From: a virus
Strand: one strand, 5' to 3'
IMG/VR virus record: IMGVR_UViG_3300043570_001741
Span: 62,001 to 126,000 of that record
Length of the DNA stretch: 64,000 nucleotides
Shown here in pieces: positions 1 to 64,000 of this stretch. The notes under the pieces are model-generated. The model had not been told where the DNA came from and searched no databases. It saw only the letters and a list, made by a program, of their open reading frames with translations. Both the position numbers and the translations under genes were made by a program. The number at the start of each line of letters is the position of its first letter. The stretch's first letter is position 1.

Positions 1-315
1 ATAGAGGGTGAAAGTTGGAAGGTAGATACAGGTTGGAAAAAATCTAAGTCGGATGAAGTTACAGATAAGTCTGGTGCAAAACATACAGCAATGTCTAGAG
101 CAAAACATTTGGCCAAAATGGCTGCAAAGAAAAATGCCAATCCAACTAAGTCAATGCGTGAAGATGCAGAACCTGTTGAGAAAGAACCTGAAGAAGCACC
201 AAAGAAAAGTCGTAAGGCTCAAATTGTTAAAGATGCTAAGAAATCTAAAACCGCATCAGCTGATAAGTTTCAATCGGAACCAGAATTAGGTTCCACTATC
301 ACTAAAAATTATTGA
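1..315 (+). CDS. C-terminal end of an unidentified protein (5' truncated)
   Basis: The reading frame is open from the first base of the window and stops at TGA 313-315, so the start lies upstream. The visible 104 residues are strongly Lys/Glu/Ala/Ser-rich with no hydrophobic stretch, like a charged disordered tail. It is followed by a TATAAATA late promoter and a structural-type gene, so a virion or assembly protein is possible. No family is recognised. Confidence 0.6.
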   Translation: MEGESWKVDTGWKKSKSDEVTDKSGAKHTAMSRAKHLAKMAAKKNANPTKSMREDAEPVEKEPEEAPKKSRKAQIVKDAKKSKTASADKFQSEPELGSTITKNY

Positions 316-327
316 GTGGTTGACAGG

Positions 328-335
328 TATAAATA
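328..335 (+). promoter_or_regulatory. T4-type late promoter (TATAAATA)
   Basis: An exact TATAAATA octamer lies 31 bases upstream of the ATG at 367, in the gap after the preceding stop codon. In T4 this octamer is the -10 element used by the gp55/gp33-modified RNA polymerase. The downstream genes are of structural and lysis type, which fits late expression, and a gp33 homologue is encoded at 49887. Confidence 0.65.
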
Positions 336-366
336 AACAATCAAATCAGACAAATAGGAGAACAAT

Positions 367-720
367 ATGTCTTTATGGGGAAATTTAGATGCCGCTAACA
401 ATGCGCCAAAGTTTGCTGGCACTGGCGGTATCGGCTTAACAGCCAACACACAACAATTATTTTCAAACACAACATTTGCTACAACAAGCACTTCTTTAGG
501 TATAGCAGGCCAAGCAACTGGTGTCTTTGGCATTAGTGTTACAGAAACAGCCAACACAGGCGGCGGCAGAGCCAACACAGCTGGCGCTCATGCTGGTTGG
601 GTAATGCGTAAAGAAGGCACTGGCGGTCGTGCTGGTCGTATTCAAACAGAAACATTGGTTGCTATGGGCTCAATGACTGGTGACTTTGCAACTGCAAACA
701 CCACTTATCCAGGTATCTAA
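367..720 (+). CDS. Gly/Thr/Ala-rich structural-type protein
   Basis: 117 residues rich in Thr, Gly, Ala and Asn with short repeats such as TANTG and a GGRAN stretch, and almost no charge until the C-terminal third. The sequence style matches small virion proteins found near the neck and tail genes of T4-like marine and freshwater phages, but no function is assigned. It has an AGGAG ribosome site and a late promoter just upstream. The stop overlaps the next start as TAATG. Confidence 0.7.
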   Translation: MSLWGNLDAANNAPKFAGTGGIGLTANTQQLFSNTTFATTSTSLGIAGQATGVFGISVTETANTGGGRANTAGAHAGWVMRKEGTGGRAGRIQTETLVAMGSMTGDFATANTTYPGI

Positions 721-1097
721 TGCGATTCTCTGAATATATCCGTGAGATGGAAATTGGTGCGGTCTCAGGGCCTGCACCAACACCAGCACTCATGGATACA
801 AATTTAGATAGTCTGAATAAGCGTTTGGATTATGATACTGATGAAAAGTTTTTATCTCCTGAGTCTGGTATACAAAGGATTCGTAGAGTGTTGCACTTGT
901 ATGGTTATGACATGCCAGCACTTTACGATGCCGATCCAGAAGGAGATGAGGTGGTACTCGACCTAGATACGGATTTAGGCGTGTACATTTTATATACTCT
1001 CACCGATGATAATGATTATGAGTTTTATGCTGAGATTGGCCATGAAAGTCGTATGCAAGAGCTTTTATCGGATGAGGGAGAACCAGAAGAAGAATAA
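720..1097 (+). CDS. Acidic hypothetical protein
   Basis: 125 residues, very acidic, ending in a run of Glu residues. The start overlaps the upstream stop (TAATG), so translation is probably coupled. The N-terminus begins with an RFSEYIRE-like helix seen at the start of many small T4-like proteins. No catalytic motif or membrane segment is visible. It sits in a late cluster between a structural-type gene and a conserved phage protein. Confidence 0.65.
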   Translation: MRFSEYIREMEIGAVSGPAPTPALMDTNLDSLNKRLDYDTDEKFLSPESGIQRIRRVLHLYGYDMPALYDADPEGDEVVLDLDTDLGVYILYTLTDDNDYEFYAEIGHESRMQELLSDEGEPEEE

Positions 1098-1490
1098 ATG
1101 TCCTTTGATGATTTGACAAATGAAAATATAATGATGTATGCAATGAAAGCTTATGATAGGCCTAATTGTATAATGAGTGAGTTTAAAGACGATTTAAAAC
1201 GATTTAATTACCTAAAGAGATTATTCCTTAGGTACCGTAAATATGATGAAATGAGAGAACAACTGGTAATAAACCATCTAGTCGTTCTCTATAACGTTTT
1301 TGGACCAGAAGTTGCAACAAGAATGTTGTTTTTCAAAATGTCAAAAGAAGACTATTCGGCACTTAAAACATACTTGATATTTTTAAGTATTATGCCAGAT
1401 AGAGTGAAAGGTATTAAAGGACATGATATCATATCTTCGGAGATTCCTGTAGACCAAAAAGTTGTGGATGTATTAAGGGATATCAAATGA
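1098..1490 (+). CDS. Conserved T4-like phage protein (DUF7207-like)
   Basis: 130 residues, mostly alpha-helical in character, starting one base after the previous stop. The central part (MSEFKDDLKRFNYLKRL, then a YRKYDEMREQL stretch) resembles a protein I recall as widely conserved in T4-like cyanophages and their relatives. Its role is unknown. The last codon overlaps the next start as ATGA. Confidence 0.75.
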   Translation: MSFDDLTNENIMMYAMKAYDRPNCIMSEFKDDLKRFNYLKRLFLRYRKYDEMREQLVINHLVVLYNVFGPEVATRMLFFKMSKEDYSALKTYLIFLSIMPDRVKGIKGHDIISSEIPVDQKVVDVLRDIK

Positions 1491-1660
1491 AACCGGTTAA
1501 AGAAGATGTTGGTGCCGGTGTACCAACAAATAATGTAAGTGGCGGCCAAGTAGCCGCTCTTGGCGTTGGCCCACAAGGTGAACCTGGCGTTAAGAAGAAA
1601 AAGAAGGGTGTTCCTTCTTTCACAACATTCATTAAGAGAAAAGCGAATGTGGCTTCTTAA
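1487..1660 (+). CDS. Small conserved phage protein, 57 aa
   Basis: Starts in an ATGA overlap with the previous gene and ends at TAA 1658-1660. The middle is Gly/Val-rich (GVGPQGEPGV), followed by a Lys cluster and a C-terminal FTTFIKRK stretch. This combination recurs in short proteins of T4-like phages next to the preceding gene family. Function is unknown. It overlaps the spanin-type gene by 14 bases. Confidence 0.65.
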   Translation: MKPVKEDVGAGVPTNNVSGGQVAALGVGPQGEPGVKKKKKGVPSFTTFIKRKANVAS

Positions 1661-2102
1661 TTGGTTACCAAATTGGATATTCTATGCGATGGGGTTAATC
1701 GGTGTATTAACCTTGGTGGTTACATATTTCATTAAGTTCTTACCAATTCCATTCGTTTACATGTACAAAACTCCATTGCAGTTGTTATCGATTGCAATGA
1801 TTGTTATTGGCACATTCATGGCTGGTGCAATATATGATAATGAAGCATGGCTTGCCCGTGTCAAAGAATTAGAAGCTCAGGTAGCTGAATCTGAAAAGAA
1901 ATCTGTCGAGAAAAATGTAGAGATAGTAGAGAAGATTGTACATAAAGAAAAAGTCATCAAAGAAAAAGGTGACGATATCATTAAGTATATTGACCGAGAA
2001 ATAGTTAAAAAAGAAGAAGTTATTAAGTACATTGAAAACTGTCCAGTACCAAAGGACATTATTGATGCACATAACGCAGCAGCTGCAATGGGTAAAAAAT
2101 GA
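1647..2102 (+). CDS. Putative inner-membrane spanin (i-spanin)
   Basis: 151 residues starting at ATG 1647; a start at 1560 would run back through the preceding gene. The N-terminus is Trp-rich, followed by two hydrophobic segments (about residues 10-28 and 38-57). A long Lys/Glu coiled coil (about 65-130) comes next, with a single Cys near the end. This is the layout of an i-spanin subunit. The next gene is an Rz1-type lipoprotein overlapping by ATGA, and a lysin and holin-like gene follow. Two membrane segments rather than one is a mild departure. Confidence 0.6.
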   Translation: MWLLNWLPNWIFYAMGLIGVLTLVVTYFIKFLPIPFVYMYKTPLQLLSIAMIVIGTFMAGAIYDNEAWLARVKELEAQVAESEKKSVEKNVEIVEKIVHKEKVIKEKGDDIIKYIDREIVKKEEVIKYIENCPVPKDIIDAHNAAAAMGKK

Positions 2103-2365
2103 AAGCTGTTATATTAACTATTACTTTTTTGTTGTCTGGTTGCACTATGTTTGTTCCTGTCAAAAGGAATTTCCCCGAAGCACCTGTTACTTTAATGGTT
2201 AAATGTCCTCAGTTAGAAACTGTACAAGGTGATAAAGTTGCTATAACGGATATGTTGAAGACTATTGTTAACAACTACCGTTTATATTACGAATGCTCTA
2301 ATCGTGTTGAAGGTTGGGGTGATTGGTACGTAGAACAAAAGAAAATATTCGATAGTGTTAAATAA
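2099..2365 (+). CDS. Putative outer-membrane spanin lipoprotein (o-spanin)
   Basis: 88 residues with a signal peptide and a LSGC lipobox ending at Cys15. The mature part is short and has two further Cys residues and a Tyr-rich helix. Start and upstream stop overlap as ATGA. A short lipoprotein directly after a coiled-coil membrane protein in a lysis cassette is the classical o-spanin position. In lysis the pair is expected to fuse inner and outer membranes. Confidence 0.65.
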   Translation: MKAVILTITFLLSGCTMFVPVKRNFPEAPVTLMVKCPQLETVQGDKVAITDMLKTIVNNYRLYYECSNRVEGWGDWYVEQKKIFDSVK

Positions 2366-2375
2366 AGGATAAGAT

Positions 2376-2639
2376 ATGAAACTAATAATTATTCCATTGA
2401 GCCTTCTATTGTTAGTTGGCTGCGCTAGTAAAGATTATGCAGTATATGTTGATGCTCAAAAGTCTATGTCTAAAGACCTAACAATCAGCGAGACCGCAAG
2501 ACTTGCCGCTTTGACAGATATGGCAAAGAATTCCGATCCAGCAGTTCGTGCTACTGGTATCATGTTACTGCAACAACTACAACAAGGTAGTAAAACTGTC
2601 ACAGTTGAACCACCTAAGAAGAATTGGTTAGGCCTTTAA
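2376..2639 (+). CDS. Small lipoprotein of the lysis cassette
   Basis: 87 residues with a clear signal peptide and a LVGCAS lipobox. The mature part is helical, has a Gln-rich stretch near its end, and ends KKNWLGL. It has a good AAGGATAAG ribosome site. Its position between the o-spanin-like gene and the endolysin suggests a role in lysis or superinfection control, but no homologue is recognised. Confidence 0.6.
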   Translation: MKLIIIPLSLLLLVGCASKDYAVYVDAQKSMSKDLTISETARLAALTDMAKNSDPAVRATGIMLLQQLQQGSKTVTVEPPKKNWLGL

Positions 2640-2648
2640 GGATACAAA

Positions 2649-3272
2649 ATGGAATTAACAGTACAACAATTAAAACAACTATTACCAAAGAATCCATATG
2701 TGGATCATTGGCACCATGCATTAGAACAGTTATTGCCTGACTATGAAATCAATACACCAGAACGTATTGCAGCCTTCATTGCTCAATGTGCTCATGAATC
2801 TGGTGGTTTCACGGCACTCAAAGAGAATTTGAATTACAAAGCCGCATCTTTACGTAAACTATTTCCAAAGTATTTCCCTGATGATGCAACAGCAAGCCAC
2901 TATGCATCACTACCAAACAAACAAGAAGCAATTGCGAACCGCATCTATGCCAGTCGCATGGGTAATGGTGATGAGGCCTCTGGTGATGGTTATCGGTTCT
3001 GTGGTCGTGGTCTGATTCAATTGACCGGCCGTGATAACTATACATTTTTTGCAGGCAGCTTAGAAATTTCTGTAGAAGAAGCAACTGAGTATTTGGCCAC
3101 ATTTGAAGGTGCCGCTCAATCAGCATGCTGGTTCTGGGAAACAAACAAACTTAATCAATGGGCAGACAAAGGTGATATTGTTACATTGACTAAGAGAATC
3201 AATGGCGGTACTATTGGACTTGAAGACCGTATCAAACATTATGAACACGCATTACATGTCTTAGGAGTTTAA
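2649..3272 (+). CDS. Endolysin, glycoside hydrolase family 19
   Basis: 207 residues spanning a complete GH19 (chitinase/lysozyme-like) domain. Visible signatures are CAHESGGF with the probable catalytic Glu50, the tract NRIYASRMGN, and the GYRFCGRGLIQLTGR motif that lines the active site. There is no signal peptide, so release needs a holin. Phage GH19 enzymes cleave peptidoglycan glycan strands. Spanin-type genes precede it and the holin-like gene starts two bases after its stop. Confidence 0.9.
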   Translation: MELTVQQLKQLLPKNPYVDHWHHALEQLLPDYEINTPERIAAFIAQCAHESGGFTALKENLNYKAASLRKLFPKYFPDDATASHYASLPNKQEAIANRIYASRMGNGDEASGDGYRFCGRGLIQLTGRDNYTFFAGSLEISVEEATEYLATFEGAAQSACWFWETNKLNQWADKGDIVTLTKRINGGTIGLEDRIKHYEHALHVLGV

Positions 3273-3273
3273 G

Positions 3274-3798
3274 ATGGCCAAAGAAGTTAAAGAAGTAAAG
3301 AAAAAAGACGAAGATTGGATGACCAAAAAGTGGCGTCCAATGATGGCGATGATGTACATGGTATGCTGTCTTTTCGACTTTGCTTTATTTCCAATCATGT
3401 TCACAGTTGTTCAGTTCTGGGAAGTTCAGGCTGCTAATGATGCATTCAGACAATGGGTTCCAATTACATTGCAAGGCGGTGGATTGTTTCACGTTGCAAT
3501 GGGTGCCGTATTAGGTGTTTCAGCATATGGTCGTACACAAGAAAAGGTTGCAGGTGCAGCAAATGTTTCAACCGGTTTACCAACAGGCGGAGTTTCAACA
3601 CCTACACTATCTTCAGCAGTACCAATGCAAACCAGTTTTAACGCACCAATGCAGTCAAATGCTTACGCACCATCATTTGGCACACCAACAGGTTTCAACG
3701 GAACTTCACAACAAGATTTCAATCAACAACCAATCTCAGTAACAGTAGGCTTTGGCGGTAAAATGGCGCCACCAGCTGCACCTCAACCATTACTCTAA
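3274..3798 (+). CDS. Holin-like membrane protein
   Basis: 174 residues. The N-terminal half carries a Lys/Asp-rich tail, a WRPMMAMMYMVCCLFDF hydrophobic segment and two further hydrophobic segments up to about residue 90, including GGLFHVAMGAVLGVSAYGR. This resembles three-transmembrane phage holins. The C-terminal half is low-complexity, rich in Thr, Ser, Pro and Gln, and probably disordered. It follows the endolysin immediately, the usual holin location. Confidence 0.65.
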   Translation: MAKEVKEVKKKDEDWMTKKWRPMMAMMYMVCCLFDFALFPIMFTVVQFWEVQAANDAFRQWVPITLQGGGLFHVAMGAVLGVSAYGRTQEKVAGAANVSTGLPTGGVSTPTLSSAVPMQTSFNAPMQSNAYAPSFGTPTGFNGTSQQDFNQQPISVTVGFGGKMAPPAAPQPLL

Positions 3799-3807
3799 GG
3801 AACTATT

Positions 3808-4017
3808 ATGAAAAAAATTATATTTGTAGCAGGTTTATGTTTGGCATTATCAGGTCAGGCAATGGCTGAAGGTGAGACAAAGAAAGTTTGCGTTGACGTT
3901 AAAGACAAAGCAGGTAAGGTTGTCAATGACGCCAAAACAGGTAAACCAAAACAGTCTTGCAAAGAAATGAAAGTCCATAAGAAGTTGGAAGGTACTAAAG
4001 TGCCTGAGAAGAAGTAA
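3808..4017 (+). CDS. Small secreted basic protein
   Basis: 69 residues with a typical signal peptide (MKKIIFVAGLCLALSGQAMA), probably cleaved before Glu21. The mature part is Lys-rich with two Cys residues that could form a disulfide in the periplasm. It has an AAGGAA ribosome site and lies at the end of the lysis cassette. Function is unknown. The stop overlaps the next start as TAATG. Confidence 0.6.
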   Translation: MKKIIFVAGLCLALSGQAMAEGETKKVCVDVKDKAGKVVNDAKTGKPKQSCKEMKVHKKLEGTKVPEKK

Positions 4018-4451
4018 TGTCTGACCAAGAGCTTGTTGACTTAAAGGTAGATGCTGGTGTTTTAAAGACCCAAGTATCGACAATAATCATCCTTTGTGAT
4101 AAGATGGACAAAGTTATTGAAAAGTTAGCTAACGCTCAAGAAAAGATTGTCGAACAAATTTATACCGATATGAGAAAACGAGAAGATGAAAAGGACGCTG
4201 ATGTGAAAGAATTACATTCACGAATTACCACAATCAGCCGTGAGTTATCTGATAAGGTAGAATTAACTGAGCGTAGGATTATGGATGAAATCAAATGCCT
4301 ACGCAACGACATTGCCGAACACAACAAGAAAGAAGATTCTGAACTGAAGAAGATTCTCGAATGGAAATGGATGGCTGCAGGTGGTATAGTGGCACTTGCG
4401 TGGTTGTTCTCACATGTTAACCTAGATATGCTCGGCAAATTAGTTAATTAA
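4017..4451 (+). CDS. Coiled-coil protein with C-terminal membrane anchor
   Basis: 144 residues. Heptad-like Lys/Glu-rich helices fill residues 1-115, followed by one hydrophobic segment (WMAAGGIVALAWLF) near the C-terminus. The arrangement resembles XhlA/hemolysin-type accessory proteins of phage lysis cassettes and small conserved T4-like membrane proteins. It is the last gene before the primase promoter. Confidence 0.6.
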   Translation: MSDQELVDLKVDAGVLKTQVSTIIILCDKMDKVIEKLANAQEKIVEQIYTDMRKREDEKDADVKELHSRITTISRELSDKVELTERRIMDEIKCLRNDIAEHNKKEDSELKKILEWKWMAAGGIVALAWLFSHVNLDMLGKLVN

Positions 4452-4453
4452 AC

Positions 4454-4482
4454 TTGACAAACACCTTCGAGTGTGTTATATT
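4454..4482 (+). promoter_or_regulatory. Sigma70-type promoter for primase
   Basis: TTGACA at 4454-4459, a 17-base spacer and TATATT at 4477-4482 form a near-consensus promoter. The primase ATG at 4491 is only 8 bases after the -10 box, so the transcript should start at or beside the start codon. There is no room for a Shine-Dalgarno site. This promoter lacks the GTTG-N8-CAAC palindrome seen at other early promoters of the window. Confidence 0.75.
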
Positions 4483-4490
4483 ATGAGTCT

Positions 4491-5522
4491 ATGTCAATAT
4501 CTACAGATTCAAAATATATCAAACTGGTGTCTTCCCGCTTGCGTAACTTCAAGCAGAAAGATGCCTATCTATGGAACTTCTCTTGCCCTATTTGTGGTGA
4601 CAGCCAAAAGAACAAATTAAAGGCAAGAGGGTATGTGTTCAAAAAAGGCAATGATTTATTCTATCGTTGCCACAACTGTGGTTCTGGAGTAAATCTTGCC
4701 AACCTTCTCAAGCATGTCGATTCAGCCTTGCACAAAGAGTACGTTCTTGAAAGATACAAATCAGGAGAATCGGGAGCGACACGCCTTCTACCAGAAGCGA
4801 TTTCAGTCCCATCTCCAAGATTTGGAAAAGTCGAGAGAGTTCGTACCTACGAAAAGGCAGAATATTGTGACCGCCTTCAAAGTGGACATTTTTGTTTAGA
4901 GTATCTCCAACGCAGGCAGATACCTGAGAAGTATTACAAATCGTTACTATTTACTAATAAGTACAGACAATTTGTAATTGAGGCATTTCCTACGAATGAT
5001 AAAGATATTGTAGATGATGCTCGTCTGGTCATTCCCTTCTATGACCAATACAATGAACTGATTGCTCTATCTGGTCGTGCATTAGAAAATTCTAGTGACA
5101 AACTACGATATGTGACAGTTAGAACCAATGATAGTACAGACAAACTTATCTATGGTTTGGATAGAGTCGACCTAACCAAACCAGTTAAGATTGTAGAAGG
5201 TCCTATCGATTCCCTTTTCCTTAATAACTGTGTTGCCTCTGGTGATTCAAGTCTAGCTATTGCTGCTAAATTTGTTGATGCAGAACAAAAAATATTATTA
5301 TTTGATAATGAACCTCGAAATAAAGAGATTGTGAAGTTAATGCAAGATGCAATCAAATTAGGTCACAATGTTGTCATTTGGCCTAATACTATGAATGGCA
5401 AGGATATTAATGAGATGGTGATGAATGGCATTTCGGTGGATGAAATAGAAAGTATTATAAGTAGTAACACCTTCACAGGTCTTGAGGCGCAAGCCAAATT
5501 TACATTTTGGAAGAAAATATGA
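4491..5522 (+). CDS. 61: DNA primase, T4 gp61 type
   Basis: 343 residues. A CPIC...CHNC zinc-binding motif (Cys32, Cys35, Cys60, Cys63) near the N-terminus is followed by a Toprim-type catalytic core with EGPID and LFDNEPRN motifs. The first 70 residues follow T4 gp61 closely. It makes RNA primers on the lagging strand together with a gp41-type helicase. The start at 4491 fits the promoter and the conserved N-terminus; an upstream in-frame ATG at 4473 lies inside the promoter. The stop overlaps thyX as ATGA. Confidence 0.9.
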   Translation: MSISTDSKYIKLVSSRLRNFKQKDAYLWNFSCPICGDSQKNKLKARGYVFKKGNDLFYRCHNCGSGVNLANLLKHVDSALHKEYVLERYKSGESGATRLLPEAISVPSPRFGKVERVRTYEKAEYCDRLQSGHFCLEYLQRRQIPEKYYKSLLFTNKYRQFVIEAFPTNDKDIVDDARLVIPFYDQYNELIALSGRALENSSDKLRYVTVRTNDSTDKLIYGLDRVDLTKPVKIVEGPIDSLFLNNCVASGDSSLAIAAKFVDAEQKILLFDNEPRNKEIVKLMQDAIKLGHNVVIWPNTMNGKDINEMVMNGISVDEIESIISSNTFTGLEAQAKFTFWKKI

Positions 5523-6199
5523 AGATAGAATTGATTAGTTATTCTCAACGTCCAGCTGGAGTTGACCACGATGATACGTTAACAGATTTGGTAGCATACT
5601 GTGCAAGGGTCTCAAACCCAAGTAATCAGAACAATAAAGATACCGCTGAGAAGTTGATTCGCTATTTGGTCAATAACCAACATTGGTCGCCACTTGAGAT
5701 GGTGAGTATGTGTTTAGAAATCGAAACTACACGGGATATTGCAAGGCAAATGCTGAGACACAGGTCATTTTCATTCCAAGAATATAGTCAACGATATGCT
5801 GACCCTACAAAGGACTTGGAATTTGTAACAAGAGATGCTCGCAAACAAGATAATAAAAATAGACAAAACAGCATAGACTTAGACATTCAAAATAACGATT
5901 CGGATAGGTTCCTACAATATCAATGGGAACGTATGCAAGAAAATGTTATTAAACAATCTCAAAATGCTTACGAATGGGCAATAGTAAAAGGTATTGCCAA
6001 AGAGCAGGCTCGTGCAGTATTACCAGAAGGCCTGACTGTTTCACGTTTGTATATGAACGGAACTTTGCGTTCTTGGATTCACTATATACAACTCCGTTCC
6101 GCTAACGGCACACAAAAAGAACACATGGACATAGCACTCAAATGTGCAGAAGTAATTGCCAAAGTATTTCCGATGGCAAATGAGTATATCACAAAATAA
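5519..6199 (+). CDS. thyX: Flavin-dependent thymidylate synthase ThyX
   Basis: 226 residues. The diagnostic RHRx7S signature is present at residues 80-90 (RHRSFSFQEYS), followed by QRY. ThyX makes dTMP from dUMP with FAD, NADPH and methylene-tetrahydrofolate. It differs from T4, which uses a ThyA-type Td. The start is the ATG overlapping the primase stop. It lies directly upstream of nrdA in a dNTP-synthesis operon. Confidence 0.93.
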   Translation: MKIELISYSQRPAGVDHDDTLTDLVAYCARVSNPSNQNNKDTAEKLIRYLVNNQHWSPLEMVSMCLEIETTRDIARQMLRHRSFSFQEYSQRYADPTKDLEFVTRDARKQDNKNRQNSIDLDIQNNDSDRFLQYQWERMQENVIKQSQNAYEWAIVKGIAKEQARAVLPEGLTVSRLYMNGTLRSWIHYIQLRSANGTQKEHMDIALKCAEVIAKVFPMANEYITK

Positions 6200-6216
6200 T
6201 AATAATTGGAGTAATA

Positions 6217-8007
6217 ATGAATATCATTCATGGTATTAAGGTAGACTATTCTCGGGACAATTTGTTCGATGAATTGGGTCATAAAAGATTAAAAGAAAGC
6301 TACATGAAGGAGGATGAGGTATCACCACAAGAAAGGTTTGCTTATGTTTCAAAATCGTTTGGGTCTAACGAAGCACATGCACAACGTTTGTATGAGTATT
6401 CTAGTAAGCATTGGCTTTCCTATTCTACACCTGTGCTCAGTTTTGGGCGTTCTAAGCGTGGCTTGCCTATATCATGTTTCTTACCTTATCTACACGATAG
6501 TGCAGAAGGCCTTGTCGATTGTTTGGCGGAAGTAAATTGGCTCAGTATGCTGGGCGGAGGAGTTGGAATTGGAATTGGAATCAGGTCTACAGATGATAAA
6601 AGCGTTGGCGTTATGCCTCATCTTCGCACTTATGACGCTAGTAGTTTGGCATACAGACAGGGGAGGACGAGGAGGGGGTCTTATGCTGCTTATCTTGATG
6701 TTTCTCATCCCGATATTCTTATCTTTTTAGAGATGCGTAAGCCGACTGGTGATCCCAATATGCGATGTATGAACCTACATCATGGTATCAATATTACTGA
6801 TGACTTCATGCAAATCGTTGAGAGGTGTATGCTAGATAAAGATGCTGATGATTCATGGGAACTAAAAGACCCTAACAACAATGAGGTGCGTGAAGTTGTA
6901 TCAGCCAAAGACCTTTGGCAACGTATCTTAGAAATGCGTATGCATACTGGTGAACCTTACTTACACTTCATTGATGCAAGTAATCGTGCCATGCCTGAGT
7001 TTCAAAAGAAACTAGGCCTAAGTATTAAACAATCGAATTTGTGTAGTGAAATTATATTACCGACTGATAAAGACCGTACTGCTGTATGTTGCTTATCGTC
7101 ACTAAATTTGGAGTATTATGATGATTGGAAATCTGACAAACTTTTTCTTCGGGACGTTGCTGAGATGCTTGATAACGTTCTCCAGTATTTCATTGATAAT
7201 GCTCCTGACAGCATATCAAGAGCAAAATATTCAGCTAGCCGTGAACGCTCTATTGGTATTGGCGCCCTCGGCTATCATGCTTATCTACAGAAGAATTCAA
7301 TCCCGTGGGAATCAGCATTGGCAACAGGCCGAAACATTCAAATCTTCAAATACATAAGAGAACAATTAGATGATGCAAATATCCAATTGGGTACCGAAAG
7401 AGGCGAAGCACCCGATGCGGCAGGTACTGGACGGCGTTTCTCTCATATGCTTGCTATTGCTCCTAACGCTTCTTCTTCTATTATTATGGGTAATACTTCT
7501 CCCTCTATTGAGCCCTTACGTGCGAATGCGTATAGACAAGATACTCTCAGCGGTTCTTCCTTGAATAAGAACAAGTGGCTTGATAGAATCATCAAGGGAC
7601 TTACGCAAACTCAAAATGAGTACAATGATATCTGGTCATCTATCATTGCGAATGATGGCTCTGTACAACATTTAACTTGGTTGTCAGATTGGGAGAAAGA
7701 TGTATTCAAAACCTCAATGGAAATTGACCAACGATGGGTTATTCAACATGCAGCTGATAGACAACAGTATATTGACCAGGCTCAATCATTGAACCTATTC
7801 TTTAGACCTGATGTGAACGTAAAGTATCTACATGCAGTACATTTTCAAGCATGGAAACAAGGCCTGAAAACACTATACTATTGCCGTAGTGAGAAGTTGG
7901 CCAAGGCAGATAAAGTGTCGAAGCGTATTGAACGCCAAGTTATTGAAGAAATTGACTTGAAAGCTCTTGCGGCCGATGATTCAGTTTGTTTGGCTTGTGA
8001 GGGATAA
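6217..8007 (+). CDS. nrdA: Ribonucleotide reductase class Ia alpha subunit
   Basis: 596 residues, clearly shorter than the roughly 750 of E. coli or T4 NrdA; there is no N-terminal ATP-cone, so dATP feedback control may be absent. Catalytic residues are visible: redox Cys87 in PISCF, NLCSE with Cys276 and Glu278, the second redox Cys at 291/292, the YY pair near the end, and a C-terminal CLACEG relay pair. It reduces ribonucleotides to dNTP precursors. The thioredoxin and NrdB genes follow. Confidence 0.95.
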   Translation: MNIIHGIKVDYSRDNLFDELGHKRLKESYMKEDEVSPQERFAYVSKSFGSNEAHAQRLYEYSSKHWLSYSTPVLSFGRSKRGLPISCFLPYLHDSAEGLVDCLAEVNWLSMLGGGVGIGIGIRSTDDKSVGVMPHLRTYDASSLAYRQGRTRRGSYAAYLDVSHPDILIFLEMRKPTGDPNMRCMNLHHGINITDDFMQIVERCMLDKDADDSWELKDPNNNEVREVVSAKDLWQRILEMRMHTGEPYLHFIDASNRAMPEFQKKLGLSIKQSNLCSEIILPTDKDRTAVCCLSSLNLEYYDDWKSDKLFLRDVAEMLDNVLQYFIDNAPDSISRAKYSASRERSIGIGALGYHAYLQKNSIPWESALATGRNIQIFKYIREQLDDANIQLGTERGEAPDAAGTGRRFSHMLAIAPNASSSIIMGNTSPSIEPLRANAYRQDTLSGSSLNKNKWLDRIIKGLTQTQNEYNDIWSSIIANDGSVQHLTWLSDWEKDVFKTSMEIDQRWVIQHAADRQQYIDQAQSLNLFFRPDVNVKYLHAVHFQAWKQGLKTLYYCRSEKLAKADKVSKRIERQVIEEIDLKALAADDSVCLACEG

Positions 8008-8646
8008 ATGTCTCACATTATTGCAAATTTACCACCGGTAAAGTGTTTTGTGCATAAAGAATTCTTATATGATTTTGAAAAAGGATTTGGTGAACTTGTT
8101 CCTTGCTGGTGGGTAAGTATTAAATCTCTGAGAGGACAAGCCTTTCGTATTGAATCATATTTAAATGAATATGGTGCTTTGTATGATAAATTGCCAATTA
8201 GTGCATACTGTTGGAAACCAATTGAAGGCGAACCGTTACCATTAGATTGTCTGCAATTATGGGATTGTTTAAGTTATGATATTACTGTATTGAAGAAAGC
8301 ACAACTTCAATCTATGAAATGTAAATTTAAACTAAAGACAGGAGACTGGATGTACGGTGAATATATGTTCACAATAGATTCAGCTCATCCAGATTTTAAT
8401 GTTATAGATACTGGCTTCTCTGAAGATGTTGAGGACCATAAGTCATATAACTTTATTAAATGTGACAATGGACAATTTGCGTGTCAACCAAATAATAGAA
8501 TGATTGTATTTGAACCTTCAAGTAATCCTAAAGAATTAAAATATCCAGACTTTAAAGTATCAACCAAAAAATGGTCTGTTGAAACCGAAGCCAAATGGTC
8601 TCTCGGTGACACAGACACTTACATGTATGAAAGAAAAGAAAAATGA
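8008..8646 (+). CDS. Conserved phage protein between nrdA and thioredoxin
   Basis: 212 residues rich in Trp, Tyr and acidic residues with no recognised motif. It starts right after the nrdA stop (TAAATG) and overlaps the thioredoxin start by ATGA, so it is co-translated with the reductase genes. The composition suggests a compact soluble beta-rich protein. The context hints at a role in nucleotide metabolism, but nothing in the sequence proves it. Confidence 0.7.
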   Translation: MSHIIANLPPVKCFVHKEFLYDFEKGFGELVPCWWVSIKSLRGQAFRIESYLNEYGALYDKLPISAYCWKPIEGEPLPLDCLQLWDCLSYDITVLKKAQLQSMKCKFKLKTGDWMYGEYMFTIDSAHPDFNVIDTGFSEDVEDHKSYNFIKCDNGQFACQPNNRMIVFEPSSNPKELKYPDFKVSTKKWSVETEAKWSLGDTDTYMYERKEK

Positions 8647-8888
8647 AAAAAGTAATAAGATTTACCGCCTCATGGTGCCAACCATGTAAAATGTTGGCTA
8701 AAACATTAGAAGATGTACAGACCAACTTACCAATTGAAATTGTCGATATTGATAAAGATTCTGATGTTGCAATCGAATATGGCATTCGTGGTGTGCCAAC
8801 ATTGGTTATGGTTGAAGATGGTACGATATTGAAACGCTTAGTTGGTATGCAGAACACAAAACAATTACAGGAATGGTTCAATGATTAA
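8643..8888 (+). CDS. Thioredoxin/glutaredoxin-type electron donor
   Basis: 81 residues with a thioredoxin fold signature: the active site WCQPCK near residue 11, the cis-Pro motif GVPTLV near residue 53, and a conserved final helix. It is shorter than bacterial thioredoxin (about 105 residues), as is common in phages. It lies between nrdA and nrdB and should reduce the C-terminal Cys pair of NrdA. Confidence 0.9.
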   Translation: MKKVIRFTASWCQPCKMLAKTLEDVQTNLPIEIVDIDKDSDVAIEYGIRGVPTLVMVEDGTILKRLVGMQNTKQLQEWFND

Positions 8889-9864
8889 AAAAACTAACAG
8901 CCGATTGACCGATGAGCGGTCAGCATTCAAACCCTTTAATTATCCATGGGCATATGATGCATGGTTGAAACATGAACAATCACATTGGTTGCATACGGAA
9001 GTACCAATGGCTGAAGATGTTAAAGATTGGAAAAAGAAACTATCTACAAGTGAGAAAGAGTTTTTGACCAATATTTTCCGTTTCTTTACACAAGGTGATA
9101 TTGACGTTGCAGGGGGTTATGTTAATAATTACTTGCCATATTTTCCACAACCAGAAGTTCGAATGATGTTGTTAGGCTTTGCAGCTCGTGAAGCATTACA
9201 CATTGCGGCTTATAGCCACTTGATTGAAACTCTTGGCCTGCCTGATACCACATACAACCAATTTATGGAGTATCAGGAGATGAAGGACAAACACGATTAT
9301 GTGATGAACATCTCAGCTCAGAATACTACAAAAGAAAATACAGCAACACATATTGCCGTGTTCTCAGCATTCACAGAGGGTATGCAACTGTTCAGCTCAT
9401 TTGTTATGTTGTTGAATTTCCCACGTACAGGTAAAATGAAGGGTATGGGTCAAATTGTTACTTGGTCTATTGTTGATGAAACAATGCATGCCGAGAACAT
9501 GATGAAGTTATTTAAGACCTATATACAAGAAAACAATGAAATCTGGAATGATGATTTGAAATCTAGAATCTACACCATTGCTGAAAAAATGGTTGAACTA
9601 GAAGATAAATTTATTGATTTGGCATTTAGTAGTGGTGAGATGGAAGGTCTTACAGCGGATGAATTGAAGAAATACATCCGTTACATTGCTGATAGAAGAC
9701 TCATTGGCCTTGGTATGAAAGGCATTTTTAAAGTTAAACGTAATCCACTCCCATGGGTTGAAGAAATGATTAATGCACCAACGCATACTAATTTCTTTGA
9801 GAACCGGTCTACTGACTATGCTAAGGCTGCTCATACTGGTACATGGGATAATGTGTGGGCTTAA
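8881..9864 (+). CDS. nrdB: Ribonucleotide reductase class Ia beta subunit
   Basis: 327 residues starting at ATG 8881, overlapping thioredoxin by 8 bases. Di-iron ligands are visible: Asp in FTQGD, Glu and His in REALH, Glu in FTEGMQ, and Glu and His in DETMHAE. The probable radical Tyr is in AAYSH, the position of E. coli Tyr122. This protein generates the tyrosyl radical used by NrdA. There is no intron or inserted endonuclease, unlike T4 nrdB. Confidence 0.95.
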   Translation: MIKKTNSRLTDERSAFKPFNYPWAYDAWLKHEQSHWLHTEVPMAEDVKDWKKKLSTSEKEFLTNIFRFFTQGDIDVAGGYVNNYLPYFPQPEVRMMLLGFAAREALHIAAYSHLIETLGLPDTTYNQFMEYQEMKDKHDYVMNISAQNTTKENTATHIAVFSAFTEGMQLFSSFVMLLNFPRTGKMKGMGQIVTWSIVDETMHAENMMKLFKTYIQENNEIWNDDLKSRIYTIAEKMVELEDKFIDLAFSSGEMEGLTADELKKYIRYIADRRLIGLGMKGIFKVKRNPLPWVEEMINAPTHTNFFENRSTDYAKAAHTGTWDNVWA

Positions 9865-9891
9865 TTTAAATACAACAAAAAAAGGATTAAT

Positions 9892-10329
9892 ATGAAAAAA
9901 TTACTAGTTATCGCACTTATGGTGCCTTTCATTGCTTTTGCTCAGGGCAAACAAAAACCTGGTGTGACATATGATGCAGTATTGACCAGAGTGGTTGATG
10001 GTGATACAGTTGCATTTCAAGCCAACTTTCTACCTGAACCACTAAAGAAAGAACTTAGCATTCGTGTCTTTGGTGTTGATACACCAGAGAAAGGCCATCG
10101 TGCATTGTGCCCTAGTGAGGCCACAAGAGGTGAAGCTGCAAGTGCTTTCACTAAGGCAGCCGTAAATGCTTCAACTAAGCGCCAAGTTGTCCTAATGGAT
10201 TGGGACAAGTATGGTGGCCGTGTGTTGGGTGATGTATTACTTGATGGTAAAAGTTTGCGCCAAATGTTAATTTCAAATGGCTTTGCCCGTGAATACTATG
10301 GCGAGGCAAAACAAAGCTGGTGTAACTAA
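9892..10329 (+). CDS. Secreted staphylococcal-nuclease-like thermonuclease
   Basis: 145 residues. A signal peptide (MKKLLVIALMVPFIAFA) is followed by an SNase/TNase domain with VVDGDT, RVFGVDTPE and DKYGGRVLGDV motifs carrying the Ca-binding Asp and catalytic Arg/Glu residues. Export to the periplasm is predicted, so it could attack incoming DNA or degrade nucleic acid during lysis. A strong AAAGGATTA ribosome site precedes the start. The stop overlaps the next gene as TAATG. Confidence 0.85.
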   Translation: MKKLLVIALMVPFIAFAQGKQKPGVTYDAVLTRVVDGDTVAFQANFLPEPLKKELSIRVFGVDTPEKGHRALCPSEATRGEAASAFTKAAVNASTKRQVVLMDWDKYGGRVLGDVLLDGKSLRQMLISNGFAREYYGEAKQSWCN

Positions 10330-10475
10330 TGGCTACACTACATCACGTATGCGATAACTGCGATTCACAATTCACAATCAAATATGATGTGGAAAAATGT
10401 GAAGATGATCCTCACTTCTGTCCATTCTGTAGCGAATACATACTAGAGAATGACACAGAAGATGAGGATGATTAA
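10329..10475 (+). CDS. Small zinc-ribbon protein, 48 aa
   Basis: Two Cys pairs (VCDNCD at residues 8-11 and FCPFCS at 31-34) form a zinc-ribbon pattern; the rest is acidic. The start overlaps the nuclease stop and the end overlaps the next gene, so it is inside a coupled run. It resembles small T4-like zinc-finger proteins of unknown role. Confidence 0.65.
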   Translation: MATLHHVCDNCDSQFTIKYDVEKCEDDPHFCPFCSEYILENDTEDEDD

Positions 10476-10876
10476 TGTGGTTATATAACAATATAGAATT
10501 TACAGAAGACATGGTTGGTGATTGGTTTGGGTATATCTACGAAATCACCAACCTCATCGATGGCCGCAAGTATGTGGGTAAGAAATTATTCACACGAGCT
10601 GGTACAAAACAAATCAAAGGTAAAAAGAAAAAGGTTCGCCTTTCCTCTGGATGGGCGAACTATTGGTCTTCGTCCAGAGAATTGCAAGAAGATGTTAAAA
10701 AACTAGGAGAGAAGAACTTCAGTCGTAAGATATTGTACCTATGTAAAACTAGGTCAGAATGTTCATATAGAGAAACTAAGGAGATTTTTATCAGAGATGC
10801 ACTACTAACCACGGAGTATTATAATAGTTGGGTTTCGTGTAAGATACACAAGGCTCACGTATTGAATAAACTATGA
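10475..10876 (+). CDS. GIY-YIG nuclease-like protein
   Basis: 133 residues with the GIY-YIG core near the N-terminus (GYIYEITNLIDGRKYVGKK), a Lys-rich loop, and a conserved SSSREL element, then YRETKEIF and DALLTTEYYNSW. This single-domain form is common in T4-like phages and resembles free-standing homing or repair endonucleases. No DNA-binding extension is seen. It is coupled to the genes on both sides. Confidence 0.75.
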   Translation: MWLYNNIEFTEDMVGDWFGYIYEITNLIDGRKYVGKKLFTRAGTKQIKGKKKKVRLSSGWANYWSSSRELQEDVKKLGEKNFSRKILYLCKTRSECSYRETKEIFIRDALLTTEYYNSWVSCKIHKAHVLNKL

Positions 10877-10920
10877 AACATTGTAAAGAACCTGATTCGT
10901 TACCTAAGAGAAGGAAAACC

Positions 10921-11667
10921 ATGGCTCGTAAGACAACCGCCAATACAATCATTGAAACCGAAAGAGTTTCAAGACCATCCAATCACCTCAGACTGAGGCT
11001 TGATGACCTTAAAACATTTGACCCGTTGACAGAAAATCAAAAACTATTCTTTGATGCATACAAACGTGGAGATTATTTTGTAGCACTACATGGTGTTGCA
11101 GGTACAGGTAAAACCTTTTGTGCCTTGTATAAGGCCATTGAAGAAGTCATGGACAAATCTAACCCATTTGCTAAGATTATTATTGTTCGCTCTGCCGTAC
11201 AGAGCCGTGAGATTGGTCACCTGCCAGGTGATGTAAATGAGAAGATGGAAATCTATCAACAACCGTATCGCCAAATCTGTGAGACACTATTTGGTCGCAA
11301 GGACGCATGGGATAGACTAGAGGAACAAGGCCACATTGAATTCATATCTACATCATTCATTCGTGGTATGTCCTTTGATGATGCTATCATTATCGTGGAT
11401 GAGATGCAGAATATGACCTTTGAAGAAATAGATACAGTTATGACCCGTGTTGGTTACCGCTCAAAGATTATATGGTGTGGTGATTACAGGCAGACCGACC
11501 TGAATAAGAAGAAGAATGACGTAACAGGCATTCTCAAATTCTTTGATGTAGCACACCACATGAATGCCTTCACTCGCATTGAGTTTACACCTGATGACAT
11601 TGTACGCTCATCATTGGTTAAAGATTACATTCTTGCCAAACTACAATATGAGGATGCAATGGACTAA
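10921..11667 (+). CDS. phoH: PhoH-like ATPase
   Basis: About 248 residues. Walker A is GVAGTGKT (residues 58-65) and Walker B is IIIVDEMQN; these and the IRGMSFDDA stretch are typical of PhoH. The ATG at 10921 has a GAGAAGG ribosome site. A start at 10873 overlapping the previous stop (ATGA) would add 16 residues and cannot be excluded. PhoH proteins are abundant in aquatic phages; an RNA helicase/ATPase role is suspected. Confidence 0.9.
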   Translation: MARKTTANTIIETERVSRPSNHLRLRLDDLKTFDPLTENQKLFFDAYKRGDYFVALHGVAGTGKTFCALYKAIEEVMDKSNPFAKIIIVRSAVQSREIGHLPGDVNEKMEIYQQPYRQICETLFGRKDAWDRLEEQGHIEFISTSFIRGMSFDDAIIIVDEMQNMTFEEIDTVMTRVGYRSKIIWCGDYRQTDLNKKKNDVTGILKFFDVAHHMNAFTRIEFTPDDIVRSSLVKDYILAKLQYEDAMD

Positions 11668-11698
11668 GGCAATAGAGTTCGGACTCTAGTGAAAAATG

Positions 11699-11727
11699 TT
11701 GCAGCTGCACATATATAATAGTATAAT
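11699..11727 (+). promoter_or_regulatory. Sigma70-type promoter after phoH
   Basis: TTGCAG at 11699-11704, 17 bases, then TATAAT at 11722-11727. It lies after the phoH stop and behind a small hairpin (TAGAGT, TCGG loop, ACTCTA) at about 11673-11688. The expected start is near 11735, just ahead of the ATG at 11747. Confidence 0.5.
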
Positions 11728-11746
11728 CACTAATATCGTAAACACT

Positions 11747-11905
11747 ATGTTCAAACTCTTTTCTTACCTATTATCCTTCTTTGAAGGCACCAGTTACCAA
11801 TCACGCTTGGACAGATACCTTTCCAATCGTAGTGTAACTGATGCATCACAGCTAGAATACTATGTCAGAGAGTTTGAACGTAATCAACATAAGGCATATC
11901 TGTGA
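11747..11905 (+). CDS. DUF3563-like small protein
   Basis: 52 residues. The pattern (Phe-rich N-terminus, then a RLDRYLSNRSVTDASQLEYYVREFER helix) matches the DUF3563 family found in proteobacteria and their phages. The start at 11747 fits the upstream promoter and the family length; an upstream in-frame ATG at 11696 would precede the predicted transcript start. Function is unknown. The stop overlaps the next gene as GTGA. Confidence 0.65.
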   Translation: MFKLFSYLLSFFEGTSYQSRLDRYLSNRSVTDASQLEYYVREFERNQHKAYL

Positions 11906-12006
11906 AAAACATTCTAAACACTATTTACAAAGCATTTGTAACCCTTGGTAGTTTCACTAAGGAATACCGAGAAACCAAATACGGTGCATACCGCACCGGC
12001 AAATAA
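11902..12006 (+). CDS. Small protein, 34 aa, GTG start
   Basis: A 34-codon frame starts with GTG in a GTGA overlap and ends at TAA 12004-12006. The peptide is basic with several aromatic residues (KNILNTIYKAF, ending AYRTGK). The coupling and the absence of any other gene here support it, but such a short frame could be fortuitous. Confidence 0.4.
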   Translation: MKNILNTIYKAFVTLGSFTKEYRETKYGAYRTGK

Positions 12007-12029
12007 CCTATCGTCTAAGGAGATAAACC

Positions 12030-12278
12030 ATGGCCAATTCTATTTTTACACCATTATATTTTGCAAACTACTTCGTTGACCAAGTACAAGATGCAAAGAA
12101 CAAGGTCGTTGACACATTCGTGTTTGATGACAAAATCAAAGAATCTATTAAAGATTTCGTTGAAGCACAACGCTCATTCACAAAACAAGTGAACCGTACA
12201 ACCAATGAGGTGGCTGAGTTGACTACAGTAACTCTCAAAGAAATGGCTGAGAAGACAGTCAAAGCCGCTAAGATTTAA
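12030..12278 (+). CDS. Small helical protein, phasin-like
   Basis: 82 residues with a strong AAGGAG ribosome site. The sequence is amphipathic-helical (DFVEAQRSFTKQVNRTTNEVAEL), reminiscent of short phasin or apolipoprotein-like helices. There are no Cys and no membrane segment. It follows the DUF3563-like gene. Function is unknown. Confidence 0.65.
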   Translation: MANSIFTPLYFANYFVDQVQDAKNKVVDTFVFDDKIKESIKDFVEAQRSFTKQVNRTTNEVAELTTVTLKEMAEKTVKAAKI

Positions 12279-12286
12279 TTGTTATA

Positions 12287-12317
12287 CATATGCTTTGGAG
12301 GATATCTGAAGCATATG
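12287..12317 (+). promoter_or_regulatory. Hairpin holding the ribosome site and start codon of the next gene
   Basis: CATATGCTT (12287-12295) pairs perfectly with AAGCATATG (12309-12317). The 13-base loop contains the Shine-Dalgarno GGAGG (12297-12301), and the last three bases of the 3' arm are the ATG of the following gene. When folded, the SD is exposed but the start codon is paired, so the hairpin is likely to tune initiation. Confidence 0.55.
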
Positions 12318-12569
12318 AAAAAACTAGTAGCGCATCGTGCAAATAAACGATTTATGGATATAGCATTCAAATCACAATCGTGGCAACCAACTGAACGCAA
12401 TGGATGGATTATAAAATTCTCCATTTTTAATGATGACAAGATATTGTTTGTGTTTCTCTCCAGATATACAGGCCAGACAGTTATCAGAGAGTTTGGTGAT
12501 GAAGATGCCGCTGTGGACTATATCAACCTCATAACCGATTTAGATGCCGAAGAATGGCACGTACTATAA
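12315..12569 (+). CDS. Hypothetical phage protein
   Basis: 84 residues from ATG 12315 inside the hairpin arm; an upstream TTG at 12279 is less likely because GGAGG at 12297 serves the ATG. The protein has a basic start (MKKLVAHRANKRF), a KFSIFNDDKILFVFLSRYTG beta-rich centre and an acidic end. No family is recognised. A strong terminator follows. Confidence 0.6.
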   Translation: MKKLVAHRANKRFMDIAFKSQSWQPTERNGWIIKFSIFNDDKILFVFLSRYTGQTVIREFGDEDAAVDYINLITDLDAEEWHVL

Positions 12570-12577
12570 TCAGGTAT

Positions 12578-12604
12578 AAACCCGCTTCGGCGGGTTTTCT
12601 TTTT
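12578..12604 (+). terminator. Rho-independent terminator
   Basis: An 8-bp perfect stem (AAACCCGC with GCGGGTTT) has a TTCG tetraloop and is followed by a T-rich tract (TCTTTT). It lies between the stop at 12569 and a new transcription unit starting near 12670. An almost identical stem-loop ends the gp32 unit at 52171. Confidence 0.85.
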
Positions 12605-12669
12605 GGCCACTATATAATTGTACCGCAATAAAATTATGGTTAGTATATAATGTTACATTAGGAGGAAAC

Positions 12670-12891
12670 ATGAATGATAAGTTGAAAGAGATTGCCCTAC
12701 ATGCAGGTGGCAGTCATTACCCTGTTGTTGGTGGGGAAACACTAGAGAAATTTGCCCGTCTATTGATTGCCGAGTGCATTGATGCGGTAAAGAATACACC
12801 AACAACAGCCGCATTTACTACATTTGACAAAGCTGTGGTTGATAATACGATTGCAAATAGTGTCAAAGCCATTGAGCAGAGGTTTCTATGA
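12670..12891 (+). CDS. Small phage protein of the KFA-LI-EC family (copy 1)
   Basis: 73 residues with a GGAGGAAAC ribosome site. The N-terminal pattern (KLKEIALHAG...LEKFARLLIAECI) is shared with two genes at 20726 and 20914. The second half diverges (VDNTIANSVKAIEQRF). The family is common in tailed phages; the role is unknown. TATAAT at 12646-12651 may be a -10 box but has no convincing -35. The stop overlaps the next start as ATGA. Confidence 0.7.
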   Translation: MNDKLKEIALHAGGSHYPVVGGETLEKFARLLIAECIDAVKNTPTTAAFTTFDKAVVDNTIANSVKAIEQRFL

Positions 12892-13307
12892 AAATAGGCT
12901 TTACCTGTTCGGCATTTGATTTACTACATGCCGGTCACATTCTAATGCTCAAAGAGGCAAAGGCACAATGTGACCACCTGATTGTTGGGTTACAGACTGA
13001 CCCAACCATTGACAGAGCAACTAAGAATAAACCTATCCAAAGCGTCTTGGAACGATACATCCAACTGTCCGCAGTAAAGTATGTGGATGAGATAGTGGTT
13101 TATGAAACAGAGCATGACCTGTTACAAATACTCAAGGCATACAATATTGATATTCGGGTATTAGGAGAAGAATATGAGAACAAGCCATTTACTGGCCATG
13201 ACCTACGAATTGAAACACACTTCAATAAACGTACCCATAGTTTTTCCACTACCGAATTGAGAAACCGTGTCATTGACAGGTACAATGAGCAGGAGTATAA
13301 GAAATGA
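12888..13307 (+). CDS. Cytidylyltransferase-like nucleotidyltransferase
   Basis: 139 residues. It has an HxGH motif (LHAGH) near residue 15 and a conserved STTELRNRV near the C-terminus, as in glycerol-3-phosphate cytidylyltransferase (TagD) and related enzymes. It probably activates a phosphorylated small molecule with CTP. A second enzyme of this class is at 37967, but the two differ in their closing motif. ATGA couplings lie on both sides. Confidence 0.85.
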   Translation: MKIGFTCSAFDLLHAGHILMLKEAKAQCDHLIVGLQTDPTIDRATKNKPIQSVLERYIQLSAVKYVDEIVVYETEHDLLQILKAYNIDIRVLGEEYENKPFTGHDLRIETHFNKRTHSFSTTELRNRVIDRYNEQEYKK

Positions 13308-13441
13308 TAGACCTCATAAATGCCTTTATGATGGGTGTATTTGCCACACTACTGTATCAAATTGTGAGAGAATTAGACCTCGTTGGTAATTTAATACAAT
13401 TATTTAAAGATTGGTCTAATAATGAGCAAACAAGAAGATAA
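13304..13441 (+). CDS. Small membrane protein, 45 aa
   Basis: Starts in an ATGA overlap with the nucleotidyltransferase stop and overlaps the next gene by 20 bases. One hydrophobic helix (INAFMMGVFATLLYQIV) is followed by a charged tail. The coupling supports translation; the role is unknown. Confidence 0.5.
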   Translation: MIDLINAFMMGVFATLLYQIVRELDLVGNLIQLFKDWSNNEQTRR

Positions 13442-13673
13442 AGACAAACGAAGCAGCCGCATTCATGCCGATGAAACTGCTGTTAAGAAACAGGTTAAGA
13501 TTGCTAAAGTGCATGGCATTGAGGTGAAAGAACCTCATAAGTTTGCCAAGCACCATGCGCTAGATTGCGGCAACCCTAATTGTCCAATGTGTGCTAGTCC
13601 ACGTAGAATATACAAAGAGCCAACTATACAAGAGAAATCATTTCAACAAACTGAAAATTGGAATAAAGAGTGA
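13422..13673 (+). CDS. Conserved phage protein with CGNPNCPMC motif
   Basis: 83 residues, Lys-rich N-terminus. The central HKFAKHHALDCGNPNCPMC tract has Cys and His residues spaced for one zinc site. I recall this KHHALxCGNPxCxxC pattern from many T4-like phages, with no known function. It overlaps the cupin start as GTGA. Confidence 0.75.
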   Translation: MSKQEDKDKRSSRIHADETAVKKQVKIAKVHGIEVKEPHKFAKHHALDCGNPNCPMCASPRRIYKEPTIQEKSFQQTENWNKE

Positions 13674-14017
13674 ATCATTATCAAAACTATAACATTAATG
13701 GCGATGTGTACCGAGACACCGAGGTCTATTCTGTTATAGATAACCTACAGTTGGATAAGCTTGTATTGTCTCAGGTCACCTTGCATAAGCATCAGGAGAC
13801 TAGAGGCCATGTGCATGATGGCTGTGAAGAAGTATATTTCTTCCAGTTTGGCCAAGGTCATATGGTTATTGGTACTGAGTCTGAAACCGTAACTGCTGGT
13901 TCTATTGTATTGGTGCCAGATGGCCAGTTTCATAGAGTTATCAATACAGGCCTATCCGACCTTGTATTTCATACAGTTTACAACAAGACACAAAGCAGAA
14001 CAGTATATGCAAAATAA
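13670..14017 (+). CDS. Cupin-domain protein
   Basis: 115 residues from a GTG start that overlaps the previous stop. A single cupin barrel is visible: a first metal motif HVHDGCEEVYFF followed by GxGHMVIG, and a second motif VPDGQFHRVINTG. The His/Glu set suggests a bound metal. Small cupins in phages may be sugar isomerases or sensors; the substrate cannot be told. Confidence 0.8.
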   Translation: MNHYQNYNINGDVYRDTEVYSVIDNLQLDKLVLSQVTLHKHQETRGHVHDGCEEVYFFQFGQGHMVIGTESETVTAGSIVLVPDGQFHRVINTGLSDLVFHTVYNKTQSRTVYAK

Positions 14018-14189
14018 CCATTGGGGTGAACCGGATGATATCGAGCCAATGCCAGATTGGATGTTGGCTGAGACACACCGCAACCCGAACTACAGACCAT
14101 CCAGAGGCAAGAGTTTAACCGAGATGATTGAAGATGCCTTGAAGAAACCTCCAGTACCAATTATCATACAGGAACCAAGAAATGATTAA
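14007..14189 (+). CDS. Hypothetical protein, 60 aa
   Basis: Starts at ATG 14007, 11 bases before the end of the cupin gene. It is Pro-rich and acidic (WGEPDDIEPMPDWM) and ends with PPVPIIIQEPRND. The next gene overlaps by 8 bases. No motif is recognised. Confidence 0.55.
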   Translation: MQNNHWGEPDDIEPMPDWMLAETHRNPNYRPSRGKSLTEMIEDALKKPPVPIIIQEPRND

Positions 14190-14595
14190 CTTTAAAACCT
14201 TTCTTAATGAACGTGTCCGAGTTGGCCGAGTACAACGCTTTGGCGCCAAGGCACATGATGAGTGGCGTAAGAACTTTGACCCAACAGGTACCAAAGAACG
14301 AATTAAGGACAATAGTGATGGTACAAAGGGCAATATCAATGTGCCGTTTGATAAATTACATCCTGATTGGAAACGAGAAAACCTTGCCGCAGGTAAGGCT
14401 GCAATGGATGCTAACAGAATACATCCAAAAGATACTGAAAAGGCTGCAGAGCATGTCCACAATGAGTGGATGAAACGTAATCCAAAGGGTGAACACAATG
14501 CCTCTCAGCATGTACCATATAACCAACTATCTGAACCTGAGAAAGAAAAAGATAGAGTCCATGTCCGAAGAATGCAGAGGATAAAGAATAGATGA
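14182..14595 (+). CDS. RyR-domain-like conserved phage protein
   Basis: 137 residues, highly charged. The C-terminal part has VPYNQLSEPEKEKDR, the signature helix region of RyR-type repeats; a related half (VPFDKLHPDWKRENL) precedes it, so the protein may hold two degenerate copies. Such proteins occur in T4-like phages near small early genes. It may bind a nucleotide-type ligand, but this is inference from the eukaryotic domain. Confidence 0.65.
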   Translation: MINFKTFLNERVRVGRVQRFGAKAHDEWRKNFDPTGTKERIKDNSDGTKGNINVPFDKLHPDWKRENLAAGKAAMDANRIHPKDTEKAAEHVHNEWMKRNPKGEHNASQHVPYNQLSEPEKEKDRVHVRRMQRIKNR

Positions 14596-14732
14596 TTGAA
14601 TTCAAAGATTTACAATCGGATGATCCGATTATTCAAGGAGAACTTGATATGCTAAAAGAACTAAACCCTGTATTCCTACGCATAGAAGAACTGCCGGATG
14701 ATTATGAAATGACGCCTTACCATGACCATTGA
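14592..14732 (+). CDS. Small acidic protein, 46 aa
   Basis: Starts in an ATGA overlap with the previous stop. It is acidic, with a LDMLKELNPVFLRIEELPDDYEM stretch split by Pro residues, ending in HDH. Coupling on both sides argues for translation. No family is recognised. Confidence 0.5.
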   Translation: MIEFKDLQSDDPIIQGELDMLKELNPVFLRIEELPDDYEMTPYHDH

Positions 14733-14799
14733 TTTCATTATTTTTATTGCAATAATAGTCGTTACCATTTGTGTAATAGCATGGGACAAGAACAAGTGA
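14722..14799 (+). CDS. Tiny single-pass membrane peptide, 25 aa
   Basis: A 25-residue frame with nearly all hydrophobic residues (IIFIAIIVVTICVIAW) and a DKNK tail. It overlaps the genes on both sides (11 bases upstream, TGATG downstream). It may be a real membrane micropeptide, but its size makes this uncertain. Confidence 0.35.
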   Translation: MTIDFIIFIAIIVVTICVIAWDKNK

Positions 14800-15041
14800 T
14801 GCACCAGAAGATGAGTAATCCAACCAATATTCCAACACCTCAAACCTTCCACGTTGAGATGATGATAGACCCTGTACTATTTGAAAAGATAATGAGTGAT
14901 GAGAAATACAAAGAGCATATCAAAGACAGGTTAGCCATTGATTTGGCCAAACATTTGCTTGAGAGTGCCCGTACCACATTCACCTATTCAGAGGACATTG
15001 ATAGTGATAACTACTATGTCCGTGCGAAGATAATAGTATGA
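14799..15041 (+). CDS. Hypothetical protein, 80 aa
   Basis: The ATG at 14799 overlaps the preceding TGA. The middle (MMIDPVLFEKIMSDEKYKEHI) and a closing YSEDIDSDNYYVRAKIIV strand suggest a small alpha/beta protein. The stop overlaps the HNH gene start as ATGA. Upstream in-frame starts at 14769 and 14781 are less likely. Confidence 0.55.
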   Translation: MHQKMSNPTNIPTPQTFHVEMMIDPVLFEKIMSDEKYKEHIKDRLAIDLAKHLLESARTTFTYSEDIDSDNYYVRAKIIV

Positions 15042-15538
15042 AACTAGATTTTTGTGCCGTTTGCGGTGTAACAACCGATTTACACCAACACCATATAGAA
15101 CCAGTCATTATGACCGGTGTTAAAAGAAAAAAACTAAAAGGTTATGATCCGAATAAGAAGCTGAAAGAGTGTGAACCGACTGAAGTATTTGCTTGGTTAT
15201 TTGACCAAGGCATTATATCCGATGATGGTGAGATAACCGTATGCTCATATCATCATCACCTGATCCACGGTATAGTTAAATTTCAATTAGCAGAACATCA
15301 TAAGTTAATTAGAGAAGGCCAACAAAAGGCTCGAGCAAGAGGTGTAAAATTTGGTAGACCAACTAAACAAGATGACCAAACTATATTCAAAGTAAAAGAA
15401 TTAAGAGAATCCGGTGTAGGTATTAAGAAAATTGCTAAAGAACTTAGCCTTGGTATAGGTACGGTCTATAGTATAATGGAAAAGACCAATGAACCAACCT
15501 TTGCGGACATGTATAAGGATCGGTATAATAATGGATGA
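15038..15538 (+). CDS. HNH-type nuclease fused to a resolvase-type HTH
   Basis: 166 residues. The N-terminus has a CAVCG pair, a QHHIEP motif and a later CSYHHHLIHG, which together form an HNH/zinc fold. A linker RARGVKFGRP leads to a helix-turn-helix (VKELRESGVGIKKIAKEL, GIGTVYSIM) like the C-terminal domain of serine recombinases. There is no recombinase catalytic domain, so the HTH probably gives a homing-type endonuclease its site recognition. Confidence 0.75.
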   Translation: MKLDFCAVCGVTTDLHQHHIEPVIMTGVKRKKLKGYDPNKKLKECEPTEVFAWLFDQGIISDDGEITVCSYHHHLIHGIVKFQLAEHHKLIREGQQKARARGVKFGRPTKQDDQTIFKVKELRESGVGIKKIAKELSLGIGTVYSIMEKTNEPTFADMYKDRYNNG

Positions 15539-16103
15539 AATATACCAACCAGACCACTGGCGTAGTATATCCAGACTAGTCTCCGACATTGCCTTGCCTA
15601 TCTTTCCACATATAAAAGGGAAGAAACTAAAGTCGGAGATTATGTCCAACCTGTTCGAAACCCAATCGGCCAAGTATTTCAATTCAATTAATATACCAAC
15701 CCAATCTGCTCAGAACGACCGAGAACCAGACCTATTATTCACCGACCATTCAGTTGAGATAAAGGTTTCTGGTATAGACCATCCATTCACCAAGAATGCT
15801 AAGTGGATGGGTGGTAAGTATAGTAAGAGAGAATGTGATTATATCTTTATCCTCTGGTACTACCAACAACCAACCGATAATTATATCATAGAAGAACCAG
15901 AATACCTGTCCTTTGCCATAATCCAATGCCATTCCACTATAGAGGACTGGAAGACAATAGACAACGATAAGAATAATTACTATGCCACCGTTATGTCCCT
16001 TGATAGAATCTATAGTAAACCACATAGAATACTGTTAGGGAATAAGGTGATAGATGATATAGTCCTTGAGAATACCTATGAAACCAAAAACATTCACATA
16101 TAA
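15531..16103 (+). CDS. Probable PD-(D/E)XK endonuclease
   Basis: 190 residues starting at ATG 15531, overlapping the previous gene by 8 bases. The tract EPDLLFTDHSVEIKVSG matches a PD...ExK active site, with a further WMGGKYSKRECDYIFILWYY strand. This resembles restriction-type or phage recombination nucleases. Neighbouring HNH and HTH domains suggest a module of mobile or defensive nucleases. Confidence 0.65.
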   Translation: MDEIYQPDHWRSISRLVSDIALPIFPHIKGKKLKSEIMSNLFETQSAKYFNSINIPTQSAQNDREPDLLFTDHSVEIKVSGIDHPFTKNAKWMGGKYSKRECDYIFILWYYQQPTDNYIIEEPEYLSFAIIQCHSTIEDWKTIDNDKNNYYATVMSLDRIYSKPHRILLGNKVIDDIVLENTYETKNIHI

Positions 16104-16305
16104 CGAAATAATAAAATTCTTCCTGGCCAATGGTCTGCCACTATCAGATAAACAAGTATATCTAATAGGGACAAAGGTAAAGGAAGAACTGGCCGCATTA
16201 GAGATATACCATATAGAGCAGAAGAAAAAGCGAGAGGCCAAGATGCTTAAAATGGTAAAAAGAAAAGAATCCAAACAAAAAAGTAAAACCTCTGTGGATA
16301 ACTAG
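16078..16305 (+). CDS. Basic hypothetical protein, 75 aa
   Basis: Starts at ATG 16078, 26 bases inside the nuclease gene. The first half is helical (TYNEIIKFFLANGLPLSDKQVYL) and the second is very Lys-rich (EQKKKREAKMLKMVKRK), suggesting nucleic-acid contact. No family is recognised. Confidence 0.55.
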   Translation: MKPKTFTYNEIIKFFLANGLPLSDKQVYLIGTKVKEELAALEIYHIEQKKKREAKMLKMVKRKESKQKSKTSVDN

Positions 16306-16369
16306 TGTATAACCTGTGTATAAGTAGGTAGTAACCGACCTGTAGTAAACCAGCGAGAATCCGTGACCA

Positions 16370-16666
16370 ATGAGTGGCCAATATAAATTAAAAGAATGTC
16401 CGACCTGTAATAAAGAACACCGTAAACGTGGACTATTCTGCAGCCAATCGTGCTCTAATGTTGACCGACCTGTTACTGATAATATGCGAAGTGCTATGCG
16501 TAAGGTCGCCGTAGAGTATAATAGAACGCCTGAGGCCATCGCAAAACAGAAAATGATTGGTACCCCGTTGGCCAGTTTGACTATCGAAGATTTTGCCGTA
16601 GATATACCAGACCTGCCACCTGACCTCTCAGATTGGTCAGAGTATGATAAAGCGTCAGACTGGTAG
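16370..16666 (+). CDS. Small zinc-finger conserved phage protein
   Basis: 98 residues. CPTCNKEHRKRGLFCSQSCSN near the N-terminus supplies four Cys for a zinc knuckle. A middle region with MIGTPLASL and an acidic Pro-rich end (IPDLPPDLSDW) follow. Similar Cys-plus-acidic-tail proteins occur in T4-like phages. Function is unknown. Confidence 0.65.
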   Translation: MSGQYKLKECPTCNKEHRKRGLFCSQSCSNVDRPVTDNMRSAMRKVAVEYNRTPEAIAKQKMIGTPLASLTIEDFAVDIPDLPPDLSDWSEYDKASDW

Positions 16667-16787
16667 TTGAAAACGAAAGTTCTCATTTTTCCATAGTAGC
16701 CAGCCGCCATGTCCACCCCAGCCGCTTTCGAATGGTACCATTATACCCGAAACCGCTGCTTTTGTCAACCCCCCCCACCGCTACGCC

Positions 16788-16844
16788 GTTGCAGGCATAC
16801 AACAGCCAAATAACGCTTGACAATCCCACTGGTTCTGTTATACT
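16788..16844 (+). promoter_or_regulatory. Early promoter with upstream GTTG-N8-CAAC palindrome
   Basis: Palindrome GTTG (16788-16791), 8 bases, CAAC (16800-16803); then 13 bases to TTGACA (16817-16822), a 16-base spacer and TATACT (16839-16844) with a TG extension. It ends a roughly 210-base gene-free stretch that starts at 16667 and includes a run of eight C at 16769-16776. It drives the small-gene block from 16880. Confidence 0.75.
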
Positions 16845-16879
16845 TACAGGTGTTCCGTTGAAAAGTAAAGGTTTTGGAT

Positions 16880-17098
16880 ATGGGCTGGAATAAGAATGGT
16901 TCTACTGTAATGGCTGATTATCTTGGCCAAAAGGTTACTGGTATTGTTACTGAGAGCCGTGTTAAGTATGGTGGTCAGGTACAATATACTCTGGCTGTTG
17001 ATAATATCTTTATTAATGTCCGCGGTGATTATGCCAATATCTTATTGGTTGACGAGGATAATATAATGGTTGATTTTGGAGTTATTAATGATGTTTAA
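16880..17098 (+). CDS. Small beta-rich conserved phage protein
   Basis: 72 residues from ATG 16880 (another in-frame ATG is at 16910). The tract YLGQKVTGIVTESRVKYGGQVQYTL is typical of small SH3-like phage proteins with an unknown role. It is the first gene after the promoter at 16817. The stop overlaps the next start region. Confidence 0.6.
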   Translation: MGWNKNGSTVMADYLGQKVTGIVTESRVKYGGQVQYTLAVDNIFINVRGDYANILLVDEDNIMVDFGVINDV

Positions 17099-17255
17099 TG
17101 AGATTAATTATGAGCTTGAGGTTATTGCTGATAGCTTGAAAATGGAGCTGGTTAATCAGCAATACCATGATATGGTGCAGGAGATAATGGCTGGTTTCTA
17201 TGAGGCCGTGGATGAAGCCTGTGAATTTGACCGAATAGTTGACCTGGCCGTGTGA
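17091..17255 (+). CDS. Acidic helical protein, 54 aa
   Basis: Starts at ATG 17091, overlapping the previous stop. It is strongly acidic and helical (INYELEVIADSLKMELVNQQ, then FYEAVDEACEFDRIVDLAV). No motif is recognised. Confidence 0.5.
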   Translation: MFNEINYELEVIADSLKMELVNQQYHDMVQEIMAGFYEAVDEACEFDRIVDLAV

Positions 17256-17271
17256 GAACCTTTTTCTACGG

Positions 17272-17299
17272 TTGACAATCCCACTGGTTCTGTTATCCT
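17272..17299 (+). promoter_or_regulatory. Early promoter (no palindrome)
   Basis: TTGACA (17272-17277), 16 bases, TATCCT (17294-17299) with TG extension. From the -35 through the spacer it is identical to the promoter at 16817, so one looks copied from the other, yet the GTTG-N8-CAAC palindrome is missing here. The leader CTATCCATAGATT matches the one at 17500. Confidence 0.7.
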
Positions 17300-17325
17300 C
17301 TATCCATAGATTAAGAAAGCAAGAA

Positions 17326-17475
17326 ATGAAATTCAAGTGCAAAACCTGTGATAAAAAATTCTTCAGCAATGTTGTTTTTGAGCAACACTCCTGTGTGAAA
17401 GCTTATGAGAAAATGACACTTGAGCAATTGTTGCAAGAATACAACAATGCTAAAAATAGTGCTAAAAGCGCTTGA
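17326..17475 (+). CDS. Small C2H-type zinc-finger protein, 49 aa
   Basis: Starts at ATG 17326, after a leader with AAGAAAGCAAG. CKTCDKKFFSNVVFEQHSC resembles a classical zinc finger with Cys-Cys-His-Cys ligands, followed by an amphipathic helix. Its last codons contain the palindrome of the next promoter. Possible DNA-binding regulator. Confidence 0.6.
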   Translation: MKFKCKTCDKKFFSNVVFEQHSCVKAYEKMTLEQLLQEYNNAKNSAKSA

Positions 17476-17499
17476 CATTCTTGCCTGTTCTGTTATACT
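17430..17499 (+). promoter_or_regulatory. Early promoter with palindrome 26 bp upstream
   Basis: GTTG (17430-17433), 8 bases, CAAC (17442-17445), with flanking ATT/AAT extending the symmetry to a 7-bp arm. After 26 bases come TTGACA (17472-17477), 16 bases and TATACT (17494-17499) with TG extension. The palindrome lies inside the end of the upstream coding region. Confidence 0.75.
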
Positions 17500-17532
17500 C
17501 TATCCATAGATTGAAATTTTAAAGGAAACTAA

Positions 17533-17838
17533 ATGACTAAAGTCCTCTCCCCCCTCGCAATTGAATTAGCTTCTGCTCGTCAATCCCTCTCTTTCTTTAA
17601 GAGCGAAGTCCAGTTCTTGGCCGCAAAGGTTAAACTGGAAAGAATTGATGCTAAACTGGCAAAGGCTGATGCCCGCCGTGCTCGCCGTGATGCTGCTATT
17701 GCAAAAGCTCAGGCTAAACTTGACCGCTTAATGGCTCCCGTTGGTTCTAAAGCCACTAAGGCTAACCGCAAACCTTCAAGAGCAAAGACCACTAAATTTG
17801 CTTCCGTTGTAACCGAATTGGATACAGCGACAGCATAA
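17533..17838 (+). CDS. Ala/Lys/Arg-rich coiled-coil protein
   Basis: 101 residues with an AAAGGAAAC ribosome site. A long helix with repeats of ADARRARRDAAIAKAQAKLD type suggests a coiled coil, followed by a basic Ser/Thr/Lys tail resembling histone-like tails. It could coat or bind DNA or RNA. No family is recognised. A structured non-coding stretch follows. Confidence 0.6.
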   Translation: MTKVLSPLAIELASARQSLSFFKSEVQFLAAKVKLERIDAKLAKADARRARRDAAIAKAQAKLDRLMAPVGSKATKANRKPSRAKTTKFASVVTELDTATA

Positions 17839-17839
17839 C

Positions 17840-17953
17840 CACTTTGAGACCGCATGAGGAACTGTGGTATTACAAAGGCCCATGCCAACATGGGCCCTCA
17901 AAGTGTAAAGCAAAGGGATCGCATCCCCGAGGCTCCAGTTGAAAAATTACTGG
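17840..17953 (+). ncRNA. Candidate structured RNA with three-way junction
   Basis: P1 pairs 17840-17848 (CACTTTGAG) with 17897-17905 (CTCAAAGTG). P2 pairs 17850-17854 with 17863-17867. P3 pairs 17877-17884 (GGCCCATG) with 17889-17896 around a CCAA loop and abuts P1. Two smaller hairpins follow (GGGAT/ATCCC at 17915-17927 and CCAGT/ACTGG at 17935-17953). It fills the gap before the gene at 17974 and could be a leader element or free RNA. No known riboswitch is recognised. Confidence 0.5.
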
Positions 17954-17973
17954 GAATTAATTTAGGATAAAGT

Positions 17974-18189
17974 ATGACCAATTTTGCTATGTTCTCCGAT
18001 GCTGGTAACCAGAAGGTTGCCGCCATTGTAGATTTCGCTTCAAAGCACCAACTGGGATGGCAAGAGGTCATGCCGTTGTTGCGTAACCTTGCTAGCTCAG
18101 ACTATGAGCTCTATGGTGAGGCTACCGATACTGCTGTGCGTGAGGCAGTTTATGAAGCCCTCCTTTTAACCACCGATTCTTACGTATGA
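17974..18189 (+). CDS. Hypothetical protein, 71 aa
   Basis: Begins after the structured leader; TTAGGATAAAGT supplies a weak ribosome site. The protein is helical (NQKVAAIVDFASKHQLGWQEVMPLL) with an acidic second half. It overlaps the next start as ATGA. No family is recognised. Confidence 0.6.
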   Translation: MTNFAMFSDAGNQKVAAIVDFASKHQLGWQEVMPLLRNLASSDYELYGEATDTAVREAVYEALLLTTDSYV

Positions 18190-18404
18190 AAATTGAGACA
18201 GCCATTAGTATCCTGAATAAGGAAAGAGAATTTCTAGGCATGACCTTTTTAGGCCTGCTGGTTGATATTCAGAAGGAACAGAGCACCTTCCCAGACATGG
18301 TGTATAGCCAGAAGGTCATACAGGCCTACAATAGGTTCATGGTGGATGGACAGAATTTATTTGCACCCGTTGCAGAAAAACAACAGAGTCCAATTAGTGC
18401 TTGA
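18186..18404 (+). CDS. Small conserved early phage protein
   Basis: 72 residues, ATGA-coupled to the previous gene. The first part, MKIETAISILNKEREFLGM, and a YSQKVIQAYNRFM helix resemble small phage proteins with unknown role. The end of the gene holds the palindrome and -35 box of the next promoter. Confidence 0.6.
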   Translation: MKIETAISILNKEREFLGMTFLGLLVDIQKEQSTFPDMVYSQKVIQAYNRFMVDGQNLFAPVAEKQQSPISA

Positions 18405-18428
18405 CATTACCACCTCCTGTGTTATACT
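18369..18428 (+). promoter_or_regulatory. Early promoter with palindrome 16 bp upstream
   Basis: GTTG (18369-18372), 8 bases, CAAC (18381-18384); 16 bases; TTGACA (18401-18406), 16 bases, TATACT (18423-18428) with TG extension. The leader CCATCCATACATTGAGAAAG is a close copy of those at 17300 and 17500. Confidence 0.75.
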
Positions 18429-18455
18429 CCATCCATACATTGAGAAAGCAAGAAA

Positions 18456-18563
18456 ATGATTGATTTTATTAACGACCACTTTGAGACCACCATCCTTCCC
18501 ATCCTGTTTGCGCTGGGTGTGGCCGTGGTGATCCTTGACCTTTTCTTTTGGAGAGCAGTATGA
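18456..18563 (+). CDS. Small membrane protein, 35 aa
   Basis: Starts at ATG 18456 after an AAGCAAGAAA leader. One hydrophobic helix (ILPILFALGVAVVILDLFFW) fills most of it. It is coupled to the next gene as ATGA. It is short but well placed behind a promoter. Confidence 0.5.
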   Translation: MIDFINDHFETTILPILFALGVAVVILDLFFWRAV

Positions 18564-18799
18564 GCAAGATGAGCAACCTAATGATAGCCATTCAGGAAGA
18601 CCTGAGTGCAGCCCGCCTGTCCTTTGCTGAGATAGCAGCCAAGCATGAGGTACCACTTGATTGGGTGGACTCTGTGGCCAATGAGATGGCCGACCATTAT
18701 GATGAGAGCATGGATGGAGACTTTGATTCAGCCATGGCCAGTGCAGGCTATGGTACGGATGAGGACTATGGTTGCTACGGTGCTGACGACTATTATTGA
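18560..18799 (+). CDS. Small phage protein with HTH-like N-terminus
   Basis: 79 residues from ATG 18560 with a TTGGAGAG ribosome site. The tract LSFAEIAAKHEVPLDWVDSVANEM reads like a helix-turn-helix or its conserved phage relative; the C-terminus is very acidic and Gly/Tyr-rich. It might be a DNA-binding regulator. Confidence 0.6.
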   Translation: MSKMSNLMIAIQEDLSAARLSFAEIAAKHEVPLDWVDSVANEMADHYDESMDGDFDSAMASAGYGTDEDYGCYGADDYY

Positions 18800-18973
18800 G
18801 GTGGTCAAGGAAAGCCTTCCAGACAGTCCACGGGAGTCCTCTACAAGCAGACTACAATTGTCTAAGGTTGTTACCATCGCTCTAACGAAGACTTAACTAT
18901 GGTCAATCCCAGTCCATCCACAGAAATTTTCTAAATTTTTTTTTCGGCCAGGAATTGGCCTCAGGAGTTGGTT

Positions 18974-19426
18974 ATGCCGTTAGAACGGAATGTTGATTTA
19001 TGGGGTGAAGAATCTATCATAGAAACCAATGAGTGTTCTATGTCTGGTTGTACTAATCCTAGAGATAATGCAGGAAATGGAAATTATCATTCATTATGTT
19101 CAACGCACCATAAAGAAAAATATCTAATGAGTGGATGGAATTACAAGCAATATCGCAAAAATTATTGTGAGAATATTGATGGTCGTTTTGGATTTAAATG
19201 TACCACTACGATTATCATGGATGCACAATTGACGGTTGACCATATTGATGGTAATAATAAGAATAATAATCTAAGTAACCTACAGACACTTTGCTTTGAT
19301 TGTCATGTGATAAAGACTAATGTTAATGGTGATAGGCAGAAGGATCATAGGCCTACAGAAGGACAGCGAATATTACGCTGGGAAAAATTTCTAAATTCTA
19401 TGAAAGAAAAGGAAATGTTGATATGA
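18974..19426 (+). CDS. HNH homing-type endonuclease
   Basis: 150 residues from ATG 18974 with CAGGAG ribosome site. An N-terminal Cys set (CSMSGC, CSTHH) is followed by the HNH core LTVDHIDGNNKNNNLSNLQTLC and FDCHVIKT. This is typical of free-standing phage homing nucleases. The 174 bases upstream hold a GGCCA/TGGCC hairpin and a T9 run but no gene I can support. Confidence 0.85.
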   Translation: MPLERNVDLWGEESIIETNECSMSGCTNPRDNAGNGNYHSLCSTHHKEKYLMSGWNYKQYRKNYCENIDGRFGFKCTTTIIMDAQLTVDHIDGNNKNNNLSNLQTLCFDCHVIKTNVNGDRQKDHRPTEGQRILRWEKFLNSMKEKEMLI

Positions 19427-19444
19427 TTTTTAATTGGATATAAT

Positions 19445-19645
19445 ATGACCACTGCTATTTTTTCTAATTGCCCTATTGATACCCTCGACCATTTCCGTCA
19501 GGTAATGGCTTCCCGTGGAAAATTCTTCCGTATCCGATATAGAGGACCACGAAATACTCCCAAAGATATGGGTCGTGGATTCATGTCGAGGCAGTCTACT
19601 TGCCTCAAGGCTAATGCTAAAACTTTTTCTGTTTATACCTACTAA
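19445..19645 (+). CDS. Basic hypothetical protein, 66 aa
   Basis: Starts 18 bases after the HNH gene. It is basic with FRIRYRGPRN and STCLKANAKTFSVY tracts, which look like a small beta-sheet phage protein. There is little ribosome-site signal (GGATATAAT). Confidence 0.5.
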   Translation: MTTAIFSNCPIDTLDHFRQVMASRGKFFRIRYRGPRNTPKDMGRGFMSRQSTCLKANAKTFSVYTY

Positions 19646-19646
19646 T

Positions 19647-19838
19647 ATGAATAGCATTGAAAAGGTCTGGGCTCGTGCAACGGGTCACTTGATGGGACAT
19701 ACGGATGATGATAGACCGGATGTTCCTGTTCTTACTCTACGTGAAGCAAGGGTTGCGTTATTTCTCAAAACTTTTTGGGTTATTATACATACAGTAACTT
19801 GCTTCTTTATTATGGCTAATACAATAAGGCATTGGTGA
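19647..19838 (+). CDS. Small protein with C-terminal membrane helix
   Basis: 63 residues from ATG 19647. The WARATGHLMGH start and a REARVALFLKTFWVIIHTVTCFF stretch suggest a soluble head and a membrane segment. The final TGA overlaps the next ATG. Confidence 0.5.
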   Translation: MNSIEKVWARATGHLMGHTDDDRPDVPVLTLREARVALFLKTFWVIIHTVTCFFIMANTIRHW

Positions 19839-20068
19839 TGAAGGTCTATATACTAGAAAAATATTCTCCCGAGGATGATTATGATGAGGATCGTCTGGTC
19901 GACCGTTTGACAGTTTTAAATGTTTTCTCTACAAGGGAGAAAGCAAAGGAATGGATGGATTCTTACATAAGGGAAGAATGGCAAATTGAGGATGATTTCA
20001 CGGATGACTTGGAAGATGAAGTTTATCCTGTTGAATTTTTTATTAAATCATATGAACTATTGGATTAA
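19838..20068 (+). CDS. Acidic hypothetical protein, 76 aa
   Basis: Starts in a TGATG overlap. It has a KVYILEKYSPEDD opening, an REKAKEWMDSYI helix and a strongly acidic middle. No family is recognised. Confidence 0.6.
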   Translation: MKVYILEKYSPEDDYDEDRLVDRLTVLNVFSTREKAKEWMDSYIREEWQIEDDFTDDLEDEVYPVEFFIKSYELLD

Positions 20069-20070
20069 AA

Positions 20071-20301
20071 ATGACACCTAAACAAACTGCACTTAAAAAT
20101 GTATCAATCTTTGCGGCTACGGCACTTACTGTCGGTGTTGCATTGGCTTATGTAATTGCATATGTCAGCCTTGCTACTGTGGTAACTATTACCATGGCGG
20201 CTCTATTCGTTTACCTTTTGAAGGTTCTATATGATATGGAATTGTACAAGGCAGAGGCTTTGGATAAGCTGAATGGAAAGAACAATGACGATACGCTATA
20301 A
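20071..20301 (+). CDS. Small two-pass membrane protein
   Basis: 76 residues. Two hydrophobic segments (IFAATALTVGVALAYVIAYV and VVTITMAALFVYLLKVLY) are joined by a very short turn, with a charged tail. It may act on the host inner membrane. It overlaps the next gene by 17 bases. Confidence 0.6.
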   Translation: MTPKQTALKNVSIFAATALTVGVALAYVIAYVSLATVVTITMAALFVYLLKVLYDMELYKAEALDKLNGKNNDDTL

Positions 20302-20572
20302 TACCAACTGGATGGGTCCAATAAACATGGAGTGGATCCGGCAGAATGGTGATGGTTGGTCGGTTGGTCGCATTGATTGCCGAGGTACTGGACTGGATAT
20401 GTACGGAGAAGAACTGGATCTTCCTCCTATGAAGTCTGAGGACTGGCATAGGTTTAGTGAGTGGCTCTGGAACTTTGAAACCGAGGATCTCTGGACTCTT
20501 GAGCAATTGGTGGCGGAGTATGAAAAGACTAGCCCAAAAATTGTATGGTTAAGGAATGAATTATATGACTAA
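20285..20572 (+). CDS. Widely conserved phage protein (TIRYNTNWMGP type)
   Basis: 95 residues from ATG 20285. The opening TIRYNTNWMGPINMEW, the GRIDCRGTG tract and the WTLEQLVAEYEKTSPKI end match a protein I recall from many T4-like and other phages. It is Trp-rich and compact. No function is known. Confidence 0.75.
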   Translation: MTIRYNTNWMGPINMEWIRQNGDGWSVGRIDCRGTGLDMYGEELDLPPMKSEDWHRFSEWLWNFETEDLWTLEQLVAEYEKTSPKIVWLRNELYD

Positions 20573-20729
20573 AGATGAAATGCTAAACGCTCTGGCACAG
20601 GCCGCTAACCAATGTTCTGATGTTTACTTTGCGGCCCGTACATCGGGTGATACTGAATTGGAAGACTTAATGTCGGCCGTGGATAGCTGTATTATGGAAG
20701 CCATAGATAAGGTCGAGGAGTTAAAATGA
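20565..20729 (+). CDS. Small helical protein, 54 aa
   Basis: Starts at ATG 20565, 8 bases before the previous stop codon ends, and ends ATGA-coupled to the next gene. It is Ala-rich and acidic (MLNALAQAANQCSDVYFAA, then MEAIDKVEELK). No family is recognised. Confidence 0.5.
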   Translation: MTKDEMLNALAQAANQCSDVYFAARTSGDTELEDLMSAVDSCIMEAIDKVEELK

Positions 20730-20917
20730 ATGAACAAATAAAAAAACTAGCAGCTAAGGCTAATTTTGGCCATATAGAAAATGGTGAGGTGGTGTATGAC
20801 CATCGATTGGAAAAATTCGCCGAGTTGATTATACTGGATTGTGCCAAGATTGCTGATATTGCGGAACCCTATAAATATTCTGACTTAATTAAAAACCATT
20901 TTGGAATTAAAGAATGA
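20726..20917 (+). CDS. KFA-LI-DC family small protein (copy 2)
   Basis: 63 residues. IKKLAAKANFG, then LEKFAELIILDCAK, and the ending HFGIKE are shared with the adjacent copy at 20914 and more distantly with 12670. The stop overlaps the next start. Local duplication is likely. Confidence 0.65.
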   Translation: MNEQIKKLAAKANFGHIENGEVVYDHRLEKFAELIILDCAKIADIAEPYKYSDLIKNHFGIKE

Positions 20918-21159
20918 ATGAGCGGATACAAGAACTAGCCGAACAATGCGGGTTTAAACCACAGCCGAGTATCTATGACCGAAACCAATCGTTTGACATT
21001 GAGAAATTTGCCAAGTTAATTATCCAAGACTGTGTTGCTCAGGTTGCGCTTGTGGGTATCAGCAATACAAGCTTCGAGAGATGGGTGGGAGAAGATATAG
21101 CATGGGGATGTAGTAAGTCCATTGAATGCATTAAAGAACATTTTGGAATTAAAGAATGA
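20914..21159 (+). CDS. KFA-LI-DC family small protein (copy 3)
   Basis: 81 residues. IQELAEQCGF, IEKFAKLIIQDCV and the identical C-terminus KEHFGIKE show it is a paralogue of copy 2. It carries an extra middle segment with two Trp residues. The role is unknown. Confidence 0.65.
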   Translation: MNERIQELAEQCGFKPQPSIYDRNQSFDIEKFAKLIIQDCVAQVALVGISNTSFERWVGEDIAWGCSKSIECIKEHFGIKE

Positions 21160-21392
21160 GTGAAACACCTGCAAGCTCTAGTCCAGGCATATCGGGCTTT
21201 ATTGAAATCTTTGATGGTAGGCTTAATAAGATGAAGCTACACCTTAAAGAAGAATTGAGTAAAGCCAAACACGATAGAGACCGTAAAGCTATACGCAGGA
21301 TTATTGCTGATGCCAGGAAACTTAACAAGACACTAAAAGAAATGCGTAATGCAAATACCAAACTGTGTCCACATTGCGGAGAGAAATTATGA
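21156..21392 (+). CDS. Basic helical protein with C-terminal Cys pair
   Basis: 78 residues. A Lys/Arg-rich helix (KMKLHLKEELSKAKHDRDRKAIRRI) precedes a closing CPHCG half-site that could bind zinc with a partner. It is coupled by ATGA upstream and overlaps the next start. Confidence 0.6.
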   Translation: MSETPASSSPGISGFIEIFDGRLNKMKLHLKEELSKAKHDRDRKAIRRIIADARKLNKTLKEMRNANTKLCPHCGEKL

Positions 21393-21757
21393 AAACAGAT
21401 GATATACAACAAGAGGTTAATCGTATGACCGAAAGTAGAATGAATAAAGTTATACGTGACGGCAAAGTGGCCGTTCTAGTATCACCCGGCCATGGTGCCG
21501 GTTGGTCAACATGGAATAGTTTGGTTGAAGGCCGAGAGAACCTTCTTTTTGACCCTGAAATTGTGGAATGCGTGGAGCGTGGAGACCTGGATATGGCTCA
21601 ATACGTTGCAGCCAAAAAATACCCTAATGGTTATTGGGGTGGAGCTGACCAGCTGACTATATGCTGGGTACCAGTGGGAACACATTTTAGAATCCATGAA
21701 TATGATGGGTTCGAATCGGTGGAAATCCGTGATGATATTAATTGGGTTGTAGCATAA
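21389..21757 (+). CDS. Conserved phage protein (VLVSPGHGAGWSTWN type)
   Basis: 122 residues from ATG 21389. The opening VAVLVSPGHGAGWSTWN, then YWGGADQLTICWVPVGTHFRI, follow a family common in large phages of Gram-negative hosts. It has Gly-rich loops but no known catalytic site. Confidence 0.7.
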   Translation: MKTDDIQQEVNRMTESRMNKVIRDGKVAVLVSPGHGAGWSTWNSLVEGRENLLFDPEIVECVERGDLDMAQYVAAKKYPNGYWGGADQLTICWVPVGTHFRIHEYDGFESVEIRDDINWVVA

Positions 21758-21764
21758 GGTTTAT

Positions 21765-21935
21765 ATGGAAATTGATGTAGAAAAAATTGGTGGTTATATT
21801 AAGACAGGTTTTAAAATCGTCTTGTGGGTGTCTGTTCTTATGGCATTCTACTTTACCGATTGGGGCTGGGCAACCGCTTCAGCAGCACTCTTAGCAGTCC
21901 TTGAGTTGGAAGAAATTAATGGAAAACTCGACTGA
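21765..21935 (+). CDS. Small membrane protein, 56 aa
   Basis: From ATG 21765. Two short hydrophobic stretches (FKIVLWVSVLMAFYF and ATASAALLAVLE) suggest one or two membrane helices. It overlaps the next gene by 17 bases. Confidence 0.5.
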   Translation: MEIDVEKIGGYIKTGFKIVLWVSVLMAFYFTDWGWATASAALLAVLELEEINGKLD

Positions 21936-22056
21936 CGAGCAAGCCATTGAATTGTGGAATAAACTGGTAGAATATTATGGCGATAATTTACCAAGTTTTG
22001 AGCATGAGCCAATACAGTTTGAGCATTGTGTCAAGCTGTATCGGTATTACAACTAA
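21919..22056 (+). CDS. Acidic small protein, 45 aa
   Basis: From ATG 21919. It is acidic and aromatic-rich (ELWNKLVEYYGDNLPSFEHE, ending KLYRYYN). It is the last gene before the next palindrome and promoter. Confidence 0.5.
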   Translation: MENSTDEQAIELWNKLVEYYGDNLPSFEHEPIQFEHCVKLYRYYN

Positions 22057-22088
22057 AGTATTCATTTCCTAATGAGTATCCATGCGCT

Positions 22089-22139
22089 GTTGTTTATAGG
22101 CAACAGGGCTCTTGACATTTACTCCAGTTCTGTTAGAAT
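22089..22139 (+). promoter_or_regulatory. Early promoter with palindrome 7 bp upstream; leaderless output
   Basis: CTGTTG...CAACAG with the 16-bp core GTTG-N8-CAAC at 22089-22104; 7 bases; TTGACA (22112-22117), 16 bases, TAGAAT (22134-22139) with TG extension. The next ATG is at 22146, six bases after the -10 box, so the mRNA should begin at the start codon. Confidence 0.75.
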
Positions 22140-22145
22140 GGACCA

Positions 22146-22463
22146 ATGATGAATAGAAAAAAGCGCTCTGACCGCAACCACGTTTTGTATCGGGTTATTT
22201 GTACTGATACTGGCGATTCTTATATTGGCCTAACCGTAGCACAAGGCCAGGCTTTTGTTCGCTCTGTTAAAGTTCGTTGGCAAAAGCATGTTAGCCGTGC
22301 TGTGCGTGAGGACAAGGATTGGTCAATGTGCCAATTCATCCGTGATAATGCGGAAGCTGAATTCAGATATGAAGTTCTGGAAATTGTACGTGGTAGAAAA
22401 CCAGCTCACCAACGTGAGCGTGAGTTGATTGCCGAATTGGAACCAACCTTAAATACCTTTTAA
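22146..22463 (+). CDS. GIY-YIG-domain protein (leaderless)
   Basis: 105 residues. VLYRVICTDTGDSYIGLT is the GIY-YIG signature, followed by an RWQKHVSRA helix and RERELIAELEPTLNT near the end. It is probably a nuclease. The ATG lies where transcription from the promoter at 22112 should start; no ribosome site fits upstream. Confidence 0.75.
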   Translation: MMNRKKRSDRNHVLYRVICTDTGDSYIGLTVAQGQAFVRSVKVRWQKHVSRAVREDKDWSMCQFIRDNAEAEFRYEVLEIVRGRKPAHQRERELIAELEPTLNTF

Positions 22464-22477
22464 TGGAGGAAACTAGT

Positions 22478-22702
22478 ATGAACGAATGGGATAGAGATAA
22501 TCTGAATTTTATTTTAAATACCGGTGAAAATGAATTCGCAAACTGGATGTTACAGGCTGATGCCGATGATATCAATTATGCCTTAGAATTGATTGATACA
22601 CACCGCATGGAATTAAACATAAAACAATCCTTGCTTCGAGAGACTGGCGAGGATATTGATATTACACAAGCGAAACAAGTATTAAATAAATTCCGCTGTT
22701 GA
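22478..22702 (+). CDS. Acidic helical protein, 74 aa
   Basis: ATG 22478 is preceded by GGAGG at good spacing; an upstream in-frame ATG at 22463 overlaps the SD and is less likely. NEWDRDNLNFILN and a DDINYALELIDTHR helix resemble small conserved phage proteins. No function is known. Confidence 0.65.
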   Translation: MNEWDRDNLNFILNTGENEFANWMLQADADDINYALELIDTHRMELNIKQSLLRETGEDIDITQAKQVLNKFRC

Positions 22703-22711
22703 AAGAATAAA

Positions 22712-23185
22712 ATGAACCTTATATTAGATATGCGGAAAAGTGACCGCAGGGATTTAATTGAAGCCTGCGTTAAGTTTTATTCGCAAGAATTGAAGATTGA
22801 CAAAAAAAGGTTCACCCTTGCTGTGTTCTCTAAAAAGGATTTAGCAAAAGACCATGCAGCCAATGGAGTTGCTATGAGACTGACCGATGGAATCTATGGA
22901 ATGGATTTAGATTCACGGCTCAGTATGGAAAAATTAATTGAAGTGATTGCACATGAAATGGTGCATATTAAGCAGTTCGCCACTGGCCAATTGAAATACA
23001 AAGGCCGCAGTTTATTCTGGCGTGGCGAAAAAGTTATTAGAAGTAGGATTAACTATTATGACCATCCTTGGGAAATTGAGGCATGGTCAAAAGAAAAGGT
23101 GCTAGCAGCTAAAGTGTTTAAACTTTGGATGAAAGCCGAGGATGTTCACAATGGAAAATATAACAGAAATAAAAGCAAAGCGTAG
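22712..23185 (+). CDS. SprT-like zinc metalloprotease
   Basis: 157 residues. The zinc motif HEMVH (HExxH) is preceded by IEVIA and followed by a WEIEAWSKE glutamate helix, as in SprT/Spartan-type peptidases that act on DNA-protein crosslinks. Phage homologues are known but their targets are not. It overlaps the next small gene by 35 bases. Confidence 0.8.
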   Translation: MNLILDMRKSDRRDLIEACVKFYSQELKIDKKRFTLAVFSKKDLAKDHAANGVAMRLTDGIYGMDLDSRLSMEKLIEVIAHEMVHIKQFATGQLKYKGRSLFWRGEKVIRSRINYYDHPWEIEAWSKEKVLAAKVFKLWMKAEDVHNGKYNRNKSKA

Positions 23186-23303
23186 TATATTGTTCAAGGA
23201 CTTACGTAGCCCGAAGTATCGCCAGCGTGTGGTCAATAGCAAGAAACAATATAACCGTAATGTTGAGAAACAAAATTTTAAAAAGCAAATCGATGGAACA
23301 TGA
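23151..23303 (+). CDS. ArfA-like ribosome-rescue peptide, 50 aa
   Basis: The tract LFKDLRSPKYRQRVV followed by NSKKQYNRN matches the core of ArfA (E. coli has DPLFRQRV then KNKKGKGSYMRK), which recruits RF2 to ribosomes stalled on mRNAs without a stop codon. The gene lies inside the end of the SprT-like gene and overlaps the next gene. The functional call rests on this short motif. Confidence 0.6.
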   Translation: MENITEIKAKRSILFKDLRSPKYRQRVVNSKKQYNRNVEKQNFKKQIDGT

Positions 23304-23628
23304 TGGTATCTTTTTCACCCCTGCAAATGATTACGATTTAGAGTTATCATTTTTTGATTTGAAAGAAAACCGCGGAACGCCAATTGATGGAAGTAAATAT
23401 GGTGACAAATACCATATTGCTTTCTTTAAAGGATTACCGGATGGTGAAGTGGTATTTGACGAATCATTTGAAGCTATCTTTGCCGACCCTGTGACTTATA
23501 TCAGAGGGCTGGTTGGGTGTGAATTGTTCGGATGCATTCTCAAAAAAACAACAACCTCAACAAAATGGTTCGAAGATTACCTCACAAGAACTAAAGAATC
23601 TGTTAAGCTACTTAATGAAAACTCTTAA
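23293..23628 (+). CDS. Hypothetical protein, 111 aa
   Basis: The likely start is ATG 23293, overlapping the ArfA-like gene; ATG 23260 is possible. It is acidic and beta-rich (FFTPANDYDLELSFFDL, KYHIAFFKGLPDGEVVFDE). No family is recognised. Confidence 0.55.
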   Translation: MEHDGIFFTPANDYDLELSFFDLKENRGTPIDGSKYGDKYHIAFFKGLPDGEVVFDESFEAIFADPVTYIRGLVGCELFGCILKKTTTSTKWFEDYLTRTKESVKLLNENS

Positions 23629-23639
23629 AGGAAACTGAA

Positions 23640-24155
23640 ATGCCTAATTGGTGTAGTAACTCTGTAAAAATTTCTGGCTCTAAAGAACAAATTGATGCCT
23701 TGGAACAATTCTTAAAAGAATCAAATGGTAAAGACTGGTTCGATTTCTTTCGACCTATTCCACCTGAATATAAAGAAGGTGAATTGTGGTATGGTTGGTC
23801 TATCAACAATTGGGGTTGCAAATGGAATTGTGATGCTCAAGATTGGTCAAGAGAAGATGTTGAGGATGAAGATGTATCAACGATTTCATTTTGGTTTGAT
23901 TCTCCTTGGGGTCCGCCAATTGCTTTATATGAAGCCGCTACTGAAGATGGTTATTATATTGAAGCATATTACCTTGAAGAAGGTATGGGCTTTGTAGGAA
24001 AGTTTGAAGATGGTTTTGATGATTATAATGAGTTTGATTTAGCAGACCCTGATTCTTTAGACCTCATTGATGATGATATTATTGAATTTTGGGATTTGAG
24101 AACACGCCTAGAAGATTGGCAAGATGAAAATCCACCGGAGGAAGATGATGAATAA
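23640..24155 (+). CDS. Api92-like ferredoxin-fold protein (DUF1281 type)
   Basis: 171 residues with an AAAGGAAAC ribosome site. The N-terminus PNWCSNSVKISGSKEQI is the hallmark of the Api92-like family found in phages and plasmids. The C-terminal half is exceptionally acidic, so a nucleic-acid mimic role is possible but unproven. Confidence 0.75.
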   Translation: MPNWCSNSVKISGSKEQIDALEQFLKESNGKDWFDFFRPIPPEYKEGELWYGWSINNWGCKWNCDAQDWSREDVEDEDVSTISFWFDSPWGPPIALYEAATEDGYYIEAYYLEEGMGFVGKFEDGFDDYNEFDLADPDSLDLIDDDIIEFWDLRTRLEDWQDENPPEEDDE

Positions 24156-24348
24156 TACATTTTCTATTTTAATTGCAATTGTTGTAATTTTATTTCTCTT
24201 AATTGTTGCTCCTTTCTTAACAATTTGGTCTTTGAACACGCTTTTTCCTGTTTTGGAGATTCCGTACACATTTGAGACTTGGTCGGCAACAATTTTATTG
24301 ACAGCTGTGCTGCAATCTTCAAGCTTGAGTTTTAAAAATCGTAAATAA
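24145..24348 (+). CDS. Small membrane protein, 67 aa
   Basis: Starts at ATG 24145 (or 24148) behind CCGGAGGAAG. Residues 5-30 are hydrophobic, and a later PYTFETWSATILLTAVL segment suggests a second helix. The LNTLFPVLEIPYTFETW tract recurs in T4-like phages. Confidence 0.65.
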   Translation: MMNNTFSILIAIVVILFLLIVAPFLTIWSLNTLFPVLEIPYTFETWSATILLTAVLQSSSLSFKNRK

Positions 24349-24357
24349 GGTGAAAAA

Positions 24358-24633
24358 ATGAGTGAAAAATTTGAATTTAAGACAAAAAAAGAGAAAAATT
24401 GGCTTTTGAGTGCTCTCCGTGAAAGTGAAGTGACTGTAAAATTCACAAAAAAAGACGGAAGTGAACGGACAATGATTTGTACTTTGAAAGAAGACAAAAT
24501 CCCGACTGAAAAATTGCCAAAAACTGCTGAAAAACAGAAAAATGAAGAAGTTGTTCCCGTTTTTGACCTTGAGAGTCAAGGTTGGCGTAGTTTTCGCTGG
24601 GACTCAATCAAAGAAATTCATTTTACAGTATAA
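24358..24633 (+). CDS. DUF2693-type conserved phage protein
   Basis: 91 residues. VTVKFTKKDGSERTMICTL, a Lys-rich linker and the end VFDLESQGWRSFRWDSIKEI follow the DUF2693 pattern, a small SH3-like fold common in large phages. Its function is unknown. The stop lies within a TATAAATA late-promoter sequence. Confidence 0.75.
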   Translation: MSEKFEFKTKKEKNWLLSALRESEVTVKFTKKDGSERTMICTLKEDKIPTEKLPKTAEKQKNEEVVPVFDLESQGWRSFRWDSIKEIHFTV

Positions 24634-24636
24634 ATA
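24629..24636 (+). promoter_or_regulatory. T4-type late promoter before the tRNA-like element
   Basis: Exact TATAAATA at 24629-24636, overlapping the preceding stop codon. A start about 7 bases downstream would fall just 4 bases before the tRNA-like element at 24647. This would let the element and the gene at 24742 be made late. Confidence 0.5.
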
Positions 24637-24646
24637 GTAGCATTAC

Positions 24647-24721
24647 CGCAGGTAGGTCAAGTTGACCCGAATGGTCTCATAAGCCATATCGAGAGTGGAG
24701 CGTTACCACTACCTGCAACCA
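24647..24721 (+). ncRNA. Initiator tRNA(fMet)-like element, noncanonical
   Basis: 75 bases fold as a cloverleaf. Acceptor bases 2-7 pair, but C1 faces A72, the hallmark of bacterial initiator tRNA. The 3' end is A73 plus encoded CCA. The anticodon loop CTCATAA has CAT, with a 5-bp stem. The T-stem AGTGG/CCACT has an odd loop AGCGTTA instead of a TTC-type loop. The D-arm GGTC/GACC has only a 5-base loop lacking GG. Either a diverged tRNA(fMet), a pseudogene or a mimic. It directly precedes the gene at 24742. Confidence 0.55.
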
Positions 24722-24741
24722 CATTTTTAGTATATTATAGC

Positions 24742-25191
24742 ATGTTACATTTAATAGAATCACTAACTGATAAATTTTTTGACTTGTTGAATCAAGATCC
24801 GGTACGCCCGAATATTCCACATGTGGACCGAATTGGTCCTAATAAAGATATTTTTGTTTTCCGTGATGCTGATGATAAAGTTAAAGCTATTACATGTGTG
24901 AGTTATCAACATTCAATTCCAACAAAGGAATCTGAATTATTTGAAAATACAGACACTCCTAACGTAGCCGTATTTTACACAATCTGGTCATATGTGCCAG
25001 GTGCTGGTCGTACATTGATTTTTGATGCGGTTCGCCACATTAAAGAGACAAGGCCGGAAATTACAAGATTTGTGACTTTAAGTCCAAAGACTGAAATGGC
25101 TAAACGTTTTCATACAAAGAATGGTGCAGGTGTTTATCGTGAAAACATCGAAACTGTTAATTATGAGTATGAAAAAGTGGAAAATACTTGA
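24742..25191 (+). CDS. GNAT-like conserved phage protein
   Basis: 149 residues. The pattern VAVFYTIWSYVPGAGRTLI, then ITRFVTLSPKTEMAKRFHTKNGA, follows a GNAT-fold acetyltransferase with a GAGRxLI pyrophosphate loop. It is common in T4-like phages, with unknown substrate. The leader is occupied by the tRNA-like element; TATTAT is just 3 bases ahead of the ATG and no ribosome site is seen. Confidence 0.7.
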   Translation: MLHLIESLTDKFFDLLNQDPVRPNIPHVDRIGPNKDIFVFRDADDKVKAITCVSYQHSIPTKESELFENTDTPNVAVFYTIWSYVPGAGRTLIFDAVRHIKETRPEITRFVTLSPKTEMAKRFHTKNGAGVYRENIETVNYEYEKVENT

Positions 25192-25221
25192 CCTTTTTAC
25201 TTGTAATACTAAAGTTTACGC

Positions 25222-25250
25222 TTGACAAATACTAAATAATAGACTATAAT
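25222..25250 (+). promoter_or_regulatory. Consensus promoter of the tRNA leader
   Basis: TTGACA (25222-25227), 17 bases, TATAAT (25245-25250): a perfect sigma70 consensus, the best in the window. The expected start is near 25257, which is exactly the ATG of the leader ORF. There is no GTTG-N8-CAAC palindrome. Confidence 0.85.
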
Positions 25251-25256
25251 ACACAA

Positions 25257-25385
25257 ATGATGCAAAATTTAAGACTCTCACCGATAACGCTAAGTGCTAT
25301 GTCACCGACATGGCAGGCCAACTATCGTTGTGAGAATCATGGCTTTATTGGAACATCAAAGGATCCAGCAGAGGTTTGTGTTTAG
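25257..25385 (+). CDS. Leaderless 42-codon leader ORF using all 20 amino acids
   Basis: ATGATG at 25257 lies about 6 bases after the -10 box, and TAG is at 25383-25385. The peptide contains every one of the 20 amino acids at least once. Its last codons (25371-25380) are perfectly complementary to the 5' arm of the following terminator. This suits a leader peptide for attenuation. A small zinc-binding protein (CENHGF...VCV) is the alternative; both could be true. Confidence 0.6.
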   Translation: MMQNLRLSPITLSAMSPTWQANYRCENHGFIGTSKDPAEVCV

Positions 25386-25447
25386 AATAAATTAGTAAAA
25401 TAGTTTTTTAATCACAAACCTCAGACCTAAAAAATCTGAGGTTTTTT
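25371..25447 (+). promoter_or_regulatory. Attenuator: antiterminator overlapping a terminator
   Basis: Segment 1, GAGGTTTGTG (25371-25380), is inside the leader ORF. Segment 2 is CACAAACCTCAGA (25413-25425), and segment 3 is TCTGAGGTT (25435-25443) followed by T-rich sequence. Segments 1:2 pair over 10 bp and exclude the 9-bp 2:3 terminator stem. A ribosome finishing at TAG 25383 would cover segment 1 and favour termination; a stalled or absent ribosome would leave the antiterminator. Confidence 0.6.
25417..25447 (+). terminator. Rho-independent terminator before the tRNA array
   Basis: AACCTCAGA (25417-25425) pairs with TCTGAGGTT (25435-25443) around a 9-base A-rich loop, followed by TTTTG. 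It stands between the leader ORF and the first tRNA and so would block the array unless suppressed. Confidence 0.8.
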
Positions 25448-25469
25448 GTTTTGGGCATCGTCCCTTTTA

Positions 25470-25495
25470 GTTCTTTAAAAATTTGTAGAGTTAAT
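25470..25495 (+). repeat. boxA-like tRNA leader repeat (copy 1)
   Basis: GTTCTTTAAAAATTTG resembles the boxA region of bacterial rRNA leaders, followed by TAGAGTTAAT. A near copy precedes the second tRNA block at 25951, and an exact inverted copy of 25477-25495 is at 28100-28118. Host rRNA-type antitermination of the array is a possibility. Confidence 0.5.
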
Positions 25496-25499
25496 ATAT

Positions 25500-25573
25500 T
25501 CCCGAATGGTGTAGTGGTAGCACAGCAGACTTTGACTCTGTTAGTATAAGTTCGATTCTTATTTCGGGTGCCA
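25500..25573 (+). tRNA. tRNA-Gln (TTG)
   Basis: Cloverleaf with anticodon loop CTTTGAC (TTG), T-loop TTCGATT and encoded CCA. The first pair is T1-T72, i.e. open, in line with the weak 1-72 pair of bacterial tRNA-Gln. First tRNA of the array. Confidence 0.9.
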
Positions 25574-25606
25574 TATAAAAACATATTGTGAAGTGTGTTT
25601 CTATAT

Positions 25607-25694
25607 GGAAGTGTGGTCGAGTGGTCTATGGCTCTAGTCTTGAAAACTAGCGATTCGAAAGGATCCGTGAGTTCGAATCTCACCGCTTCCGCCA
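25607..25694 (+). tRNA. tRNA-Ser (TGA)
   Basis: 88 bases with acceptor GGAAGTG/CGCTTCC, anticodon loop CTTGAAA (TGA), a long variable arm typical of Ser, T-loop TTCGAAT and encoded CCA. Confidence 0.93.
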
Positions 25695-25698
25695 AATT

Positions 25699-25787
25699 GG
25701 AGAGTGGGCAGGATGGTAATGCAGCAGATTGCTAATCTGTCATCGGATTAAACCGGTGAGTGGGTTCGATTCCCACACTCTCCGCCA
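25699..25787 (+). tRNA. tRNA-Ser (GCT)
   Basis: 89 bases with acceptor GGAGAGT/ACTCTCC, anticodon loop TTGCTAA (GCT), long variable arm, T-loop TTCGATT and encoded CCA. Only 4 bases separate it from the previous tRNA. Confidence 0.92.
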
Positions 25788-25788
25788 T

Positions 25789-25864
25789 GTAGGTGTGACC
25801 TGAAAGGCTAGGGAGCGGATTGCAAATCCGTATAATGCAGGTTCGAGTCCTGTCACCTACTCCA
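25789..25864 (+). tRNA. tRNA-Cys (GCA)
   Basis: Acceptor GTAGGTG/CACCTAC, anticodon loop TTGCAAA (GCA), discriminator T as in bacterial tRNA-Cys, encoded CCA. Last tRNA of the first block; a new promoter follows. Confidence 0.92.
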
Positions 25865-25882
25865 TTTGAAAACAAAAGTATT

Positions 25883-25942
25883 GTTGTATAAAAACAACGA
25901 TGCTAAAATAGTTGTTGACTAAATGTGTGGTTCATGTATAAT
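25883..25942 (+). promoter_or_regulatory. Internal tRNA-array promoter with palindrome
   Basis: GTTG-N8-CAAC at 25883-25898, 16 bases, TTGACT (25915-25920), 16 bases, TATAAT (25937-25942). It lies between tRNA-Cys and tRNA-Glu and would let the main part of the array escape the attenuator at 25417. Confidence 0.75.
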
Positions 25943-25950
25943 ACACACAT

Positions 25951-25976
25951 GTTATTTAAAAAGTTGTAGAGTTAAT
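25951..25976 (+). repeat. boxA-like tRNA leader repeat (copy 2)
   Basis: GTTATTTAAAAAGTTGTAGAGTTAAT differs from copy 1 at 25470 by few bases and again sits just before a tRNA block, here tRNA-Glu at 25981. This placement argues for a leader role rather than chance. Confidence 0.5.
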
Positions 25977-25980
25977 TTTT

Positions 25981-26055
25981 GCTCCGTTCGTCTATCGGTT
26001 AGGACGCTGCCCTTTCAAGGCGGAAAGACCAGTTCGATTCTGGTACGGAGTACCA
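25981..26055 (+). tRNA. tRNA-Glu (TTC)
   Basis: Acceptor GCTCCGT/ACGGAGT, anticodon loop CTTTCAA (TTC), T-loop TTCGATT, encoded CCA. The CCA end overlaps the 5' arm of the long hairpin at 26052. Confidence 0.93.
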
Positions 26056-26176
26056 TTTGTTTTGCTGACGTAAGCGCCTGAGTAAACGTCAACTCTAACT
26101 AACTATGTACATAAACGGTAATGCTGCAGCTAATTCCGTTGAGCATAGCAAATAGTGCGTCAGCAAAACAAATGGT
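26052..26176 (+). ncRNA. Candidate structured RNA closed by a 19-bp stem
   Basis: 26052-26070 pairs perfectly with 26158-26176 (19 bp; core CATTTGTTTTGCTGACG). The 87-base interior has nested stems: CTATG/CATAG and AACGG/CCGTT around a GCTGCAGC apex. It lies between tRNA-Glu and tRNA-Lys, begins at the tRNA-Glu CCA end, and has no coding frame worth calling. It may be an RNase III processing site or an independent small RNA. Confidence 0.55.
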
Positions 26177-26181
26177 TGTTT

Positions 26182-26256
26182 GGAGGCATAACTTAACGGC
26201 TAAAGTAACTGGCTTTTAACCAGTAAATCAGAGTTCGATTCTCTGTGCCTCTACCA
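26182..26256 (+). tRNA. tRNA-Lys (TTT)
   Basis: Acceptor GGAGGCA/TGCCTCT, anticodon loop CTTTTAA (TTT) on stem ACTGG/CCAGT, T-loop TTCGATT, encoded CCA. Confidence 0.93.
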
Positions 26257-26265
26257 GTAGAATTT

Positions 26266-26350
26266 GGAGATGCCGCCGTAATGGTATGGCAGGAGACTGT
26301 AAATCTTCCGACTTAGGTCACAATAGGTTCGATCCCTATCATCTCCACCA
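26266..26350 (+). tRNA. tRNA-Tyr (GTA)
   Basis: 85 bases with acceptor GGAGATG/CATCTCC, anticodon loop CTGTAAA (GTA), long variable arm as in bacterial tRNA-Tyr, T-loop TTCGATC, encoded CCA. Confidence 0.93.
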
Positions 26351-26354
26351 AATT

Positions 26355-26429
26355 GGTTTCAAAGTGTTCACGGACGCACGCTAGCTTGTCACGCTAGAAG
26401 AAGGGGATCGTTACCCCTTGAGACCGCCA
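26355..26429 (+). tRNA. tRNA-Asp (GTC), unusual T-loop
   Basis: Acceptor GGTTTCA/TGAGACC, anticodon loop TTGTCAC (GTC), discriminator G and encoded CCA. The T-stem is AGGGG/CCCCT, but the T-loop is ATCGTTA rather than the TTCRANY form of the other tRNAs. It is close to the AGCGTTA loop of the initiator-like element at 24647. Confidence 0.85.
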
Positions 26430-26438
26430 AGTTTTTAT

Positions 26439-26513
26439 TCCACAGTAGCACAGCGGTAGTGCAGTTGACTGTTAATCAATTGGTCGTAGGTTCGATCCCT
26501 GCCTGTGGAGCCA
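26439..26513 (+). tRNA. tRNA-Asn (GTT)
   Basis: Acceptor TCCACAG/CTGTGGA, anticodon loop CTGTTAA (GTT), T-loop TTCGATC, discriminator G, encoded CCA. Confidence 0.93.
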
Positions 26514-26518
26514 ATATC

Positions 26519-26595
26519 GGGGACGTGATGGAATTGGTATACGTGTTGGTCTTAGAAGCCAAATTTTGTGAGTTCGAGTCTCACCGTCCCCACCA
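26519..26595 (+). tRNA. tRNA-Leu (TAG) with short variable region
   Basis: Acceptor GGGGACG/CGTCCCC, anticodon loop CTTAGAA (TAG), T-arm GTGAG/CTCAC. Only 5 bases (ATTTT) separate anticodon and T stems, whereas bacterial tRNA-Leu normally has a long variable arm. Encoded CCA. Confidence 0.88.
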
Positions 26596-26599
26596 ATTT

Positions 26600-26673
26600 G
26601 CCCTTTTAGTATAATGGTATTACGCCTGTTTTGTAATCAGGTTACGGCAGTTCGATTCTGTCAAGGGGCACCA
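26600..26673 (+). tRNA. tRNA-Thr (TGT)
   Basis: Acceptor GCCCTTT/AAGGGGC, anticodon loop TTTGTAA (TGT) with a T-T mismatch closing the stem, T-loop TTCGATT, encoded CCA. Confidence 0.91.
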
Positions 26674-26678
26674 ATTTT

Positions 26679-26752
26679 CTCGGTATAGTTTAATGGTAGA
26701 ATTCGTGGTTTGGGACCATGTGATGGAAGTTCGATTCTTCCTACCGAGACCA
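26679..26752 (+). tRNA. tRNA-Pro (TGG)
   Basis: Acceptor CTCGGTA/TACCGAG, anticodon loop TTTGGGA (TGG) on stem CGTGG/CCATG, T-loop TTCGATT, encoded CCA. Confidence 0.92.
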
Positions 26753-26757
26753 GTTAT

Positions 26758-26831
26758 GGGGAATTAGTATAATGGGATTACGGCAGCTTTGCAAGTTGTT
26801 TATGGGAGTTCGATTCTCCCATTCTCCACCA
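26758..26831 (+). tRNA. tRNA-Ala (TGC)
   Basis: Acceptor GGGGAAT/ATTCTCC, anticodon loop TTTGCAA (TGC), T-arm GGGAG/CTCCC, encoded CCA. The G3-T70 wobble is the expected alanine identity pair. Confidence 0.93.
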
Positions 26832-26835
26832 TTCA

Positions 26836-26910
26836 GGTTCAGTAGCACAGCGGTAGTGCAATTGCTTCATACGCAATAGGTCGTTGGCTCGAATCCAACC
26901 TGAACCACCA
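26836..26910 (+). tRNA. tRNA-Met or tRNA-Ile2 (CAT)
   Basis: Acceptor GGTTCAG/CTGAACC, anticodon loop TTCATAC (CAT), T-loop CTCGAAT, encoded CCA. CAT may be read as elongator Met, or as Ile after lysidine modification; a second CAT tRNA is at 28199. Confidence 0.9.
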
Positions 26911-26916
26911 AGTTAC

Positions 26917-26991
26917 GGGCGATTAGTAAAATGAATATTACACAAGGCTACGAACCTTGAAGTGGGAGTTTGATTCTCTCATCGCCCTCCA
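26917..26991 (+). tRNA. tRNA-Arg (ACG)
   Basis: Acceptor GGGCGAT/ATCGCCC, anticodon loop CTACGAA (ACG) on stem CAAGG/CCTTG, T-loop TTTGATT, encoded CCA. Confidence 0.91.
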
Positions 26992-27195
26992 GAACCAGCT
27001 AAGGTAACGCTTGGCTACTGTGACACGCAGGAAGTGAAGTGAGTTCGTTACTCAAGTGTGGTACTACTCTTACCGAAGTAGCGTTGGCAATACGAGAATT
27101 CTTTTTGGTCGGGAAGCGGGTGGAAGGTACATGGGAGAGGTATGATAGCGTCATATCTTTTCGTACTATAATTACCGCCGCAGAAAGAAAGCAAT
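26992..27195 (+). other. Gene-free structured gap inside the tRNA array
   Basis: About 204 bases without a credible gene or tRNA. Visible hairpins are AGCTAAG/CTTGGCT near 26997-27016, TGAGT/ACTCA near 27040-27054, and a nested structure at 27116-27181 (GCGG/CCGC outside, GGTAC/GTACT, then GGTATGA-TAGCG-TCATATC). It may hold one or more small RNAs or decayed tRNA genes. Confidence 0.4.
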
Positions 27196-27270
27196 GCCGT
27201 TGTAGCTCAGAGGAAGAGCATTCGCTTGATAAGCGAAAGGCCGACATTTCGAAATTGTCCAACGGTACCA
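27196..27270 (+). tRNA. tRNA-Ile (GAT)
   Basis: Acceptor GCCGTTG/CAACGGT, anticodon loop TTGATAA (GAT) on stem TTCGC/GCGAA, T-loop TTCGAAA with one mismatch in the T-stem, encoded CCA. Confidence 0.91.
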
Positions 27271-27275
27271 ATTTT

Positions 27276-27349
27276 ATCTCGCTGGTGTAATGGCAGCACG
27301 ATGGTCTCCAAAACCATTAGTCGGGGTTCGAGTCCCTGGCGGAATGCCA
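27276..27349 (+). tRNA. tRNA-Trp (CCA)
   Basis: Anticodon loop CTCCAAA (CCA) on stem ATGGT/ACCAT, T-loop TTCGAGT, discriminator G, encoded CCA. The acceptor ATCTCGC/GCGGAAT has one C-A mismatch. Confidence 0.9.
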
Positions 27350-27368
27350 AGTTTTAAAGGTTGTCAAT

Positions 27369-27857
27369 ATGAAAAAATTCGATATAGAAGAAGTCAAACA
27401 GTTCCTTGCAAAACAAGGACCAAACACCAAAGTATATCTTGGTGCTGATTCAGAAAGAATCAGAGTGAATGAAGTTTGGTATGCTGACTACGCTTTAGCT
27501 GTTGTAGTTCATATTGATGGTTGTCATGGTTGTAAGATTTTTGGTTTTGTTGACCGTGAATTAGATTACGACCATAAAAAAAGTAAACCTGCTATGCGTC
27601 TAATGACAGAGGTGTACAAGGTTTCAGAATTGTTCCAATCACTACAGGATGTGTTGGAAGATTATCATGTTGAAGTCCATTTGGACTTAAATAAATCAGA
27701 TGAGTTCGGTAGTTCTTGTGTTGTTCAGCAAGCAATTGGTTATATCAAAGGTACATGTAACATGACACCAATGGTTAAACCTGATGCACCTGCGGCTTCA
27801 TTCTGTGCAGACCGTTTAAAACGGATTCTAGCAGAACAAGAATTGTCAACTATATAA
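27369..27857 (+). CDS. DUF458/YkuK-type RNase H-like protein
   Basis: 162 residues inside the tRNA array. YLGADSERIR near residue 23 and a second acidic strand VHLDLNKSDEF match the RNase H-like fold of the DUF458 (YkuK) family; KPDAPAASFCADR closes it. A nuclease acting on RNA is plausible. Its place between tRNA-Trp and tRNA-Gly suggests, but does not prove, a tRNA-related job. Confidence 0.75.
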   Translation: MKKFDIEEVKQFLAKQGPNTKVYLGADSERIRVNEVWYADYALAVVVHIDGCHGCKIFGFVDRELDYDHKKSKPAMRLMTEVYKVSELFQSLQDVLEDYHVEVHLDLNKSDEFGSSCVVQQAIGYIKGTCNMTPMVKPDAPAASFCADRLKRILAEQELSTI

Positions 27858-27863
27858 AAATAT

Positions 27864-27937
27864 GCGGGATTAGTTTAGGGGCAAAACAGCAGATTTCCAA
27901 TCTTCGGTCATCGGTTCGATTCCGATATCCCGCTCCA
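27864..27937 (+). tRNA. tRNA-Gly (TCC)
   Basis: Acceptor GCGGGAT/ATCCCGC, anticodon loop TTTCCAA (TCC), T-loop TTCGATT, discriminator T as in bacterial tRNA-Gly, encoded CCA. Confidence 0.92.
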
Positions 27938-27943
27938 GTCAAT

Positions 27944-28019
27944 GCAGTTGTTAGTGTAAAGGTTAACACCACGGATTGTGATTCCGTTAATATGGGTTCG
28001 ATTCCCATACTTCTGCCCA
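27944..28019 (+). tRNA. tRNA-His (GTG)
   Basis: Anticodon loop TTGTGAT (GTG) on stem ACGGA/TCCGT, T-loop TTCGATT. The extra G at -1 faces discriminator C, the tRNA-His identity pair. Two T-T mismatches lie in the acceptor stem. Encoded CCA. Confidence 0.9.
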
Positions 28020-28023
28020 ATTC

Positions 28024-28098
28024 ACATCGTTAGCTCAGCGGTAGAGCAGGGCCCTTACAAGGCCAAGGTCAAAAGTTCAATCCTTTTACGATGTACCA
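28024..28098 (+). tRNA. tRNA-Val (TAC)
   Basis: Acceptor ACATCGT/ACGATGT, anticodon loop CTTACAA (TAC), T-loop TTCAATC, encoded CCA. Confidence 0.92.
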
Positions 28099-28099
28099 A

Positions 28100-28118
28100 A
28101 TTAACTCTACAAATTTTT
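28100..28118 (-). repeat. Inverted copy of the boxA-like leader repeat
   Basis: ATTAACTCTACAAATTTTT is the exact reverse complement of 25477-25495, 2.6 kb upstream. The two lie at the head of the array and between tRNA-Val and tRNA-Arg(TCT). They could pair in a long transcript or mark an old inversion or insertion. Confidence 0.6.
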
Positions 28119-28193
28119 CTGGCCTTAGTATAATGGATAATACAGTTGCCTTCTAAGCAATCAATACAGGTTCGATTCCTGTAGGCCGGGCCA
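28119..28193 (+). tRNA. tRNA-Arg (TCT)
   Basis: Acceptor CTGGCCT/AGGCCGG, anticodon loop CTTCTAA (TCT) on stem GTTGC/GCAAT, T-loop TTCGATT, discriminator G, encoded CCA. Confidence 0.92.
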
Positions 28194-28198
28194 ATTAC

Positions 28199-28274
28199 AC
28201 GCTTGTAGCTCAATGGTTAGAGCAGGAAACTCATAATTTCTTGGTTGGGGGTTCGAGTCCCTTCGAGCGTACCA
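28199..28274 (+). tRNA. tRNA-Met (CAT)
   Basis: Acceptor ACGCTTG/CGAGCGT, anticodon loop CTCATAA (CAT) on stem GGAAA/TTTCT, T-loop TTCGAGT, encoded CCA. The A1-T72 pair is intact, so this is an elongator-type or Ile2-type tRNA. Last tRNA of the array. Confidence 0.91.
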
Positions 28275-28284
28275 TATATAATTA

Positions 28285-29031
28285 ATGTCCGTGAAAAATC
28301 TAATCTTTTCATTTCTACTGTTAACAACAAATGCCTTTGGTGTGAGTTTAACTGCTCACACTTGGTTAGTTGCGGATGGTGACGGTAGAATCATACAAAG
28401 TGAAAATGGCCAAGAACTAAGGTCGATTGCCAGTATCACTAAACTTATGACTGCAATGGTCATAATAGATGCTGGTCAGAATCCAAAAGAGAAACTCGGA
28501 AATTTAACAAGAGAGCAACATATTCAAATGGCTCTTGTTATGTCAAGCAATGAATCTGCTATTACTTTATGTGATAATTATCCAGGTGGTAAATCAAGTT
28601 GTATTAGGGATATGAATTCTAAAGCTGTTGCTATGAATATGCCTAACACCAAATTTGTTGAAGCATCTGGACTAAGTCCGATGAATATCAGTACAGGAAA
28701 AGATTTGATTGAATTGGTGCTTGCTGCAAGTTATTATCCCGATATCATTCAGGCTAGTAAAACTGCTCAAGTGAAGATTCAAGTTAAAAAGAAGTGGTTC
28801 TTTTTCAACAATACGAATCCAATTATTGGTAAACGCCACGATTTCATAGTAAGTAAAACAGGATGGACAAATGCGGCCGGTGGTTGTATCGTAATGTTAT
28901 TGGATACTGATATTGGCCGCAGGCTTGTTGTGGTACTCGGTTCTAAGAATACTAGAACACGAATACCAGAAGCTGAGTTTATTGCTTTACAGAATAATTG
29001 GCAACCACAACCAAATACCTTGGCTCATTAA
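28285..29031 (+). CDS. D-alanyl-D-alanine carboxypeptidase-like protein (S11)
   Basis: 248 residues with a signal peptide. All three active-site motifs of penicillin-binding peptidases are present in order: SITK (SxxK), SSN (SxN) and KTG, with SKTGWTNAAGGC. It should act in the periplasm on peptidoglycan stem peptides. It lacks the long C-terminal domain of DacA. It starts 11 bases after the last tRNA. Such enzymes are rare in phages; it may modify the wall during infection. Confidence 0.85.
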   Translation: MSVKNLIFSFLLLTTNAFGVSLTAHTWLVADGDGRIIQSENGQELRSIASITKLMTAMVIIDAGQNPKEKLGNLTREQHIQMALVMSSNESAITLCDNYPGGKSSCIRDMNSKAVAMNMPNTKFVEASGLSPMNISTGKDLIELVLAASYYPDIIQASKTAQVKIQVKKKWFFFNNTNPIIGKRHDFIVSKTGWTNAAGGCIVMLLDTDIGRRLVVVLGSKNTRTRIPEAEFIALQNNWQPQPNTLAH

Positions 29032-29535
29032 CAAAGCAGATAAAGCACCAACTACTATACTTGCCAAATACAATGCAGGTGCTACAGCTAAGATACTAGC
29101 TGATAATAGAACAATTGAAATCTGAAAACCTGATCCTGCAAATGTCATCCAAGGACCAGATTTGCGAATTTCATCACGTTCAGCTTCAAGTGCCTTTGCT
29201 TTAGCAAATAGTTCTTTTTTGCCTTCACCCGTTGCAGGTTCAGATTCATATCTATTGATTTTTGCAGTTAACTTATCTGCCTTCTCAAATTGTTTTCTGT
29301 CAATAGCATCATCTCTAGCCATTTCAGCAAGAGTCTGTTTAATTGATTTTGCCTGAAAGAATGCCCAAGTGTCATTAGCCTTAATTGTATTGTTCAGTAC
29401 CTTAGAACTATTGCCACTAGCAATATAAGTATTAATGGCCAACAAAGCAGCCAAAACGGTAATAAGCCATCCCGCTTTGTCTTTGATTTGTGCTTCTCTT
29501 TCGCTTCTACTAAGTGGTTTTTTTTCTTCCGCCAT
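28987..29535 (-). CDS. DUF4337-type membrane protein
   Basis: 182 residues from ATG 29533-29535, which has an AGGAG ribosome site; a longer frame to 29571 is less likely. There is a charged N-terminus, a first membrane segment (WLITVLAALLAINTYIA), a long charged helix, and two C-terminal membrane segments. The spacing matches DUF4337. Its 3' end overlaps the convergent carboxypeptidase gene by 45 bases. Confidence 0.7.
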   Translation of the reverse strand: MAEEKKPLSRSEREAQIKDKAGWLITVLAALLAINTYIASGNSSKVLNNTIKANDTWAFFQAKSIKQTLAEMARDDAIDRKQFEKADKLTAKINRYESEPATGEGKKELFAKAKALEAERDEIRKSGPWMTFAGSGFQISIVLLSASILAVAPALYLASIVVGALSALLMSQGIWLWLPIIL

Positions 29536-29695
29536 TATCATCTCCTTTTGGTTGATAGTTCTTTCTTTCACGCCATTCTAAACATACCACTTTACGATTA
29601 TAAACATCACCTGTCCATGTCCATCGGATGCATTCGTGAGTTGGCCATCCATATGTCGTTGTATTTAGTGCTACTGCTAAAATAAAGGCAATCAT
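29510..29695 (-). CDS. Small protein with hydrophobic N-terminus, 61 aa
   Basis: Coupled to the upstream gene by ATGA at 29692-29695 and overlapping the DUF4337 start by 26 bases. A short hydrophobic start (MIAFILAVALNTTTYG) precedes a Trp/Cys-containing basic tail. Translation is plausible from the coupling; no family is recognised. Confidence 0.5.
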   Translation of the reverse strand: MIAFILAVALNTTTYGWPTHECIRWTWTGDVYNRKVVCLEWRERKNYQPKGDDNGGRKKTT

Positions 29696-30183
29696 CGAGT
29701 TAAAGCAAAGAAAGCTAAACCAACAATTGGAACAAGAATCATAAAGGTGCCAACGCCAATCAATGATAACATAATCAATTCAGCTATCTGTTCTTTTTTC
29801 TTTTTATCAGCAATTGCTTGTCTTCTAAGAAATTCTTTCTTCTCTTTAATTAATCTGGTTTGTTCAGACAACATTTCATCCCATATATCTCCATTGCCTG
29901 AATATATTAAAAGTTCTTTCAACTCTTTTGCATACATTCTAAGCTGCTTGGCCGCCATAGCAAGTTGCAAGGCTTGTTGACCAATTTGAGCATCTGTTTT
30001 ATTTGCATTGTCGGCTTTTATTTTATTAGCCGCGGCCAGCACATCATTACTAGCACTAAAAAATCTACTAAAGTCACCAATGATACCATTAATATCTTTA
30101 CCCATATTAATGGCAGCCTTGATGCCATTAACAGCACCCTGAGCAGTAGCAAATGCAACACTAATGCTTACAGGGTCTATCAT
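29692..30183 (-). CDS. Helical protein with C-terminal membrane anchor
   Basis: 163 residues. The N-terminal half is Ala/Asn/Gln-rich helix, the middle is Lys/Glu-rich, and a hydrophobic pair (LIMLSLIGVGTFMILVPIVGL) closes it. It belongs to a reverse-strand block of membrane proteins. Function is unknown. Confidence 0.65.
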   Translation of the reverse strand: MIDPVSISVAFATAQGAVNGIKAAINMGKDINGIIGDFSRFFSASNDVLAAANKIKADNANKTDAQIGQQALQLAMAAKQLRMYAKELKELLIYSGNGDIWDEMLSEQTRLIKEKKEFLRRQAIADKKKKEQIAELIMLSLIGVGTFMILVPIVGLAFFALTR

Positions 30184-30184
30184 A

Positions 30185-30805
30185 TTACTTGTTAGCTAAA
30201 GGGTTATCAATAGCCTTTTGAATTTTGCTATCAACTTCTTTTTTGAGTGTCTCAACTTCACGGTTAATTTCTCTGCGAGCTGAGGTAAATTCACTGTTGA
30301 TTTCTTTGCGAGTTGTTTCCATATCCTTACGAATAGCGGCAGCTTCAGTTCTGGCTCTTTCTAGGTCTTCTCGAACTGCCTTACGCATATCACGCATTTC
30401 AGACTCAGTTTCACGTTGTGCATTTTTAACACTACGCTCAACCTGTTCGGTTACGGTTTCATTGCGGCGAATGTCATTCTTCAAATCAACTTTAATATCA
30501 CGAGTATAGTCTGCACCCTTTTGACTATTTTCTTCAATGACTGCTAGGCGTTTGTCAAATTCTGAAAGGTCTGGTGCTTCGTAGGAAGCAATCTTCTTTT
30601 TCATACCTTGATAGTCTTTGTAAACCTCAAAGGTACCATAAAGACCGCCTAGAGCGGATGAAACAAGAGTGAATGCAACCATTAGTTTGGCTGGTGTAAA
30701 TTCATACCCACCGATACTAATGACTGTATCTTTGCTTGCATACTTTTTTACTGCCGCTTCGGCTTCATCAATTTTAGCATTTACATTTTTGATTTCTTCT
30801 GCCAT
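30185..30805 (-). CDS. Membrane-anchored coiled-coil protein
   Basis: 206 residues. A single hydrophobic segment (KLMVAFTLVSSALGGLYGTF) near residue 45 is followed by about 140 residues of heptad-rich coiled coil (repeated RKDMETTRKEIN-type helices). The layout suggests a rod standing in the periplasm or cytoplasm. Function is unknown. Confidence 0.7.
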   Translation of the reverse strand: MAEEIKNVNAKIDEAEAAVKKYASKDTVISIGGYEFTPAKLMVAFTLVSSALGGLYGTFEVYKDYQGMKKKIASYEAPDLSEFDKRLAVIEENSQKGADYTRDIKVDLKNDIRRNETVTEQVERSVKNAQRETESEMRDMRKAVREDLERARTEAAAIRKDMETTRKEINSEFTSARREINREVETLKKEVDSKIQKAIDNPLANK

Positions 30806-30814
30806 TTTCTTTCC

Positions 30815-32683
30815 TTATTTGTATTGTAAGTTGACTAATTCTTGGTGTAATCTATCAGAACTAAGTTGTCGCAAAACCATTACATTATCGATAACTTTTT
30901 GATCCTTGTAAACTTCTTTAGGTGGATAAAAAGTTGTGTCCCTTATAGTAAATGAATATAGCTCAAATCCTCTTGGTTGAGTAGCCATCGAGGCAATATC
31001 AACACCACTAGCTAAATCATTTGGTTGCACATTTCTATTAACCGATGGACCACGTTGTTCTATATTTGATTGCATCATTTCAAAATTTTGTTGCGTCATC
31101 ATCTCTGATAATGGATTACCAGGACGACTGGTACCACTAAAAGATGCTACTTGCATAGGAACTTCAACTTCAGTTTGCCGTATTGTAACTCTAGGTTGAT
31201 ACATTGCTACTGTTTGAGGTTGTTGATTGTTATTCAAAGACAATCCGTTATTGGTTGAATTGAAACCAAATGAATTGTTATTGACTGTGATTCCTGTTCC
31301 AGAACTATACTGGATTGACTGTGTGCTTGATTGTGTTGCCTGTATGTTTTGAAATGATTGTGTTGTTTGTTGTGTCGATTGTGTGGTTTGTTGTGTTTGA
31401 TTCAATTGCGTTGCCACTTGCATTGAAGATTGAGTTGTTTGACTAGAAAATTGTGCAGCTGCAGCCGCACTTGCTGAACTCATTTCATTCAATGAGGCAA
31501 TTGTAGATGTAACTGTTGCCTGTGATTGTTGTGTTGAACCCTCTACAACTTTGGCTGCATTTTGTACGGCCATTTGTTGAGTTGCTTTATCCTTCTCTTG
31601 TACAGATTTAATAATACTTAAAGCCTGACTTGTGGTCATTTTTGGACCATCATTGCTTTTTGCAGGTGATCCACTAGACGTTGGTCCAGAACTTGAAGCC
31701 GTTGCAGATTGTTGCGCTACTTGCGGAGGACCTCCAGCGGGTTGAGGACTTGTGGGTGCGGGACCTGCTTGTGTTGGACTAGGTTGTGCCGGATCCATTT
31801 GAGCAACGGATGGGTTTTGATTTACATCTTGAGTTTGCGATACTGGACCCTGTTGTGTAGGTGTAGAAACTTGTTGTGATGGTTGAATCGCAACATTGAT
31901 AGACTCAGGTAATGATTGTGTAGCAGTAGGCGTTGTATATGTGGTTGTAGGAATATAAGAAGTTGTAGGACTCAATATTGAATTTTTAATATTGGCTATG
32001 GCATATCCTGAACAAGTAGGGCTTGACAATGGATCAGCAATACAAGGATCAGGTTTAACTGAATACTTTAAACTGAAACTAACATTATAAATTTCAGGAC
32101 CGTAATTACCAGACCAGAAATTATTATCTCTACCTACAAAACCTACTTGTGCATTACCAAGGGTTGCTACTGTATATGGTGTTGTAAATGTTTCGCTAAA
32201 GTTAAACTGTGTCCAATTATATCGCCTGTTAGTTTGACTTGTGTAATCATAGTTAGCAACCTGATTACCAGTGCTCCCATACAATTTTACATATGCAGAC
32301 AAATAGTCTTGCCGGCCATCATCCCAACCGTTACCATTCTTAGCCATAAAACCAAAATTGAAACCGCTAAGTTGTACACCACTACCACCAATGGACAAAG
32401 CCTTGTTTATGCTAACAATTTGATTTAAATCTACAGTACCATACGAGAAGTTAATAACACCGTTTGGTCGTACACTAGGATTTGGCCCGCAGTTTCCAGG
32501 TTGACCATACTGAAAACACAATTGGTCAACGTACACACCATTATTCCATTTACTTGTCGTATCTGTAGGTGTACTACCGTAATTAATTAAATTGCCGGTA
32601 GTAGATATATCTTGACTGTTAGAATAACTTGTGAACAAGAACGCCGAGAACAGCGCCAATGCCAATTTTCTTATGAGTGTCAT
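30815..32683 (-). CDS. Large secreted Gln/Thr-rich protein
   Basis: 622 residues. A signal peptide (up to about residue 23) is followed by a folded beta-rich domain (residues 24-215). A long low-complexity region of Pro, Ser, Thr and Gln (about 220-460, with TQQTTQS repeats) and a C-terminal domain with TIRDTTFYPPKEVY complete it. It may be an exported or virion-associated protein. Overlaps the upstream gene by 65 bases. Confidence 0.7.
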   Translation of the reverse strand: MTLIRKLALALFSAFLFTSYSNSQDISTTGNLINYGSTPTDTTSKWNNGVYVDQLCFQYGQPGNCGPNPSVRPNGVINFSYGTVDLNQIVSINKALSIGGSGVQLSGFNFGFMAKNGNGWDDGRQDYLSAYVKLYGSTGNQVANYDYTSQTNRRYNWTQFNFSETFTTPYTVATLGNAQVGFVGRDNNFWSGNYGPEIYNVSFSLKYSVKPDPCIADPLSSPTCSGYAIANIKNSILSPTTSYIPTTTYTTPTATQSLPESINVAIQPSQQVSTPTQQGPVSQTQDVNQNPSVAQMDPAQPSPTQAGPAPTSPQPAGGPPQVAQQSATASSSGPTSSGSPAKSNDGPKMTTSQALSIIKSVQEKDKATQQMAVQNAAKVVEGSTQQSQATVTSTIASLNEMSSASAAAAAQFSSQTTQSSMQVATQLNQTQQTTQSTQQTTQSFQNIQATQSSTQSIQYSSGTGITVNNNSFGFNSTNNGLSLNNNQQPQTVAMYQPRVTIRQTEVEVPMQVASFSGTSRPGNPLSEMMTQQNFEMMQSNIEQRGPSVNRNVQPNDLASGVDIASMATQPRGFELYSFTIRDTTFYPPKEVYKDQKVIDNVMVLRQLSSDRLHQELVNLQYK

Positions 32684-33779
32684 CTGCTATTACCTTGTCA
32701 AGTGCTGGAATTTTTTCTGGATTTGCTTCCCAAGATGCTTTAGCTTGAGCACCAATTTGACCTTCATACGGGCAAGGTGTGCCTGCGGCCATCATAGCGT
32801 CAAACACTCTACGGTCTTGGCACATAGTAGCAACTGCAGCTACTTTCATACCCATATCATAAAGAGTCTTGGACAACTTCAGGCGTTCGCAATTCAGGTC
32901 TCTGACAGTACCACCACTAGACACACCAAAAATCTGCGTCTGAACAGAACCAGAAGTTCCTGTTGAACACAAATCGGTATTTCCACCACTCATCATTGCC
33001 GGTGCAACAGCTGTTGGAGGAGGTTGAATAACTTTCTGAGTGATAGTTGATTCATTTATGTTACGATTCGTCATGTCACCAGAGTTAATGTTTTGGTTAA
33101 CATTAGCATTTTGGTTAACACTTGTACTGGTACTGGCTGATGTTGAAGCATTGATATTACGATTGGTCATATCGCCACTATTCACATTATTGTTTTGGTT
33201 AACACTAGTGCTTGTATTAACGTTTGTATTTCTACTATCACTGGTTGAAGCATTGACATTGTTGTTATTGTATGTCATTGTACCGGTGTTTTCACTTTTA
33301 TTGATATTGGTTGATGTACTGGTGCTATTATTGTTATTGTTAAATGTCTGAGTTCCGCTATTGACGTTGTTGTTTGTGTTTACGCTGGTAGAGGTTGAAG
33401 CATTGACATTATTGTTATTGTTGGTCATTGTGCCGCTATTGACGTTATTATTGTTAAACGTCTGAGTACCAGAATTTACGTTGTTGTTATTGTTTGTATA
33501 AGTGACTGAACCACTCATAACGTTGTTGTTGTTATTGTTGTTTGTCAGAGTACCGCTATTGACATTGTTATTGTTGTTGGTATTGGTACTTGTACTGCCA
33601 ACTGTAGTTTGGTTGATATTGGTTATAGTGCCACTGTTAACATTATTTGTGTTAACGGTACTTGTGCTGGTGCTTGTGCTATTTGTGTCTACCAGACTTT
33701 TAGTATCATATGTGGTCTGAGCGAAAGCCCCGCCACCAATCATAACAAAAAGAAGCGCAGCTATCTTTTTGCGTAGCAT
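32619..33779 (-). CDS. Secreted Asn-rich repeat protein
   Basis: 386 residues. A signal peptide ending AFA is followed by about 220 residues of degenerate repeats of NNNNVNSGT and ASTST type. The C-terminal globular domain has paired Cys residues (DLNCERLKLSKTLYDMGMK, MCQDRRVF, TPCPYEG). The repeat style recalls amyloid or beta-solenoid proteins such as curlins, but no match is claimed. It starts the reverse block. Confidence 0.7.
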   Translation of the reverse strand: MLRKKIAALLFVMIGGGAFAQTTYDTKSLVDTNSTSTSTSTVNTNNVNSGTITNINQTTVGSTSTNTNNNNNVNSGTLTNNNNNNNVMSGSVTYTNNNNNVNSGTQTFNNNNVNSGTMTNNNNNVNASTSTSVNTNNNVNSGTQTFNNNNNSTSTSTNINKSENTGTMTYNNNNVNASTSDSRNTNVNTSTSVNQNNNVNSGDMTNRNINASTSASTSTSVNQNANVNQNINSGDMTNRNINESTITQKVIQPPPTAVAPAMMSGGNTDLCSTGTSGSVQTQIFGVSSGGTVRDLNCERLKLSKTLYDMGMKVAAVATMCQDRRVFDAMMAAGTPCPYEGQIGAQAKASWEANPEKIPALDKVIADDTHKKIGIGAVLGVLVHKLF

Positions 33780-33837
33780 TTCTTTTTCCTTTTATGTTTT
33801 TGTTTCCTATCAAATGGTTCATTAAACTATATGGGTA

Positions 33838-33845
33838 TTTATGCC
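33838..33845 (-). promoter_or_regulatory. Possible late promoter of the reverse block
   Basis: CATAAATA on the minus strand (one mismatch to TATAAATA) lies about 60 bases before the start of the Asn-rich protein gene. It is the best late-type signal in this divergent intergenic region. Confidence 0.35.
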
Positions 33846-33866
33846 TCCATTGACTCCACACGCTGT

Positions 33867-33919
33867 TGTTTTGGCACAACATAGGCTCTTGATTAATTTG
33901 ACTACATATGTTATACTAG
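33867..33919 (+). promoter_or_regulatory. Early promoter with palindrome 8 bp upstream
   Basis: GTTG-N8-CAAC at 33867-33882; 8 bases; TTGATT (33891-33896), 17 bases, TATACT (33914-33919) with TG extension. It starts the forward block that runs from 33940. Confidence 0.7.
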
Positions 33920-33939
33920 AACATAAACAAGGACTTTAT

Positions 33940-34206
33940 ATGTCAGATGGAATCTACATACTAAAGACGGCTGATGGTTTTCGTGTTACTTACTCAAAAC
34001 GATATGATGATTTTGTGACAATTGAAGGCAAGTTGGTTGGTCTTTCGGTAAATGAATGTTTTGGTTCATGTGAACCTTTACGAACACAGGAAAATGCTAT
34101 GGATGTGGCACAACGGCTTGCGAGAAAATACCACGAAACCGATGATGGTATTTGTTTGATTGAAATAGGTAAAAAACAAACATTTGATGAAATTGTAGGA
34201 ATTTAA
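33940..34206 (+). CDS. Hypothetical early protein, 88 aa
   Basis: ATG 33940 follows ACAAGGAC after the promoter; a start at 33841 would precede the promoter. DGIYILKTADGFRVTYSKRYDDF and a NAMDVAQRLARKYHET helix suggest a compact alpha/beta protein common as a small phage gene. Function is unknown. Confidence 0.65.
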   Translation: MSDGIYILKTADGFRVTYSKRYDDFVTIEGKLVGLSVNECFGSCEPLRTQENAMDVAQRLARKYHETDDGICLIEIGKKQTFDEIVGI

Positions 34207-34207
34207 A

Positions 34208-35260
34208 ATGGCTACTAGACATTTAAAAATTGAAGAACCAAAATTTATTAATGAGATGACCACTATTCAATTAATGAATAGTTTAAATTGGTATCATCAG
34301 AATAAAGAATATAAAGAAGGTGTTAATTACATCCAAGATTATGCCAAGAAGCATAAAATTGAAGGCCGTGTTGATACCTCAAAAAGCATTTTAACATTAG
34401 CTTGGGCTTGCCGTCTTGTGATGAACGGAAATGATATTGGTGAAAAAGGTCGAAACTTTTTAAATGCCGAAATCAGAAATGTCATGCAAAAAGAAGTTGA
34501 AGAAGCATCGGTTAAAGTTGATACAACACCGACAGTTTCAATTCAGGAAAGATTGCGTGAAAAGGTTGCAGAAATTGCTGGTGACCTTGAAGGTGCTATT
34601 GACGATTATATTGAAAATGACTTTGCCCACCCAGCGTCACCTTTTGCTATTATGCAAGACAGAGCTAAAGGCGTTCATGCACAAAGGTTGATTGAGCAGT
34701 TTAAGAAACGCAGGATTGAATTTGATGAAGTGTTACACACCAAAGATGCTGAAATTAAAGAAGGTTATGGCAACTTTACTAAACCACAACTGAAGAAGAT
34801 TGTGGCTTTGTGTGATGCTATCATTACTGATGCCATGAAGATTGCTGGTGAAGCCAAAGTTAATCGTAAACCACGTAAACGTAAACAAAAATCTGCCGAT
34901 GAATTGGTGGCTAAGATGAATTACTGCCAAGAGTTTGCAGAATTGAAGTTAAAATCGGTTGCACCAAAAGAAGTCATTGGTGCGTTACAAGTTTGGGTAT
35001 ATAATACCAAGACTAGAAAATTAGGTTGTTATCATGCAGAAGATGCTGGCGGCATTTCAGTCAAAGGGTCATCGCTGTTGAATTTCAATGAGACCAAATC
35101 GGTACAGAAGAAACTCAGAAAACCAGAAGTTACTTTGCCTGAAGTATTGAAAGGTGGCAAAATTTATCTAAGAAGTGCAATAGATAACATTAAAGCTGTA
35201 GATTCAGCCTTGACAGGACGTATCAATGGTGATACAATCTTGGTGCGCTGTATTAAATAA
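34208..35260 (+). CDS. Conserved phage protein, 350 aa
   Basis: Largely helical with a central basic patch (KVNRKPRKRKQKSADEL) and a C-terminal beta-rich domain (VWVYNTKTRKLGCYHAEDAGGISVKGSSLLNF). It resembles long hypothetical proteins of T4-like phages. The basic patch suggests nucleic-acid contact. It starts one base after the preceding stop. Confidence 0.7.
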   Translation: MATRHLKIEEPKFINEMTTIQLMNSLNWYHQNKEYKEGVNYIQDYAKKHKIEGRVDTSKSILTLAWACRLVMNGNDIGEKGRNFLNAEIRNVMQKEVEEASVKVDTTPTVSIQERLREKVAEIAGDLEGAIDDYIENDFAHPASPFAIMQDRAKGVHAQRLIEQFKKRRIEFDEVLHTKDAEIKEGYGNFTKPQLKKIVALCDAIITDAMKIAGEAKVNRKPRKRKQKSADELVAKMNYCQEFAELKLKSVAPKEVIGALQVWVYNTKTRKLGCYHAEDAGGISVKGSSLLNFNETKSVQKKLRKPEVTLPEVLKGGKIYLRSAIDNIKAVDSALTGRINGDTILVRCIK

Positions 35261-35268
35261 GGATTATT

Positions 35269-36102
35269 ATGAAGATTGCTGTTTGTTCCGATATTCACCT
35301 AGAATTCGGTCCTATTGAATTAGAAAACACCGACAATGCCGATGTGCTGATATTGTCTGGTGACATTTGTGTAGCTAAAGACTTGCCTTATAGTGATTCT
35401 AAAAAGGGTGGTATAGCTAGAGACTTTTTTAGAATGTGTGCTTTGAGATTTCCGCATGTACTCTATGTTATGGGTAATCATGAGCATTATAATGGAGATT
35501 TTGCCAAGAGTGCCAAGATTATCAAAGAAGAACTTGCTCAATATGCTAATGTCCATCTACTTGATAAAGAAATCAAATTGATTGGTGATGTTACCTTTAT
35601 TGGTGGAACATTGTGGACTGATATGAACAAGGAAGATGGAATCACTTTATATCATATGAAAACTATGATGAATGATTTTATGTGTGTAACAAATGCAAAC
35701 CGAGAAACGTCTTATAAAGATGAAGGTGGAATGAATCATACAAGAAAAACTCGCTTTACTCCAGAAGATGCGGTTGAAGACCACAAAAAAATGGTAGGTT
35801 ACATTAAACAAATTGTTGTTGAGAAGCCTGATGAGAAATTTGTTGTGGTTGGCCATCATGCGCCAAGTAAAGCTTCTACTCATCCTAGATATATCAAAGA
35901 AGAAATTATGAATGGTGGATATAGCTCTGATTTGTCGGAGTTTATACTAGATAGGCCACAAATTAAATTGTGGACACATGGACATACGCATGAAGAATTC
36001 GATTACATGATTGGGTCTACCCGTATTGTTTGCAACCCACGTGGTTACATTAATTACGAAGACCGTGCTGATAAATTTACTTTAAAAACTGTGGAGATTT
36101 AA
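35269..36102 (+). CDS. Calcineurin-like metallophosphoesterase
   Basis: 277 residues with the full motif series: CSDIHLE, SGDIC, GNHEHY, VGHHAP and HGHTHE. These build a two-metal phosphoesterase site. The class includes nucleases and cyclic-nucleotide esterases; the substrate is not evident. An AAGGATTATT ribosome site precedes the start. Confidence 0.88.
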   Translation: MKIAVCSDIHLEFGPIELENTDNADVLILSGDICVAKDLPYSDSKKGGIARDFFRMCALRFPHVLYVMGNHEHYNGDFAKSAKIIKEELAQYANVHLLDKEIKLIGDVTFIGGTLWTDMNKEDGITLYHMKTMMNDFMCVTNANRETSYKDEGGMNHTRKTRFTPEDAVEDHKKMVGYIKQIVVEKPDEKFVVVGHHAPSKASTHPRYIKEEIMNGGYSSDLSEFILDRPQIKLWTHGHTHEEFDYMIGSTRIVCNPRGYINYEDRADKFTLKTVEI

Positions 36103-36103
36103 A

Positions 36104-36625
36104 ATGGGATACAATTATAGCCGATACGAAGAACTAGTCACGATGCTCATGGAAGCTTCATGGCGTGACCCCGAAGATTTGGAAATTGGTAGGGATATTT
36201 CAGACCAACCAGAAGTTAAAATTATTTTTGATGGTTATGGTGATTTAGAAATTGACAATGGTGTTGATGAGTATCAATATAAAGAAGGTGGCAACACCAA
36301 GATGGAATCATATGCCATCTTTATTCACAAGGATGCATTAGAACCTGAGTTTATATTCCCTGAGCATGAGCTGACTCCTTGGGCTTTGATTCATAGACCA
36401 AAAGAAGAAATCTGCATCTATGCATGGTATGACGTAGAGAATGACATTTGGGATATCTTACCAATTGAAGATAGGCTAGATGAAGATAATACAATGACTG
36501 CCGAAGATGTAATGGTAATACTTGAAGGCCTCTATGAGTATTATTTTAAACCATGGGAAGGCAAGTTTACGAATGACCCCGAAACTGGTTTGCCTAATTG
36601 GCCATTCCCTACCGCCAAACCTTAA
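36104..36625 (+). CDS. Acidic hypothetical protein, 173 aa
   Basis: Strongly acidic and aromatic-rich, with tracts such as ALIHRPKEEICIYAWYDVENDIW and a LEGLYEYYFKPW helix near the end. It starts two bases after the phosphoesterase stop. No family is recognised. Confidence 0.6.
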   Translation: MGYNYSRYEELVTMLMEASWRDPEDLEIGRDISDQPEVKIIFDGYGDLEIDNGVDEYQYKEGGNTKMESYAIFIHKDALEPEFIFPEHELTPWALIHRPKEEICIYAWYDVENDIWDILPIEDRLDEDNTMTAEDVMVILEGLYEYYFKPWEGKFTNDPETGLPNWPFPTAKP

Positions 36626-36651
36626 TTATTGCCTCACTAGTGATGAATTTG

Positions 36652-36660
36652 TGATATACT
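36652..36660 (+). promoter_or_regulatory. Extended -10 promoter of RNase H; leaderless output
   Basis: TGATATACT (TGn plus TATACT) at 36652-36660 stands six bases before the ATG at 36667. There is no good -35 at 16-18 bases. The transcript should start at the start codon. Confidence 0.5.
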
Positions 36661-36666
36661 GACTGT

Positions 36667-37515
36667 ATGATTATATTTGATTTTAACCAAGTTGCTATTT
36701 CTAATCTGATGGAACAAATCGGTTCGTCTAAGACTGCGGTCGAAGAAAGTCTGGTTCGCCACATGATTCTTAATAGCTTGCGTACCTATGTGAAGAAGTT
36801 TCGTGACTCACATGGGCCAGAAGTTATCATTGCTTGCGACAATAAAAAATATTGGCGCCGTGATATCTTCCCACACTATAAAGCCAGTCGGAAGAAAATG
36901 CGTGAGGCATCTGGACATGATTGGGTTACTATCTTTGAATGTTTGAGTAAAATCAAACAAGAATTGAAAGACCATTCTCCATATAAAGTTATTGATGTTG
37001 ACTCATGCGAAGCTGATGATGTTATTGCTGTATTGGCAACAAAATACTCAGCTACTCAAAAGGTTATGATTCTGTCAAGTGATAAAGACTTTGCTCAATT
37101 GCAAAAGTTTCCTAACGTAGAACAGTATTCACCAATTCTAAAGAAGTTCATTCGTGAGCCTTTACCTTCAGCTCAACTCAAACAACTTATTATTCGAGGA
37201 GACAAAGGCGATGGCATCCCTAATATTCTTAGTGCTGATGATTGCTTTATTACTGCGACTAGGCAGAAACCAATAACTGAAGCAAAAATCATTAATTGGA
37301 TGAATCAGCAACCTTCAGAGTTTTGTAATGAAGATATGATGAGGAACTATTCTCGTAATGAGAATTTGATTGATTTGACGATGATTCCGTCAACTCTGAA
37401 GGTTGCTATACTAGATACCTATGATAACACCAAAGGTAAGACTAAACAAGAGTTTATGAACTATCTGATGGTGAATCGACTTAAAAATTTGTTAGAAGTA
37501 ATTGATGAATTTTGA
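36667..37515 (+). CDS. rnh: RNase H / 5'-3' exonuclease, T4 Rnh type
   Basis: 282 residues of the FEN-1-like fold. Acidic active-site clusters are visible: IFDFNQ, ACDNKKYWRR, DSCEADDV, SSDKDF and RGDKGDGIPN (a helix-hairpin-helix-type loop). It removes RNA primers and processes lagging-strand fragments with gp32. The gene appears leaderless, since ATG lies at the expected transcript start. Confidence 0.9.
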   Translation: MIIFDFNQVAISNLMEQIGSSKTAVEESLVRHMILNSLRTYVKKFRDSHGPEVIIACDNKKYWRRDIFPHYKASRKKMREASGHDWVTIFECLSKIKQELKDHSPYKVIDVDSCEADDVIAVLATKYSATQKVMILSSDKDFAQLQKFPNVEQYSPILKKFIREPLPSAQLKQLIIRGDKGDGIPNILSADDCFITATRQKPITEAKIINWMNQQPSEFCNEDMMRNYSRNENLIDLTMIPSTLKVAILDTYDNTKGKTKQEFMNYLMVNRLKNLLEVIDEF

Positions 37516-37533
37516 TATAACCCACTTGAGAAC

Positions 37534-37965
37534 ATGATGAGCTCTGAAAAACTATACTCCGAAATTTTTGAAGATTTCGATAAATGCAAAAACAAAGAAG
37601 AACGTATTGGCGTGTTACGGAAGAATTTTCATCCACGCTTTGCTGAATTCTTGCAAATGGCATTTCACCCAAATATTGAATTTGATGTACCAATCCCGAA
37701 TTACAGACCGGCAACTGAACCTGCTGGTTTGAATTTCTCGTATATTGATACTGAGATTTCTAAGATGTATCGATTCATTAAAGGTCATCCAAAACGACCT
37801 GAAGGATTGACACCACATAAACAAACTAGTATTCTGTTGGTCATTCTAGAATCACTACATAAAGACGAAGCTGAACTGCTTGTTAAATTGTTCAAAAAAG
37901 ATTTAGGTGTAAAATACCTAACATTGAATCTTGTTAAAGAAGCATATCCAACTTTAAACATTTAA
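37534..37965 (+). CDS. DUF6433-type conserved phage protein
   Basis: 143 residues. The pattern SEIFEDFDKCKNKEERIGVLR, FHPNIEFDVP, and KDEAELLVKLFKKDLGVKYLTLNLVKEAYP follows DUF6433, which sits near rnh and gene 59 in many T4-like phages. The role is unknown. A second ATG is one codon in. Confidence 0.75.
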   Translation: MMSSEKLYSEIFEDFDKCKNKEERIGVLRKNFHPRFAEFLQMAFHPNIEFDVPIPNYRPATEPAGLNFSYIDTEISKMYRFIKGHPKRPEGLTPHKQTSILLVILESLHKDEAELLVKLFKKDLGVKYLTLNLVKEAYPTLNI

Positions 37966-37966
37966 A

Positions 37967-38392
37967 ATGAAATTTGTTGTTGTGACGGGTGGGTTTGATC
38001 CCATCCATTCTGGTCATATTGAATATATACGTGAAGCTGCCAAGCTTGGTGATGTGTTGATTGTTGGTGTAAATTCTGATGAATGGTTGACTCGTAAAAA
38101 AGGTAAACCATTTATGAATTGGAATGAACGATCCATTATCGTTAATGAATTGCGACACGTTGATTTTGTTTTGAAGTTTGATGACTCTGATGATTCTGCT
38201 TGTAGTTTATTAGAAGACTTGAAAAGAAGCTGGATTGGTAAAGGTGATGAGATTATCTTTGCAAATGGTGGTGATAGAAACAACACAAACAACCGTGAAG
38301 TTAAAGTTGAAGGTATAACATTTGTATATGGAGTTGGTGGCTCAAATAAAATGAATTCATCATCCGATATTTTGAAAGCGTGGAAAGAATGA
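37967..38392 (+). CDS. RfaE/HldE-like cytidylyl- or adenylyltransferase
   Basis: 141 residues. The N-terminus VVVTGGFDPIHSGHIEYI carries the HxGH motif, followed by GVNSDEWLTRKKGKPFMNW as in the HldE C-terminal domain. FANGGDRNNTN and NSSSDILKAW complete the fold. It probably makes a nucleotide-activated sugar or alcohol. Coupled by ATGA to the glycosyltransferase. Confidence 0.85.
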   Translation: MKFVVVTGGFDPIHSGHIEYIREAAKLGDVLIVGVNSDEWLTRKKGKPFMNWNERSIIVNELRHVDFVLKFDDSDDSACSLLEDLKRSWIGKGDEIIFANGGDRNNTNNREVKVEGITFVYGVGGSNKMNSSSDILKAWKE

Positions 38393-39141
38393 AAGTAGCA
38401 GTAATAACTCCTACAATTGGTTCAGAGTATTTGCAACAATGCATTAACTCTGTAGATAAACAAACTTATGAAAATTTAACCCATTACATTTTTGTTGATG
38501 GTGCTCAGTACGAGGAAAAGGTCAATGATACAATTCAAGGCGCTACCAAAGTCAAAACCATCCGTCTTGAGGAGAATGTTGGTAAAGGTTGGTATGGCCA
38601 CAGGGTTTACTCCGCTTGTTCTTTTCTTGTTAATGCTGATGTAATTTGTTATTTGGATGAGGACAATTGGTTTGACAGTTGCCATGTAGAAAAACTTGTC
38701 AAGAAAATTCAAGCTGGAAATGATTGGGCATATTCTTTAAGGAAAATTTATGATAAAGATGCAAACTACCTCTTTGAGGACAACTGTGAAAGCCTTGGTA
38801 AATGGCCTGTATATTTTGATGACCAAGTATTCCATATTGATACCTCAAGTTTTGCTGTTAAGCGTGACGTTGCTGCTCGCATCGGGCATGCTTGGTATGG
38901 CCAATGGGGCGCAGATAGGCAATTCTTTGCTAACTTGAAACAACACTTTCCAAGATTTGAATGCTCTAACACACATACACTTTGCTATCGTTTAGATGGT
39001 AATGATAATTCTGTTAAATCAGATTTCTTTGTTGGTGGTAATGAAAAGATGGAAGCAAAATATGGAAAAGATTTTCCATGGAAAAAACAAAACAACTTCC
39101 ATAAGATTCAAATTGCACCAGGTATTGTGATTGTAGAATGA
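38389..39141 (+). CDS. Family 2-type glycosyltransferase
   Basis: 250 residues. VITPTIGSEYLQQCINSV begins a GT-A nucleotide-binding fold, and ICYLDEDNWFD supplies the acidic DxD-like metal site; WGADRQFF follows. It probably transfers a sugar to DNA, capsid or host surface. It sits between a nucleotidyltransferase and an RmlC-like epimerase. Confidence 0.82.
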   Translation: MKVAVITPTIGSEYLQQCINSVDKQTYENLTHYIFVDGAQYEEKVNDTIQGATKVKTIRLEENVGKGWYGHRVYSACSFLVNADVICYLDEDNWFDSCHVEKLVKKIQAGNDWAYSLRKIYDKDANYLFEDNCESLGKWPVYFDDQVFHIDTSSFAVKRDVAARIGHAWYGQWGADRQFFANLKQHFPRFECSNTHTLCYRLDGNDNSVKSDFFVGGNEKMEAKYGKDFPWKKQNNFHKIQIAPGIVIVE

Positions 39142-39638
39142 TTGAGTTTACAGACCTAGAAGAAGTATTGTTGGTCACACCTCCTATGGTCTTTGAAGAT
39201 TTCCGTGGAACAAACGTAGAAATTTTCAATAAAGCCTTGTATGGGAATGGTGTCTTAGATAAAGTCAAATGGAAAATTGATAGTGTCAGCACATCGAGGC
39301 AACATGTCTTACGTGGTGTTCACGGAGACGAAAAGACCTACAAGTTGATTAGTTGTCTTTATGGTACAATCTATTTGTTGGTCGTTGATAATAGACCTTG
39401 GTCGCCACAATATAAAGAGTGGACATCTTTTACTTTATCCGACAAGAATCACAAACAAGTTTTAGTACCACCAGGCTTTGGCAATGGCCATCTGGTTATG
39501 TCTGAAACTGCGGTGTTTCATTACAAGTGGTCGGAGTATTATGACCAAGAAGCACAATTTACAATCAAATGGAATGATCCAGAATATGAATTCTGGTGGC
39601 CAGTTAAACACCCTATTTTATCCCTAAGAGATTACTAA
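39138..39638 (+). CDS. RmlC-like dTDP-sugar 3,5-epimerase
   Basis: 166 residues. VLRGVHGDEKTYKLISCLYGTIY, PPGFGNGHLVMSE and FHYKWSEYY follow the dTDP-4-dehydrorhamnose 3,5-epimerase cupin, with the catalytic His in RGVHGD. It probably changes sugar stereochemistry ahead of the neighbouring glycosyltransferase. It is ATGA-coupled to that gene. Confidence 0.85.
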   Translation: MIEFTDLEEVLLVTPPMVFEDFRGTNVEIFNKALYGNGVLDKVKWKIDSVSTSRQHVLRGVHGDEKTYKLISCLYGTIYLLVVDNRPWSPQYKEWTSFTLSDKNHKQVLVPPGFGNGHLVMSETAVFHYKWSEYYDQEAQFTIKWNDPEYEFWWPVKHPILSLRDY

Positions 39639-40201
39639 TGAAAAAAGAAGACTTGATGATTCCTGCCGAAGAAAAGATTAGTATCGGTTTATTGAACGCA
39701 CACGTACATTTTCTCTCAGGCGAAATTAATGAGGAAACTGTAAAGAGTGCTATTCAATGGATTGTATATGAAAACTTGAATACGTCAAGTGATACTCCCC
39801 TCAGTTTGTATATCAATTCAACTGGTGGTGATTTGAGTGAAGCTTTTGCACTTACAGATATAATGCGTAATTCAAATCGTGTTATCAGAACGTTTGGTTT
39901 GGGTTCAGTATGCTCAGCCGCCTTTTTAATCTTTGCTTCAGGAACTCAGGGGCATAGATATATCGCTAAGAATACCAGTATTATGTGTCACCAATATGCT
40001 TCTGAAATGAATGGTAAATACCATGACATGAAAGCCTATGTACGTGAAAGTGAGCTTGCTAATACCCGAATGAATAAGTTATTGCAAGAATGTACTGGTA
40101 TGGATTCTAGAAGCGTTAAAACTAAACTTCTTCCACCAAGTGATGTTTGGTTTACCGCTGAAGAATTAGTAGAACTAAGTGTAGCAGACCAAATTTTTTA
40201 G
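39638..40201 (+). CDS. clpP: ClpP-like serine protease
   Basis: 187 residues. GSVCSAAFLIFASG holds the probable nucleophile Ser, and IMCHQY the catalytic His; LYINSTGGDLSEAFAL is the handle strand region. It resembles ClpP encoded by T4-like phages, which could combine with host Clp ATPases. It starts in a TAATG overlap with the epimerase. Confidence 0.88.
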   Translation: MKKEDLMIPAEEKISIGLLNAHVHFLSGEINEETVKSAIQWIVYENLNTSSDTPLSLYINSTGGDLSEAFALTDIMRNSNRVIRTFGLGSVCSAAFLIFASGTQGHRYIAKNTSIMCHQYASEMNGKYHDMKAYVRESELANTRMNKLLQECTGMDSRSVKTKLLPPSDVWFTAEELVELSVADQIF

Positions 40202-40218
40202 GAGAAGTGTTTTCTAGT

Positions 40219-40371
40219 ATGTTAAGCGGCGGTAAAAAGGTTGAAAAACCTCAAAGAACAAAATTTAGAAAGAATACGGATAATTTGAATCAGAAGAATT
40301 CGAATAAACCGAAACACCATGACCGATCCTTTTATCGGTTAGTAAAAGAGGAAAAAGAATATGTCTTATAG
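40219..40371 (+). CDS. Small basic protein, 50 aa
   Basis: ATG 40219 after a GGAGAAG ribosome site. It is Lys/Asn-rich (KKVEKPQRTKFRKNT) with HHDRSFYRL in the second half. It overlaps the next gene by 11 bases. No family is recognised. Confidence 0.5.
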   Translation: MLSGGKKVEKPQRTKFRKNTDNLNQKNSNKPKHHDRSFYRLVKEEKEYVL

Positions 40372-40528
40372 AAATAACCTCAGAGAACGAATTGCTGAAT
40401 TGCAAAAAGAAATTACCGAAGACAAAGGTCAAATCGAAGCCTTGAAAAAAGAATTGAAAAGACTTGAAATGGCTGAATTTGAAGAAGATTTGTCGGAAGA
40501 ATCTAATCAGCAACTACTAAAAGGTTGA
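40361..40528 (+). CDS. Small coiled-coil protein, 55 aa
   Basis: ATG 40361 follows AAGAGGAAAAAG. The sequence is nearly all heptad helix (RERIAELQKEITEDKGQIEAL) and acidic at the end. Short proteins of this kind are common in T4-like phages. The next palindrome begins two bases after the stop. Confidence 0.6.
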   Translation: MSYRNNLRERIAELQKEITEDKGQIEALKKELKRLEMAEFEEDLSEESNQQLLKG

Positions 40529-40529
40529 T

Positions 40530-40581
40530 GTTGTTTTAATACAACAACCCGCTTGACATTTCCATCAATATCTGTTAAGGT
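40530..40581 (+). promoter_or_regulatory. Early promoter with palindrome 7 bp upstream; leaderless output
   Basis: GTTG-N8-CAAC at 40530-40545; 7 bases; TTGACA (40553-40558), 17 bases, TAAGGT (40576-40581) with TG extension. The ATG at 40588 is six bases after the -10 box. Confidence 0.75.
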
Positions 40582-40587
40582 ATTGGT

Positions 40588-40971
40588 ATGAGTGAAATTC
40601 TGCAAGAAACTACAATTTGGACAGGCCATTATGGTGCCTGTAATCACACGTATTTACTAGATAATCAAAATAAGATTATCGCATATATCAAACAAAATGA
40701 TAATAAAGTAAATATATTAAAAACCCAAATCAAACTAGATAAACGTTATCGGACATTTAATAAAGTCCGTAATATTCAATTAGAATTATTATCTGGTAAA
40801 TCCATAAAGAATAATACCCGTATATTCAAAGTAAAAAGTAAAGATAAAGAATATAATGTTGAATTAATAGATTCTCATTATACCTGCACCTGTACTGGTT
40901 TTAATTTTCGTGGTAAATGTAAACATATTGACGCTGTTGCAAAAACACTACAGTCTGCCGAAATCGCTTGA
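40588..40971 (+). CDS. SWIM zinc-finger protein (leaderless)
   Basis: 127 residues. The C-terminal CTCTGFNFRGKCKH is a SWIM-type CxCxnCxH zinc finger. The basic, Asn-rich N-terminal part may bind nucleic acid. There is no ribosome site; translation should start at the 5' end of the mRNA. Confidence 0.75.
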   Translation: MSEILQETTIWTGHYGACNHTYLLDNQNKIIAYIKQNDNKVNILKTQIKLDKRYRTFNKVRNIQLELLSGKSIKNNTRIFKVKSKDKEYNVELIDSHYTCTCTGFNFRGKCKHIDAVAKTLQSAEIA

Positions 40972-40995
40972 CAAACCTGCCCGAATCTGTATAAT
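40936..40995 (+). promoter_or_regulatory. Early promoter with near-palindrome 16 bp upstream
   Basis: GTTG-N8-CTAC (one mismatch to the palindrome) at 40936-40951; 16 bases; TTGACA (40968-40973), 16 bases, TATAAT (40990-40995). The leader GGTACCTGTTGAGTTG is repeated at 42774. Confidence 0.7.
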
Positions 40996-41024
40996 GGTAC
41001 CTGTTGAGTTGATAAGGACATCAA

Positions 41025-41261
41025 ATGAAAGATAAATTGACATGGGAATTGCAGGCATATGGCTCGCCTGCTGATGATATCATTGCTTCTGTGGAAGAAT
41101 CAATGACTTTTAAATTTTCAGGTGTGGGCATGGTCATTGCTTCGTACCTGTCGGATGCTCAAGAAATGTTAGAGCGTGACAACAAAAACGCTTCTCGCCA
41201 ATATATCAATATTGCTAAAATGTTGATAATGCATTATGACCTTGGTTTCAAACGTGCTTAA
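41025..41261 (+). CDS. Hypothetical protein, 78 aa
   Basis: Begins after the duplicated leader with AAGGACAT. It is helical with SVEESMTFKFSGVGMVIASYLSDAQEML and a MLIMHYDLGF end. No family is recognised. Confidence 0.6.
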   Translation: MKDKLTWELQAYGSPADDIIASVEESMTFKFSGVGMVIASYLSDAQEMLERDNKNASRQYINIAKMLIMHYDLGFKRA

Positions 41262-41271
41262 GGATAAAAAA

Positions 41272-41544
41272 ATGTCTGCTACAAAAGAATACACCATCGA
41301 AATTTACAAAACCGACCGCCGCACAAAAGAAGGCCGCCGTCTGGTTGCTAAACAGGAATTTGCTCCTGTAACTAAAGATTACATCGGCTACGTAGCTGAT
41401 GCAAAGCGCAATTTAGGTTTTACTGTAGAAGTTTTTGAAACCTGGGTTACTAAAAAGAATTTAATTTCTGGAAAAGAATATCAGGAAAAATACGATACAC
41501 CGCATTTTTGCTCTGCTTCTTCAGAATCATATTGGTCAATGTAA
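41272..41544 (+). CDS. Conserved early phage protein, 90 aa
   Basis: ATG 41272 with AAGGATAAA ribosome site. EYTIEIYKTDRRTKEGRRLV and FTVEVFETWVTKKN look like a small beta-grasp protein. I recall similar opening strands in T4-like phages. The role is unknown. Confidence 0.65.
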   Translation: MSATKEYTIEIYKTDRRTKEGRRLVAKQEFAPVTKDYIGYVADAKRNLGFTVEVFETWVTKKNLISGKEYQEKYDTPHFCSASSESYWSM

Positions 41545-41553
41545 GGATAAAAA

Positions 41554-41865
41554 ATGAAATTGCTCATCACCACACAAAATTTAGAAAACTACGGCGCCCA
41601 TGATTGGGACGGAGTTGGCGAGTGCCCACAATATTGGAAAGCCAAGGGTGGTAGTGATTATGTGGTAAAGAATTTTACCAATTTCAATAATACCACAGAA
41701 GCCGTTATGGCTCTCCGTGGCCAAATTGAAGAGGACAGCGAGTATTATCGTTCCTTTATTATTGATTGGGAAGTTGTGGCTGATGACTACCTCACCGAGT
41801 TTGAGCAAATGCAGCTGGACTATGAAGGCAAGATTCGTTTTGCTGCCAAAGAATTGACATTGTAA
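41554..41865 (+). CDS. Conserved early phage protein, 103 aa
   Basis: AAGGATAAAAA precedes the ATG. KLLITTQNLENYGAHDWDG and WKAKGGSDYVV followed by FIIDWEVVADDYLTEFE suggest a small alpha/beta fold common in phages. The role is unknown. Confidence 0.65.
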   Translation: MKLLITTQNLENYGAHDWDGVGECPQYWKAKGGSDYVVKNFTNFNNTTEAVMALRGQIEEDSEYYRSFIIDWEVVADDYLTEFEQMQLDYEGKIRFAAKELTL

Positions 41866-41874
41866 GGATATATT

Positions 41875-42009
41875 ATGTGGCGAATTGTTTATTTAAATGA
41901 CAGATATGGTATAATGAATTTGCTGACCGAAGAATGCTGCGGTTGGTATGAATTTAAATCGGATGCTAAAGAAGCTTTCGAATCTTTGCGTAAAAATGGA
42001 GAACTTTAA
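41875..42009 (+). CDS. Small protein, 44 aa
   Basis: ATG 41875 with AAGGATATA ribosome site. It has WRIVYLNDRYGIMNLLTEECCGWYEF with a Cys pair and a helical DAKEAFESLR end. It is well spaced between neighbours. Confidence 0.55.
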   Translation: MWRIVYLNDRYGIMNLLTEECCGWYEFKSDAKEAFESLRKNGEL

Positions 42010-42011
42010 TT

Positions 42012-42359
42012 ATGGCTTATATGAACCAACAAAAGAAAGCAGTTATTGCTGCAGCTTTAAAACCTATTTTGAAAAAGTACAATCTCAAAGGTTCTTTGCG
42101 GGTTAACAATCATTCAAGCATTATGTTAAACCTGAAATCTGGCCCAATTGATTTTGGCGGTGATTATGTTCAGGTTAATCCTTATTGGCTCGATGACCAT
42201 TATGATGGTGTAGCCTTAGAAGCTTTGAAAGAAATCAAAGAAGCTTTGCTCTCGGCTGATTATTATGACCATTCCGATGCTCAGACTGATTATTTCAATA
42301 CGGCATATTATTACCACATTCATGTTGGTAAATGGGATAAACCATACGTATGTCAATAA
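42012..42359 (+). CDS. Conserved early phage protein, 115 aa
   Basis: KKAVIAAALKPILKKYNLKGSLRVNNHSS, then VNPYWLDDHYDG and YYHIHVGKWDKPY follow a recognisable family of large phages with unknown role. It overlaps the next gene by 10 bases. Confidence 0.7.
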   Translation: MAYMNQQKKAVIAAALKPILKKYNLKGSLRVNNHSSIMLNLKSGPIDFGGDYVQVNPYWLDDHYDGVALEALKEIKEALLSADYYDHSDAQTDYFNTAYYYHIHVGKWDKPYVCQ

Positions 42360-42697
42360 TTTATACTTACCAAAAGTCTAAAAAGAAAAGCAAGACCAAA
42401 AAGGAAATTGCTGAGTATCAGGCATGGCTTGATAGCGTCAACAATATGTCCACTGGCTTTTCTAAACTAAAACCTAAAGTGATAAATTCTGGTGTTCCGA
42501 AACTGACCACACCCGTTGGTCGTGAAACGCCAAAATATCCTAGTTTTGAAACGTTTGGTGGTTCTGCTACAAAACCAATTCAAGGTAAAGTTTATACTGG
42601 TACTGCTATGAAGGGTATTGGCACTTTGCACAAAAGCAATGCGGTTCCTATATTTTCGGATGAGGAAGCTCGTGACCAGGCATTGATGCGGAGATGA
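42350..42697 (+). CDS. Conserved phage protein with YTG...HKSN motif
   Basis: 115 residues. A basic opening (KSKKKSKTKKEIAEY), a Pro-rich middle (ETPKYPSFETFGG) and a KVYTGTAMKGIGTLHKSNAVP block are widely conserved in phages of Gram-negative hosts. It ends with ARDQALMRR. No function is known. Confidence 0.75.
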   Translation: MSIIYTYQKSKKKSKTKKEIAEYQAWLDSVNNMSTGFSKLKPKVINSGVPKLTTPVGRETPKYPSFETFGGSATKPIQGKVYTGTAMKGIGTLHKSNAVPIFSDEEARDQALMRR

Positions 42698-42713
42698 ATA
42701 CTTTAGTATTACT

Positions 42714-42773
42714 GTTGCTTTCACGCAACACCTGCCAAAAAGTGCTTGACTATCCTGCCAGTTTGTGTATAAT
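42714..42773 (+). promoter_or_regulatory. Early promoter with palindrome 16 bp upstream
   Basis: GTTG-N8-CAAC at 42714-42729; 16 bases; TTGACT (42746-42751), 16 bases, TATAAT (42768-42773). The -10 and about 33 following bases match those at 40990. Confidence 0.75.
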
Positions 42774-42803
42774 GGTACCTGTTGAGTTGATAAGGACATT
42801 GAA

Positions 42804-43553
42804 ATGAATTTGCTATCTACAGGTAACCCCAAAATTTTAAAAGGTTTGGCACAAGGTTACAATACCTACATTTTGCACCTGGCTCCTGCTGACTTGTCAG
42901 GTTATGAAACCTGCGCTAAACGTACCATTGGTTGCACAGCTGCTTGCTTGAACCTCGCTGGTCGTGGCGGTATGTTCAAGCGTGGCGAATTTACCAACGT
43001 CATTCAAAAAGCTCGTATTCGCAAAACCAAAATGTTTTTCGAAGACCGTATTACATTTATGAATTTGTTGGTTAAAGATATTGAATTGGGCATTAAACAA
43101 AGCAAACGCCTTGGCTTAATTCCTGTTTTCCGTTTGAACGGCACCTCTGACCTTGCTTTTGAAAAGTATGAGGTCAACCGCAATGGACAAACCTATTCAA
43201 ACATTTTCTACGCTTTTCCTGAAGTGACATTTTATGATTACACCAAAATTCTTGGTCGTAAAATTAAAATGGTTCCCAATTATTCGTTGACATTTTCTGC
43301 CGCTGATGGTAATGATGCTGACGTTTATGCTGCCATTCAACAAGGTTACAATGTTGCTACGGTGTTCGGTTTGAAAAAGACTGAACCAATGCCTGATAGC
43401 TACATGGGTCGTCCTGTTTTTAATGGCGATGAATCAGACCTGCGGTTTCTGGATCCCAAAGGTGTTGTGGTCGGTTTGTATGCAAAAGGCAAAGCCAAAA
43501 AAGATACAACCGGTTTTGTAAAGTATCCAGTTCTAATGATGAAAGCTGCGTAA
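42804..43553 (+). CDS. Gene 88-like phage protein (GP88 family)
   Basis: 249 residues. YNTYILHLAPADLSGYETC, GCTAACLNLAGRGG, FRLNGTSDLAFEK, and FYDYTKI with NYSLTFSAAD follow the mycobacteriophage gp88-type family, which has conserved Cys residues perhaps for a metal. The function is unknown. Strong early expression is suggested by its promoter. Confidence 0.82.
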   Translation: MNLLSTGNPKILKGLAQGYNTYILHLAPADLSGYETCAKRTIGCTAACLNLAGRGGMFKRGEFTNVIQKARIRKTKMFFEDRITFMNLLVKDIELGIKQSKRLGLIPVFRLNGTSDLAFEKYEVNRNGQTYSNIFYAFPEVTFYDYTKILGRKIKMVPNYSLTFSAADGNDADVYAAIQQGYNVATVFGLKKTEPMPDSYMGRPVFNGDESDLRFLDPKGVVVGLYAKGKAKKDTTGFVKYPVLMMKAA

Positions 43554-43687
43554 TGATAAAAGAATTTTTCTTCTACCTCGATGCATGGAAATTTTGTAGA
43601 GATAATGACCTTCCCGTATCTCTAATTGTCCGTAAAAATTGGAAAGTTTGGGAAGTTGATTTTGAAATGAATGAAATGGAGTCTTAA
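43553..43687 (+). CDS. Small protein, 44 aa
   Basis: Starts in a TAATG overlap with the gp88-like stop and ends one base before the next ATG. It is aromatic-rich (KEFFFYLDAWKFC, VRKNWKVWEVDFEM). No family is recognised. Confidence 0.5.
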   Translation: MIKEFFFYLDAWKFCRDNDLPVSLIVRKNWKVWEVDFEMNEMES

Positions 43688-43924
43688 ATGAAAAGATTGT
43701 TAGTTATCCCTTTAGTGTTATCTTTGGTTGCTTGCTCGTCAACACCAACCTATAAATTGACGAACTATAAAGGCCCTGAAGCCATGGACCGAAACGAAGC
43801 AGTACAAGCTGCTAAACAATGTGTGTTCGCTAAAATGCGACCAAATGTGGAATATATTTCCGTAAAAACCGATGCTGGTCCCAAAGTTATGGTGCCTATA
43901 AATGTTCATTGCGAACCATTTTGA
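43688..43924 (+). CDS. Small lipoprotein, 78 aa
   Basis: Signal peptide with the LVACSS lipobox (Cys16). The mature part has two more Cys residues and a NVEYISVKTDAG tract. It probably sits in the outer membrane of the infected cell; a role in superinfection exclusion is possible but unproven. Confidence 0.65.
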   Translation: MKRLLVIPLVLSLVACSSTPTYKLTNYKGPEAMDRNEAVQAAKQCVFAKMRPNVEYISVKTDAGPKVMVPINVHCEPF

Positions 43925-43930
43925 TTGTAA

Positions 43931-44248
43931 ATGCTTAATCAGGAAACATTAGAACTGATTTTATTGGGTGGCATTGGTATTGTCATTCTTGGTTTTTTCT
44001 GGAGAATTATTGTTATTGGTGCTGCATTGCTTTTTGCTATTGTAGTTCTTGCTAACCATACACCACCTACTGAAACCAGAACCGTTGCACCTTCTGTGGT
44101 TGTGCAACAAGAGGTTGTAATAGAACCGCAAAAAGTGAACGACCCTCGCCGTGAGGAATACGTTCAAGGATGTGTAAGATATGGATTCACCAAGCAATCT
44201 TGTGAAGATTATTGGGATGGAAAAGTTGATAGTTTAATGGAGATTTAA
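43931..44248 (+). CDS. Small membrane protein with exported tail
   Basis: 105 residues. Two adjacent hydrophobic segments (LILLGGIGIVILGFFW and IIVIGAALLFAIVVLA) are followed by a Val/Glu-rich linker and a C-terminal part with two Cys residues. It follows a lipoprotein gene; the two may act together. Confidence 0.6.
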   Translation: MLNQETLELILLGGIGIVILGFFWRIIVIGAALLFAIVVLANHTPPTETRTVAPSVVVQQEVVIEPQKVNDPRREEYVQGCVRYGFTKQSCEDYWDGKVDSLMEI

Positions 44249-44249
44249 A

Positions 44250-44630
44250 ATGGGAACACGTAGTTTGACTTTTGTTTATGAAGAAAACAAACCAATTATC
44301 AACATGTACCGCCAATTCGATGGCTATCCAGAAGGTCACGGCCAAGAACTGGCTGATTTTCTGTTGTCTGGTAAATTGGTAAATGGTTTTTCTGAAACTC
44401 AAACCGTGCAGTTTAATGGCATGGGTTGCTTGGCAGCTCAGATGATTGCCAACTTTAAGAAATCTGTAGGAGGTTTCTACATTTATCCTATTGAATCTAA
44501 TTCATGCTGGCAAGATTATGAATACCACGTTTATGAAGAAACTGTGGTTGTAAAGAATCCCGACCAAGTTATCTTTGATGGCACTTGGGAAGAATTCAAA
44601 GCTTTCTGTTGCGAAATGGCGACAGACTGA
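44250..44630 (+). CDS. Conserved phage protein (MGTRSLTFV type)
   Basis: 126 residues. The opening GTRSLTFVYEENKPIINMYRQFDGYPEGHG is highly characteristic of a protein widespread in large phages, and the end is EFKAFC-like. The domain is beta-rich; the function is unknown. Confidence 0.78.
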   Translation: MGTRSLTFVYEENKPIINMYRQFDGYPEGHGQELADFLLSGKLVNGFSETQTVQFNGMGCLAAQMIANFKKSVGGFYIYPIESNSCWQDYEYHVYEETVVVKNPDQVIFDGTWEEFKAFCCEMATD

Positions 44631-44679
44631 GGCAACAATGGCGATGCCTCTTGACAAACTCGCCTATTTGTGTTACACT
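44608..44679 (+). promoter_or_regulatory. Early promoter with near-palindrome 27 bp upstream
   Basis: GTTG-N8-CGAC (one mismatch) at 44608-44623 lies 27 bases before TTGACA (44651-44656); a 17-base spacer leads to TACACT (44674-44679) with TG extension. A separate GAGGCA/TGCCTC hairpin spans 44629-44650. Confidence 0.65.
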
Positions 44680-44710
44680 TGAAGTTCTTAAATTATATTG
44701 GAGTTATATT

Positions 44711-45139
44711 ATGGCCCGTGGAAAATCTACTAAACTAAAGCCCTTTCAGAAATTGTTGACCGTTATGATTAGCGGCAACCCAACAACAGTCGAAGAAATC
44801 GATGCCTTACTTGGCAAAGAAATCCAAATGTATCGCTTGTCGACCTACATTTGGCACATTAAGACCAATGCCGATGGCGTTGTTCGTGCAATCAAAGATG
44901 GTCGCAAAGTGACCGCTTATCAAATCGTTAACGTTCCTGACGTTAAAAAATACATGAGTCGTGTTGGCATTACCAACAGCGGATTCGTAGCAGGTCAACC
45001 TGCACCAGCGCCTGTAACTAAGGCTAAGAAAACTAAGGTTGAGAAACTGGCTGACTTGGCCGCCACACCAATCGAAACACCAGTTATTGTTGAACCAGTA
45101 GCTGAGTTACAAGTGACAGAAATCACCGTAACGGAATGA
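44711..45139 (+). CDS. Hypothetical phage protein, 142 aa
   Basis: ATG 44711 with TTGGAG ribosome site. The N-terminal 90 residues have a winged-helix-like pattern (QKLLTVMISGNPTTVEEIDALLG, YRLSTYIWHIKTNADGVVRAIKDGRKVTAYQIV), suggesting DNA binding. The C-terminus is Pro/Val/Glu-rich and disordered. The stop overlaps the next start as ATGA. Confidence 0.65.
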   Translation: MARGKSTKLKPFQKLLTVMISGNPTTVEEIDALLGKEIQMYRLSTYIWHIKTNADGVVRAIKDGRKVTAYQIVNVPDVKKYMSRVGITNSGFVAGQPAPAPVTKAKKTKVEKLADLAATPIETPVIVEPVAELQVTEITVTE

Positions 45140-45411
45140 AAGATGTGCAAAAAGAAATCCTTCTGATTGCTCAGGAGGAATGTGCAGAGGTCACCCAAGC
45201 TATTTCTAAAGTGTTTCGTTTCGGTATTGAGGCCAAATATAATGGCAAAACCAATCGTGAGCGCTTAACGGAAGAAGTTGGTGACCTTCTTTGCATGATT
45301 GATTTGATGGTTGAAAGAAAAATCATTGATGATACAAATGTACATGAAGCTATGCTAGCTAAAAAAGCAAAATTACAAACTTGGTCAAATATCTTTGGAG
45401 AAAATAAATGA
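45136..45411 (+). CDS. MazG-like nucleotide pyrophosphohydrolase
   Basis: 91 residues. EECAEVTQAISK and LTEEVGDLLCMIDLM give the EExxE and ExxD metal motifs of MazG. Phage MazG enzymes hydrolyse dNTPs or other nucleotides. It is coupled by ATGA on both sides. Confidence 0.82.
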   Translation: MKDVQKEILLIAQEECAEVTQAISKVFRFGIEAKYNGKTNRERLTEEVGDLLCMIDLMVERKIIDDTNVHEAMLAKKAKLQTWSNIFGENK

Positions 45412-45848
45412 GTTATATAATTACACTTGAGAACGATCCAGAAACTGGCGATTTGATTTTGCCATTGCCAGATGAATTGTTGAGAGAAGCTGGTTGGCAA
45501 ACTGGCGACACTTTAGACTGGAAAGATAATGGTGATGGAACATTCACTATGACTAAAAAAGAAGAAACTGAATGGGTACTTGTTGAAGCTATCTCTCAGT
45601 TCCGTGAACGCTATATGGTCGAAGTGCCAAAAGGCAAAGCAGAATGGGCTCTTGATACTGTAACCCTGAATGAAGCACAAGAATTTAGCCAAGAACATCT
45701 TGGTGAAGTGATTGTCTCTCACCGTGTTGTATCATTTGATGAAGCCTTGGAAATGTGTGATAAAGATAATCACTATTGTAAAGATTGGGACAATGAGCAC
45801 AAGATAAGAGCCTTCTTTTCAAAAGAAGGCGTAAAGTATGACGTATGA
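45408..45848 (+). CDS. AbrB-like N-terminal domain protein
   Basis: 146 residues. The first 50 (LPLPDELLREAGWQTGDTLDWKDNGDGTFTMTK) resemble the AbrB/MazE swapped-hairpin DNA-binding fold. The rest is an acidic domain with RVVSFDEALEMC. It may be a transcription regulator. The stop overlaps the next start as ATGA. Confidence 0.7.
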   Translation: MSYIITLENDPETGDLILPLPDELLREAGWQTGDTLDWKDNGDGTFTMTKKEETEWVLVEAISQFRERYMVEVPKGKAEWALDTVTLNEAQEFSQEHLGEVIVSHRVVSFDEALEMCDKDNHYCKDWDNEHKIRAFFSKEGVKYDV

Positions 45849-46393
45849 ATATTTTTTACCTAGACCATGATGTTTTAAAATGTGCTAAGATGCACAATGA
45901 CAAACACACAGTTAAAATGATTCTTGAATATGCTCAATTACTTTCTACTGCTCATCGTTATCTTGATGGTAATATCGTTACTGGCCTCAGTAAAACTGGT
46001 CGTAAACAAGTTAGATATGTACTTTCTGATAATCGTGAATCTATTTTGTATAGTGCTACTCATATCAACCATCCTTCAGCAATTTGGGTGAGACAGACAC
46101 ATGAGAATTATCGATGGTTGCAAGCTATGCTTGTAGCACTATGTGGTGAGTATTCTTATCGTTATGGTAAAATTCATAAATCTGAACGTGATGGTTTAGT
46201 TGACCAATTAGCACAGGTGCCAAATTCAATACCATTTGGCACATTTACTGAACCAACTCCTGCGATGCCTGATGAAGTGAAAGTTGCAGGCGATTCTATA
46301 GCTTCTTATCGTAGTTACTATATAAACAACAAGGCGCATTTAGCGTCATGGAAAAAGCGTAATCAACCGGAGTGGTATAGTGCCCTTGTATAG
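45845..46393 (+). CDS. Conserved phage protein (HNDKHTVKMILEYAQ type)
   Basis: 182 residues. The opening NIFYLDHDVLKCAKMHNDKHTVKMILEYAQLLSTAHR is strongly conserved in T4-like phages, with several His and Cys. HPSAIWVRQTHENYRW and the final WKKRNQPEW are also typical. The activity is not known. Confidence 0.78.
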   Translation: MNIFYLDHDVLKCAKMHNDKHTVKMILEYAQLLSTAHRYLDGNIVTGLSKTGRKQVRYVLSDNRESILYSATHINHPSAIWVRQTHENYRWLQAMLVALCGEYSYRYGKIHKSERDGLVDQLAQVPNSIPFGTFTEPTPAMPDEVKVAGDSIASYRSYYINNKAHLASWKKRNQPEWYSALV

Positions 46394-46673
46394 TTTTTTA
46401 GACACCGAAACAGGTGAAGAATTTGAATCATTTATGAGCATTTCTGCTCGTGAAGAATATCTACAAACCAATCCAACAATTCATTCAGTTGTAACATCGG
46501 CTGCAATTGTTAGTGGAGTTTCCGTTACTGGTAAAGTGCCTGATGGATTCAAAGAAGTGCTTTCTAAAATTTCAGAGAATCACAAATCAAGTGAAGTTGC
46601 TAGTCGTCATGGCCAGCGTTCATCAAAAGAAATTAAGACCAAACAATTGGTTGATAAACACATAGGAAGATAA
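46380..46673 (+). CDS. FmdB-related conserved phage protein
   Basis: 97 residues overlapping the previous gene by 14 bases. YSFLDTETGEEFESFMSISAREEYLQTNP follows a phage family that resembles the FmdB zinc ribbon with the Cys residues lost. The Lys-rich C-terminus ends KHIGR. Confidence 0.65.
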   Translation: MPLYSFLDTETGEEFESFMSISAREEYLQTNPTIHSVVTSAAIVSGVSVTGKVPDGFKEVLSKISENHKSSEVASRHGQRSSKEIKTKQLVDKHIGR

Positions 46674-46675
46674 GT

Positions 46676-47368
46676 TTGGCATTTAATCATGTAAAATTGA
46701 AAGAGTTGGATTTCGATTTAAAAGCAATTACAACTGATAGTGGTCGTCAATATCTAACACCTGATGGCCATTCTTTTCCATCCGTAACCACAGTATTGTC
46801 GGATTATAATAAGAAGGCTTTATTTGAATGGCGTGAAAGAGTTGGTGCTGAAGAAGCAAATAGAATTGCAGCCAAAGCCTCAAGTCGTGGAACAAAGTTA
46901 CATACAATATGTGAAAACTATTTGATGAATGAATTGACTCCTATAAAAATGACATCCATGATGCCAGATACCAAAGAGTTGTTTCTGTCTTTGAAACCAC
47001 ATATTGATACGAACATTGGTAATGTATATTCAATTGAACAAGCATTGTATTCAACTCGCCTCAGATTGGCAGGCCGTGTTGATTGTATTGCAGAATGGAA
47101 TGGCCAACTATCAGTGATTGACTTTAAAACTTCTACTAGAGAAAAGTCAGAAGAAGGTATTTTAAATTACTTCATGCAATGTACAGCTTATGCAACCATG
47201 TTTGAAGAAATTACACATAAACCAATCAATCAATTGGTGGTTGCTATTGCAGTTGCTGATGGTAGTAATCAAATTTTTGTTAAAGAGAAAAGTCAACATT
47301 ACATTGATTCTTTAGATAGTTACATTGCTAAGTATTGGAAGAAAAAGTATAAACAACAAGGTGAATGA
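46676..47368 (+). CDS. PD-(D/E)XK exonuclease, MGME1/RecB-like
   Basis: 230 residues from a TTG start preceded by AGGAAG. FPSVTTVLS, RGTKLHTICENYL, RLAGRVDCIAEWNGQLSVIDFKTS (the D...DxK active site) and YFMQCTAYATMF follow RecB-type exonucleases found in T4-like phages. TTG is accepted because the conserved N-terminus begins directly after it. Confidence 0.83.
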   Translation: MAFNHVKLKELDFDLKAITTDSGRQYLTPDGHSFPSVTTVLSDYNKKALFEWRERVGAEEANRIAAKASSRGTKLHTICENYLMNELTPIKMTSMMPDTKELFLSLKPHIDTNIGNVYSIEQALYSTRLRLAGRVDCIAEWNGQLSVIDFKTSTREKSEEGILNYFMQCTAYATMFEEITHKPINQLVVAIAVADGSNQIFVKEKSQHYIDSLDSYIAKYWKKKYKQQGE

Positions 47369-47369
47369 A

Positions 47370-47735
47370 ATGCCAATTACACGTAAACAAGGTTTTATAG
47401 AAAAAGGTTGGGGACACGAACTTATTTGGGCCACGAATGATAAATATGCTGGTAAGTTGCTGAAGTTTAACAAAGATGCCAGATTCAGCATGCACTTCCA
47501 TTCCGTTAAAGATGAAACATGGTATGTTTTGTCTGGTAAATTCGAAGTGAAATATATTCTAACCAAAGACGCTTCAATCAAGTCTCAAATTCTGGAACCA
47601 GGTTCTGTTTGGCGAAACGAACCTCTTGAACCTCATCAAATCATCTGCCTAGAGGAAGGCACAATCATAGAAGTTAGCACACCAGATTCCGTTGAGGATA
47701 ACTATCGTGTGTTTCCTGGAGATTCTCAGAAATGA
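47370..47735 (+). CDS. Cupin-fold protein, sugar-isomerase-like
   Basis: 121 residues from ATG 47370. GWGHELIWATNDKYAGKLLKF followed by HFHSVKDETWYVLSGKFEV and EPLEPHQIICLEEGTIIEVST is close to the cupin domain of mannose-6-phosphate isomerase type II. It may handle a sugar nucleotide. It overlaps the next gene by ATGA. Confidence 0.78.
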   Translation: MPITRKQGFIEKGWGHELIWATNDKYAGKLLKFNKDARFSMHFHSVKDETWYVLSGKFEVKYILTKDASIKSQILEPGSVWRNEPLEPHQIICLEEGTIIEVSTPDSVEDNYRVFPGDSQK

Positions 47736-48403
47736 AAGTTTACATAAGCAAGTATCGATATCACTGGATATCACCATATCATATCTTAGAAAAGGTTTGT
47801 TTTTGGGAAAAAGACAACGATGTGTTTTACAACCATGAAGAAAAGCCTGGTAACAAGTATGACAAATGGGTGAATCGTTTAAACCCTATCTGTAAAGCTT
47901 TACATAAGTTTTTAGATTTTGTTCATCCTAAAATTGACTATGTGAAGGTTGATAGATGGGACACTTGGTCAATGGATCACACCCTTGGTATGATTGCTTT
48001 GCCAATGTTGAAACAATTGCAAACAAGCAAACACGGTGCACCAAATGTCGATGATGAAGATGTGCCAGATGAATTGAAATCCACTTCAGCTCCACCAAAA
48101 GAGAATGAATGGGATACAGATGAGAACTGGCATAAGCGCTGGGATTGGGTAATGAATGAAATGATTTTTGCATTCGAACATCACCTTGACACTAAGTGGG
48201 AAGAAGCATATTCTAAAGGCAAATGGAGTACAAGAAGTGAAGCCTGTAAGTGGGATGAAAATAAGAAACCAAAGATGTTTAAAATGGTTTACAATGATGA
48301 CCACACACATGAAACTGATTATGAAGCTCTAAAGATTGTACATGAAAGAATTGCAAATGGTTTTAAGCTGTTTGGTAAGTATTATCGAAACCTTTGGGAC
48401 TAA
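47732..48403 (+). CDS. Conserved phage protein (VDRWDTWSMDHTLG type)
   Basis: 223 residues. VKVDRWDTWSMDHTLGMIALPMLKQL, HGAPNVDDEDVPDELKS and the C-terminal KLFGKYYRNLWD block are strikingly conserved across large phages of many hosts. Trp, His and acidic residues abound. The role remains unknown. Confidence 0.85.
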   Translation: MKVYISKYRYHWISPYHILEKVCFWEKDNDVFYNHEEKPGNKYDKWVNRLNPICKALHKFLDFVHPKIDYVKVDRWDTWSMDHTLGMIALPMLKQLQTSKHGAPNVDDEDVPDELKSTSAPPKENEWDTDENWHKRWDWVMNEMIFAFEHHLDTKWEEAYSKGKWSTRSEACKWDENKKPKMFKMVYNDDHTHETDYEALKIVHERIANGFKLFGKYYRNLWD

Positions 48404-48418
48404 AAAAGAAAGGATAGG

Positions 48419-48982
48419 ATGAAAAGTAAACCAATACTTTTTAGTCTTATATTTGCAACTCTAATTATAACGTTATCGTTTGTAAATATAAACAAATACA
48501 ATTTGCCAATCAAAGCACCATTTAGCTCATTGGCACCAGATGTAAAAAAACAAATCACATGTCTAGCCGAAAATATATATTTTGAAGCAGCACATGAACC
48601 TATTGAAGGCCAAACAGCAGTAGCTTTCGTTACATTTAATAGGTTACAAACAGGCAATTATGCAAATTCAATATGTGAGGTCGTACAACAAAAAACTGGC
48701 AATGTTTGTCAATTTTCGTGGTACTGTGATAAGACTATTACCTCAAAGCGCTTGACAATCAAGCATACTCCGTTGTATAATGATATATTAGAGATGTCCA
48801 CTAATCTTTATCTAAATTTTGAAAGAACGAAAGATGTAACAAACGGAGCAACTTATTATCATGCTGATTATGTAAACCCTGAGTGGTCTAAACTTAAAAA
48901 GGAGAAACAAATTGGCAGGCATATTTTCTACAAAAGCAAAGGTGACAAAATTGACAGAAACAAAGGAATTATCTATGAATAA
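48419..48982 (+). CDS. SleB-like cell-wall hydrolase (Hydrolase_2)
   Basis: 187 residues. A hydrophobic N-terminal segment (ILFSLIFATLIITLSFV) is followed by LAENIYFEAAHEPIEGQTAVAFVTFNR, the SleB glutamate signature, and NGATYYHADYV near the end. It may degrade peptidoglycan as a second lysin anchored or exported to the periplasm. AAAGGATAGG precedes the start. Confidence 0.85.
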   Translation: MKSKPILFSLIFATLIITLSFVNINKYNLPIKAPFSSLAPDVKKQITCLAENIYFEAAHEPIEGQTAVAFVTFNRLQTGNYANSICEVVQQKTGNVCQFSWYCDKTITSKRLTIKHTPLYNDILEMSTNLYLNFERTKDVTNGATYYHADYVNPEWSKLKKEKQIGRHIFYKSKGDKIDRNKGIIYE

Positions 48983-49187
48983 AGATTTGATTACAATATG
49001 TGTATCAATAATTATTGTTGTTTGTACCGCAATCATTGGTGCATTCATCTATAATATCAATGACAGAAACAACATGGCGAAAAACATTGAAGCAGCGATT
49101 GCTAAAGGTGTTGATCCGCTATCTGTAAAGTGTGCATATGAAACGCACACAAACCCAACCTGCATTACATATGCAATGAAAAAGTAA
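48975..49187 (+). CDS. Small membrane protein, 70 aa
   Basis: ATG 48975 overlaps the hydrolase stop by 8 bases. One membrane helix (ITICVSIIIVVCTAIIGAF) is followed by IEAAIAKGVDPLSVKCAYE, a tract conserved in T4-like phages. Two Cys residues lie in the tail. Confidence 0.7.
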   Translation: MNKDLITICVSIIIVVCTAIIGAFIYNINDRNNMAKNIEAAIAKGVDPLSVKCAYETHTNPTCITYAMKK

Positions 49188-49201
49188 ACTAGGAGTATAT
49201 T

Positions 49202-49474
49202 ATGGCTATCCAGCAAGTGAGTGTCAATCAATTATCTAACCCAGCCGACCGAGATAAACTATTAAAAGTTATCCGTGAATGTTCTGATGCGATGGTTCGA
49301 GCGTCAGCGGAGAAAGACTTTATCAAAGAAGCAACCGCTGATATCAGCAAACAATTACAGTTACCTAAGAAAATCGTTCAACGAATGGTTAAGGTTTACT
49401 GGAAACAAAATTACGATGAAGAAGTGGCAGTCCACGACCAATTTGAAACTTTATATGAAACGGTGGTGAAATAA
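49202..49474 (+). CDS. dsbA: DsbA-like dsDNA-binding late-transcription protein
   Basis: 90 residues, the size of T4 DsbA (89). LLKVIRECSDAMVRASAEKDFIKEA, then LPKKIVQRMVKVYWKQ and FETLYETV follow the T4 DsbA pattern. T4 DsbA binds dsDNA near late promoters. The context agrees: gp33, gp59 and gp32 follow as in T4. A TAGGAG site precedes the start. Confidence 0.72.
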   Translation: MAIQQVSVNQLSNPADRDKLLKVIRECSDAMVRASAEKDFIKEATADISKQLQLPKKIVQRMVKVYWKQNYDEEVAVHDQFETLYETVVK

Positions 49475-49887
49475 TGCCTAAATTTATCTTAACATGTGAG
49501 CACGATTATCCTACTGGCTCAAGAAACACATTAGAGTTTGAAGCTGACTTTTTACCAACTGTACTCGAACACTTTAGACAATTCTTAAAAGGTTGTACAT
49601 TTGAGTTTGATGGTGAGTTGGAAATTGTTGATGTTGACTATAGCCAAAAACCATCAGAAGATGAGTGTGAAGAAGATTATTCTGTTGCAGGTTCCCAAGC
49701 ATTCAATACCATGGCTGGTAATTTGATTCAACCTAAACAAAATGTAACAACTGAAGATTTTTGGAATGAAGCTCCATCTATCGGTGCATTCAACACAAGC
49801 AGTCCTAAATGTCCTGTGTGTGGTTTGCCAGAATCAATTATGAAGCGTAGCGTGTGCTTTGATAAAAACTGTGGACTTAAAAAATAA
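49474..49887 (+). CDS. Conserved phage protein with C-terminal zinc ribbon
   Basis: 137 residues. FILTCEHDYPTGSRNTLEFEADFL, LEHFRQFLKGCTFEFDG and a final CPVCGLPE...CFDKNCG zinc ribbon. Proteins of this form stand between dsbA-like and gp33 genes in T4-like phages. It is coupled to both neighbours. Confidence 0.7.
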   Translation: MPKFILTCEHDYPTGSRNTLEFEADFLPTVLEHFRQFLKGCTFEFDGELEIVDVDYSQKPSEDECEEDYSVAGSQAFNTMAGNLIQPKQNVTTEDFWNEAPSIGAFNTSSPKCPVCGLPESIMKRSVCFDKNCGLKK

Positions 49888-50111
49888 TGCCAACAAGAGA
49901 TGAAATGGTTAAATTCGCCAAAGCAATTGATGTTATTGTTGCTAGAACGGATTACAATTACATTGAAGCCATTCTGGAACATTGTAAAGAAACCGGTCTT
50001 GAACTTGAGATTGCAGCTACTCTAGTAAACGCTAATCTTAAATCTAAGATTGAGAATGATGCAATGGATAATAATATGTTGAAAGAAAAGGGTGCTAGAC
50101 TTCCTATATGA
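49887..50111 (+). CDS. 33: Late transcription coactivator gp33
   Basis: 74 residues, close to gp33 of cyanophages. PTRDEMVKFAKAIDVIVARTDYNYIEAILEHC, then a conserved LEIAATLVNANLKSKIE helix. T4 gp33 bridges RNA polymerase and the gp45 clamp at TATAAATA late promoters, which occur in this window. The stop overlaps gp59 as ATGA. Confidence 0.75.
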   Translation: MPTRDEMVKFAKAIDVIVARTDYNYIEAILEHCKETGLELEIAATLVNANLKSKIENDAMDNNMLKEKGARLPI

Positions 50112-50701
50112 CTGGTTATGAAACCTTTGGTTTATATCAAGCACTTAAATTACACTTTACACAAGAATCATATGACTTCTTTAAGTACAATGGTAAAACT
50201 AATGTAAGTGTGACCACATTCGACAATAGAAAAGACAAGTATCATTTCCATAAACTTTCTCGTAGATTATCTCAAAAAGAAGATATGATTGATTTCATTG
50301 TTGCTAATCTTATTGAAGATGGAAATACTTGGGTCGGCTCTCTTTTGACAGAAGATGCTGAAGTGAATTATCGCAAGCACCAGAAGGTTATACAATCAAT
50401 TTCCTATATTTTTGAAAATGAATGTAGGAATGTCTTTAGTGGACTTGATAATCCAAACGAAGCATTGAAGACAGAAGGTGATTATCCTTTACTACTGAAA
50501 AGTGGTCTAAGGAAAGAAGTAAGTATTGAAACTGTTTGCCTATTAAATAATGTTCTTGGTTTTGTACCGATGTGGTCACGTAAGATTGCTGATACGATAC
50601 ATTGGCCTAATTACAGGATGAAATTGCTCAAGTATGCCGCATTCCTTCCTAAGGATGATGTAAAATATAAGTTATTATTAAAGAAAGTATTAGATACATG
50701 A
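50108..50701 (+). CDS. 59: Helicase loader gp59
   Basis: 197 residues. TGYETFGLYQALKLHFTQESYDFFKYNGKT is the T4 gp59 opening, followed by a basic DKYHFHKLSRRL helix and an all-helical C-terminus. gp59 loads the gp41 helicase at forks with gp32, which lies 560 bases downstream. Confidence 0.88.
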   Translation: MTGYETFGLYQALKLHFTQESYDFFKYNGKTNVSVTTFDNRKDKYHFHKLSRRLSQKEDMIDFIVANLIEDGNTWVGSLLTEDAEVNYRKHQKVIQSISYIFENECRNVFSGLDNPNEALKTEGDYPLLLKSGLRKEVSIETVCLLNNVLGFVPMWSRKIADTIHWPNYRMKLLKYAAFLPKDDVKYKLLLKKVLDT

Positions 50702-51183
50702 AGGTAACTAAAATTTATTTGGATATGGATGGTGTTCTTTGCCATTTCCAAAAACGTTTCAATGAGTTGTTCGGTGTACAATCATCCGAAGTTCGTAATC
50801 GTAAAAACTTTACTGAACATTGGCCATTGTTTGTTGCACAAGAACAATTTGAAACACTTGAGTGGTTCCCAGGCGCTCATGAGCTTTTGGAATTTGTAAA
50901 CGCTTCTGGAATTGAGATTGAGATTCTTTCTTCCTCAGGCGGTGAAAGATTCCACACCGAAGTTCAGAAACAAAAGAACGTGTGGTTGAAAAGTAAAGGT
51001 ATTGATTATCCTGTCAATATCGTTCCGGGTCGTAAGTTTAAATCAGACTATGCAACACCGACCACAATTTTAATTGACGATACTGAGGATATTATTGTCA
51101 ATTTCAACGCTGCTGGAGGTATTGGTATTCTTCACAAAGATATCAATGAAACTTTAGACAGACTCAGGATTCTACTTAAATGA
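50698..51183 (+). CDS. 5'(3')-deoxyribonucleotidase-like HAD phosphatase
   Basis: 161 residues. DMDGVLCHF is HAD motif I, LSSSGG motif II, and TILIDDTED motif IV, as in the 5'(3')-deoxyribonucleotidase (NT5C) family. It probably removes phosphate from dNMPs. It is coupled by ATGA to gene 59. It differs from T4, which has no such gene here. Confidence 0.83.
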   Translation: MKVTKIYLDMDGVLCHFQKRFNELFGVQSSEVRNRKNFTEHWPLFVAQEQFETLEWFPGAHELLEFVNASGIEIEILSSSGGERFHTEVQKQKNVWLKSKGIDYPVNIVPGRKFKSDYATPTTILIDDTEDIIVNFNAAGGIGILHKDINETLDRLRILLK

Positions 51184-51189
51184 TATACT
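51181..51189 (+). promoter_or_regulatory. Possible extended -10 promoter for gp32
   Basis: TGATATACT at 51181-51189 repeats the extended -10 of the RNase H promoter, at the end of the nucleotidase gene and 72 bases before the gp32 ATG. There is no clear -35. The gap also holds other A/T-rich -10 candidates, so the start point is uncertain. Confidence 0.3.
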
Positions 51190-51260
51190 AAATAATGGTA
51201 CATTATGATATTGTGGATAAAACTTATACTACGTAATACAATTTATACAAGGAAAAATAT

Positions 51261-52148
51261 ATGACTTCATTTGCTAACCTCAAGCGTAACCGCAACTCAT
51301 TTGAGAAGCTCTCAAAAGCGGTAGAAGCAACCTCAACAGGTTCAGACGCAAACTCCAAAGATGACAATCGTTTCTGGCAACCAGAAGTAGATAAGGCAGG
51401 TAACGGCATGGCTGTTATTCGCTTCTTGCCTGCACCTGCTGTTGATGGTGATGATGCACTTCCATGGGTTCGCACATTCAGCCACGGATTTCAAGGTCCA
51501 GGCGGATGGTTTATTGATAACTGCTTGACAACTCTTAATGAGAAGTGTCCAGTTTGTGAACACAATAACACATTGTGGAATTCAGGAATTGAAGCTAACA
51601 AAGATATCGCTCGTAAACAAAAGCGTAAACTATCTTATGTTGCTAACATTTTGGTTGTGTCAGACCCTAGCAATCCTTCTAACGAAGGCCAAATCAAACT
51701 GTTTAAGTTTGGTAAGAAAATCTTTGACAAGATTACAGAAGCAATGAATCCAGATTTTGCTGATGAAACACCAGTTAACCCATTTGATATGTGGGAAGGT
51801 GCTAACTTCAAGTTGAAGATTCGTAATGTCGAAGGCTATCGGAATTATGACAAATCAGAATTTGCTGATGTGTCTGCTTTGTTTGATGGCAACGATGAGA
51901 AACTTGAAGAACTGTGGAAGAAAGAATTCTCTTTGAAGGATTTCACAGAACGTAAAAACTTCAAACCTTATGACCAATTGAAAGGTCGTTTGGATAAGGT
52001 TCTTGGTTTTAGTGGTGCACCTATCGCTAAGACAAAGGCTGAAGATACAGTTGCAACATTTAAAGATGATGTTTCTGTATTGGATAAACCAATTCAATCT
52101 GACGATGATGACCTGGATTATTTCAAGTCACTCGCTGAATCAGATTAA
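51261..52148 (+). CDS. 32: Single-stranded DNA-binding protein gp32
   Basis: 295 residues. The basic N-terminal LAST-like tract (LKRNRNSFEKLSKA), an OB-fold core with a zinc site (Cys residues in DNCLTTLNEKCPVC and the nearby His), and an acidic C-terminal tail (SDDDDLDYF) match T4 gp32. It coats ssDNA in replication and recombination. AAGGAAAAATAT precedes the start. Confidence 0.93.
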   Translation: MTSFANLKRNRNSFEKLSKAVEATSTGSDANSKDDNRFWQPEVDKAGNGMAVIRFLPAPAVDGDDALPWVRTFSHGFQGPGGWFIDNCLTTLNEKCPVCEHNNTLWNSGIEANKDIARKQKRKLSYVANILVVSDPSNPSNEGQIKLFKFGKKIFDKITEAMNPDFADETPVNPFDMWEGANFKLKIRNVEGYRNYDKSEFADVSALFDGNDEKLEELWKKEFSLKDFTERKNFKPYDQLKGRLDKVLGFSGAPIAKTKAEDTVATFKDDVSVLDKPIQSDDDDLDYFKSLAESD

Positions 52149-52170
52149 ATAAATCCCATGCAAGTGTGCA

Positions 52171-52193
52171 ACCCCGCTTCGGCGGGGTTTTTT
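52171..52193 (+). terminator. Rho-independent terminator after gp32
   Basis: ACCCCGC-TTCG-GCGGGGT stem-loop followed by a T6 run. It separates the forward gp32 unit from the convergent tail genes, whose last stop lies at 52192-52194. The stem-loop nearly matches the one at 12578. Confidence 0.88.
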
Positions 52194-54093
52194 ATGCGAC
52201 TCTACCAAACAAGGTAGTAAACACATCATCGAATGCTGATGGTATGTTTGGAGTGCCTTGAGTTCCTTGGCCACCGCCACCAGTTTTACTGTTGTTGGTG
52301 GTATTATTGTTTATGATAGTTGTTCCCGCTTGACCAGCACTTGCTACTTGTACTGAAGAAGTTGTTAATGCACTACCTGTTGATGGTCTAGGTGGAACCT
52401 GAGATGCGGATGCTACCATTGTTGAACTTGGAGGTGCAACAGAAGGAGAATAACCAGCAAACATGGTAGATTCTTCAGTTCTTCTTTTAACTAAACCAGT
52501 ATTTACAACATTTGAAGCTTTATTATATTCTAATATTTTTTGACCAATTTGTTCATTTGTTCTTGTTCCATTAGCTGTTAAAGAATTTAGAGAACCTGAT
52601 CCTAAATTGTAAACAAAAGAAGTTAGTGCATCCTTTTGGCCTTGATTCCAATCATATTTATTTTTCTTAGCAAAATTGTCAACAAAATCAACATCTTTTT
52701 TCAATCTTTCTCTTAAACGACTATCGGCTTCTTTCTCAGTGATAACTTCATTCTCACTATTAGCTTTTGTTCCATATCCTATAGACCATTGTTTATGATC
52801 CCAAATAGCCTTTGCTGTAAATCCTTCTTTTTTCTTCACATAGTTAACCAAATCTTCACTCAAACCATCTGATGGAACTGGAGTTGGACTAAGTTGTTCT
52901 GCTGTTGGCCCACCTTGGCCACCACGACCAGCACCTGCTCCACCATCGGACGTTGGTGTGGGTGCAATCTTCATTCTTCTCATTTCAGCTGCATCAATAC
53001 TTCCATCTGCTTGGCTTTTTAATGCATCGGCATGTTGTATATCTTGCTGTTCTTTAACGACACGAGATTCTTTAATTTCGATAGCTCTTTTACCTAATGC
53101 TTCAGCCTCAGCAATTTTAGCACGCAATTCATCTTTAGTCCTTATTTCACCTGAGGTAAAGTCAGATAGCTCTTCATCGGTTCTATCATCTTTTAGATAG
53201 GATTTCAATTCATCATTTATTAAAAAAGTTCTTCTTGCAACTTTTGATGATTGACTACCCCTGTCTTGAGCTATACGCAAATCAGTTTTTGCTTTTGTAT
53301 TAGCTTCTGAATTTTTCTTATCAATTAAGTCCATTAACCATTTTGCAGCCAACAGGCCACCAACAAGGCCTAAAAATACTGGACTTGTTAGTAAAGGTAA
53401 TAATGTACGAAATACGGTACTTATACCTTTAATAACATCTAAGCCAAGGCCAAATACTTTTACTAAATTATCTGGAGAAAATATTGATCCCAATGTTGCA
53501 GTAATTGCTGAAACAATTGTTCCACCAAGTGTTAAAAGTGGTGCAAAAAGTGTTGATAAGAATCCTAAGATTCCAGTGTTCTTTTCTGGTTCTTTTGATG
53601 TTACTGGTGTTGGTGCCACACCTTTTTGTTTGCCAAATTGTGTCTCATAAGCAGATTCACGCTCACTAGATTTTCTGAAGTACATATCAGCTTTATTGGT
53701 TGCTTCTCCGCCTTGGAGTTTAACCAGTTTGACAATGTTCTGTCTCATCACATTCATGTCTCTAGCTATATCAGGTAGAGTCATTGAATTTTTTGCAGCC
53801 AGCTGTGTGTTTAAACTTACATTTCTTGTTTCATTTGTTAACCCATCTATCTTAGATTCCAATTGCATTGTTGAAATCTGAGGAGCCGGTGCAGATAAAG
53901 ATGTTGGTGATTTACCAGTTGTTCGAGTTGCAGAATATGTTTTGAACAGAGATGGCGCAATGGCAGCTGCCAATCCTTTTTGATTGAACATTCGTCTTGG
54001 GTCAATTTTCTCTAAGGCTCTTTTACCCAAAGCTGATGCTATTCCACCACCTTTTGCTTTTTCTGATTTATAAATTTCTGCTAATCTTGACAT
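52192..54093 (-). CDS. 29: Tape measure / hub protein with lysozyme domain
   Basis: 633 residues. The N-terminal 160 are helical, hydrophobic segments fill about 173-258, coiled coil about 265-365, then a Gly/Pro linker. Residues 410-545 are a T4-lysozyme-like (GH24) domain with Glu423, Asp432 and SIGYG at 437-441 in place of TIGIG. The position after gp26/gp51 suggests the tape measure (T4 gp29). The lysozyme is here rather than in gp5. Confidence 0.75.
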   Translation of the reverse strand: MSRLAEIYKSEKAKGGGIASALGKRALEKIDPRRMFNQKGLAAAIAPSLFKTYSATRTTGKSPTSLSAPAPQISTMQLESKIDGLTNETRNVSLNTQLAAKNSMTLPDIARDMNVMRQNIVKLVKLQGGEATNKADMYFRKSSERESAYETQFGKQKGVAPTPVTSKEPEKNTGILGFLSTLFAPLLTLGGTIVSAITATLGSIFSPDNLVKVFGLGLDVIKGISTVFRTLLPLLTSPVFLGLVGGLLAAKWLMDLIDKKNSEANTKAKTDLRIAQDRGSQSSKVARRTFLINDELKSYLKDDRTDEELSDFTSGEIRTKDELRAKIAEAEALGKRAIEIKESRVVKEQQDIQHADALKSQADGSIDAAEMRRMKIAPTPTSDGGAGAGRGGQGGPTAEQLSPTPVPSDGLSEDLVNYVKKKEGFTAKAIWDHKQWSIGYGTKANSENEVITEKEADSRLRERLKKDVDFVDNFAKKNKYDWNQGQKDALTSFVYNLGSGSLNSLTANGTRTNEQIGQKILEYNKASNVVNTGLVKRRTEESTMFAGYSPSVAPPSSTMVASASQVPPRPSTGSALTTSSVQVASAGQAGTTIINNNTTNNSKTGGGGQGTQGTPNIPSAFDDVFTTLFGRVA

Positions 54094-54225
54094 TTATTTT
54101 GCCTTTTGTTGTTTCAATCTCTCTTTTTCTTCTTCTAAAAACTTCACTAACATATCAATATATACTTGTCGTTCCCAAGGTAACATATTATCCAATTCTG
54201 TCAAACTATATTTGTGGTGTTGCAT
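54094..54225 (-). CDS. 51: gp51-like tail assembly protein (AUG-initiated minimum)
   Basis: 43 residues from the only in-frame ATG: SLTELDNMLPWERQVYIDMLVKFLEEEKERLKQQ, which matches the small gp51-type baseplate-hub assembly proteins of cyanophages. The ATG has no ribosome site, and the same frame stays open upstream to the end of gp26 with a coherent sequence (YDNLGNYYQTNFAL). The natural product may therefore be a gp26-gp51 frameshift fusion. Confidence 0.65.
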   Translation of the reverse strand: MQHHKYSLTELDNMLPWERQVYIDMLVKFLEEEKERLKQQKAK

Positions 54226-54275
54226 TAATGCAAAATTAGTTTGATAGTAATTACCTAGGTTATCATAATTAAAAT

Positions 54276-55013
54276 TTAGACGAAAAAATTTTGAATTCCT
54301 TCTACCTCGATTCTTTCCTCATATCCACACTTGGGACATTTAAAGTCCAAATCTTTTTTGATTTTTGGCATGGTTGAAAAGAAATTTTGAATCTTCTCTA
54401 TATCATCTTGTTGTAAGTTTTCAATAAACTCCACAAGCTCTTCTTTTGGTGTATCTTTTGCATAATACATTTGATTCTCATCATAGATGTAATCAATACA
54501 ATTCGCAATGATATCGATTGTCTTTTCTATATTGTTTTCAACTGATTCATCATTGAATGATGTTTCAAAACTAGGATACTTCATAACAAGTCCTAGTTTT
54601 GGTGAAATAACAATTTTAGTAGAATGTTCTTTATCAATTGTTGGTTCAATCTCCAACAATTTTAAATCAAACTTAACTAGACCACCACATGTCTTTTCTT
54701 CACCATCGTCTTTTTTGACAATGTTGTTGCAGTTGTATTTGAGGTTAACTACCTCACCCACAGACCTAGCACGAAGCTGCATGAATAAGTGTTCAAGGTC
54801 GAATGTTGGTAATGTTTCAACATCCACATCTGATAAAATACAATTATTCAAAACTTGTTTGATAACACCAACTGTTTCTTTAACATCAGTTGATTCTGAA
54901 GCCATCATAAAAAGTTTTTGTTCTTTAACTAAGAACGGTCTAAATTTAACCGTTTTTCCCGTTGAAACCAATTTAGTTTCATATACAGGCACATCAATTT
55001 TTGGTAAAGCCAT
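54276..55013 (-). CDS. 26: Baseplate hub protein gp26-like
   Basis: 245 residues. VYETKLVSTGKTVKFRPFLVKEQKLFMMA opens it, and a C-terminal zinc ribbon (FKCPKCGYEERIEVEG) is typical of gp26 in T4-like phages; an internal NCNNI/KTCGG pair is another Cys site. The gene ends AAT TTT TTC GTC TAA, containing a T TTT TTC slip heptamer at 54282-54288. It lies just upstream of gp51 and the tape measure. Confidence 0.82.
   Translation of the reverse strand: MALPKIDVPVYETKLVSTGKTVKFRPFLVKEQKLFMMASESTDVKETVGVIKQVLNNCILSDVDVETLPTFDLEHLFMQLRARSVGEVVNLKYNCNNIVKKDDGEEKTCGGLVKFDLKLLEIEPTIDKEHSTKIVISPKLGLVMKYPSFETSFNDESVENNIEKTIDIIANCIDYIYDENQMYYAKDTPKEELVEFIENLQQDDIEKIQNFFSTMPKIKKDLDFKCPKCGYEERIEVEGIQNFFV
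54282..54288 (-). other. Putative -1 frameshift site T TTT TTC
   Basis: In the gp26 frame the bases read aaT TTT TTC, a perfect X XXY YYZ slip heptamer, four codons before the end counting the stop. A -1 slip continues through 62 more codons into gp51 and ends at 54094, giving a 306-residue fusion. No strong downstream hairpin is evident. Confidence 0.55.
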
Positions 55014-55028
55014 ATTATATCCTCACAT

Positions 55029-55823
55029 TTAAAATATTAATCTACTAACTGGTGTAATCAGTCTTTCACTAATTGAGTTACCAGCTTTGTCGAAGAATCT
55101 GGATGCTTTGTCTCCAAATAGTTGAGCTGCCGCAGCAGCAATATCATATTGACCAGAATATACCACACGGTATTTTTGGTACGCAAATTGAACCGTCAAT
55201 CGGTGAAATCCTTCTTCAGACCATGACAATGGCTGAGCAGCAATGGAAATTGGATAAGCATCAATCATTTCCACCGCATAAATTTGTTTGATAAAATCAT
55301 CATACTGAATAACCTTAATATTGGTCATATAACCAGTACCAGTGTTACCGCCTTTTGGAAAACGCAAGTTGTTGGTATCAGATGGCATAATTGCATCTAA
55401 CCAGCGGTCAAATAACTTGCGCTCATAGAATTCGTTTGTGCATACAAAATTTAATGCAAGCTGATTATATTGAGTTTGATATGGAACTTTAAATGTTGGT
55501 CCATAAATTTTAACATCAGTTGTTATTAATTCTCTACCTGGCAATTCAGCACTTTCACATTGAAGTGCCAAATATCTGGACATAGATGCATTGCTAGTTT
55601 TAGATTGGCCGTCCGCAGATTCATTGCCTAAAATTTGATTAATAGCATCTGAAACATCTGTTACAATTGTTGTTGGTAGATTTAAAAGTTTTTCGAGTGC
55701 TGATGATTTAACGAAATCATTAACGTATTGTGGAATAGGAAGAATAACCTCGAAACGGTTGTTCTTTGCTAGGCCATCTTTAGCTTTGATATTGGACAGA
55801 AATGATTGTGGTGTAAAAGCCAT
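55029..55823 (-). CDS. 54: Baseplate tail-tube initiator gp54-like
   Basis: 264 residues. NRFEVILPIP, ALQCESAELPGRELITTDVKIYGPTFKVPYQTQYNQLALNF and DRWLDAIM match the tail-tube-like fold of gp54. It should sit on the hub and start tube polymerisation, paired with gp48. It is reverse-strand and next to the virion gene at 55823. Confidence 0.75.
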   Translation of the reverse strand: MAFTPQSFLSNIKAKDGLAKNNRFEVILPIPQYVNDFVKSSALEKLLNLPTTIVTDVSDAINQILGNESADGQSKTSNASMSRYLALQCESAELPGRELITTDVKIYGPTFKVPYQTQYNQLALNFVCTNEFYERKLFDRWLDAIMPSDTNNLRFPKGGNTGTGYMTNIKVIQYDDFIKQIYAVEMIDAYPISIAAQPLSWSEEGFHRLTVQFAYQKYRVVYSGQYDIAAAAAQLFGDKASRFFDKAGNSISERLITPVSRLIF

Positions 55824-56401
55824 TAGAATTTTCCCTCTGAGTCGGCATAAACCTTACTTGTTGAAGCACCGACAAAACTTTCCATTGGTAATAATGCAGC
55901 TATATCCCACTCATCAGCTGTAATTTCCAAAAATCTGGAACCAACATGTGAATATAGATAACGTTTGATACATGGTTGCGCCTCAAATATCTTAGAAGCC
56001 GATGCCAATACGGCATAACTTAAACGCAATTTGGTGCTCTTATCAAAGTTTTTATTGGTCGCAAAACTACTCAATTTATCCAACAAAATCATCCGTTGCT
56101 TTGGGTGAATGTAATGTAAATTCAACCCTAAAAATCCGTCATTGTATTGTTCTATTGGTAGTACCAAAGGGAACCGGTCGTAGTATGGCAACGAAGCTTT
56201 CGTCTTGGGACTGTATGAATAGAAATACATTTTCCCAATTATGGTATTATCCTTTAGACGGGTTCTATCCTGTAGTAATGCTTGTCTTGTGGGATTCAAT
56301 TCAGTTATTTTAGATTGAAGCCACGAGCGTGCTTGGTTTGTTCTTGGTGTCAAACCTTGTTTCATCAACGATTGATTTATTCTGTCTAATAGATATGCCA
56401 T
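55823..56401 (-). CDS. Conserved T4-like virion-associated protein
   Basis: 192 residues. KMYFYSYSPKTKASLPYYDRFPLVLPIEQYNDGFLGLNLHYIHP, then KRYLYSHVGSRFLEITADEWDIAALLPMESF, are conserved in T4-like cyanophages next to gene 4. It is probably structural, with unknown location. It shares one base with the gp54-like gene. Confidence 0.75.
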   Translation of the reverse strand: MAYLLDRINQSLMKQGLTPRTNQARSWLQSKITELNPTRQALLQDRTRLKDNTIIGKMYFYSYSPKTKASLPYYDRFPLVLPIEQYNDGFLGLNLHYIHPKQRMILLDKLSSFATNKNFDKSTKLRLSYAVLASASKIFEAQPCIKRYLYSHVGSRFLEITADEWDIAALLPMESFVGASTSKVYADSEGKF

Positions 56402-56405
56402 TGGT

Positions 56406-56413
56406 TATTTATA
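56406..56413 (-). promoter_or_regulatory. Late promoter on the reverse strand
   Basis: Exact TATAAATA on the minus strand, immediately after the gp4 stop (56414-56416) and 5 bases before the start of the 55823-56401 gene. A transcript from it would begin within or just before that gene's start codon. Confidence 0.45.
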
Positions 56414-56860
56414 TTAAAGTCCAAGTTCTTTTTCAGTCAATATTTGAAATTGCCATCCATGTTCCTTACAGAATAGGTCGGCTGCTCGCCACTTCTCTTG
56501 ATTAATGGCGTAAGTTGCCGCCTCTTGAATGAATCGTTTTGTCTGCCGTTTCTGTACTGGCATCTTGGTTTGGGCGTTTGGTTTTACCTCAATCATTACA
56601 GTTTTTATCAGGCCAGTTTTCACTTTGAGTTTTGCAACAAAATCAGGGTAATACTTGTGCATTCTGTTGTCCACTGGAGACTTGTAAGGAATTGATAATT
56701 CTTCGGAAGCCCACCAAATCACGTTTGGATTGTCATCAAAATATTTCATAACCCTGAGTTCCCACGAAGAACGATAAATGATGTTTGACGCATCTCCGTT
56801 ATATTTTGCTGGGTTCTTTGGTTTGAATATTCCTTTGTATGTTTTATTTAAGGAAGTCAT
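56414..56860 (-). CDS. 4: Head completion protein gp4
   Basis: 148 residues, matching T4 gp4 (150). YKGIFKPKNPAKYNGDASNIIYRSSWELRVMKYFDDNPNV, SEELSIPY, YYPDFVAKLKV and MIEVKPNAQT show the PD-(D/E)XK-like core of gp4, which acts on packaged DNA ends before tail joining. It ends KELGL. Confidence 0.88.
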   Translation of the reverse strand: MTSLNKTYKGIFKPKNPAKYNGDASNIIYRSSWELRVMKYFDDNPNVIWWASEELSIPYKSPVDNRMHKYYPDFVAKLKVKTGLIKTVMIEVKPNAQTKMPVQKRQTKRFIQEAATYAINQEKWRAADLFCKEHGWQFQILTEKELGL

Positions 56861-56867
56861 ATAAATA
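56860..56867 (+). promoter_or_regulatory. Late promoter of the forward baseplate block
   Basis: Exact TATAAATA at 56860-56867 in the 32-base divergent gap, 25 bases before the gp48 ATG at 56893. It should drive gp48 through gp6. Confidence 0.65.
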
Positions 56868-56892
56868 TATAGTAAATTCTATAGGACCACAA

Positions 56893-58071
56893 ATGGCACT
56901 TTTCTCTTTAACGGACATAAATTTCAAACCGGACGCTACAAGAAATTTCAAATCATTGAATTCTTATAGTGTCGATAATAAAAGATATCCAATAGACCTT
57001 GGCGCAACAGATAAGGGACACTATATGATGTTTTTTATCAATGTCCAAAGACGAACACAATTTGAAGCTAATTATGATAACTCTGGTCCAATGCCAACAG
57101 TTCTTGCCAATGCTCAGAAAAATAACAATAATACATTGACTGGTGCACTAAGTAATGTGGGTGAAAAAATTAAATCTGTTGTATCATCTTCCATATCAGG
57201 CCTTGTAACAAATGCTGATAATGAATATGTGAATAAAGCTAGTGATGTTATTGGTCAAGAAATAAATGCTGGCTTTGGTAGATTGAAAGAAGGAAATCTC
57301 TTTCGTTCCATTAAAAGAACGAAAGATACAATTGCCTTGTATATGCCAGACACATTGAATTTTAATTATCAACAGAGTTATTCAGACGTTTCACTAACTG
57401 ATGCTTTTGGTATACCGGGTGCGCTTGCTCAAGGTGCTGCGGCAGGTTTAGATGCTTACAATGATTATAAAGCAACAGGCAGAGTTAATCTTCAAAACAT
57501 GTCTCCTTTTGCAGTTGCAGCTTTAACATCGAAATTTGGTGGTTCTCAAGGACCACTCTTTACTGCATTGACTTCGGCAACTGGTGGTGTGATTGCACAG
57601 AATCCACAATTAGAGTTAATTTATAGTAAGCCACAATTTAGACAATTTAGATTTTCTTTTATGTTCTATCCAAGGAGTCAAAGAGAGGCTAGAGAAGTTA
57701 TTGACATTATTGAAATGTTTAAATATCACCAAGCACCAGAATTATTGAATGGTACTTATGGTAGATTTTTAGTTCCACCATCTGAATTTGATATTCAATT
57801 CATGTACAATGGCCAAGAAAATGTGAACATTCCAAAAGTTTCAACCTGTGTACTAACCGGTCTAGATATAAACTATGCACCAACAGGTACTTTTGCAGCT
57901 TATGAAACAATTGATTCCAACTCACCATCAAAAGGCGGAACTGGTATGCCAGTTGGTATTGGTTTGGATTTGTCATTTACAGAAACCGAAATTATTACTA
58001 AAAATTATTACAATCCAACACTAAGACAAAACGCACCAAATCAATTTGATATTGCTAATGGAGGTGTTTAA
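56893..58071 (+). CDS. 48: Baseplate tail-tube cap gp48
   Basis: 392 residues from ATG 56893. RFSFMFYPRSQREAREVIDIIEMFKYHQAPELL and FLVPPSEFDIQFMYNGQENVNIPKVSTCVLTGLDINYAPTG are typical of gp48. The N-terminus has a DKGHYMMFFIN strand and a low-complexity region. It caps the hub and seeds the tail tube with gp54. Confidence 0.85.
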   Translation: MALFSLTDINFKPDATRNFKSLNSYSVDNKRYPIDLGATDKGHYMMFFINVQRRTQFEANYDNSGPMPTVLANAQKNNNNTLTGALSNVGEKIKSVVSSSISGLVTNADNEYVNKASDVIGQEINAGFGRLKEGNLFRSIKRTKDTIALYMPDTLNFNYQQSYSDVSLTDAFGIPGALAQGAAAGLDAYNDYKATGRVNLQNMSPFAVAALTSKFGGSQGPLFTALTSATGGVIAQNPQLELIYSKPQFRQFRFSFMFYPRSQREAREVIDIIEMFKYHQAPELLNGTYGRFLVPPSEFDIQFMYNGQENVNIPKVSTCVLTGLDINYAPTGTFAAYETIDSNSPSKGGTGMPVGIGLDLSFTETEIITKNYYNPTLRQNAPNQFDIANGGV

Positions 58072-58072
58072 T

Positions 58073-58720
58073 ATGGCAAAATACTTTAAACATTTCCCAA
58101 AAGTTTATTATACTCCAAACTCCGAAATGGAATCTTTGGATGTTTTAACTAACATCACAACAAGATTTTCTTTTGAACAGGAGTTTAAGAAAAACAGTTC
58201 TATTTACTATGAGTATAGTGTTGAAGATGGTGAAACACCTGAAATTGTTGCTGCTAAAATTTATGGTTCTTCCGAAAAACATTGGATTATTATGAATCTT
58301 AATGACATTGTTGATCCAATGTATGATTGGCCTCTTACACAAAGAAACGTTATTAAATACATTGAAGCTAAATATTCTGCCAATGCAGCTGCCGGTCAAA
58401 CAGGTTACGAATGGGCGGTACAAACCACACATTCTTATTATCGAATTGAAACACAAACAGAACCAGTTTCTGGTATATCTACGATAATTAAAAAAGAAAT
58501 CGATTCTGCAACGTATGCTAATGTTGCATCTTCAACAACAACTTATACATTACCTGATAGTAATACCATAACGATTGATATTGGCAAAGAGTTTAAAACA
58601 TATTATGAATATGAAGTTGAAGCTAATGATGCTAAAAGGTCAATAAAAATTTTAAAACCTGAATTAGTTGATGTTGTTGAAAAAGAATTTAAACGTGTGA
58701 TTGCTGATATCATTGTATGA
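58073..58720 (+). CDS. 53: Baseplate wedge gp53
   Basis: 215 residues from ATG 58073 with GGAGGTG upstream. MAKYFKHFPKVYY, TRFSFEQEFKKNSSIYYEYSVEDGETPEIVAAKIYGSSEKHWIIMNLNDIVDP (a LysM-like fold) are diagnostic for gp53. The end overlaps the next gene as ATGA. Confidence 0.9.
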   Translation: MAKYFKHFPKVYYTPNSEMESLDVLTNITTRFSFEQEFKKNSSIYYEYSVEDGETPEIVAAKIYGSSEKHWIIMNLNDIVDPMYDWPLTQRNVIKYIEAKYSANAAAGQTGYEWAVQTTHSYYRIETQTEPVSGISTIIKKEIDSATYANVASSTTTYTLPDSNTITIDIGKEFKTYYEYEVEANDAKRSIKILKPELVDVVEKEFKRVIADIIV

Positions 58721-60051
58721 ACGAAAACCAATTGCTACAACCTACAGATTTTGATATTCAGAGATTGGATCTGGTAACAAAATTTGGTTCGGTTGATTTA
58801 CGTGGCATGTTTGAAGAAATCAACCTGTATGATAGTATGTTGGCACCATGTGCAACCGGCAATATGTTGATTGTCGATGCTATTGGTTTATCACAAAAAT
58901 TACTATTAGATGGAACAGAATATTTGTTGGTGGAAATTGACAAGGGTGATGGCCTTTTTCCAATAAAAAGAAAGTATCGTGTTCATAGCCAAACTGATAG
59001 AAAGACTATGAATCAAACCAGTGAGAGCTATATTTTAAAGTTTTCTTCGGAAGAATTAATTTTCTCTGAGCAACAAAGAGTCAGTCATTATTATGAAGGC
59101 ACATATACTGAAATTATTTTGGCTATCATTAGGGATTATTTAAAACCTGATAATGTAACATTAACTGGTGTTTATGACGCTTCAAATGGTTTGAATAAGG
59201 TAGTCATACCAAACTTAAAACCATTTGATGCTATTCAATGGTGTGTCAAAAGAGCTTTAAATAATAATTCTAAACCGAATTTCATGTTCTTTCAAAACAA
59301 TGATGGTTACAATTTAAGCACATTAGATACAATTATGTCTAGTGAACCACTTTTAAATTTGACGTTCTCTGTTAAAAACTTGCCCGATGGAACATTAAAT
59401 GAAGAAATGATTGGCGTTAGACACATGCAAGTAATGACACAATCAGACTTCATAAAAAATACTAGAGCTGGTGTATATTCTGGTAGTGTTGTTGGTTTTG
59501 ATCCAGTAACTAGAACGTTGAAAAAAACAAATTACACCTTCAATGATATATACGAAGGTTCGGCTCATGCTAATCCAAATAGAATTGTAGCAAAATCTCA
59601 AACGAAGTATGGTAATAGTAACTATGATATGAATAACTCCAGAAAAATATTTTATTTGGATACAACTGAGCGACAAACTACTGCATACATTAATGAAAAT
59701 GATCCAGAGCCTTTGCAGAATCAAGACACTCCTCAACAATACATTTTTCAACGAGAATCAATTCTGCAAAATTTTGTGAGTCAACGATTAAGACTGGTTA
59801 TTCCTGGTAACTTTGCGGTAACATCTGGAAAAACATTGTATCTAAATGTACCACGTAGAGGTTTTGATTCAGATGATACAGATAATTTTGATATTACGTT
59901 AAAGGGCAAATACGCTATTTTGGCTACAAGACATATGATACGACATAATAGGTTTGAAACCATTGTGGAAGCGGTAACAGATTCAACCGAAAGACCTGAA
60001 TTTACTGCAAATCAGCAGGAGATGGATAAACAAATGGAATCGTTTAAGTAA
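58717..60051 (+). CDS. 27: Baseplate hub protein, gp27-like
   Basis: 444 residues. VDLRGMFEEINLYDSMLAPCATGNMLIVDAIGL, then a LDGTEYLLVEI barrel and a gpD-like domain match gp27/gpD-type hubs of contractile tails. It should form the trimeric torus holding the gp5-like spike. TAATG overlap joins it to the next gene. Confidence 0.82.
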   Translation: MNENQLLQPTDFDIQRLDLVTKFGSVDLRGMFEEINLYDSMLAPCATGNMLIVDAIGLSQKLLLDGTEYLLVEIDKGDGLFPIKRKYRVHSQTDRKTMNQTSESYILKFSSEELIFSEQQRVSHYYEGTYTEIILAIIRDYLKPDNVTLTGVYDASNGLNKVVIPNLKPFDAIQWCVKRALNNNSKPNFMFFQNNDGYNLSTLDTIMSSEPLLNLTFSVKNLPDGTLNEEMIGVRHMQVMTQSDFIKNTRAGVYSGSVVGFDPVTRTLKKTNYTFNDIYEGSAHANPNRIVAKSQTKYGNSNYDMNNSRKIFYLDTTERQTTAYINENDPEPLQNQDTPQQYIFQRESILQNFVSQRLRLVIPGNFAVTSGKTLYLNVPRRGFDSDDTDNFDITLKGKYAILATRHMIRHNRFETIVEAVTDSTERPEFTANQQEMDKQMESFK

Positions 60052-61169
60052 TGAAGACAGAATATAAACAACACCAAGGTATGTACCATGGTATCATTGA
60101 AGATATTGATGACCCATTAAAACTGCATCGTTTGAGGGTTAGAGTTATTGAAATACACGATGATGATAAACAAAGAATTCCAACTACAACGTTGCCGTGG
60201 TTTCAGCCATTATTTGCAGTAAACAATTCTGATAAAGCTTCTGCACCTAAACTTGGTGATTGGGTTTTGGTGTATTTTCCTGATCCTGATTCTGCACAAT
60301 TTGGTTATGTGATGGGTGTAATTCCTGGTATTGTATCTGAAGAAGAAGTGCCAGAACTTGTGGTAACAGCAAAAAGACCAGTTAAACCGGCCGGTGATCC
60401 AGCGGGAAATGTAGGTTATCCCTCAACTGCACCAACAGGTAGAAGTGTTGTCACGGGCACTGGTGTTGATAGAACAAACAACAAACTTATTCACGTTTGT
60501 GATATTACAATTGAAACGGACCGAGTTGTTGGTGCTGTAACAAGACAATTTAGTGAAGTTGTTGCTGCAATTAAAGCTGCAATAGCTGCTTTACTGAAGA
60601 CTCTTGGAGCTACAGATAGGTCTGGCGAAGTTTTGAAACTTACTGAAATTGCTAAAAATATTGCAAGAGAAATAAAAAAAGTTACTGATTTTATTAAAGA
60701 CATTAATCAAACAATTGCCGGTTATTTAAAAATTGTTGCAAAGATTAGAGCAATGATTGCATACATCTTAAACTTGCCTGCAAAATTATTAGCAGAATTT
60801 CAACAATGTTTGGCTAACTTATATAAATCATTACTTGCTGGTTTTACAACAGGTTTTGCTGATATTGGTTTAGTTTCTGATTTAAAAGAATTGGCCACTG
60901 CTGTTAATGAAGTTGGTACTGAAATTGCGGAAGTTGCTAAACAAGGTGCTATTTTGGCCAGTACACCACAACAATTAGGTGCAGTTCTTGTGGCACCATC
61001 AAGTGCGGCCGACATTAAAGCATCTGAAACCGCATTTACAAATTACATGGCATCACCTACAGCATATAGTTCATTGGTGCCATCTACATCGTCTTTGACA
61101 GCATCAACAGAAGCAACAGCTATTTCTAATGCTAATATCACAGACCCAACTAATGCGAAACTGGCTTAA
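60051..61169 (+). CDS. 5: gp5-like spike base (OB domain), no lysozyme
   Basis: 372 residues. The N-terminal OB fold (MYHGIIEDIDDPLKLHRLRVRVIEIHDDD, DWVLVYFPDPDSAQFGYVMGVIPG) matches gp5/VgrG. The middle is a helical, coiled region (TEIAKNIAREIKKVTDFIK), and no lysozyme domain is present, unlike T4 gp5. The beta-helix part is encoded by the next gene. Confidence 0.8.
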   Translation: MKTEYKQHQGMYHGIIEDIDDPLKLHRLRVRVIEIHDDDKQRIPTTTLPWFQPLFAVNNSDKASAPKLGDWVLVYFPDPDSAQFGYVMGVIPGIVSEEEVPELVVTAKRPVKPAGDPAGNVGYPSTAPTGRSVVTGTGVDRTNNKLIHVCDITIETDRVVGAVTRQFSEVVAAIKAAIAALLKTLGATDRSGEVLKLTEIAKNIAREIKKVTDFIKDINQTIAGYLKIVAKIRAMIAYILNLPAKLLAEFQQCLANLYKSLLAGFTTGFADIGLVSDLKELATAVNEVGTEIAEVAKQGAILASTPQQLGAVLVAPSSAADIKASETAFTNYMASPTAYSSLVPSTSSLTASTEATAISNANITDPTNAKLA

Positions 61170-61174
61170 ATAAT

Positions 61175-61984
61175 ATGGCAATTACTAATGAATATTCTCC
61201 ACCAGATTATAGTTGGAGACAAAGAGAGTCTGAGGCTTCGGTAGAAAATCCTCCAAAGTATCCTGACAATAACGTTACACAAACAAAATCGGGACACTTA
61301 TTTGAATTGGATGATACGTTTGACCGTGAACGTATCCGCATTCACCACAGAACAGGTACATTCATTGAAATGCATTCTAATGGTGATGAGACACATAAAA
61401 TCGAAGGCGATGGTTATGAAATCATTGCTGGTAACAAATACGTACACATTACTGGATTTTGCAACATCACTATTGAAGGTGATGCTATTGTCAATATTAA
61501 GGGCAATAAAACAGAATTGATTGAAGGCAATTTGAATCAAGTTGTTAAAGGTGATTACACACAAGTTGTTAAAGGTGAATCTAGAATTTTAGCCGATGGT
61601 AACATGACTGTTGGATGTGGTTCTGATTTTCTTGGTTCTCTGAGGTTAGTTACTGGTGACCACATGAGACTTGAGGGTGACCTATCAGTTAATGGTGGTA
61701 TCTCCGCAACAAACATTACGAGTGAAAATTGGGTTGCAGCTGGCGTGGGTGTAAATGCAGGACCATCCGGTTTTGTTTCTATACTTGGTGGTTTAGCTGT
61801 AGGTTTTCCAATTGCTATTCCAGGTTCTGTGACTGCTGCTGTGCAAGTTAAAGCACCACTTGGTTCATTTGGCACAATGTCAGCCGTATTGATGACTGAT
61901 ATGATTAATACAAAAATATTTGACACACATATTCATATGGCTAAAGGTCCAACTTCTCCACCAATTTCTGGTCCAATGATTTAA
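61175..61984 (+). CDS. gp5-like spike, beta-helix domain
   Basis: 269 residues. GHLFELDDTFDRERIRIHHRTGTFIEMHSNGDETHKIEGDGYEII, then repeated NITIEGDAIVNIKGNKTELIEGNL strands form a gp5C/VgrG-like triple-stranded beta-helix. The end FDTHIHMAKGPTSPP is typical of these spikes in cyanophages. It probably forms the membrane-puncturing needle. Confidence 0.8.
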   Translation: MAITNEYSPPDYSWRQRESEASVENPPKYPDNNVTQTKSGHLFELDDTFDRERIRIHHRTGTFIEMHSNGDETHKIEGDGYEIIAGNKYVHITGFCNITIEGDAIVNIKGNKTELIEGNLNQVVKGDYTQVVKGESRILADGNMTVGCGSDFLGSLRLVTGDHMRLEGDLSVNGGISATNITSENWVAAGVGVNAGPSGFVSILGGLAVGFPIAIPGSVTAAVQVKAPLGSFGTMSAVLMTDMINTKIFDTHIHMAKGPTSPPISGPMI

Positions 61985-61994
61985 GGAATATATT

Positions 61995-62852
61995 ATGGCT
62001 TCTTTGTTTTCCCGATTAAATTATAACTACGTAGATACCAATTCAGTTATTAGTGAATTATCTACTGAAGTGAGAACGACACTAGATTCTATGCCGAAGA
62101 TGTTGACTTCTTGGCAAGCTGCTGATTTAGCTAATAATGATACTGGTGGTTACTTTATTAATCCTTGTGCTAATGTGACAAGTAATATTTGGAGTGTATC
62201 TAATAATTTGGTGAATGTTACAAGCTCACTACAAGGCTCAGGTAATTTGACTGGTCTGTGGACTCATATTCGTAGCACTTTTGCTTACATCAGTAATAGC
62301 GCAACCGGTAACACACAAGCTGGTGACTTCCTTGCTCACACGAACAGAATTTCAGGTGTAACTTCTATAACAGTATCATCTGACCAAGGTGTTGCAAATT
62401 TACCACATTATGAGACTGCCGTTCAAACAGGCAAAGCAGTAGTCTCATTAATTTACCAAACAGAAGGTGTATCCAACAATGCACCAATTATGGGCAACTT
62501 TACGAGCTTGTTTGTGGCTAATGATTTGATATCAATCTATAATACTGTGGTCACATATGCAAATACGATTAACAGTAGTATTTCGATTTCAGGTTCTGGT
62601 AGCGAAATGGATCCATTCATTAGAACTTCCAATCTGACATTCAACACAGTAAATGCCATAGCAACCACAGCTAATTCTGCTAACTCCATCTTCTATGACC
62701 GCAGAGTCCATGATGAGCAGTTTTATAAGAATTCGTTAAGTATTCTTACAGACTACAAAAAGGCTCGTGGTGTTGGAAGTACAGGTCAAACAGAAGACTT
62801 TTTAATTAAAAATTATATTGGCTCAAGTAAACTATTATATAGGATAGGTTGA
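61995..62852 (+). CDS. Virion structural protein between gp5 and gp25
   Basis: 285 residues. It is Ser/Thr/Asn-rich with long helical stretches and FYDRRVHDEQFYKNSLSILTDYKKARG near the end, as in proteins conserved between gp5-like and gp25 in T4-like phages. It is probably part of the baseplate. An AAGGAATA site precedes it. Confidence 0.72.
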   Translation: MASLFSRLNYNYVDTNSVISELSTEVRTTLDSMPKMLTSWQAADLANNDTGGYFINPCANVTSNIWSVSNNLVNVTSSLQGSGNLTGLWTHIRSTFAYISNSATGNTQAGDFLAHTNRISGVTSITVSSDQGVANLPHYETAVQTGKAVVSLIYQTEGVSNNAPIMGNFTSLFVANDLISIYNTVVTYANTINSSISISGSGSEMDPFIRTSNLTFNTVNAIATTANSANSIFYDRRVHDEQFYKNSLSILTDYKKARGVGSTGQTEDFLIKNYIGSSKLLYRIG

Positions 62853-62863
62853 ATAAATAGAAA

Positions 62864-63268
62864 ATGGCAATAGGAATAACCACAACCGTAAGAGAATATC
62901 GTGACTTGGATTTGAATTTTAAGATTCATCCAATCAGGAAAGATATCAATAAACATACTGCTGAGATGGCGGTAATCAATTCCATTAAGAATTTGGTACT
63001 GACTCAGCATTATGAAGTGCCTTTTCAACCAGAAATTGGTTGTAATATCCAAAAGTTACTATTTGAGCCTTTGGATCCAGTATCGGCAACTCTCATTCAA
63101 CGTGAGATAACGCAAACAATTCAAAACTTTGAGCCTAGAGTTAGTGTCTCAAAGGTACAAGTATTTCCAGATTATGATAAGAATGGTTTTAGGATTGCGA
63201 TGGAATTTTTCATTGTCAACAGAACCGAACCAGTAACAATACAATTTTTCTTAGAACGAGTACGATAA
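62864..63268 (+). CDS. 25: Baseplate wedge gp25
   Basis: 134 residues. The FEPRV motif (EPR) at about residue 96, FKIHPIRKDI at the N-terminus and IEFF-like closing strands (AMEFFIVNRT) identify the gp25/lysozyme-like wedge, the nucleus of sheath assembly. It starts 11 bases after the preceding stop. Confidence 0.93.
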   Translation: MAIGITTTVREYRDLDLNFKIHPIRKDINKHTAEMAVINSIKNLVLTQHYEVPFQPEIGCNIQKLLFEPLDPVSATLIQREITQTIQNFEPRVSVSKVQVFPDYDKNGFRIAMEFFIVNRTEPVTIQFFLERVR

Positions 63269-64000
63269 ATGGCACAAAATCGTTTACAGGTAACAGACCT
63301 TGATTTCGATACAATCAAGACCAACCTAAAATCATTCCTAAAACAACAAACTGAATTCCAAGATTATGATTTTGAGGGTTCTGGTTTAAATGTTTTGGTT
63401 AATCTTTTAGCTTACAATACACACTATAATGCCTACTATCTAAACATGGTTGCCAACGAGGCATTCTTAGATACTGCCCTGTTGCGTGATTCTGTGGTTT
63501 CTCATGCCAAGACATTAGGCTATGTGCCTTATTCTAAAACTGCACCTACAGCAACTATCAACCTAACAATCAATAGTGGTAACACAACATTGGATACATT
63601 AACTATTCCAAAGGGATATGTTTTTAATTCTAAGTTGGTAGATAAACGTATTTTTGGTTTTGTGGTTATGAATGGCGTTACTGTCACAAAATCTGACACC
63701 AGTTATTACTTTGAGAATTTAGAAATCAAAGAAGGCCAGTTATTGAATTACACTTTCAATTATGATGAGAGTGCTAATCCAAAGTCAATATTTACTTTGC
63801 CTGATATGGACATTGATACATCCACAATTACTGTATCAGTAAATCCATCCACAAGTAATACATCAACCACAGTTTATAACAAAGTGACGGATATTTTGGA
63901 TGTTGGCGCTGACTCTGCCGTATTCTATTTGCAAGAATCTAAAGGCGGAAAATATCAAATCTATTTTGGTAATGGAACTGTTGGTCGTAAGATTGAAGAT
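63269..64000 (+). CDS. 6: Baseplate wedge gp6 (3' truncated by the window)
   Basis: The frame starts at ATG 63269, right after the gp25 stop, and is open to the end of the window (244 codons seen). YDFEGSGLNVLVNLLAYNTHYNAYYLNMVANEAFLDTA, then SHAKTLGYVPYSKTAPTATI, is the gp6 N-terminal region. gp6 forms the inner ring of the baseplate with gp25 and gp53. Confidence 0.9.
   Translation, partial: MAQNRLQVTDLDFDTIKTNLKSFLKQQTEFQDYDFEGSGLNVLVNLLAYNTHYNAYYLNMVANEAFLDTALLRDSVVSHAKTLGYVPYSKTAPTATINLTINSGNTTLDTLTIPKGYVFNSKLVDKRIFGFVVMNGVTVTKSDTSYYFENLEIKEGQLLNYTFNYDESANPKSIFTLPDMDIDTSTITVSVNPSTSNTSTTVYNKVTDILDVGADSAVFYLQESKGGKYQIYFGNGTVGRKIED

Follow-up and report, generated by a model that had tools for sequence, protein, structure and literature searches.

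Apart from tRNAs, little is known of the noncoding RNAs of phages. T4 makes two small stable RNAs, RNAC of 139 nt and RNAD of 119 nt, which are classed as late RNAs (PMC9697503) and still have no assigned function, their biological roles being unknown (PMC3014915; PMC9697503). The put RNA of phage HK022, about 70 nt long, is made of two stem-loops (PMC9378689). The element described here lies in a stretch of 64,000 nucleotides (positions 62,001 to 126,000 of IMG/VR record IMGVR_UViG_3300043570_001741), called the window throughout. It occupies 17839-17954 on the plus strand and, as judged from sequence comparison, appears to be a member of an undescribed family of noncoding RNAs in uncultured T4-like phages; the family belongs among the small structured phage RNAs of unknown function. 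The phage of the window is T4-like in its NrdA, gp32-type single-strand binding protein, and tail and baseplate PHROGs, and its gp32 is nearest to that of the Kyanoviridae (about 53-59%), of which the relatives tested are without the RNA.

The first-pass annotation had drawn three mutually compatible stems of 9, 5 and 8 bp, meeting in one junction and followed by two more hairpins, across 17839-17973. RNAfold returned exactly this fold, at -46.5 kcal/mol (z = -4.3 for 141 nt), with P1 and P3 of the lengths proposed and P2 of 6 bp rather than 5. The conserved part ends at 17954, as delimited by the fold, by covariation and by the full-length covariance model R2, which matches the window at 17837-17957 with 124 bits; the last 19 bases of the proposed interval, 17955-17973, hold the next gene's spacer and ribosome-binding site and show no conservation in relatives. 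The 116-nt element alone has a z of -5.2 and none of 500 dinucleotide shuffles was as good. Among 2204 segments of this length sampled from both strands of the window, tRNAs included, none is as stable; the most stable of them, a tRNA segment, reaches -46.0. A good fold is also obtained for the minus strand (z -3.2), as expected because the stems are long; in tRNA arrays the element is on the tRNA strand. No second copy was found in the window, and no terminator was found after P5 there. Two weak stand-alone hairpins at 37884-37922 and 23394-23417 have UGNRAAAU-like loops after a UAA and are not significant.

All parts of the element are on the plus strand. The 5' strand of P1, CACUUUGAG (17840-17848), pairs over 9 bp with its 3' strand, CUCAAAGUG (17897-17905), and in the helix table 7 of its 9 positions show double changes. 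P2 is formed by ACCGCA (17849-17854) and UGUGGU (17863-17868), and closes the loop UGAGGAAC (17855-17862), whose GAGGAAC is invariant across all junction-bearing members in alignment A3. A joining strand, AUUACAAA (17869-17876), is of variable length among members (4 nt in L025) and leads to the P3 hairpin GGCCCAUG-CCAA-CAUGGGCC (17877-17896), in which 17877-17884 pair with 17889-17896. These strands of P1, P2 and P3 are drawn from the fold and the helix table, with the alignment added for P3. The linker UAA (17906-17908) stands 5' of P4 (17909-17934; model R1 and pair counts), a hairpin with an outer stem, a purine-rich internal loop and an inner stem GGGAU-CGN-AUCCC. P5, CCAGU-UGAAAAAUU-ACUGG (17935-17953), rests on pair counts and a loop tally.

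The family was found in about 50 IMG/VR contigs. The 71-aa protein encoded at 17974 led to seven IMG/VR loci, five of which have the RNA upstream, two of these being identical to the window, and the family was enlarged with pattern scans for P2, P4 and P4-P5, with R1, a covariance model of the P4-P5 core, and with a scan for a basic protein described below. Each of 26 records searched whole gave one strong R1 match. Two candidates (L010 and L012) were dropped, as the P2 pattern occurs there by chance and the fold is different. A distant blastn search of INPHARED phages and PLSDB plasmids gave chance matches only, with none in cultured phages. The pattern scan of GTDB genomes gave at least 119 matches, and among the matches listed the few that passed a loose filter were unrelated. 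R1 found nothing in 200 genomes from the order to which a Comamonas record belongs, with the best 30 candidates per genome scored, and gave no significant match in five chosen relatives (four cyanophages and Vibrio phage 207E48.1). R2 likewise had no significant match in these five phages or T4, its matches in S-CREM1 and 207E48.1 being weak (E about 0.1). An Rfam scan and an alignment with relatives had been set beforehand as checks. In Rfam 15 no family matches the element at the gathering score, trivial or otherwise; at E<=10 two eukaryotic models match within 17400-19000, both of them outside the element. Searches of the open-licence literature gave no account of a motif of this kind.

In the relatives the pairing is kept, not lost, and covariation supports every stem. 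An RNAalifold alignment of the first 13 members has 33 pairs, 20 of them changed on both sides. Fitted to R2, 26 distinct full-length members are paired in 96.6% of cells, with double changes at 20 of the 33 modelled pairs and in 116 cells (37 in shuffles), figures to be read with the bias of any alignment fitted to a model towards that model's structure; sliding the partner by 1-3 columns lowers pairing to 33-40%, and one of the five covariation measures, the number of further pair types, was not above shuffles. The helix table drawn up by hand points the same way, with as many as four standard pair types at a single P1 position and GC/CG/TA exchanges in P2 and P3. Taken by itself, the P4-P5 core (28 distinct rows) is 98.7% paired, with 49 double changes against 10 in shuffles. 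The element is not coding: each reading frame is interrupted by a stop in 20-23 of 26 members, and the lengths are spread over all three phases. The proposal that the structure is under selection is thus strongly supported, and the notion of a chance structure in a GC-rich intergenic gap, which we give practically no weight, is refuted by the covariation and the significance of the fold.

In its full form of about 115 nt, the junction of P1, P2 and P3 is joined by UAA to the P4-P5 core. The loop of P3 is YCAA, replaced by AGGAA in three members (L021, L025 and L239). The P4 hairpin GAUCGNAUC is conserved, its N taking all four letters, and the 3' strand of its internal loop varies (CGAG, AGAG, GGAG, CGAA, CGAU, CUAG). 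The loop of P5 starts with U-G-N-R-A in all 28 distinct cores, as UGAAA, UGGAA, UGUAA, UGCAA or UGAGA. This invariance of the loops is partly built in, because the patterns that brought in most members already prescribe GATCG.ATC and TG..AAAT; both GATCG.ATC and UGNRA are kept without pattern selection in the three members found by protein (L005-L007), and also in five found by R1 beside the basic gene (L288, L290, L303, L314 and L324). P4-P5 occurs without the junction at L020, L033, L044/L052, L046/L049/L050, L288, L290, L303, L314/L316 and L324, which makes P4-P5 the core and the three-way junction a module that may be absent. The UAA of the element doubles as the upstream gene's stop codon in several of these shorter members.

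The surroundings of the RNA vary widely. In the window, an early promoter TTGACA-N16-TATACT (17472-17499, plus strand), upstream of the basic gene, is the likely source of the transcript. Early promoters there at 17272, 17472 and 18401 have the form TTGACA-N16-TAT(A/C)CT with a common downstream CC-ATCCATA-ATTGA-like block, probably a common early-promoter cassette, and 18800-18967 is a noncoding gap of about 165 nt between two small genes. Elsewhere the RNA is close behind an early promoter (L013, L020, L022, L029, L047, L205, L212), directly on a stop codon (L046, L288, L290, L303, L324) or, in some other members, behind an unrelated gene; a sigma70-like promoter stands just behind it at seven loci (L005, L007, L011, L043, L045, L207, L211). 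The genes downstream differ between phages, and none is conserved.

A recurrent place is the tRNA array, where seven loci (L021, L030, L043, L045, L048, L205, L212) have the RNA between tRNA-Cys(gca) and tRNA-Glu(ttc), on the same strand, and another (L211) has it between tRNA-Arg and tRNA-Glu, no tRNA-Cys being called. The RNAs of the arrays are of four sequence types, all before tRNA-Glu(ttc) and mostly after tRNA-Cys(gca). In the window the element lies about 7.7 kb before the tRNA array, and the Cys-Glu spacer (25865-25980) has a TTGACT/TATAAT promoter without the RNA; its flanks resemble those of L205, which has the RNA there, making it an empty homologous site. The phages that carry the RNA are related, and the shared context may be one of lineage. 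A boxA-like GTTCTTTAAAAA, possibly serving antitermination of a tRNA operon, stands before tRNA genes in the window (about 25472-25486); around 17839-17973, read by eye, there is no boxA, and GTTCTTTAAAAA comes after the RNA, directly behind P5, only in the tRNA-array members L205 and L212.

Outside the tRNA arrays, most members have directly upstream a gene for a basic protein of about 100 aa. In the window this is a gene of 101 aa at 17533-17838 on the plus strand, whose stop codon abuts the element, as seen in alignment A5 and from co-occurrence. The protein is rich in Lys, Ala and Arg, with an Arg-rich stretch DARRARRDAA in the window, and its family has a conserved tail VGxKAxKANKKPS, at least 80 IMG/VR loci (the window gene and L269-L348) and no Pfam match above the cut-off. 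It is encoded in every one of the five largest records that have the RNA. Six records of 162-177 kb have the protein and no detectable RNA, a 125-kb record (G018) has the RNA and no detected protein, the two are far apart in another (G007), and at L274 the gene has no RNA behind it. The basic gene is a frequent neighbour of the RNA, not a proven part or partner, and its role as an obligate partner is weakened by the protein-only genomes. Between basic gene and RNA, three loci (L044, L026, L239) have a terminator-like hairpin CCCCGAGG..CCCCTCGG-TTTTT, so there transcription must read through or restart to reach the RNA. Just after the stop of the basic gene, L279, L284 and L307 have a long inverted repeat ATATTGAAGTACACT...AGTGTACTTCAATAT that encloses a variable insert. 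This is a structured element of another kind, in the place that the RNA takes elsewhere.

The reading we prefer, with a probability of roughly 0.55, is that of a small structured RNA that is released by processing of early or tRNA transcripts and acts in trans, which would be the regulatory RNA that the first-pass annotation had offered as one of its two possibilities. The RNA would be cut out of the longer transcripts of early or tRNA operons, as tRNAs are, which is suggested by its having neither a terminator nor a fixed promoter of its own; it would then act as a stable RNA, a trans action to which only the varied genomic context points. The GAGGAAC of P2, the GAUCGNAUC hairpin of P4 and the UGNRA loop of P5 could dock a protein of host or phage. 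It is conceivable, at somewhat under even chances, that the family is a cassette which relocates between the tRNA array and sites among the early genes, acting in trans on such a protein (in translation, RNA decay or defence, for instance) by way of its P4-P5 core and optional junction module. The main rival, which we think rather unlikely, has the element act in cis, as nascent or mature RNA, on the fate of the transcript that contains it: it could be a put-like antiterminator, could counter pausing, or could stabilise the message between cistrons by blocking decay at a stop codon or 5' end. The members close behind an early promoter or directly on a stop codon would suit such an element, as would the lack of its own terminator and a core of two adjacent hairpins like that of HK022 put RNA (PMC9378689). 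However, there is one strong copy per record despite the many promoters of the early region, the promoter behind the RNA at seven loci makes it promoter-distal there, and the conserved loops have a specificity that a simple stabiliser would not need.

It is improbable that the RNA is a ribonucleoprotein or autoregulatory site bound by the 101-aa basic protein next to the gene that encodes it, much as lambda N binds boxB. The boxB of lambda contains UGAAAAA, as does the P5 loop of the window, and the gene's position upstream of most members outside tRNA arrays and its presence in all five of the largest RNA-bearing records would agree with such a site. The six records with protein and no detectable RNA argue against it, as they make the protein simply common in the clade, and so do the separation in G007 and the RNA in G018; a boxB GNRNA pentaloop closed by U-A fits most members, but the loops UGAAAUAUU (L303) and UGAAAAAAC (L288) break the pattern. 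The first-pass annotation had also suggested a riboswitch-like leader of the gene at 17974, whose start codon is 20 nt downstream of the RNA, and three-way junctions are frequent in aptamers. This has lost nearly all its appeal, given that the downstream genes are not conserved and a promoter often intervenes, that the 71-aa gene is present without the RNA at L003, L004 and L274, that no Rfam riboswitch or aptamer matches, and that no expression platform was seen, the Shine-Dalgarno sequence at 17964-17967 being unpaired, with no terminator and no alternative fold.

With a structure supported by covariation, an optional module, natural presence and absence alleles at one locus and a recurrent place in tRNA arrays, the family makes comparative and genetic work on structured phage RNAs possible, and it is a ready covariance-model seed for Rfam.

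Several likenesses to other RNAs were considered and set aside. The pRNA of phi29, likewise encoded by a phage, is about 120 nt long and has a three-way junction; in the present family the loops of P2 and P3 (AGGAA with YCAA or AGGAA) are not complementary, unlike those of pRNA, and the window's phage is T4-like. An sRNA that sequesters CsrA, such as CsrB or RsmZ, has many GGA-bearing loops, whereas here there is one AGGAA loop, two in L021, L025 and L239, and none in members with P4-P5 only. P2-P3 bears a superficial resemblance to E. coli 5S rRNA, which is lost in divergent members and has no Rfam match. The T-loop consensus is U-G-N-R-A, as found in the tRNA T-arm and several riboswitches, and all 28 distinct P5 loops start with it; the P5 loop is, however, nine nucleotides, longer than usual, and the likeness is one of sequence. 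With the lambda nut site the window shares the UGAAAAA loop and a small basic protein encoded next door, but here the protein is often present without the RNA. In some members, as in HK022 putL and putR, an early phage promoter is closely followed by two adjacent hairpins; put RNA has two copies, each just downstream of an early promoter, whereas the family has one copy per record at varying positions, several of them promoter-distal and often with a promoter after the RNA, and an extra junction, a distinction drawn by description. Nearest in setting, not in sequence, would be RNAC and RNAD, with which the family is comparable as small structured RNAs of a T4-like phage that, in some members, lie in a tRNA gene array. 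Neither covariance model matches T4, R2 finding nothing in its genome or tRNA-array locus (L223), the family has no detectable sequence or structure in common with the two T4 RNAs, and, unlike RNAC and RNAD, the family stands before tRNA-Glu in the arrays of one phage group and among early genes elsewhere.

Follow-up and report, generated by a model that had tools for sequence, protein, structure and literature searches.

A candidate ribosome-controlled attenuator ahead of a phage tRNA operon, with a leader ORF that samples nearly all tRNA classes

What would a short open reading frame (ORF) do between a consensus promoter and a terminator, directly ahead of a phage tRNA array? The question is raised by a locus in the window analysed here, a stretch of 64,000 nucleotides from a 157,713-base virus record. 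T4-type baseplate genes are found among ten proteins scanned, and the phage is therefore probably a T4-like myovirus. Two papers argue that phage tRNAs replace tRNAs lost to host nucleases (PMC10264068, PMC11555353); their passages on this point describe no control of the tRNA array, and the strings "attenuat-" and "leader" (for PMC10264068, "leader peptide") are absent from the main texts. From the evidence set out below, the element in the window can be read, at a probability of about 0.85, as a ribosome-controlled transcription attenuator for the phage tRNA operon.

The leader locus and the tRNA array of the window

The leader promoter, ORF, pairing arms, terminator, boxA-like motif, tRNA array and internal promoter described here all lie on the plus strand. 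The promoter scan of the window places a sigma-70 promoter at 25222-25250, with TTGACA at 25222-25227, a 17 nt spacer and TATAAT at 25245-25250, matching 12 of 12 consensus positions. It is followed by an ORF of 42 codons (25257-25385; ATG at 25257, TAG at 25383-25385) that is probably leaderless and in which a recount of the listed ORF found all 20 amino acids and no runs of a regulatory codon. On its own, the occurrence of 20 amino-acid types in 42 codons has P = 0.009, which is weak singly and strong across families. Near its stop codon the ORF carries GAGGTTTGTG (25371-25380), of which 25413-25422 is the exact reverse complement, and this second arm overlaps the 5' arm of an intrinsic terminator at 25416-25447 (stem 25416-25425/25435-25444, T run 25442-25447). 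A 10-nt exact complement was obtained in 0.2% of 5000 codon shuffles of the window ORF (P = 0.002). The terminator has a loop of 9 and is omitted by a terminator scan with a loop limit of 8.

Folding presents the two structures as alternatives. The antiterminator hairpin (25371-25422) is predicted at -18.6 kcal/mol, stronger than the terminator (25413-25447) at -12.2 kcal/mol, and the leader RNA from 25257 to 25455 has z = -4.4, with none of 200 shuffles equally stable. With L004 as a stand-in for the window, to which it is identical over 25200-25500, the terminator probability is 1.00 when the end of the ORF is masked, 0.00 when the arm is free and 0.05 in the naked (untranslated) RNA. The structural claims of the first-pass annotation were borne out by these results, namely a perfect TTGACA-17-TATAAT promoter, a 42-codon ORF with 20 amino acids, base-for-base complementarity of its end to a segment overlapping the terminator, mutual exclusion of antiterminator and terminator, and a terminator followed by 22 tRNAs.

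The array (25500-28274) holds 22 tRNA genes by tRNA scan, 21 of them also detected by Rfam, all on the strand of the leader and beginning with tRNA-Gln at 25500. A 23rd tRNA of the window (Met, 24647-24721) lies upstream of the leader. At the gathering score, the Rfam scan of the window returned tRNAs only and no T-box match. An RNase H-like gene (PF04308; 27369-27857) sits within the array, and relatives of it are found within the arrays of Xanthomonas phage X1 and of DLP_6. A boxA-like motif, TTCTTTAAAA, which we take to resemble the E. coli rrn boxA, stands before the first tRNA at 25471-25480. This motif and its variants, mostly 25-35 nt before the first tRNA, are carried by 40 of 51 leader arrays, against a mean of 0.1 and a maximum of 2 in 200 shuffles, which suggests rRNA-type Nus antitermination of phage tRNA operons.

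The array also has an internal promoter before tRNA-Glu, TTGACT-16-TATAAT at 25915-25942, with 11 of 12 consensus positions. From there, 18 of the 22 tRNAs would be transcribed without passing the attenuator, and the leader promoter would be needed just for tRNA-Gln, two tRNA-Ser and tRNA-Cys. A second promoter-like site between terminator and first tRNA is likewise found for 35 of 51 leaders in relatives (e.g. L010, L015, L051), against 4.2 on average and at most 10 in 200 shuffles. Because of these internal and downstream promoters the array is not fully gated, and the attenuator probably raises tRNA supply above a base level rather than acting as an on/off lock. In L015, L038, L080 and L083 a T-tailed hairpin upstream of the first tRNA has TTGACA in its loop region, and terminator and next promoter may overlap there. 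A six-codon ORF (MLFKKL, 25949-25969) lies 6 nt behind the internal promoter at 25915 and overlaps a boxA-like stretch; further mini-ORFs were seen in L020 and L117.

Leaders and their predicted switches in related phages

Relatives were gathered through neighbour genes of the window, and the sample is accordingly not random. Two queries, one at 24742-25191 (unknown family, with a weak Pfam match below cut-off) and one with the RNase H-like gene, gave 159 loci, and two further queries gave 101 more. A repeat search with the gene of L183 returned mostly known loci, and its new loci stand outside all counts. The idea of the leader peptides as one protein family was dropped, since a tblastn search with the window peptide gave 6 phage records, all with E of 6 or more. 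A DNA search of phages with the leader region matched in its tRNA-Gln part in the 20 records listed of 289. Scanning for a promoter followed by an ATG revealed short ORFs with 19-20 amino-acid types before tRNA arrays, many of them without evident likeness to the window leader. A leader caller blind to composition was applied to 262 phage sequences, requiring a terminator before a tRNA in an array of at least five, a complementary upstream arm and an ORF ending there; it made 110 calls in 95 loci, comprising 62 distinct peptides.

All 20 amino acids occur in 33 of the 62 distinct peptides, the shortest having 32 codons; this count precedes the removal of false calls, and two of the 33 (L018 and L040; 57 and 58 codons) had starts that were later shortened. 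By chance, as estimated from windows of 754 long ORFs in the same loci, 20 types are reached in 0.055% of cases at 32 aa, 0.42% at 38 aa and 0.9% at 42 aa. Compared with coding windows, the number of amino-acid types has a median P < 0.013 in 8 of 24 peptide clusters, false calls included. There is no 40% identity between the clusters, yet near-complete composition is kept. Between families the peptides diverge beyond recognition; composition, terminator and antiterminator persist.

Eleven of the 62 peptides (9-55 aa, 8-18 types) were removed by eye as false calls, i.e. upstream-gene terminators, wrong frames and fragments, which leaves a leader set of 51; the folding set of 53 adds the leaders of KVP40 and of the second operon of G002 (G002-2). 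For L018, L040 and L192 the start position was reset by hand. Among the distinct arrays with upstream sequence and no fewer than 10 tRNAs, 68 in all, 54 are preceded by a called leader, and earlier lists give one for 7 of the remaining 14; loci starting inside an array were not scored as leaderless. In the comparison of leader content with operon content, which has its own set of 54 leader-operon pairs, one leader enters twice, as L018 and as L019 with another start. Consensus promoters are found upstream in many relatives, mostly 6-7 nt from the ATG, and no consensus promoter is found in others. Some leaders have a GTG or TTG start behind a purine-rich stretch and are not leaderless, which fits selection for translation. 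ORFs of 60-69 aa behind strong promoters, with 0-7 nt between their end and tRNA-Met, were rejected as leaders because no terminator fits there.

Such leaders are also present in named phages. That of X1 has 39 codons and 19 types, and the KVP40-type leader matches 50 Vibrio phage records, of which the eight that were read have 18-19 types in 37-38 codons. Culturable phages with such a leader include nt-1 of Vibrio natriegens. No leader was callable, as judged by eye, in the scanned stretches around the arrays of T4, T5, Felix O1, Aeh1, Aeromonas 65, Acinetobacter 133, AM24, M5.1, Quaran19, DLP_6, XacN1 and Va1. Three ORFs from these stretches were not called, having no convincing terminator and arm: an 18-type ORF of 44 aa inside the Aeh1 array, an ORF of 44 aa outside the M5.1 array, and a 19-type ORF on the strand opposite the DLP_6 array. 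A search of viral contigs for a relative of an X1 gene gave no result. Among the tRNAs themselves, those with anticodon CUA (amber suppressor type) occur inside the arrays of L022 and XacN1 (L277), and tRNA-Ile with anticodon UAU, unusual in bacteria, occurs in many phage arrays (L016, L041, L062 and others).

The pairing of arm and terminator was compared across families with a swap set of 17 leaders, chosen by promoter and terminator only and with arms ignored. The end of a leader lowers the probability of its own terminator by a mean of 0.40, against 0.032 for terminators of other families and 0.004 for shuffled ones (permutation P < 5e-5), yet the drop exceeds 0.5 in only 7 of the 17. Thus both properties that the first-pass annotation had expected of related phages, complementary arms and preserved amino-acid content, are found, the former with this restriction. 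In equilibrium folding, no more than 23 of 53 leaders show a drop in terminator probability above 0.5 once the arm is free, and for those below 0.5 the effect would need kinetic (co-transcriptional) folding. Masking the ORF through its stop codon gives the terminator in 53 of 53, a result that is nearly built in, as the competing arm is removed. The KVP40 antiterminator, drawn by eye, is weak, with the terminator staying at 0.96 when the arm is free. A protector pairing that restores termination without translation is absent in the window and predicted in nine relatives (seven of one family, L109-2 and L112), whose naked RNA terminates while the freed arm prevents it; a stall, not mere absence of the ribosome, would therefore open the operon in these nine.

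Not every codon of a leader could report a shortage. If 12 nt of ribosome cover are assumed, a stall leaves the arm free at 33 codons of the window leader, which hold 17 amino-acid types, and Lys, Asp and Val occur in the last codons only. The proposal of the first-pass annotation that a shortage of any charged tRNA could be sensed is thus slightly too broad and would hold for about 17 types. Among 18 representatives there are 23-33 senseable codons with 16-19 types, Val being absent from this part in 11 and Asp in 7. The senseable part still exceeds expectation, with 313 types against 257 +/- 7.

Leader content and tRNA cargo

The representatives in the coverage, swap, codon-family and senseable-codon tests were hand-picked, L170 and L133 belong to one cluster, and kinship among the phages is handled by representatives alone. 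The leaders of 19 such representatives together sample 319 tRNA classes of the operons that they precede, against 249 +/- 7 expected and a maximum of 272 in 5000 draws. Shuffling the operons among the leaders gives a permutation P < 5e-5, or 4.5e-4 without L170 and L133. Both codon families of Leu, Ser and Arg are sampled in 79 of 84 cases in 14 representatives, where 69.8 +/- 2.6 are expected.

Where the tRNA set is small, the leader is reduced too. In one leader family, which precedes operons of 10-11 tRNA classes, the leaders have 21-22 codons and are nearly confined to those classes: 20 of 21 codons fall within them in L133, 18 of 20 in L127, 18 of 20 in L170 and 17 of 21 in L156, against expected fractions of 0.51-0.62, all within a single sequence family. 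The operon of L133, on a contig that ends inside the tRNA array, has tRNA-Leu UAA and UAG, and its leader has TTA, TTG and CTA. Among split arrays, L239-L241 have two operons with one leader each, and the second leader of L241 is without Tyr and Glu, whose tRNAs lie in the first operon, though it keeps one Asp, and draws 39 of 42 codons from the classes of its own operon (expected fraction 0.74, P = 0.002). The second leader of the related L143/L239 has one Tyr, one Glu and 37 of 42 codons in its own classes (P = 0.014). First leaders in split arrays match weakly, with P = 0.14 for L241, 0.03 for L239 and 0.04 for L109. In near-complete operons codons with a missing tRNA are not avoided, Ser TCN being used 2-5 times without a detected tRNA-Ser(UGA), and the L044 leader lacks Cys and Val though both tRNAs are present. 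Where the tRNA set is reduced or split, leader content follows the tRNAs of the operon that the leader precedes.

A prediction was fixed beforehand for the reduced-leader phages G002 and G003, in which a second tRNA cluster is present: this cluster should have a leader of complementary classes. The prediction held for G002, whose second operon has its own leader behind a perfect promoter. The 38 codons of this leader favour Ser, Lys, Ile and Gln, include Trp, Cys, Phe and His, and encode no Asp or Glu; 27 of 37 codons lie in the classes of its operon against an expected 0.49 (P = 0.003). It failed for G003, where no leader was found for the second operon. Of eleven further regions from eight virus records, four (G005, G006, G007, G009) have a leader, and for the remaining seven none was found. 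The six further leaders, i.e. these four with G002-2 and KVP40, together cover 85 classes against 65.1 +/- 4.0 (maximum 78 in 5000), a set assembled after the hypothesis and with the ORF picked among listed candidates. Single coverage P values are 0.0008 for G006, 0.013 for KVP40 (a leader noticed partly for its composition), 0.02 for G007, 0.057 for G002-2, 0.07 for G009 and 0.15 for G005, for which a 31-aa ORF was used although the algorithm ranked a 10-aa ORF with a better promoter first. The tRNA operons without a findable leader are those of G003, L303, L306, L308, L310, L311, L312 and L313, and sometimes the other operon of the same phage has one.

Proposed control, alternatives and known systems

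The following scheme is proposed. The promoter would start a short RNA that opens with an ORF in which nearly all tRNA classes are sampled, and the end of this ORF can pair with the 5' arm of a terminator placed before the tRNAs. An undelayed ribosome would cover the arm at the stop codon, the terminator would form and transcription would end near 25447. If a sampled aminoacyl-tRNA were scarce, the ribosome would stall upstream, the arm would pair, no terminator would form and the tRNA genes would be transcribed. The leader would thus sense shortage through many inputs, namely the tRNAs supplied by the operon, giving negative feedback. Untranslated RNA of the window would also read through; in some relatives, upstream pairing would restore termination without translation, as in the trp leader. 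The trigger is likely to be loss of host tRNAs in infection, including their cleavage by defence nucleases, and this is the least certain step. A wider statement is given about even odds: that the leader of each leader-headed operon samples the isoacceptor classes supplied by it, that loss of any of these, e.g. to a host anticodon nuclease, turns on the operon supplying the replacement, and that the leader is rewritten whenever the cargo changes.

Other explanations can be offered for the same locus. The ORF might encode a small phage protein that has its own function; the terminator would then end its mRNA and the composition would be a by-product. The ORFs are short and often have strong promoters, and in the record of Vibrio phage F86 the KVP40-type leader is entered as a hypothetical protein. 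Neither a 3' end matched to its particular terminator nor content that shifts with the operon would be required of such a protein, and the retention of near-complete composition among families without 40% identity, together with the excess sampling of both codon families of Leu, Ser and Arg, also makes this quite improbable. It is hardly credible that an ordinary intergenic terminator and a spurious ORF have met by chance: the window alone offers no more than the two P values given above for composition and arm match, but leaders recur in most of the large arrays sampled and all pooled tests stand against coincidence. A leader could instead sense general translation activity, i.e. whether a ribosome is present, and not the charging of particular tRNAs, with the broad composition merely making the ORF average. 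The read-through predicted for the untranslated window RNA agrees with this, as does the indifference of near-complete operons to unsupplied codons, but random coding windows do not reach the observed coverage, leaders of reduced or split operons are biased to their own tRNAs, and nine leaders are predicted to terminate when untranslated but not with the arm freed. Sensing of this general kind is therefore regarded as unlikely, and control by tRNA charging through a ribosome-controlled attenuator is preferred.

Ribosome-mediated attenuators of amino-acid operons are known from trpL, hisL and leuL, and runs of a regulatory codon are a typical, not a defining, trait of them. The phage leaders resemble these in having a promoter-proximal short ORF, an intrinsic terminator, an exclusive antiterminator and a switch set by ribosome position; for some relatives a protector-like pairing, as in trpL, is predicted. 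A short ORF directly behind a promoter, and an intrinsic terminator between it and the controlled genes, are found in the window and relatives; an exclusive antiterminator and terminator with the arm under the finishing ribosome is predicted by folding for the window leader and is weaker in about half of the relatives. The codons are related to the operon product overall, a relation that is not specific in near-complete operons, including that of the window. The phage leaders differ in being phage-encoded and often leaderless, in controlling tRNAs and not biosynthetic enzymes, and in sampling nearly all tRNA classes, whereas amino-acid-operon leaders use runs of one codon. Multivalent attenuators such as ilvGMEDA (Ile, Val, Leu) and thrABC (Thr, Ile) likewise sense several amino acids with one leader ORF, but these number two or three, in contrast to the 9-20 types of phage leaders, whose content follows the tRNA genes. 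T-box riboswitches also sense tRNA charging and switch a terminator, but there the RNA binds one tRNA directly and has no ORF. The first-pass annotation knew of no phage tRNA attenuator of this type, and no description was found in searches of open-licence PMC papers.

If the proposed control is true, no attenuator known to us would be broader than this leader, with its reading of nearly every codon. It could serve as a general reporter of tRNA shortage, and it would tell which tRNAs a phage expects to run short of. Its recurrence in many related viruses would make the leader a general sensor of tRNA shortage.
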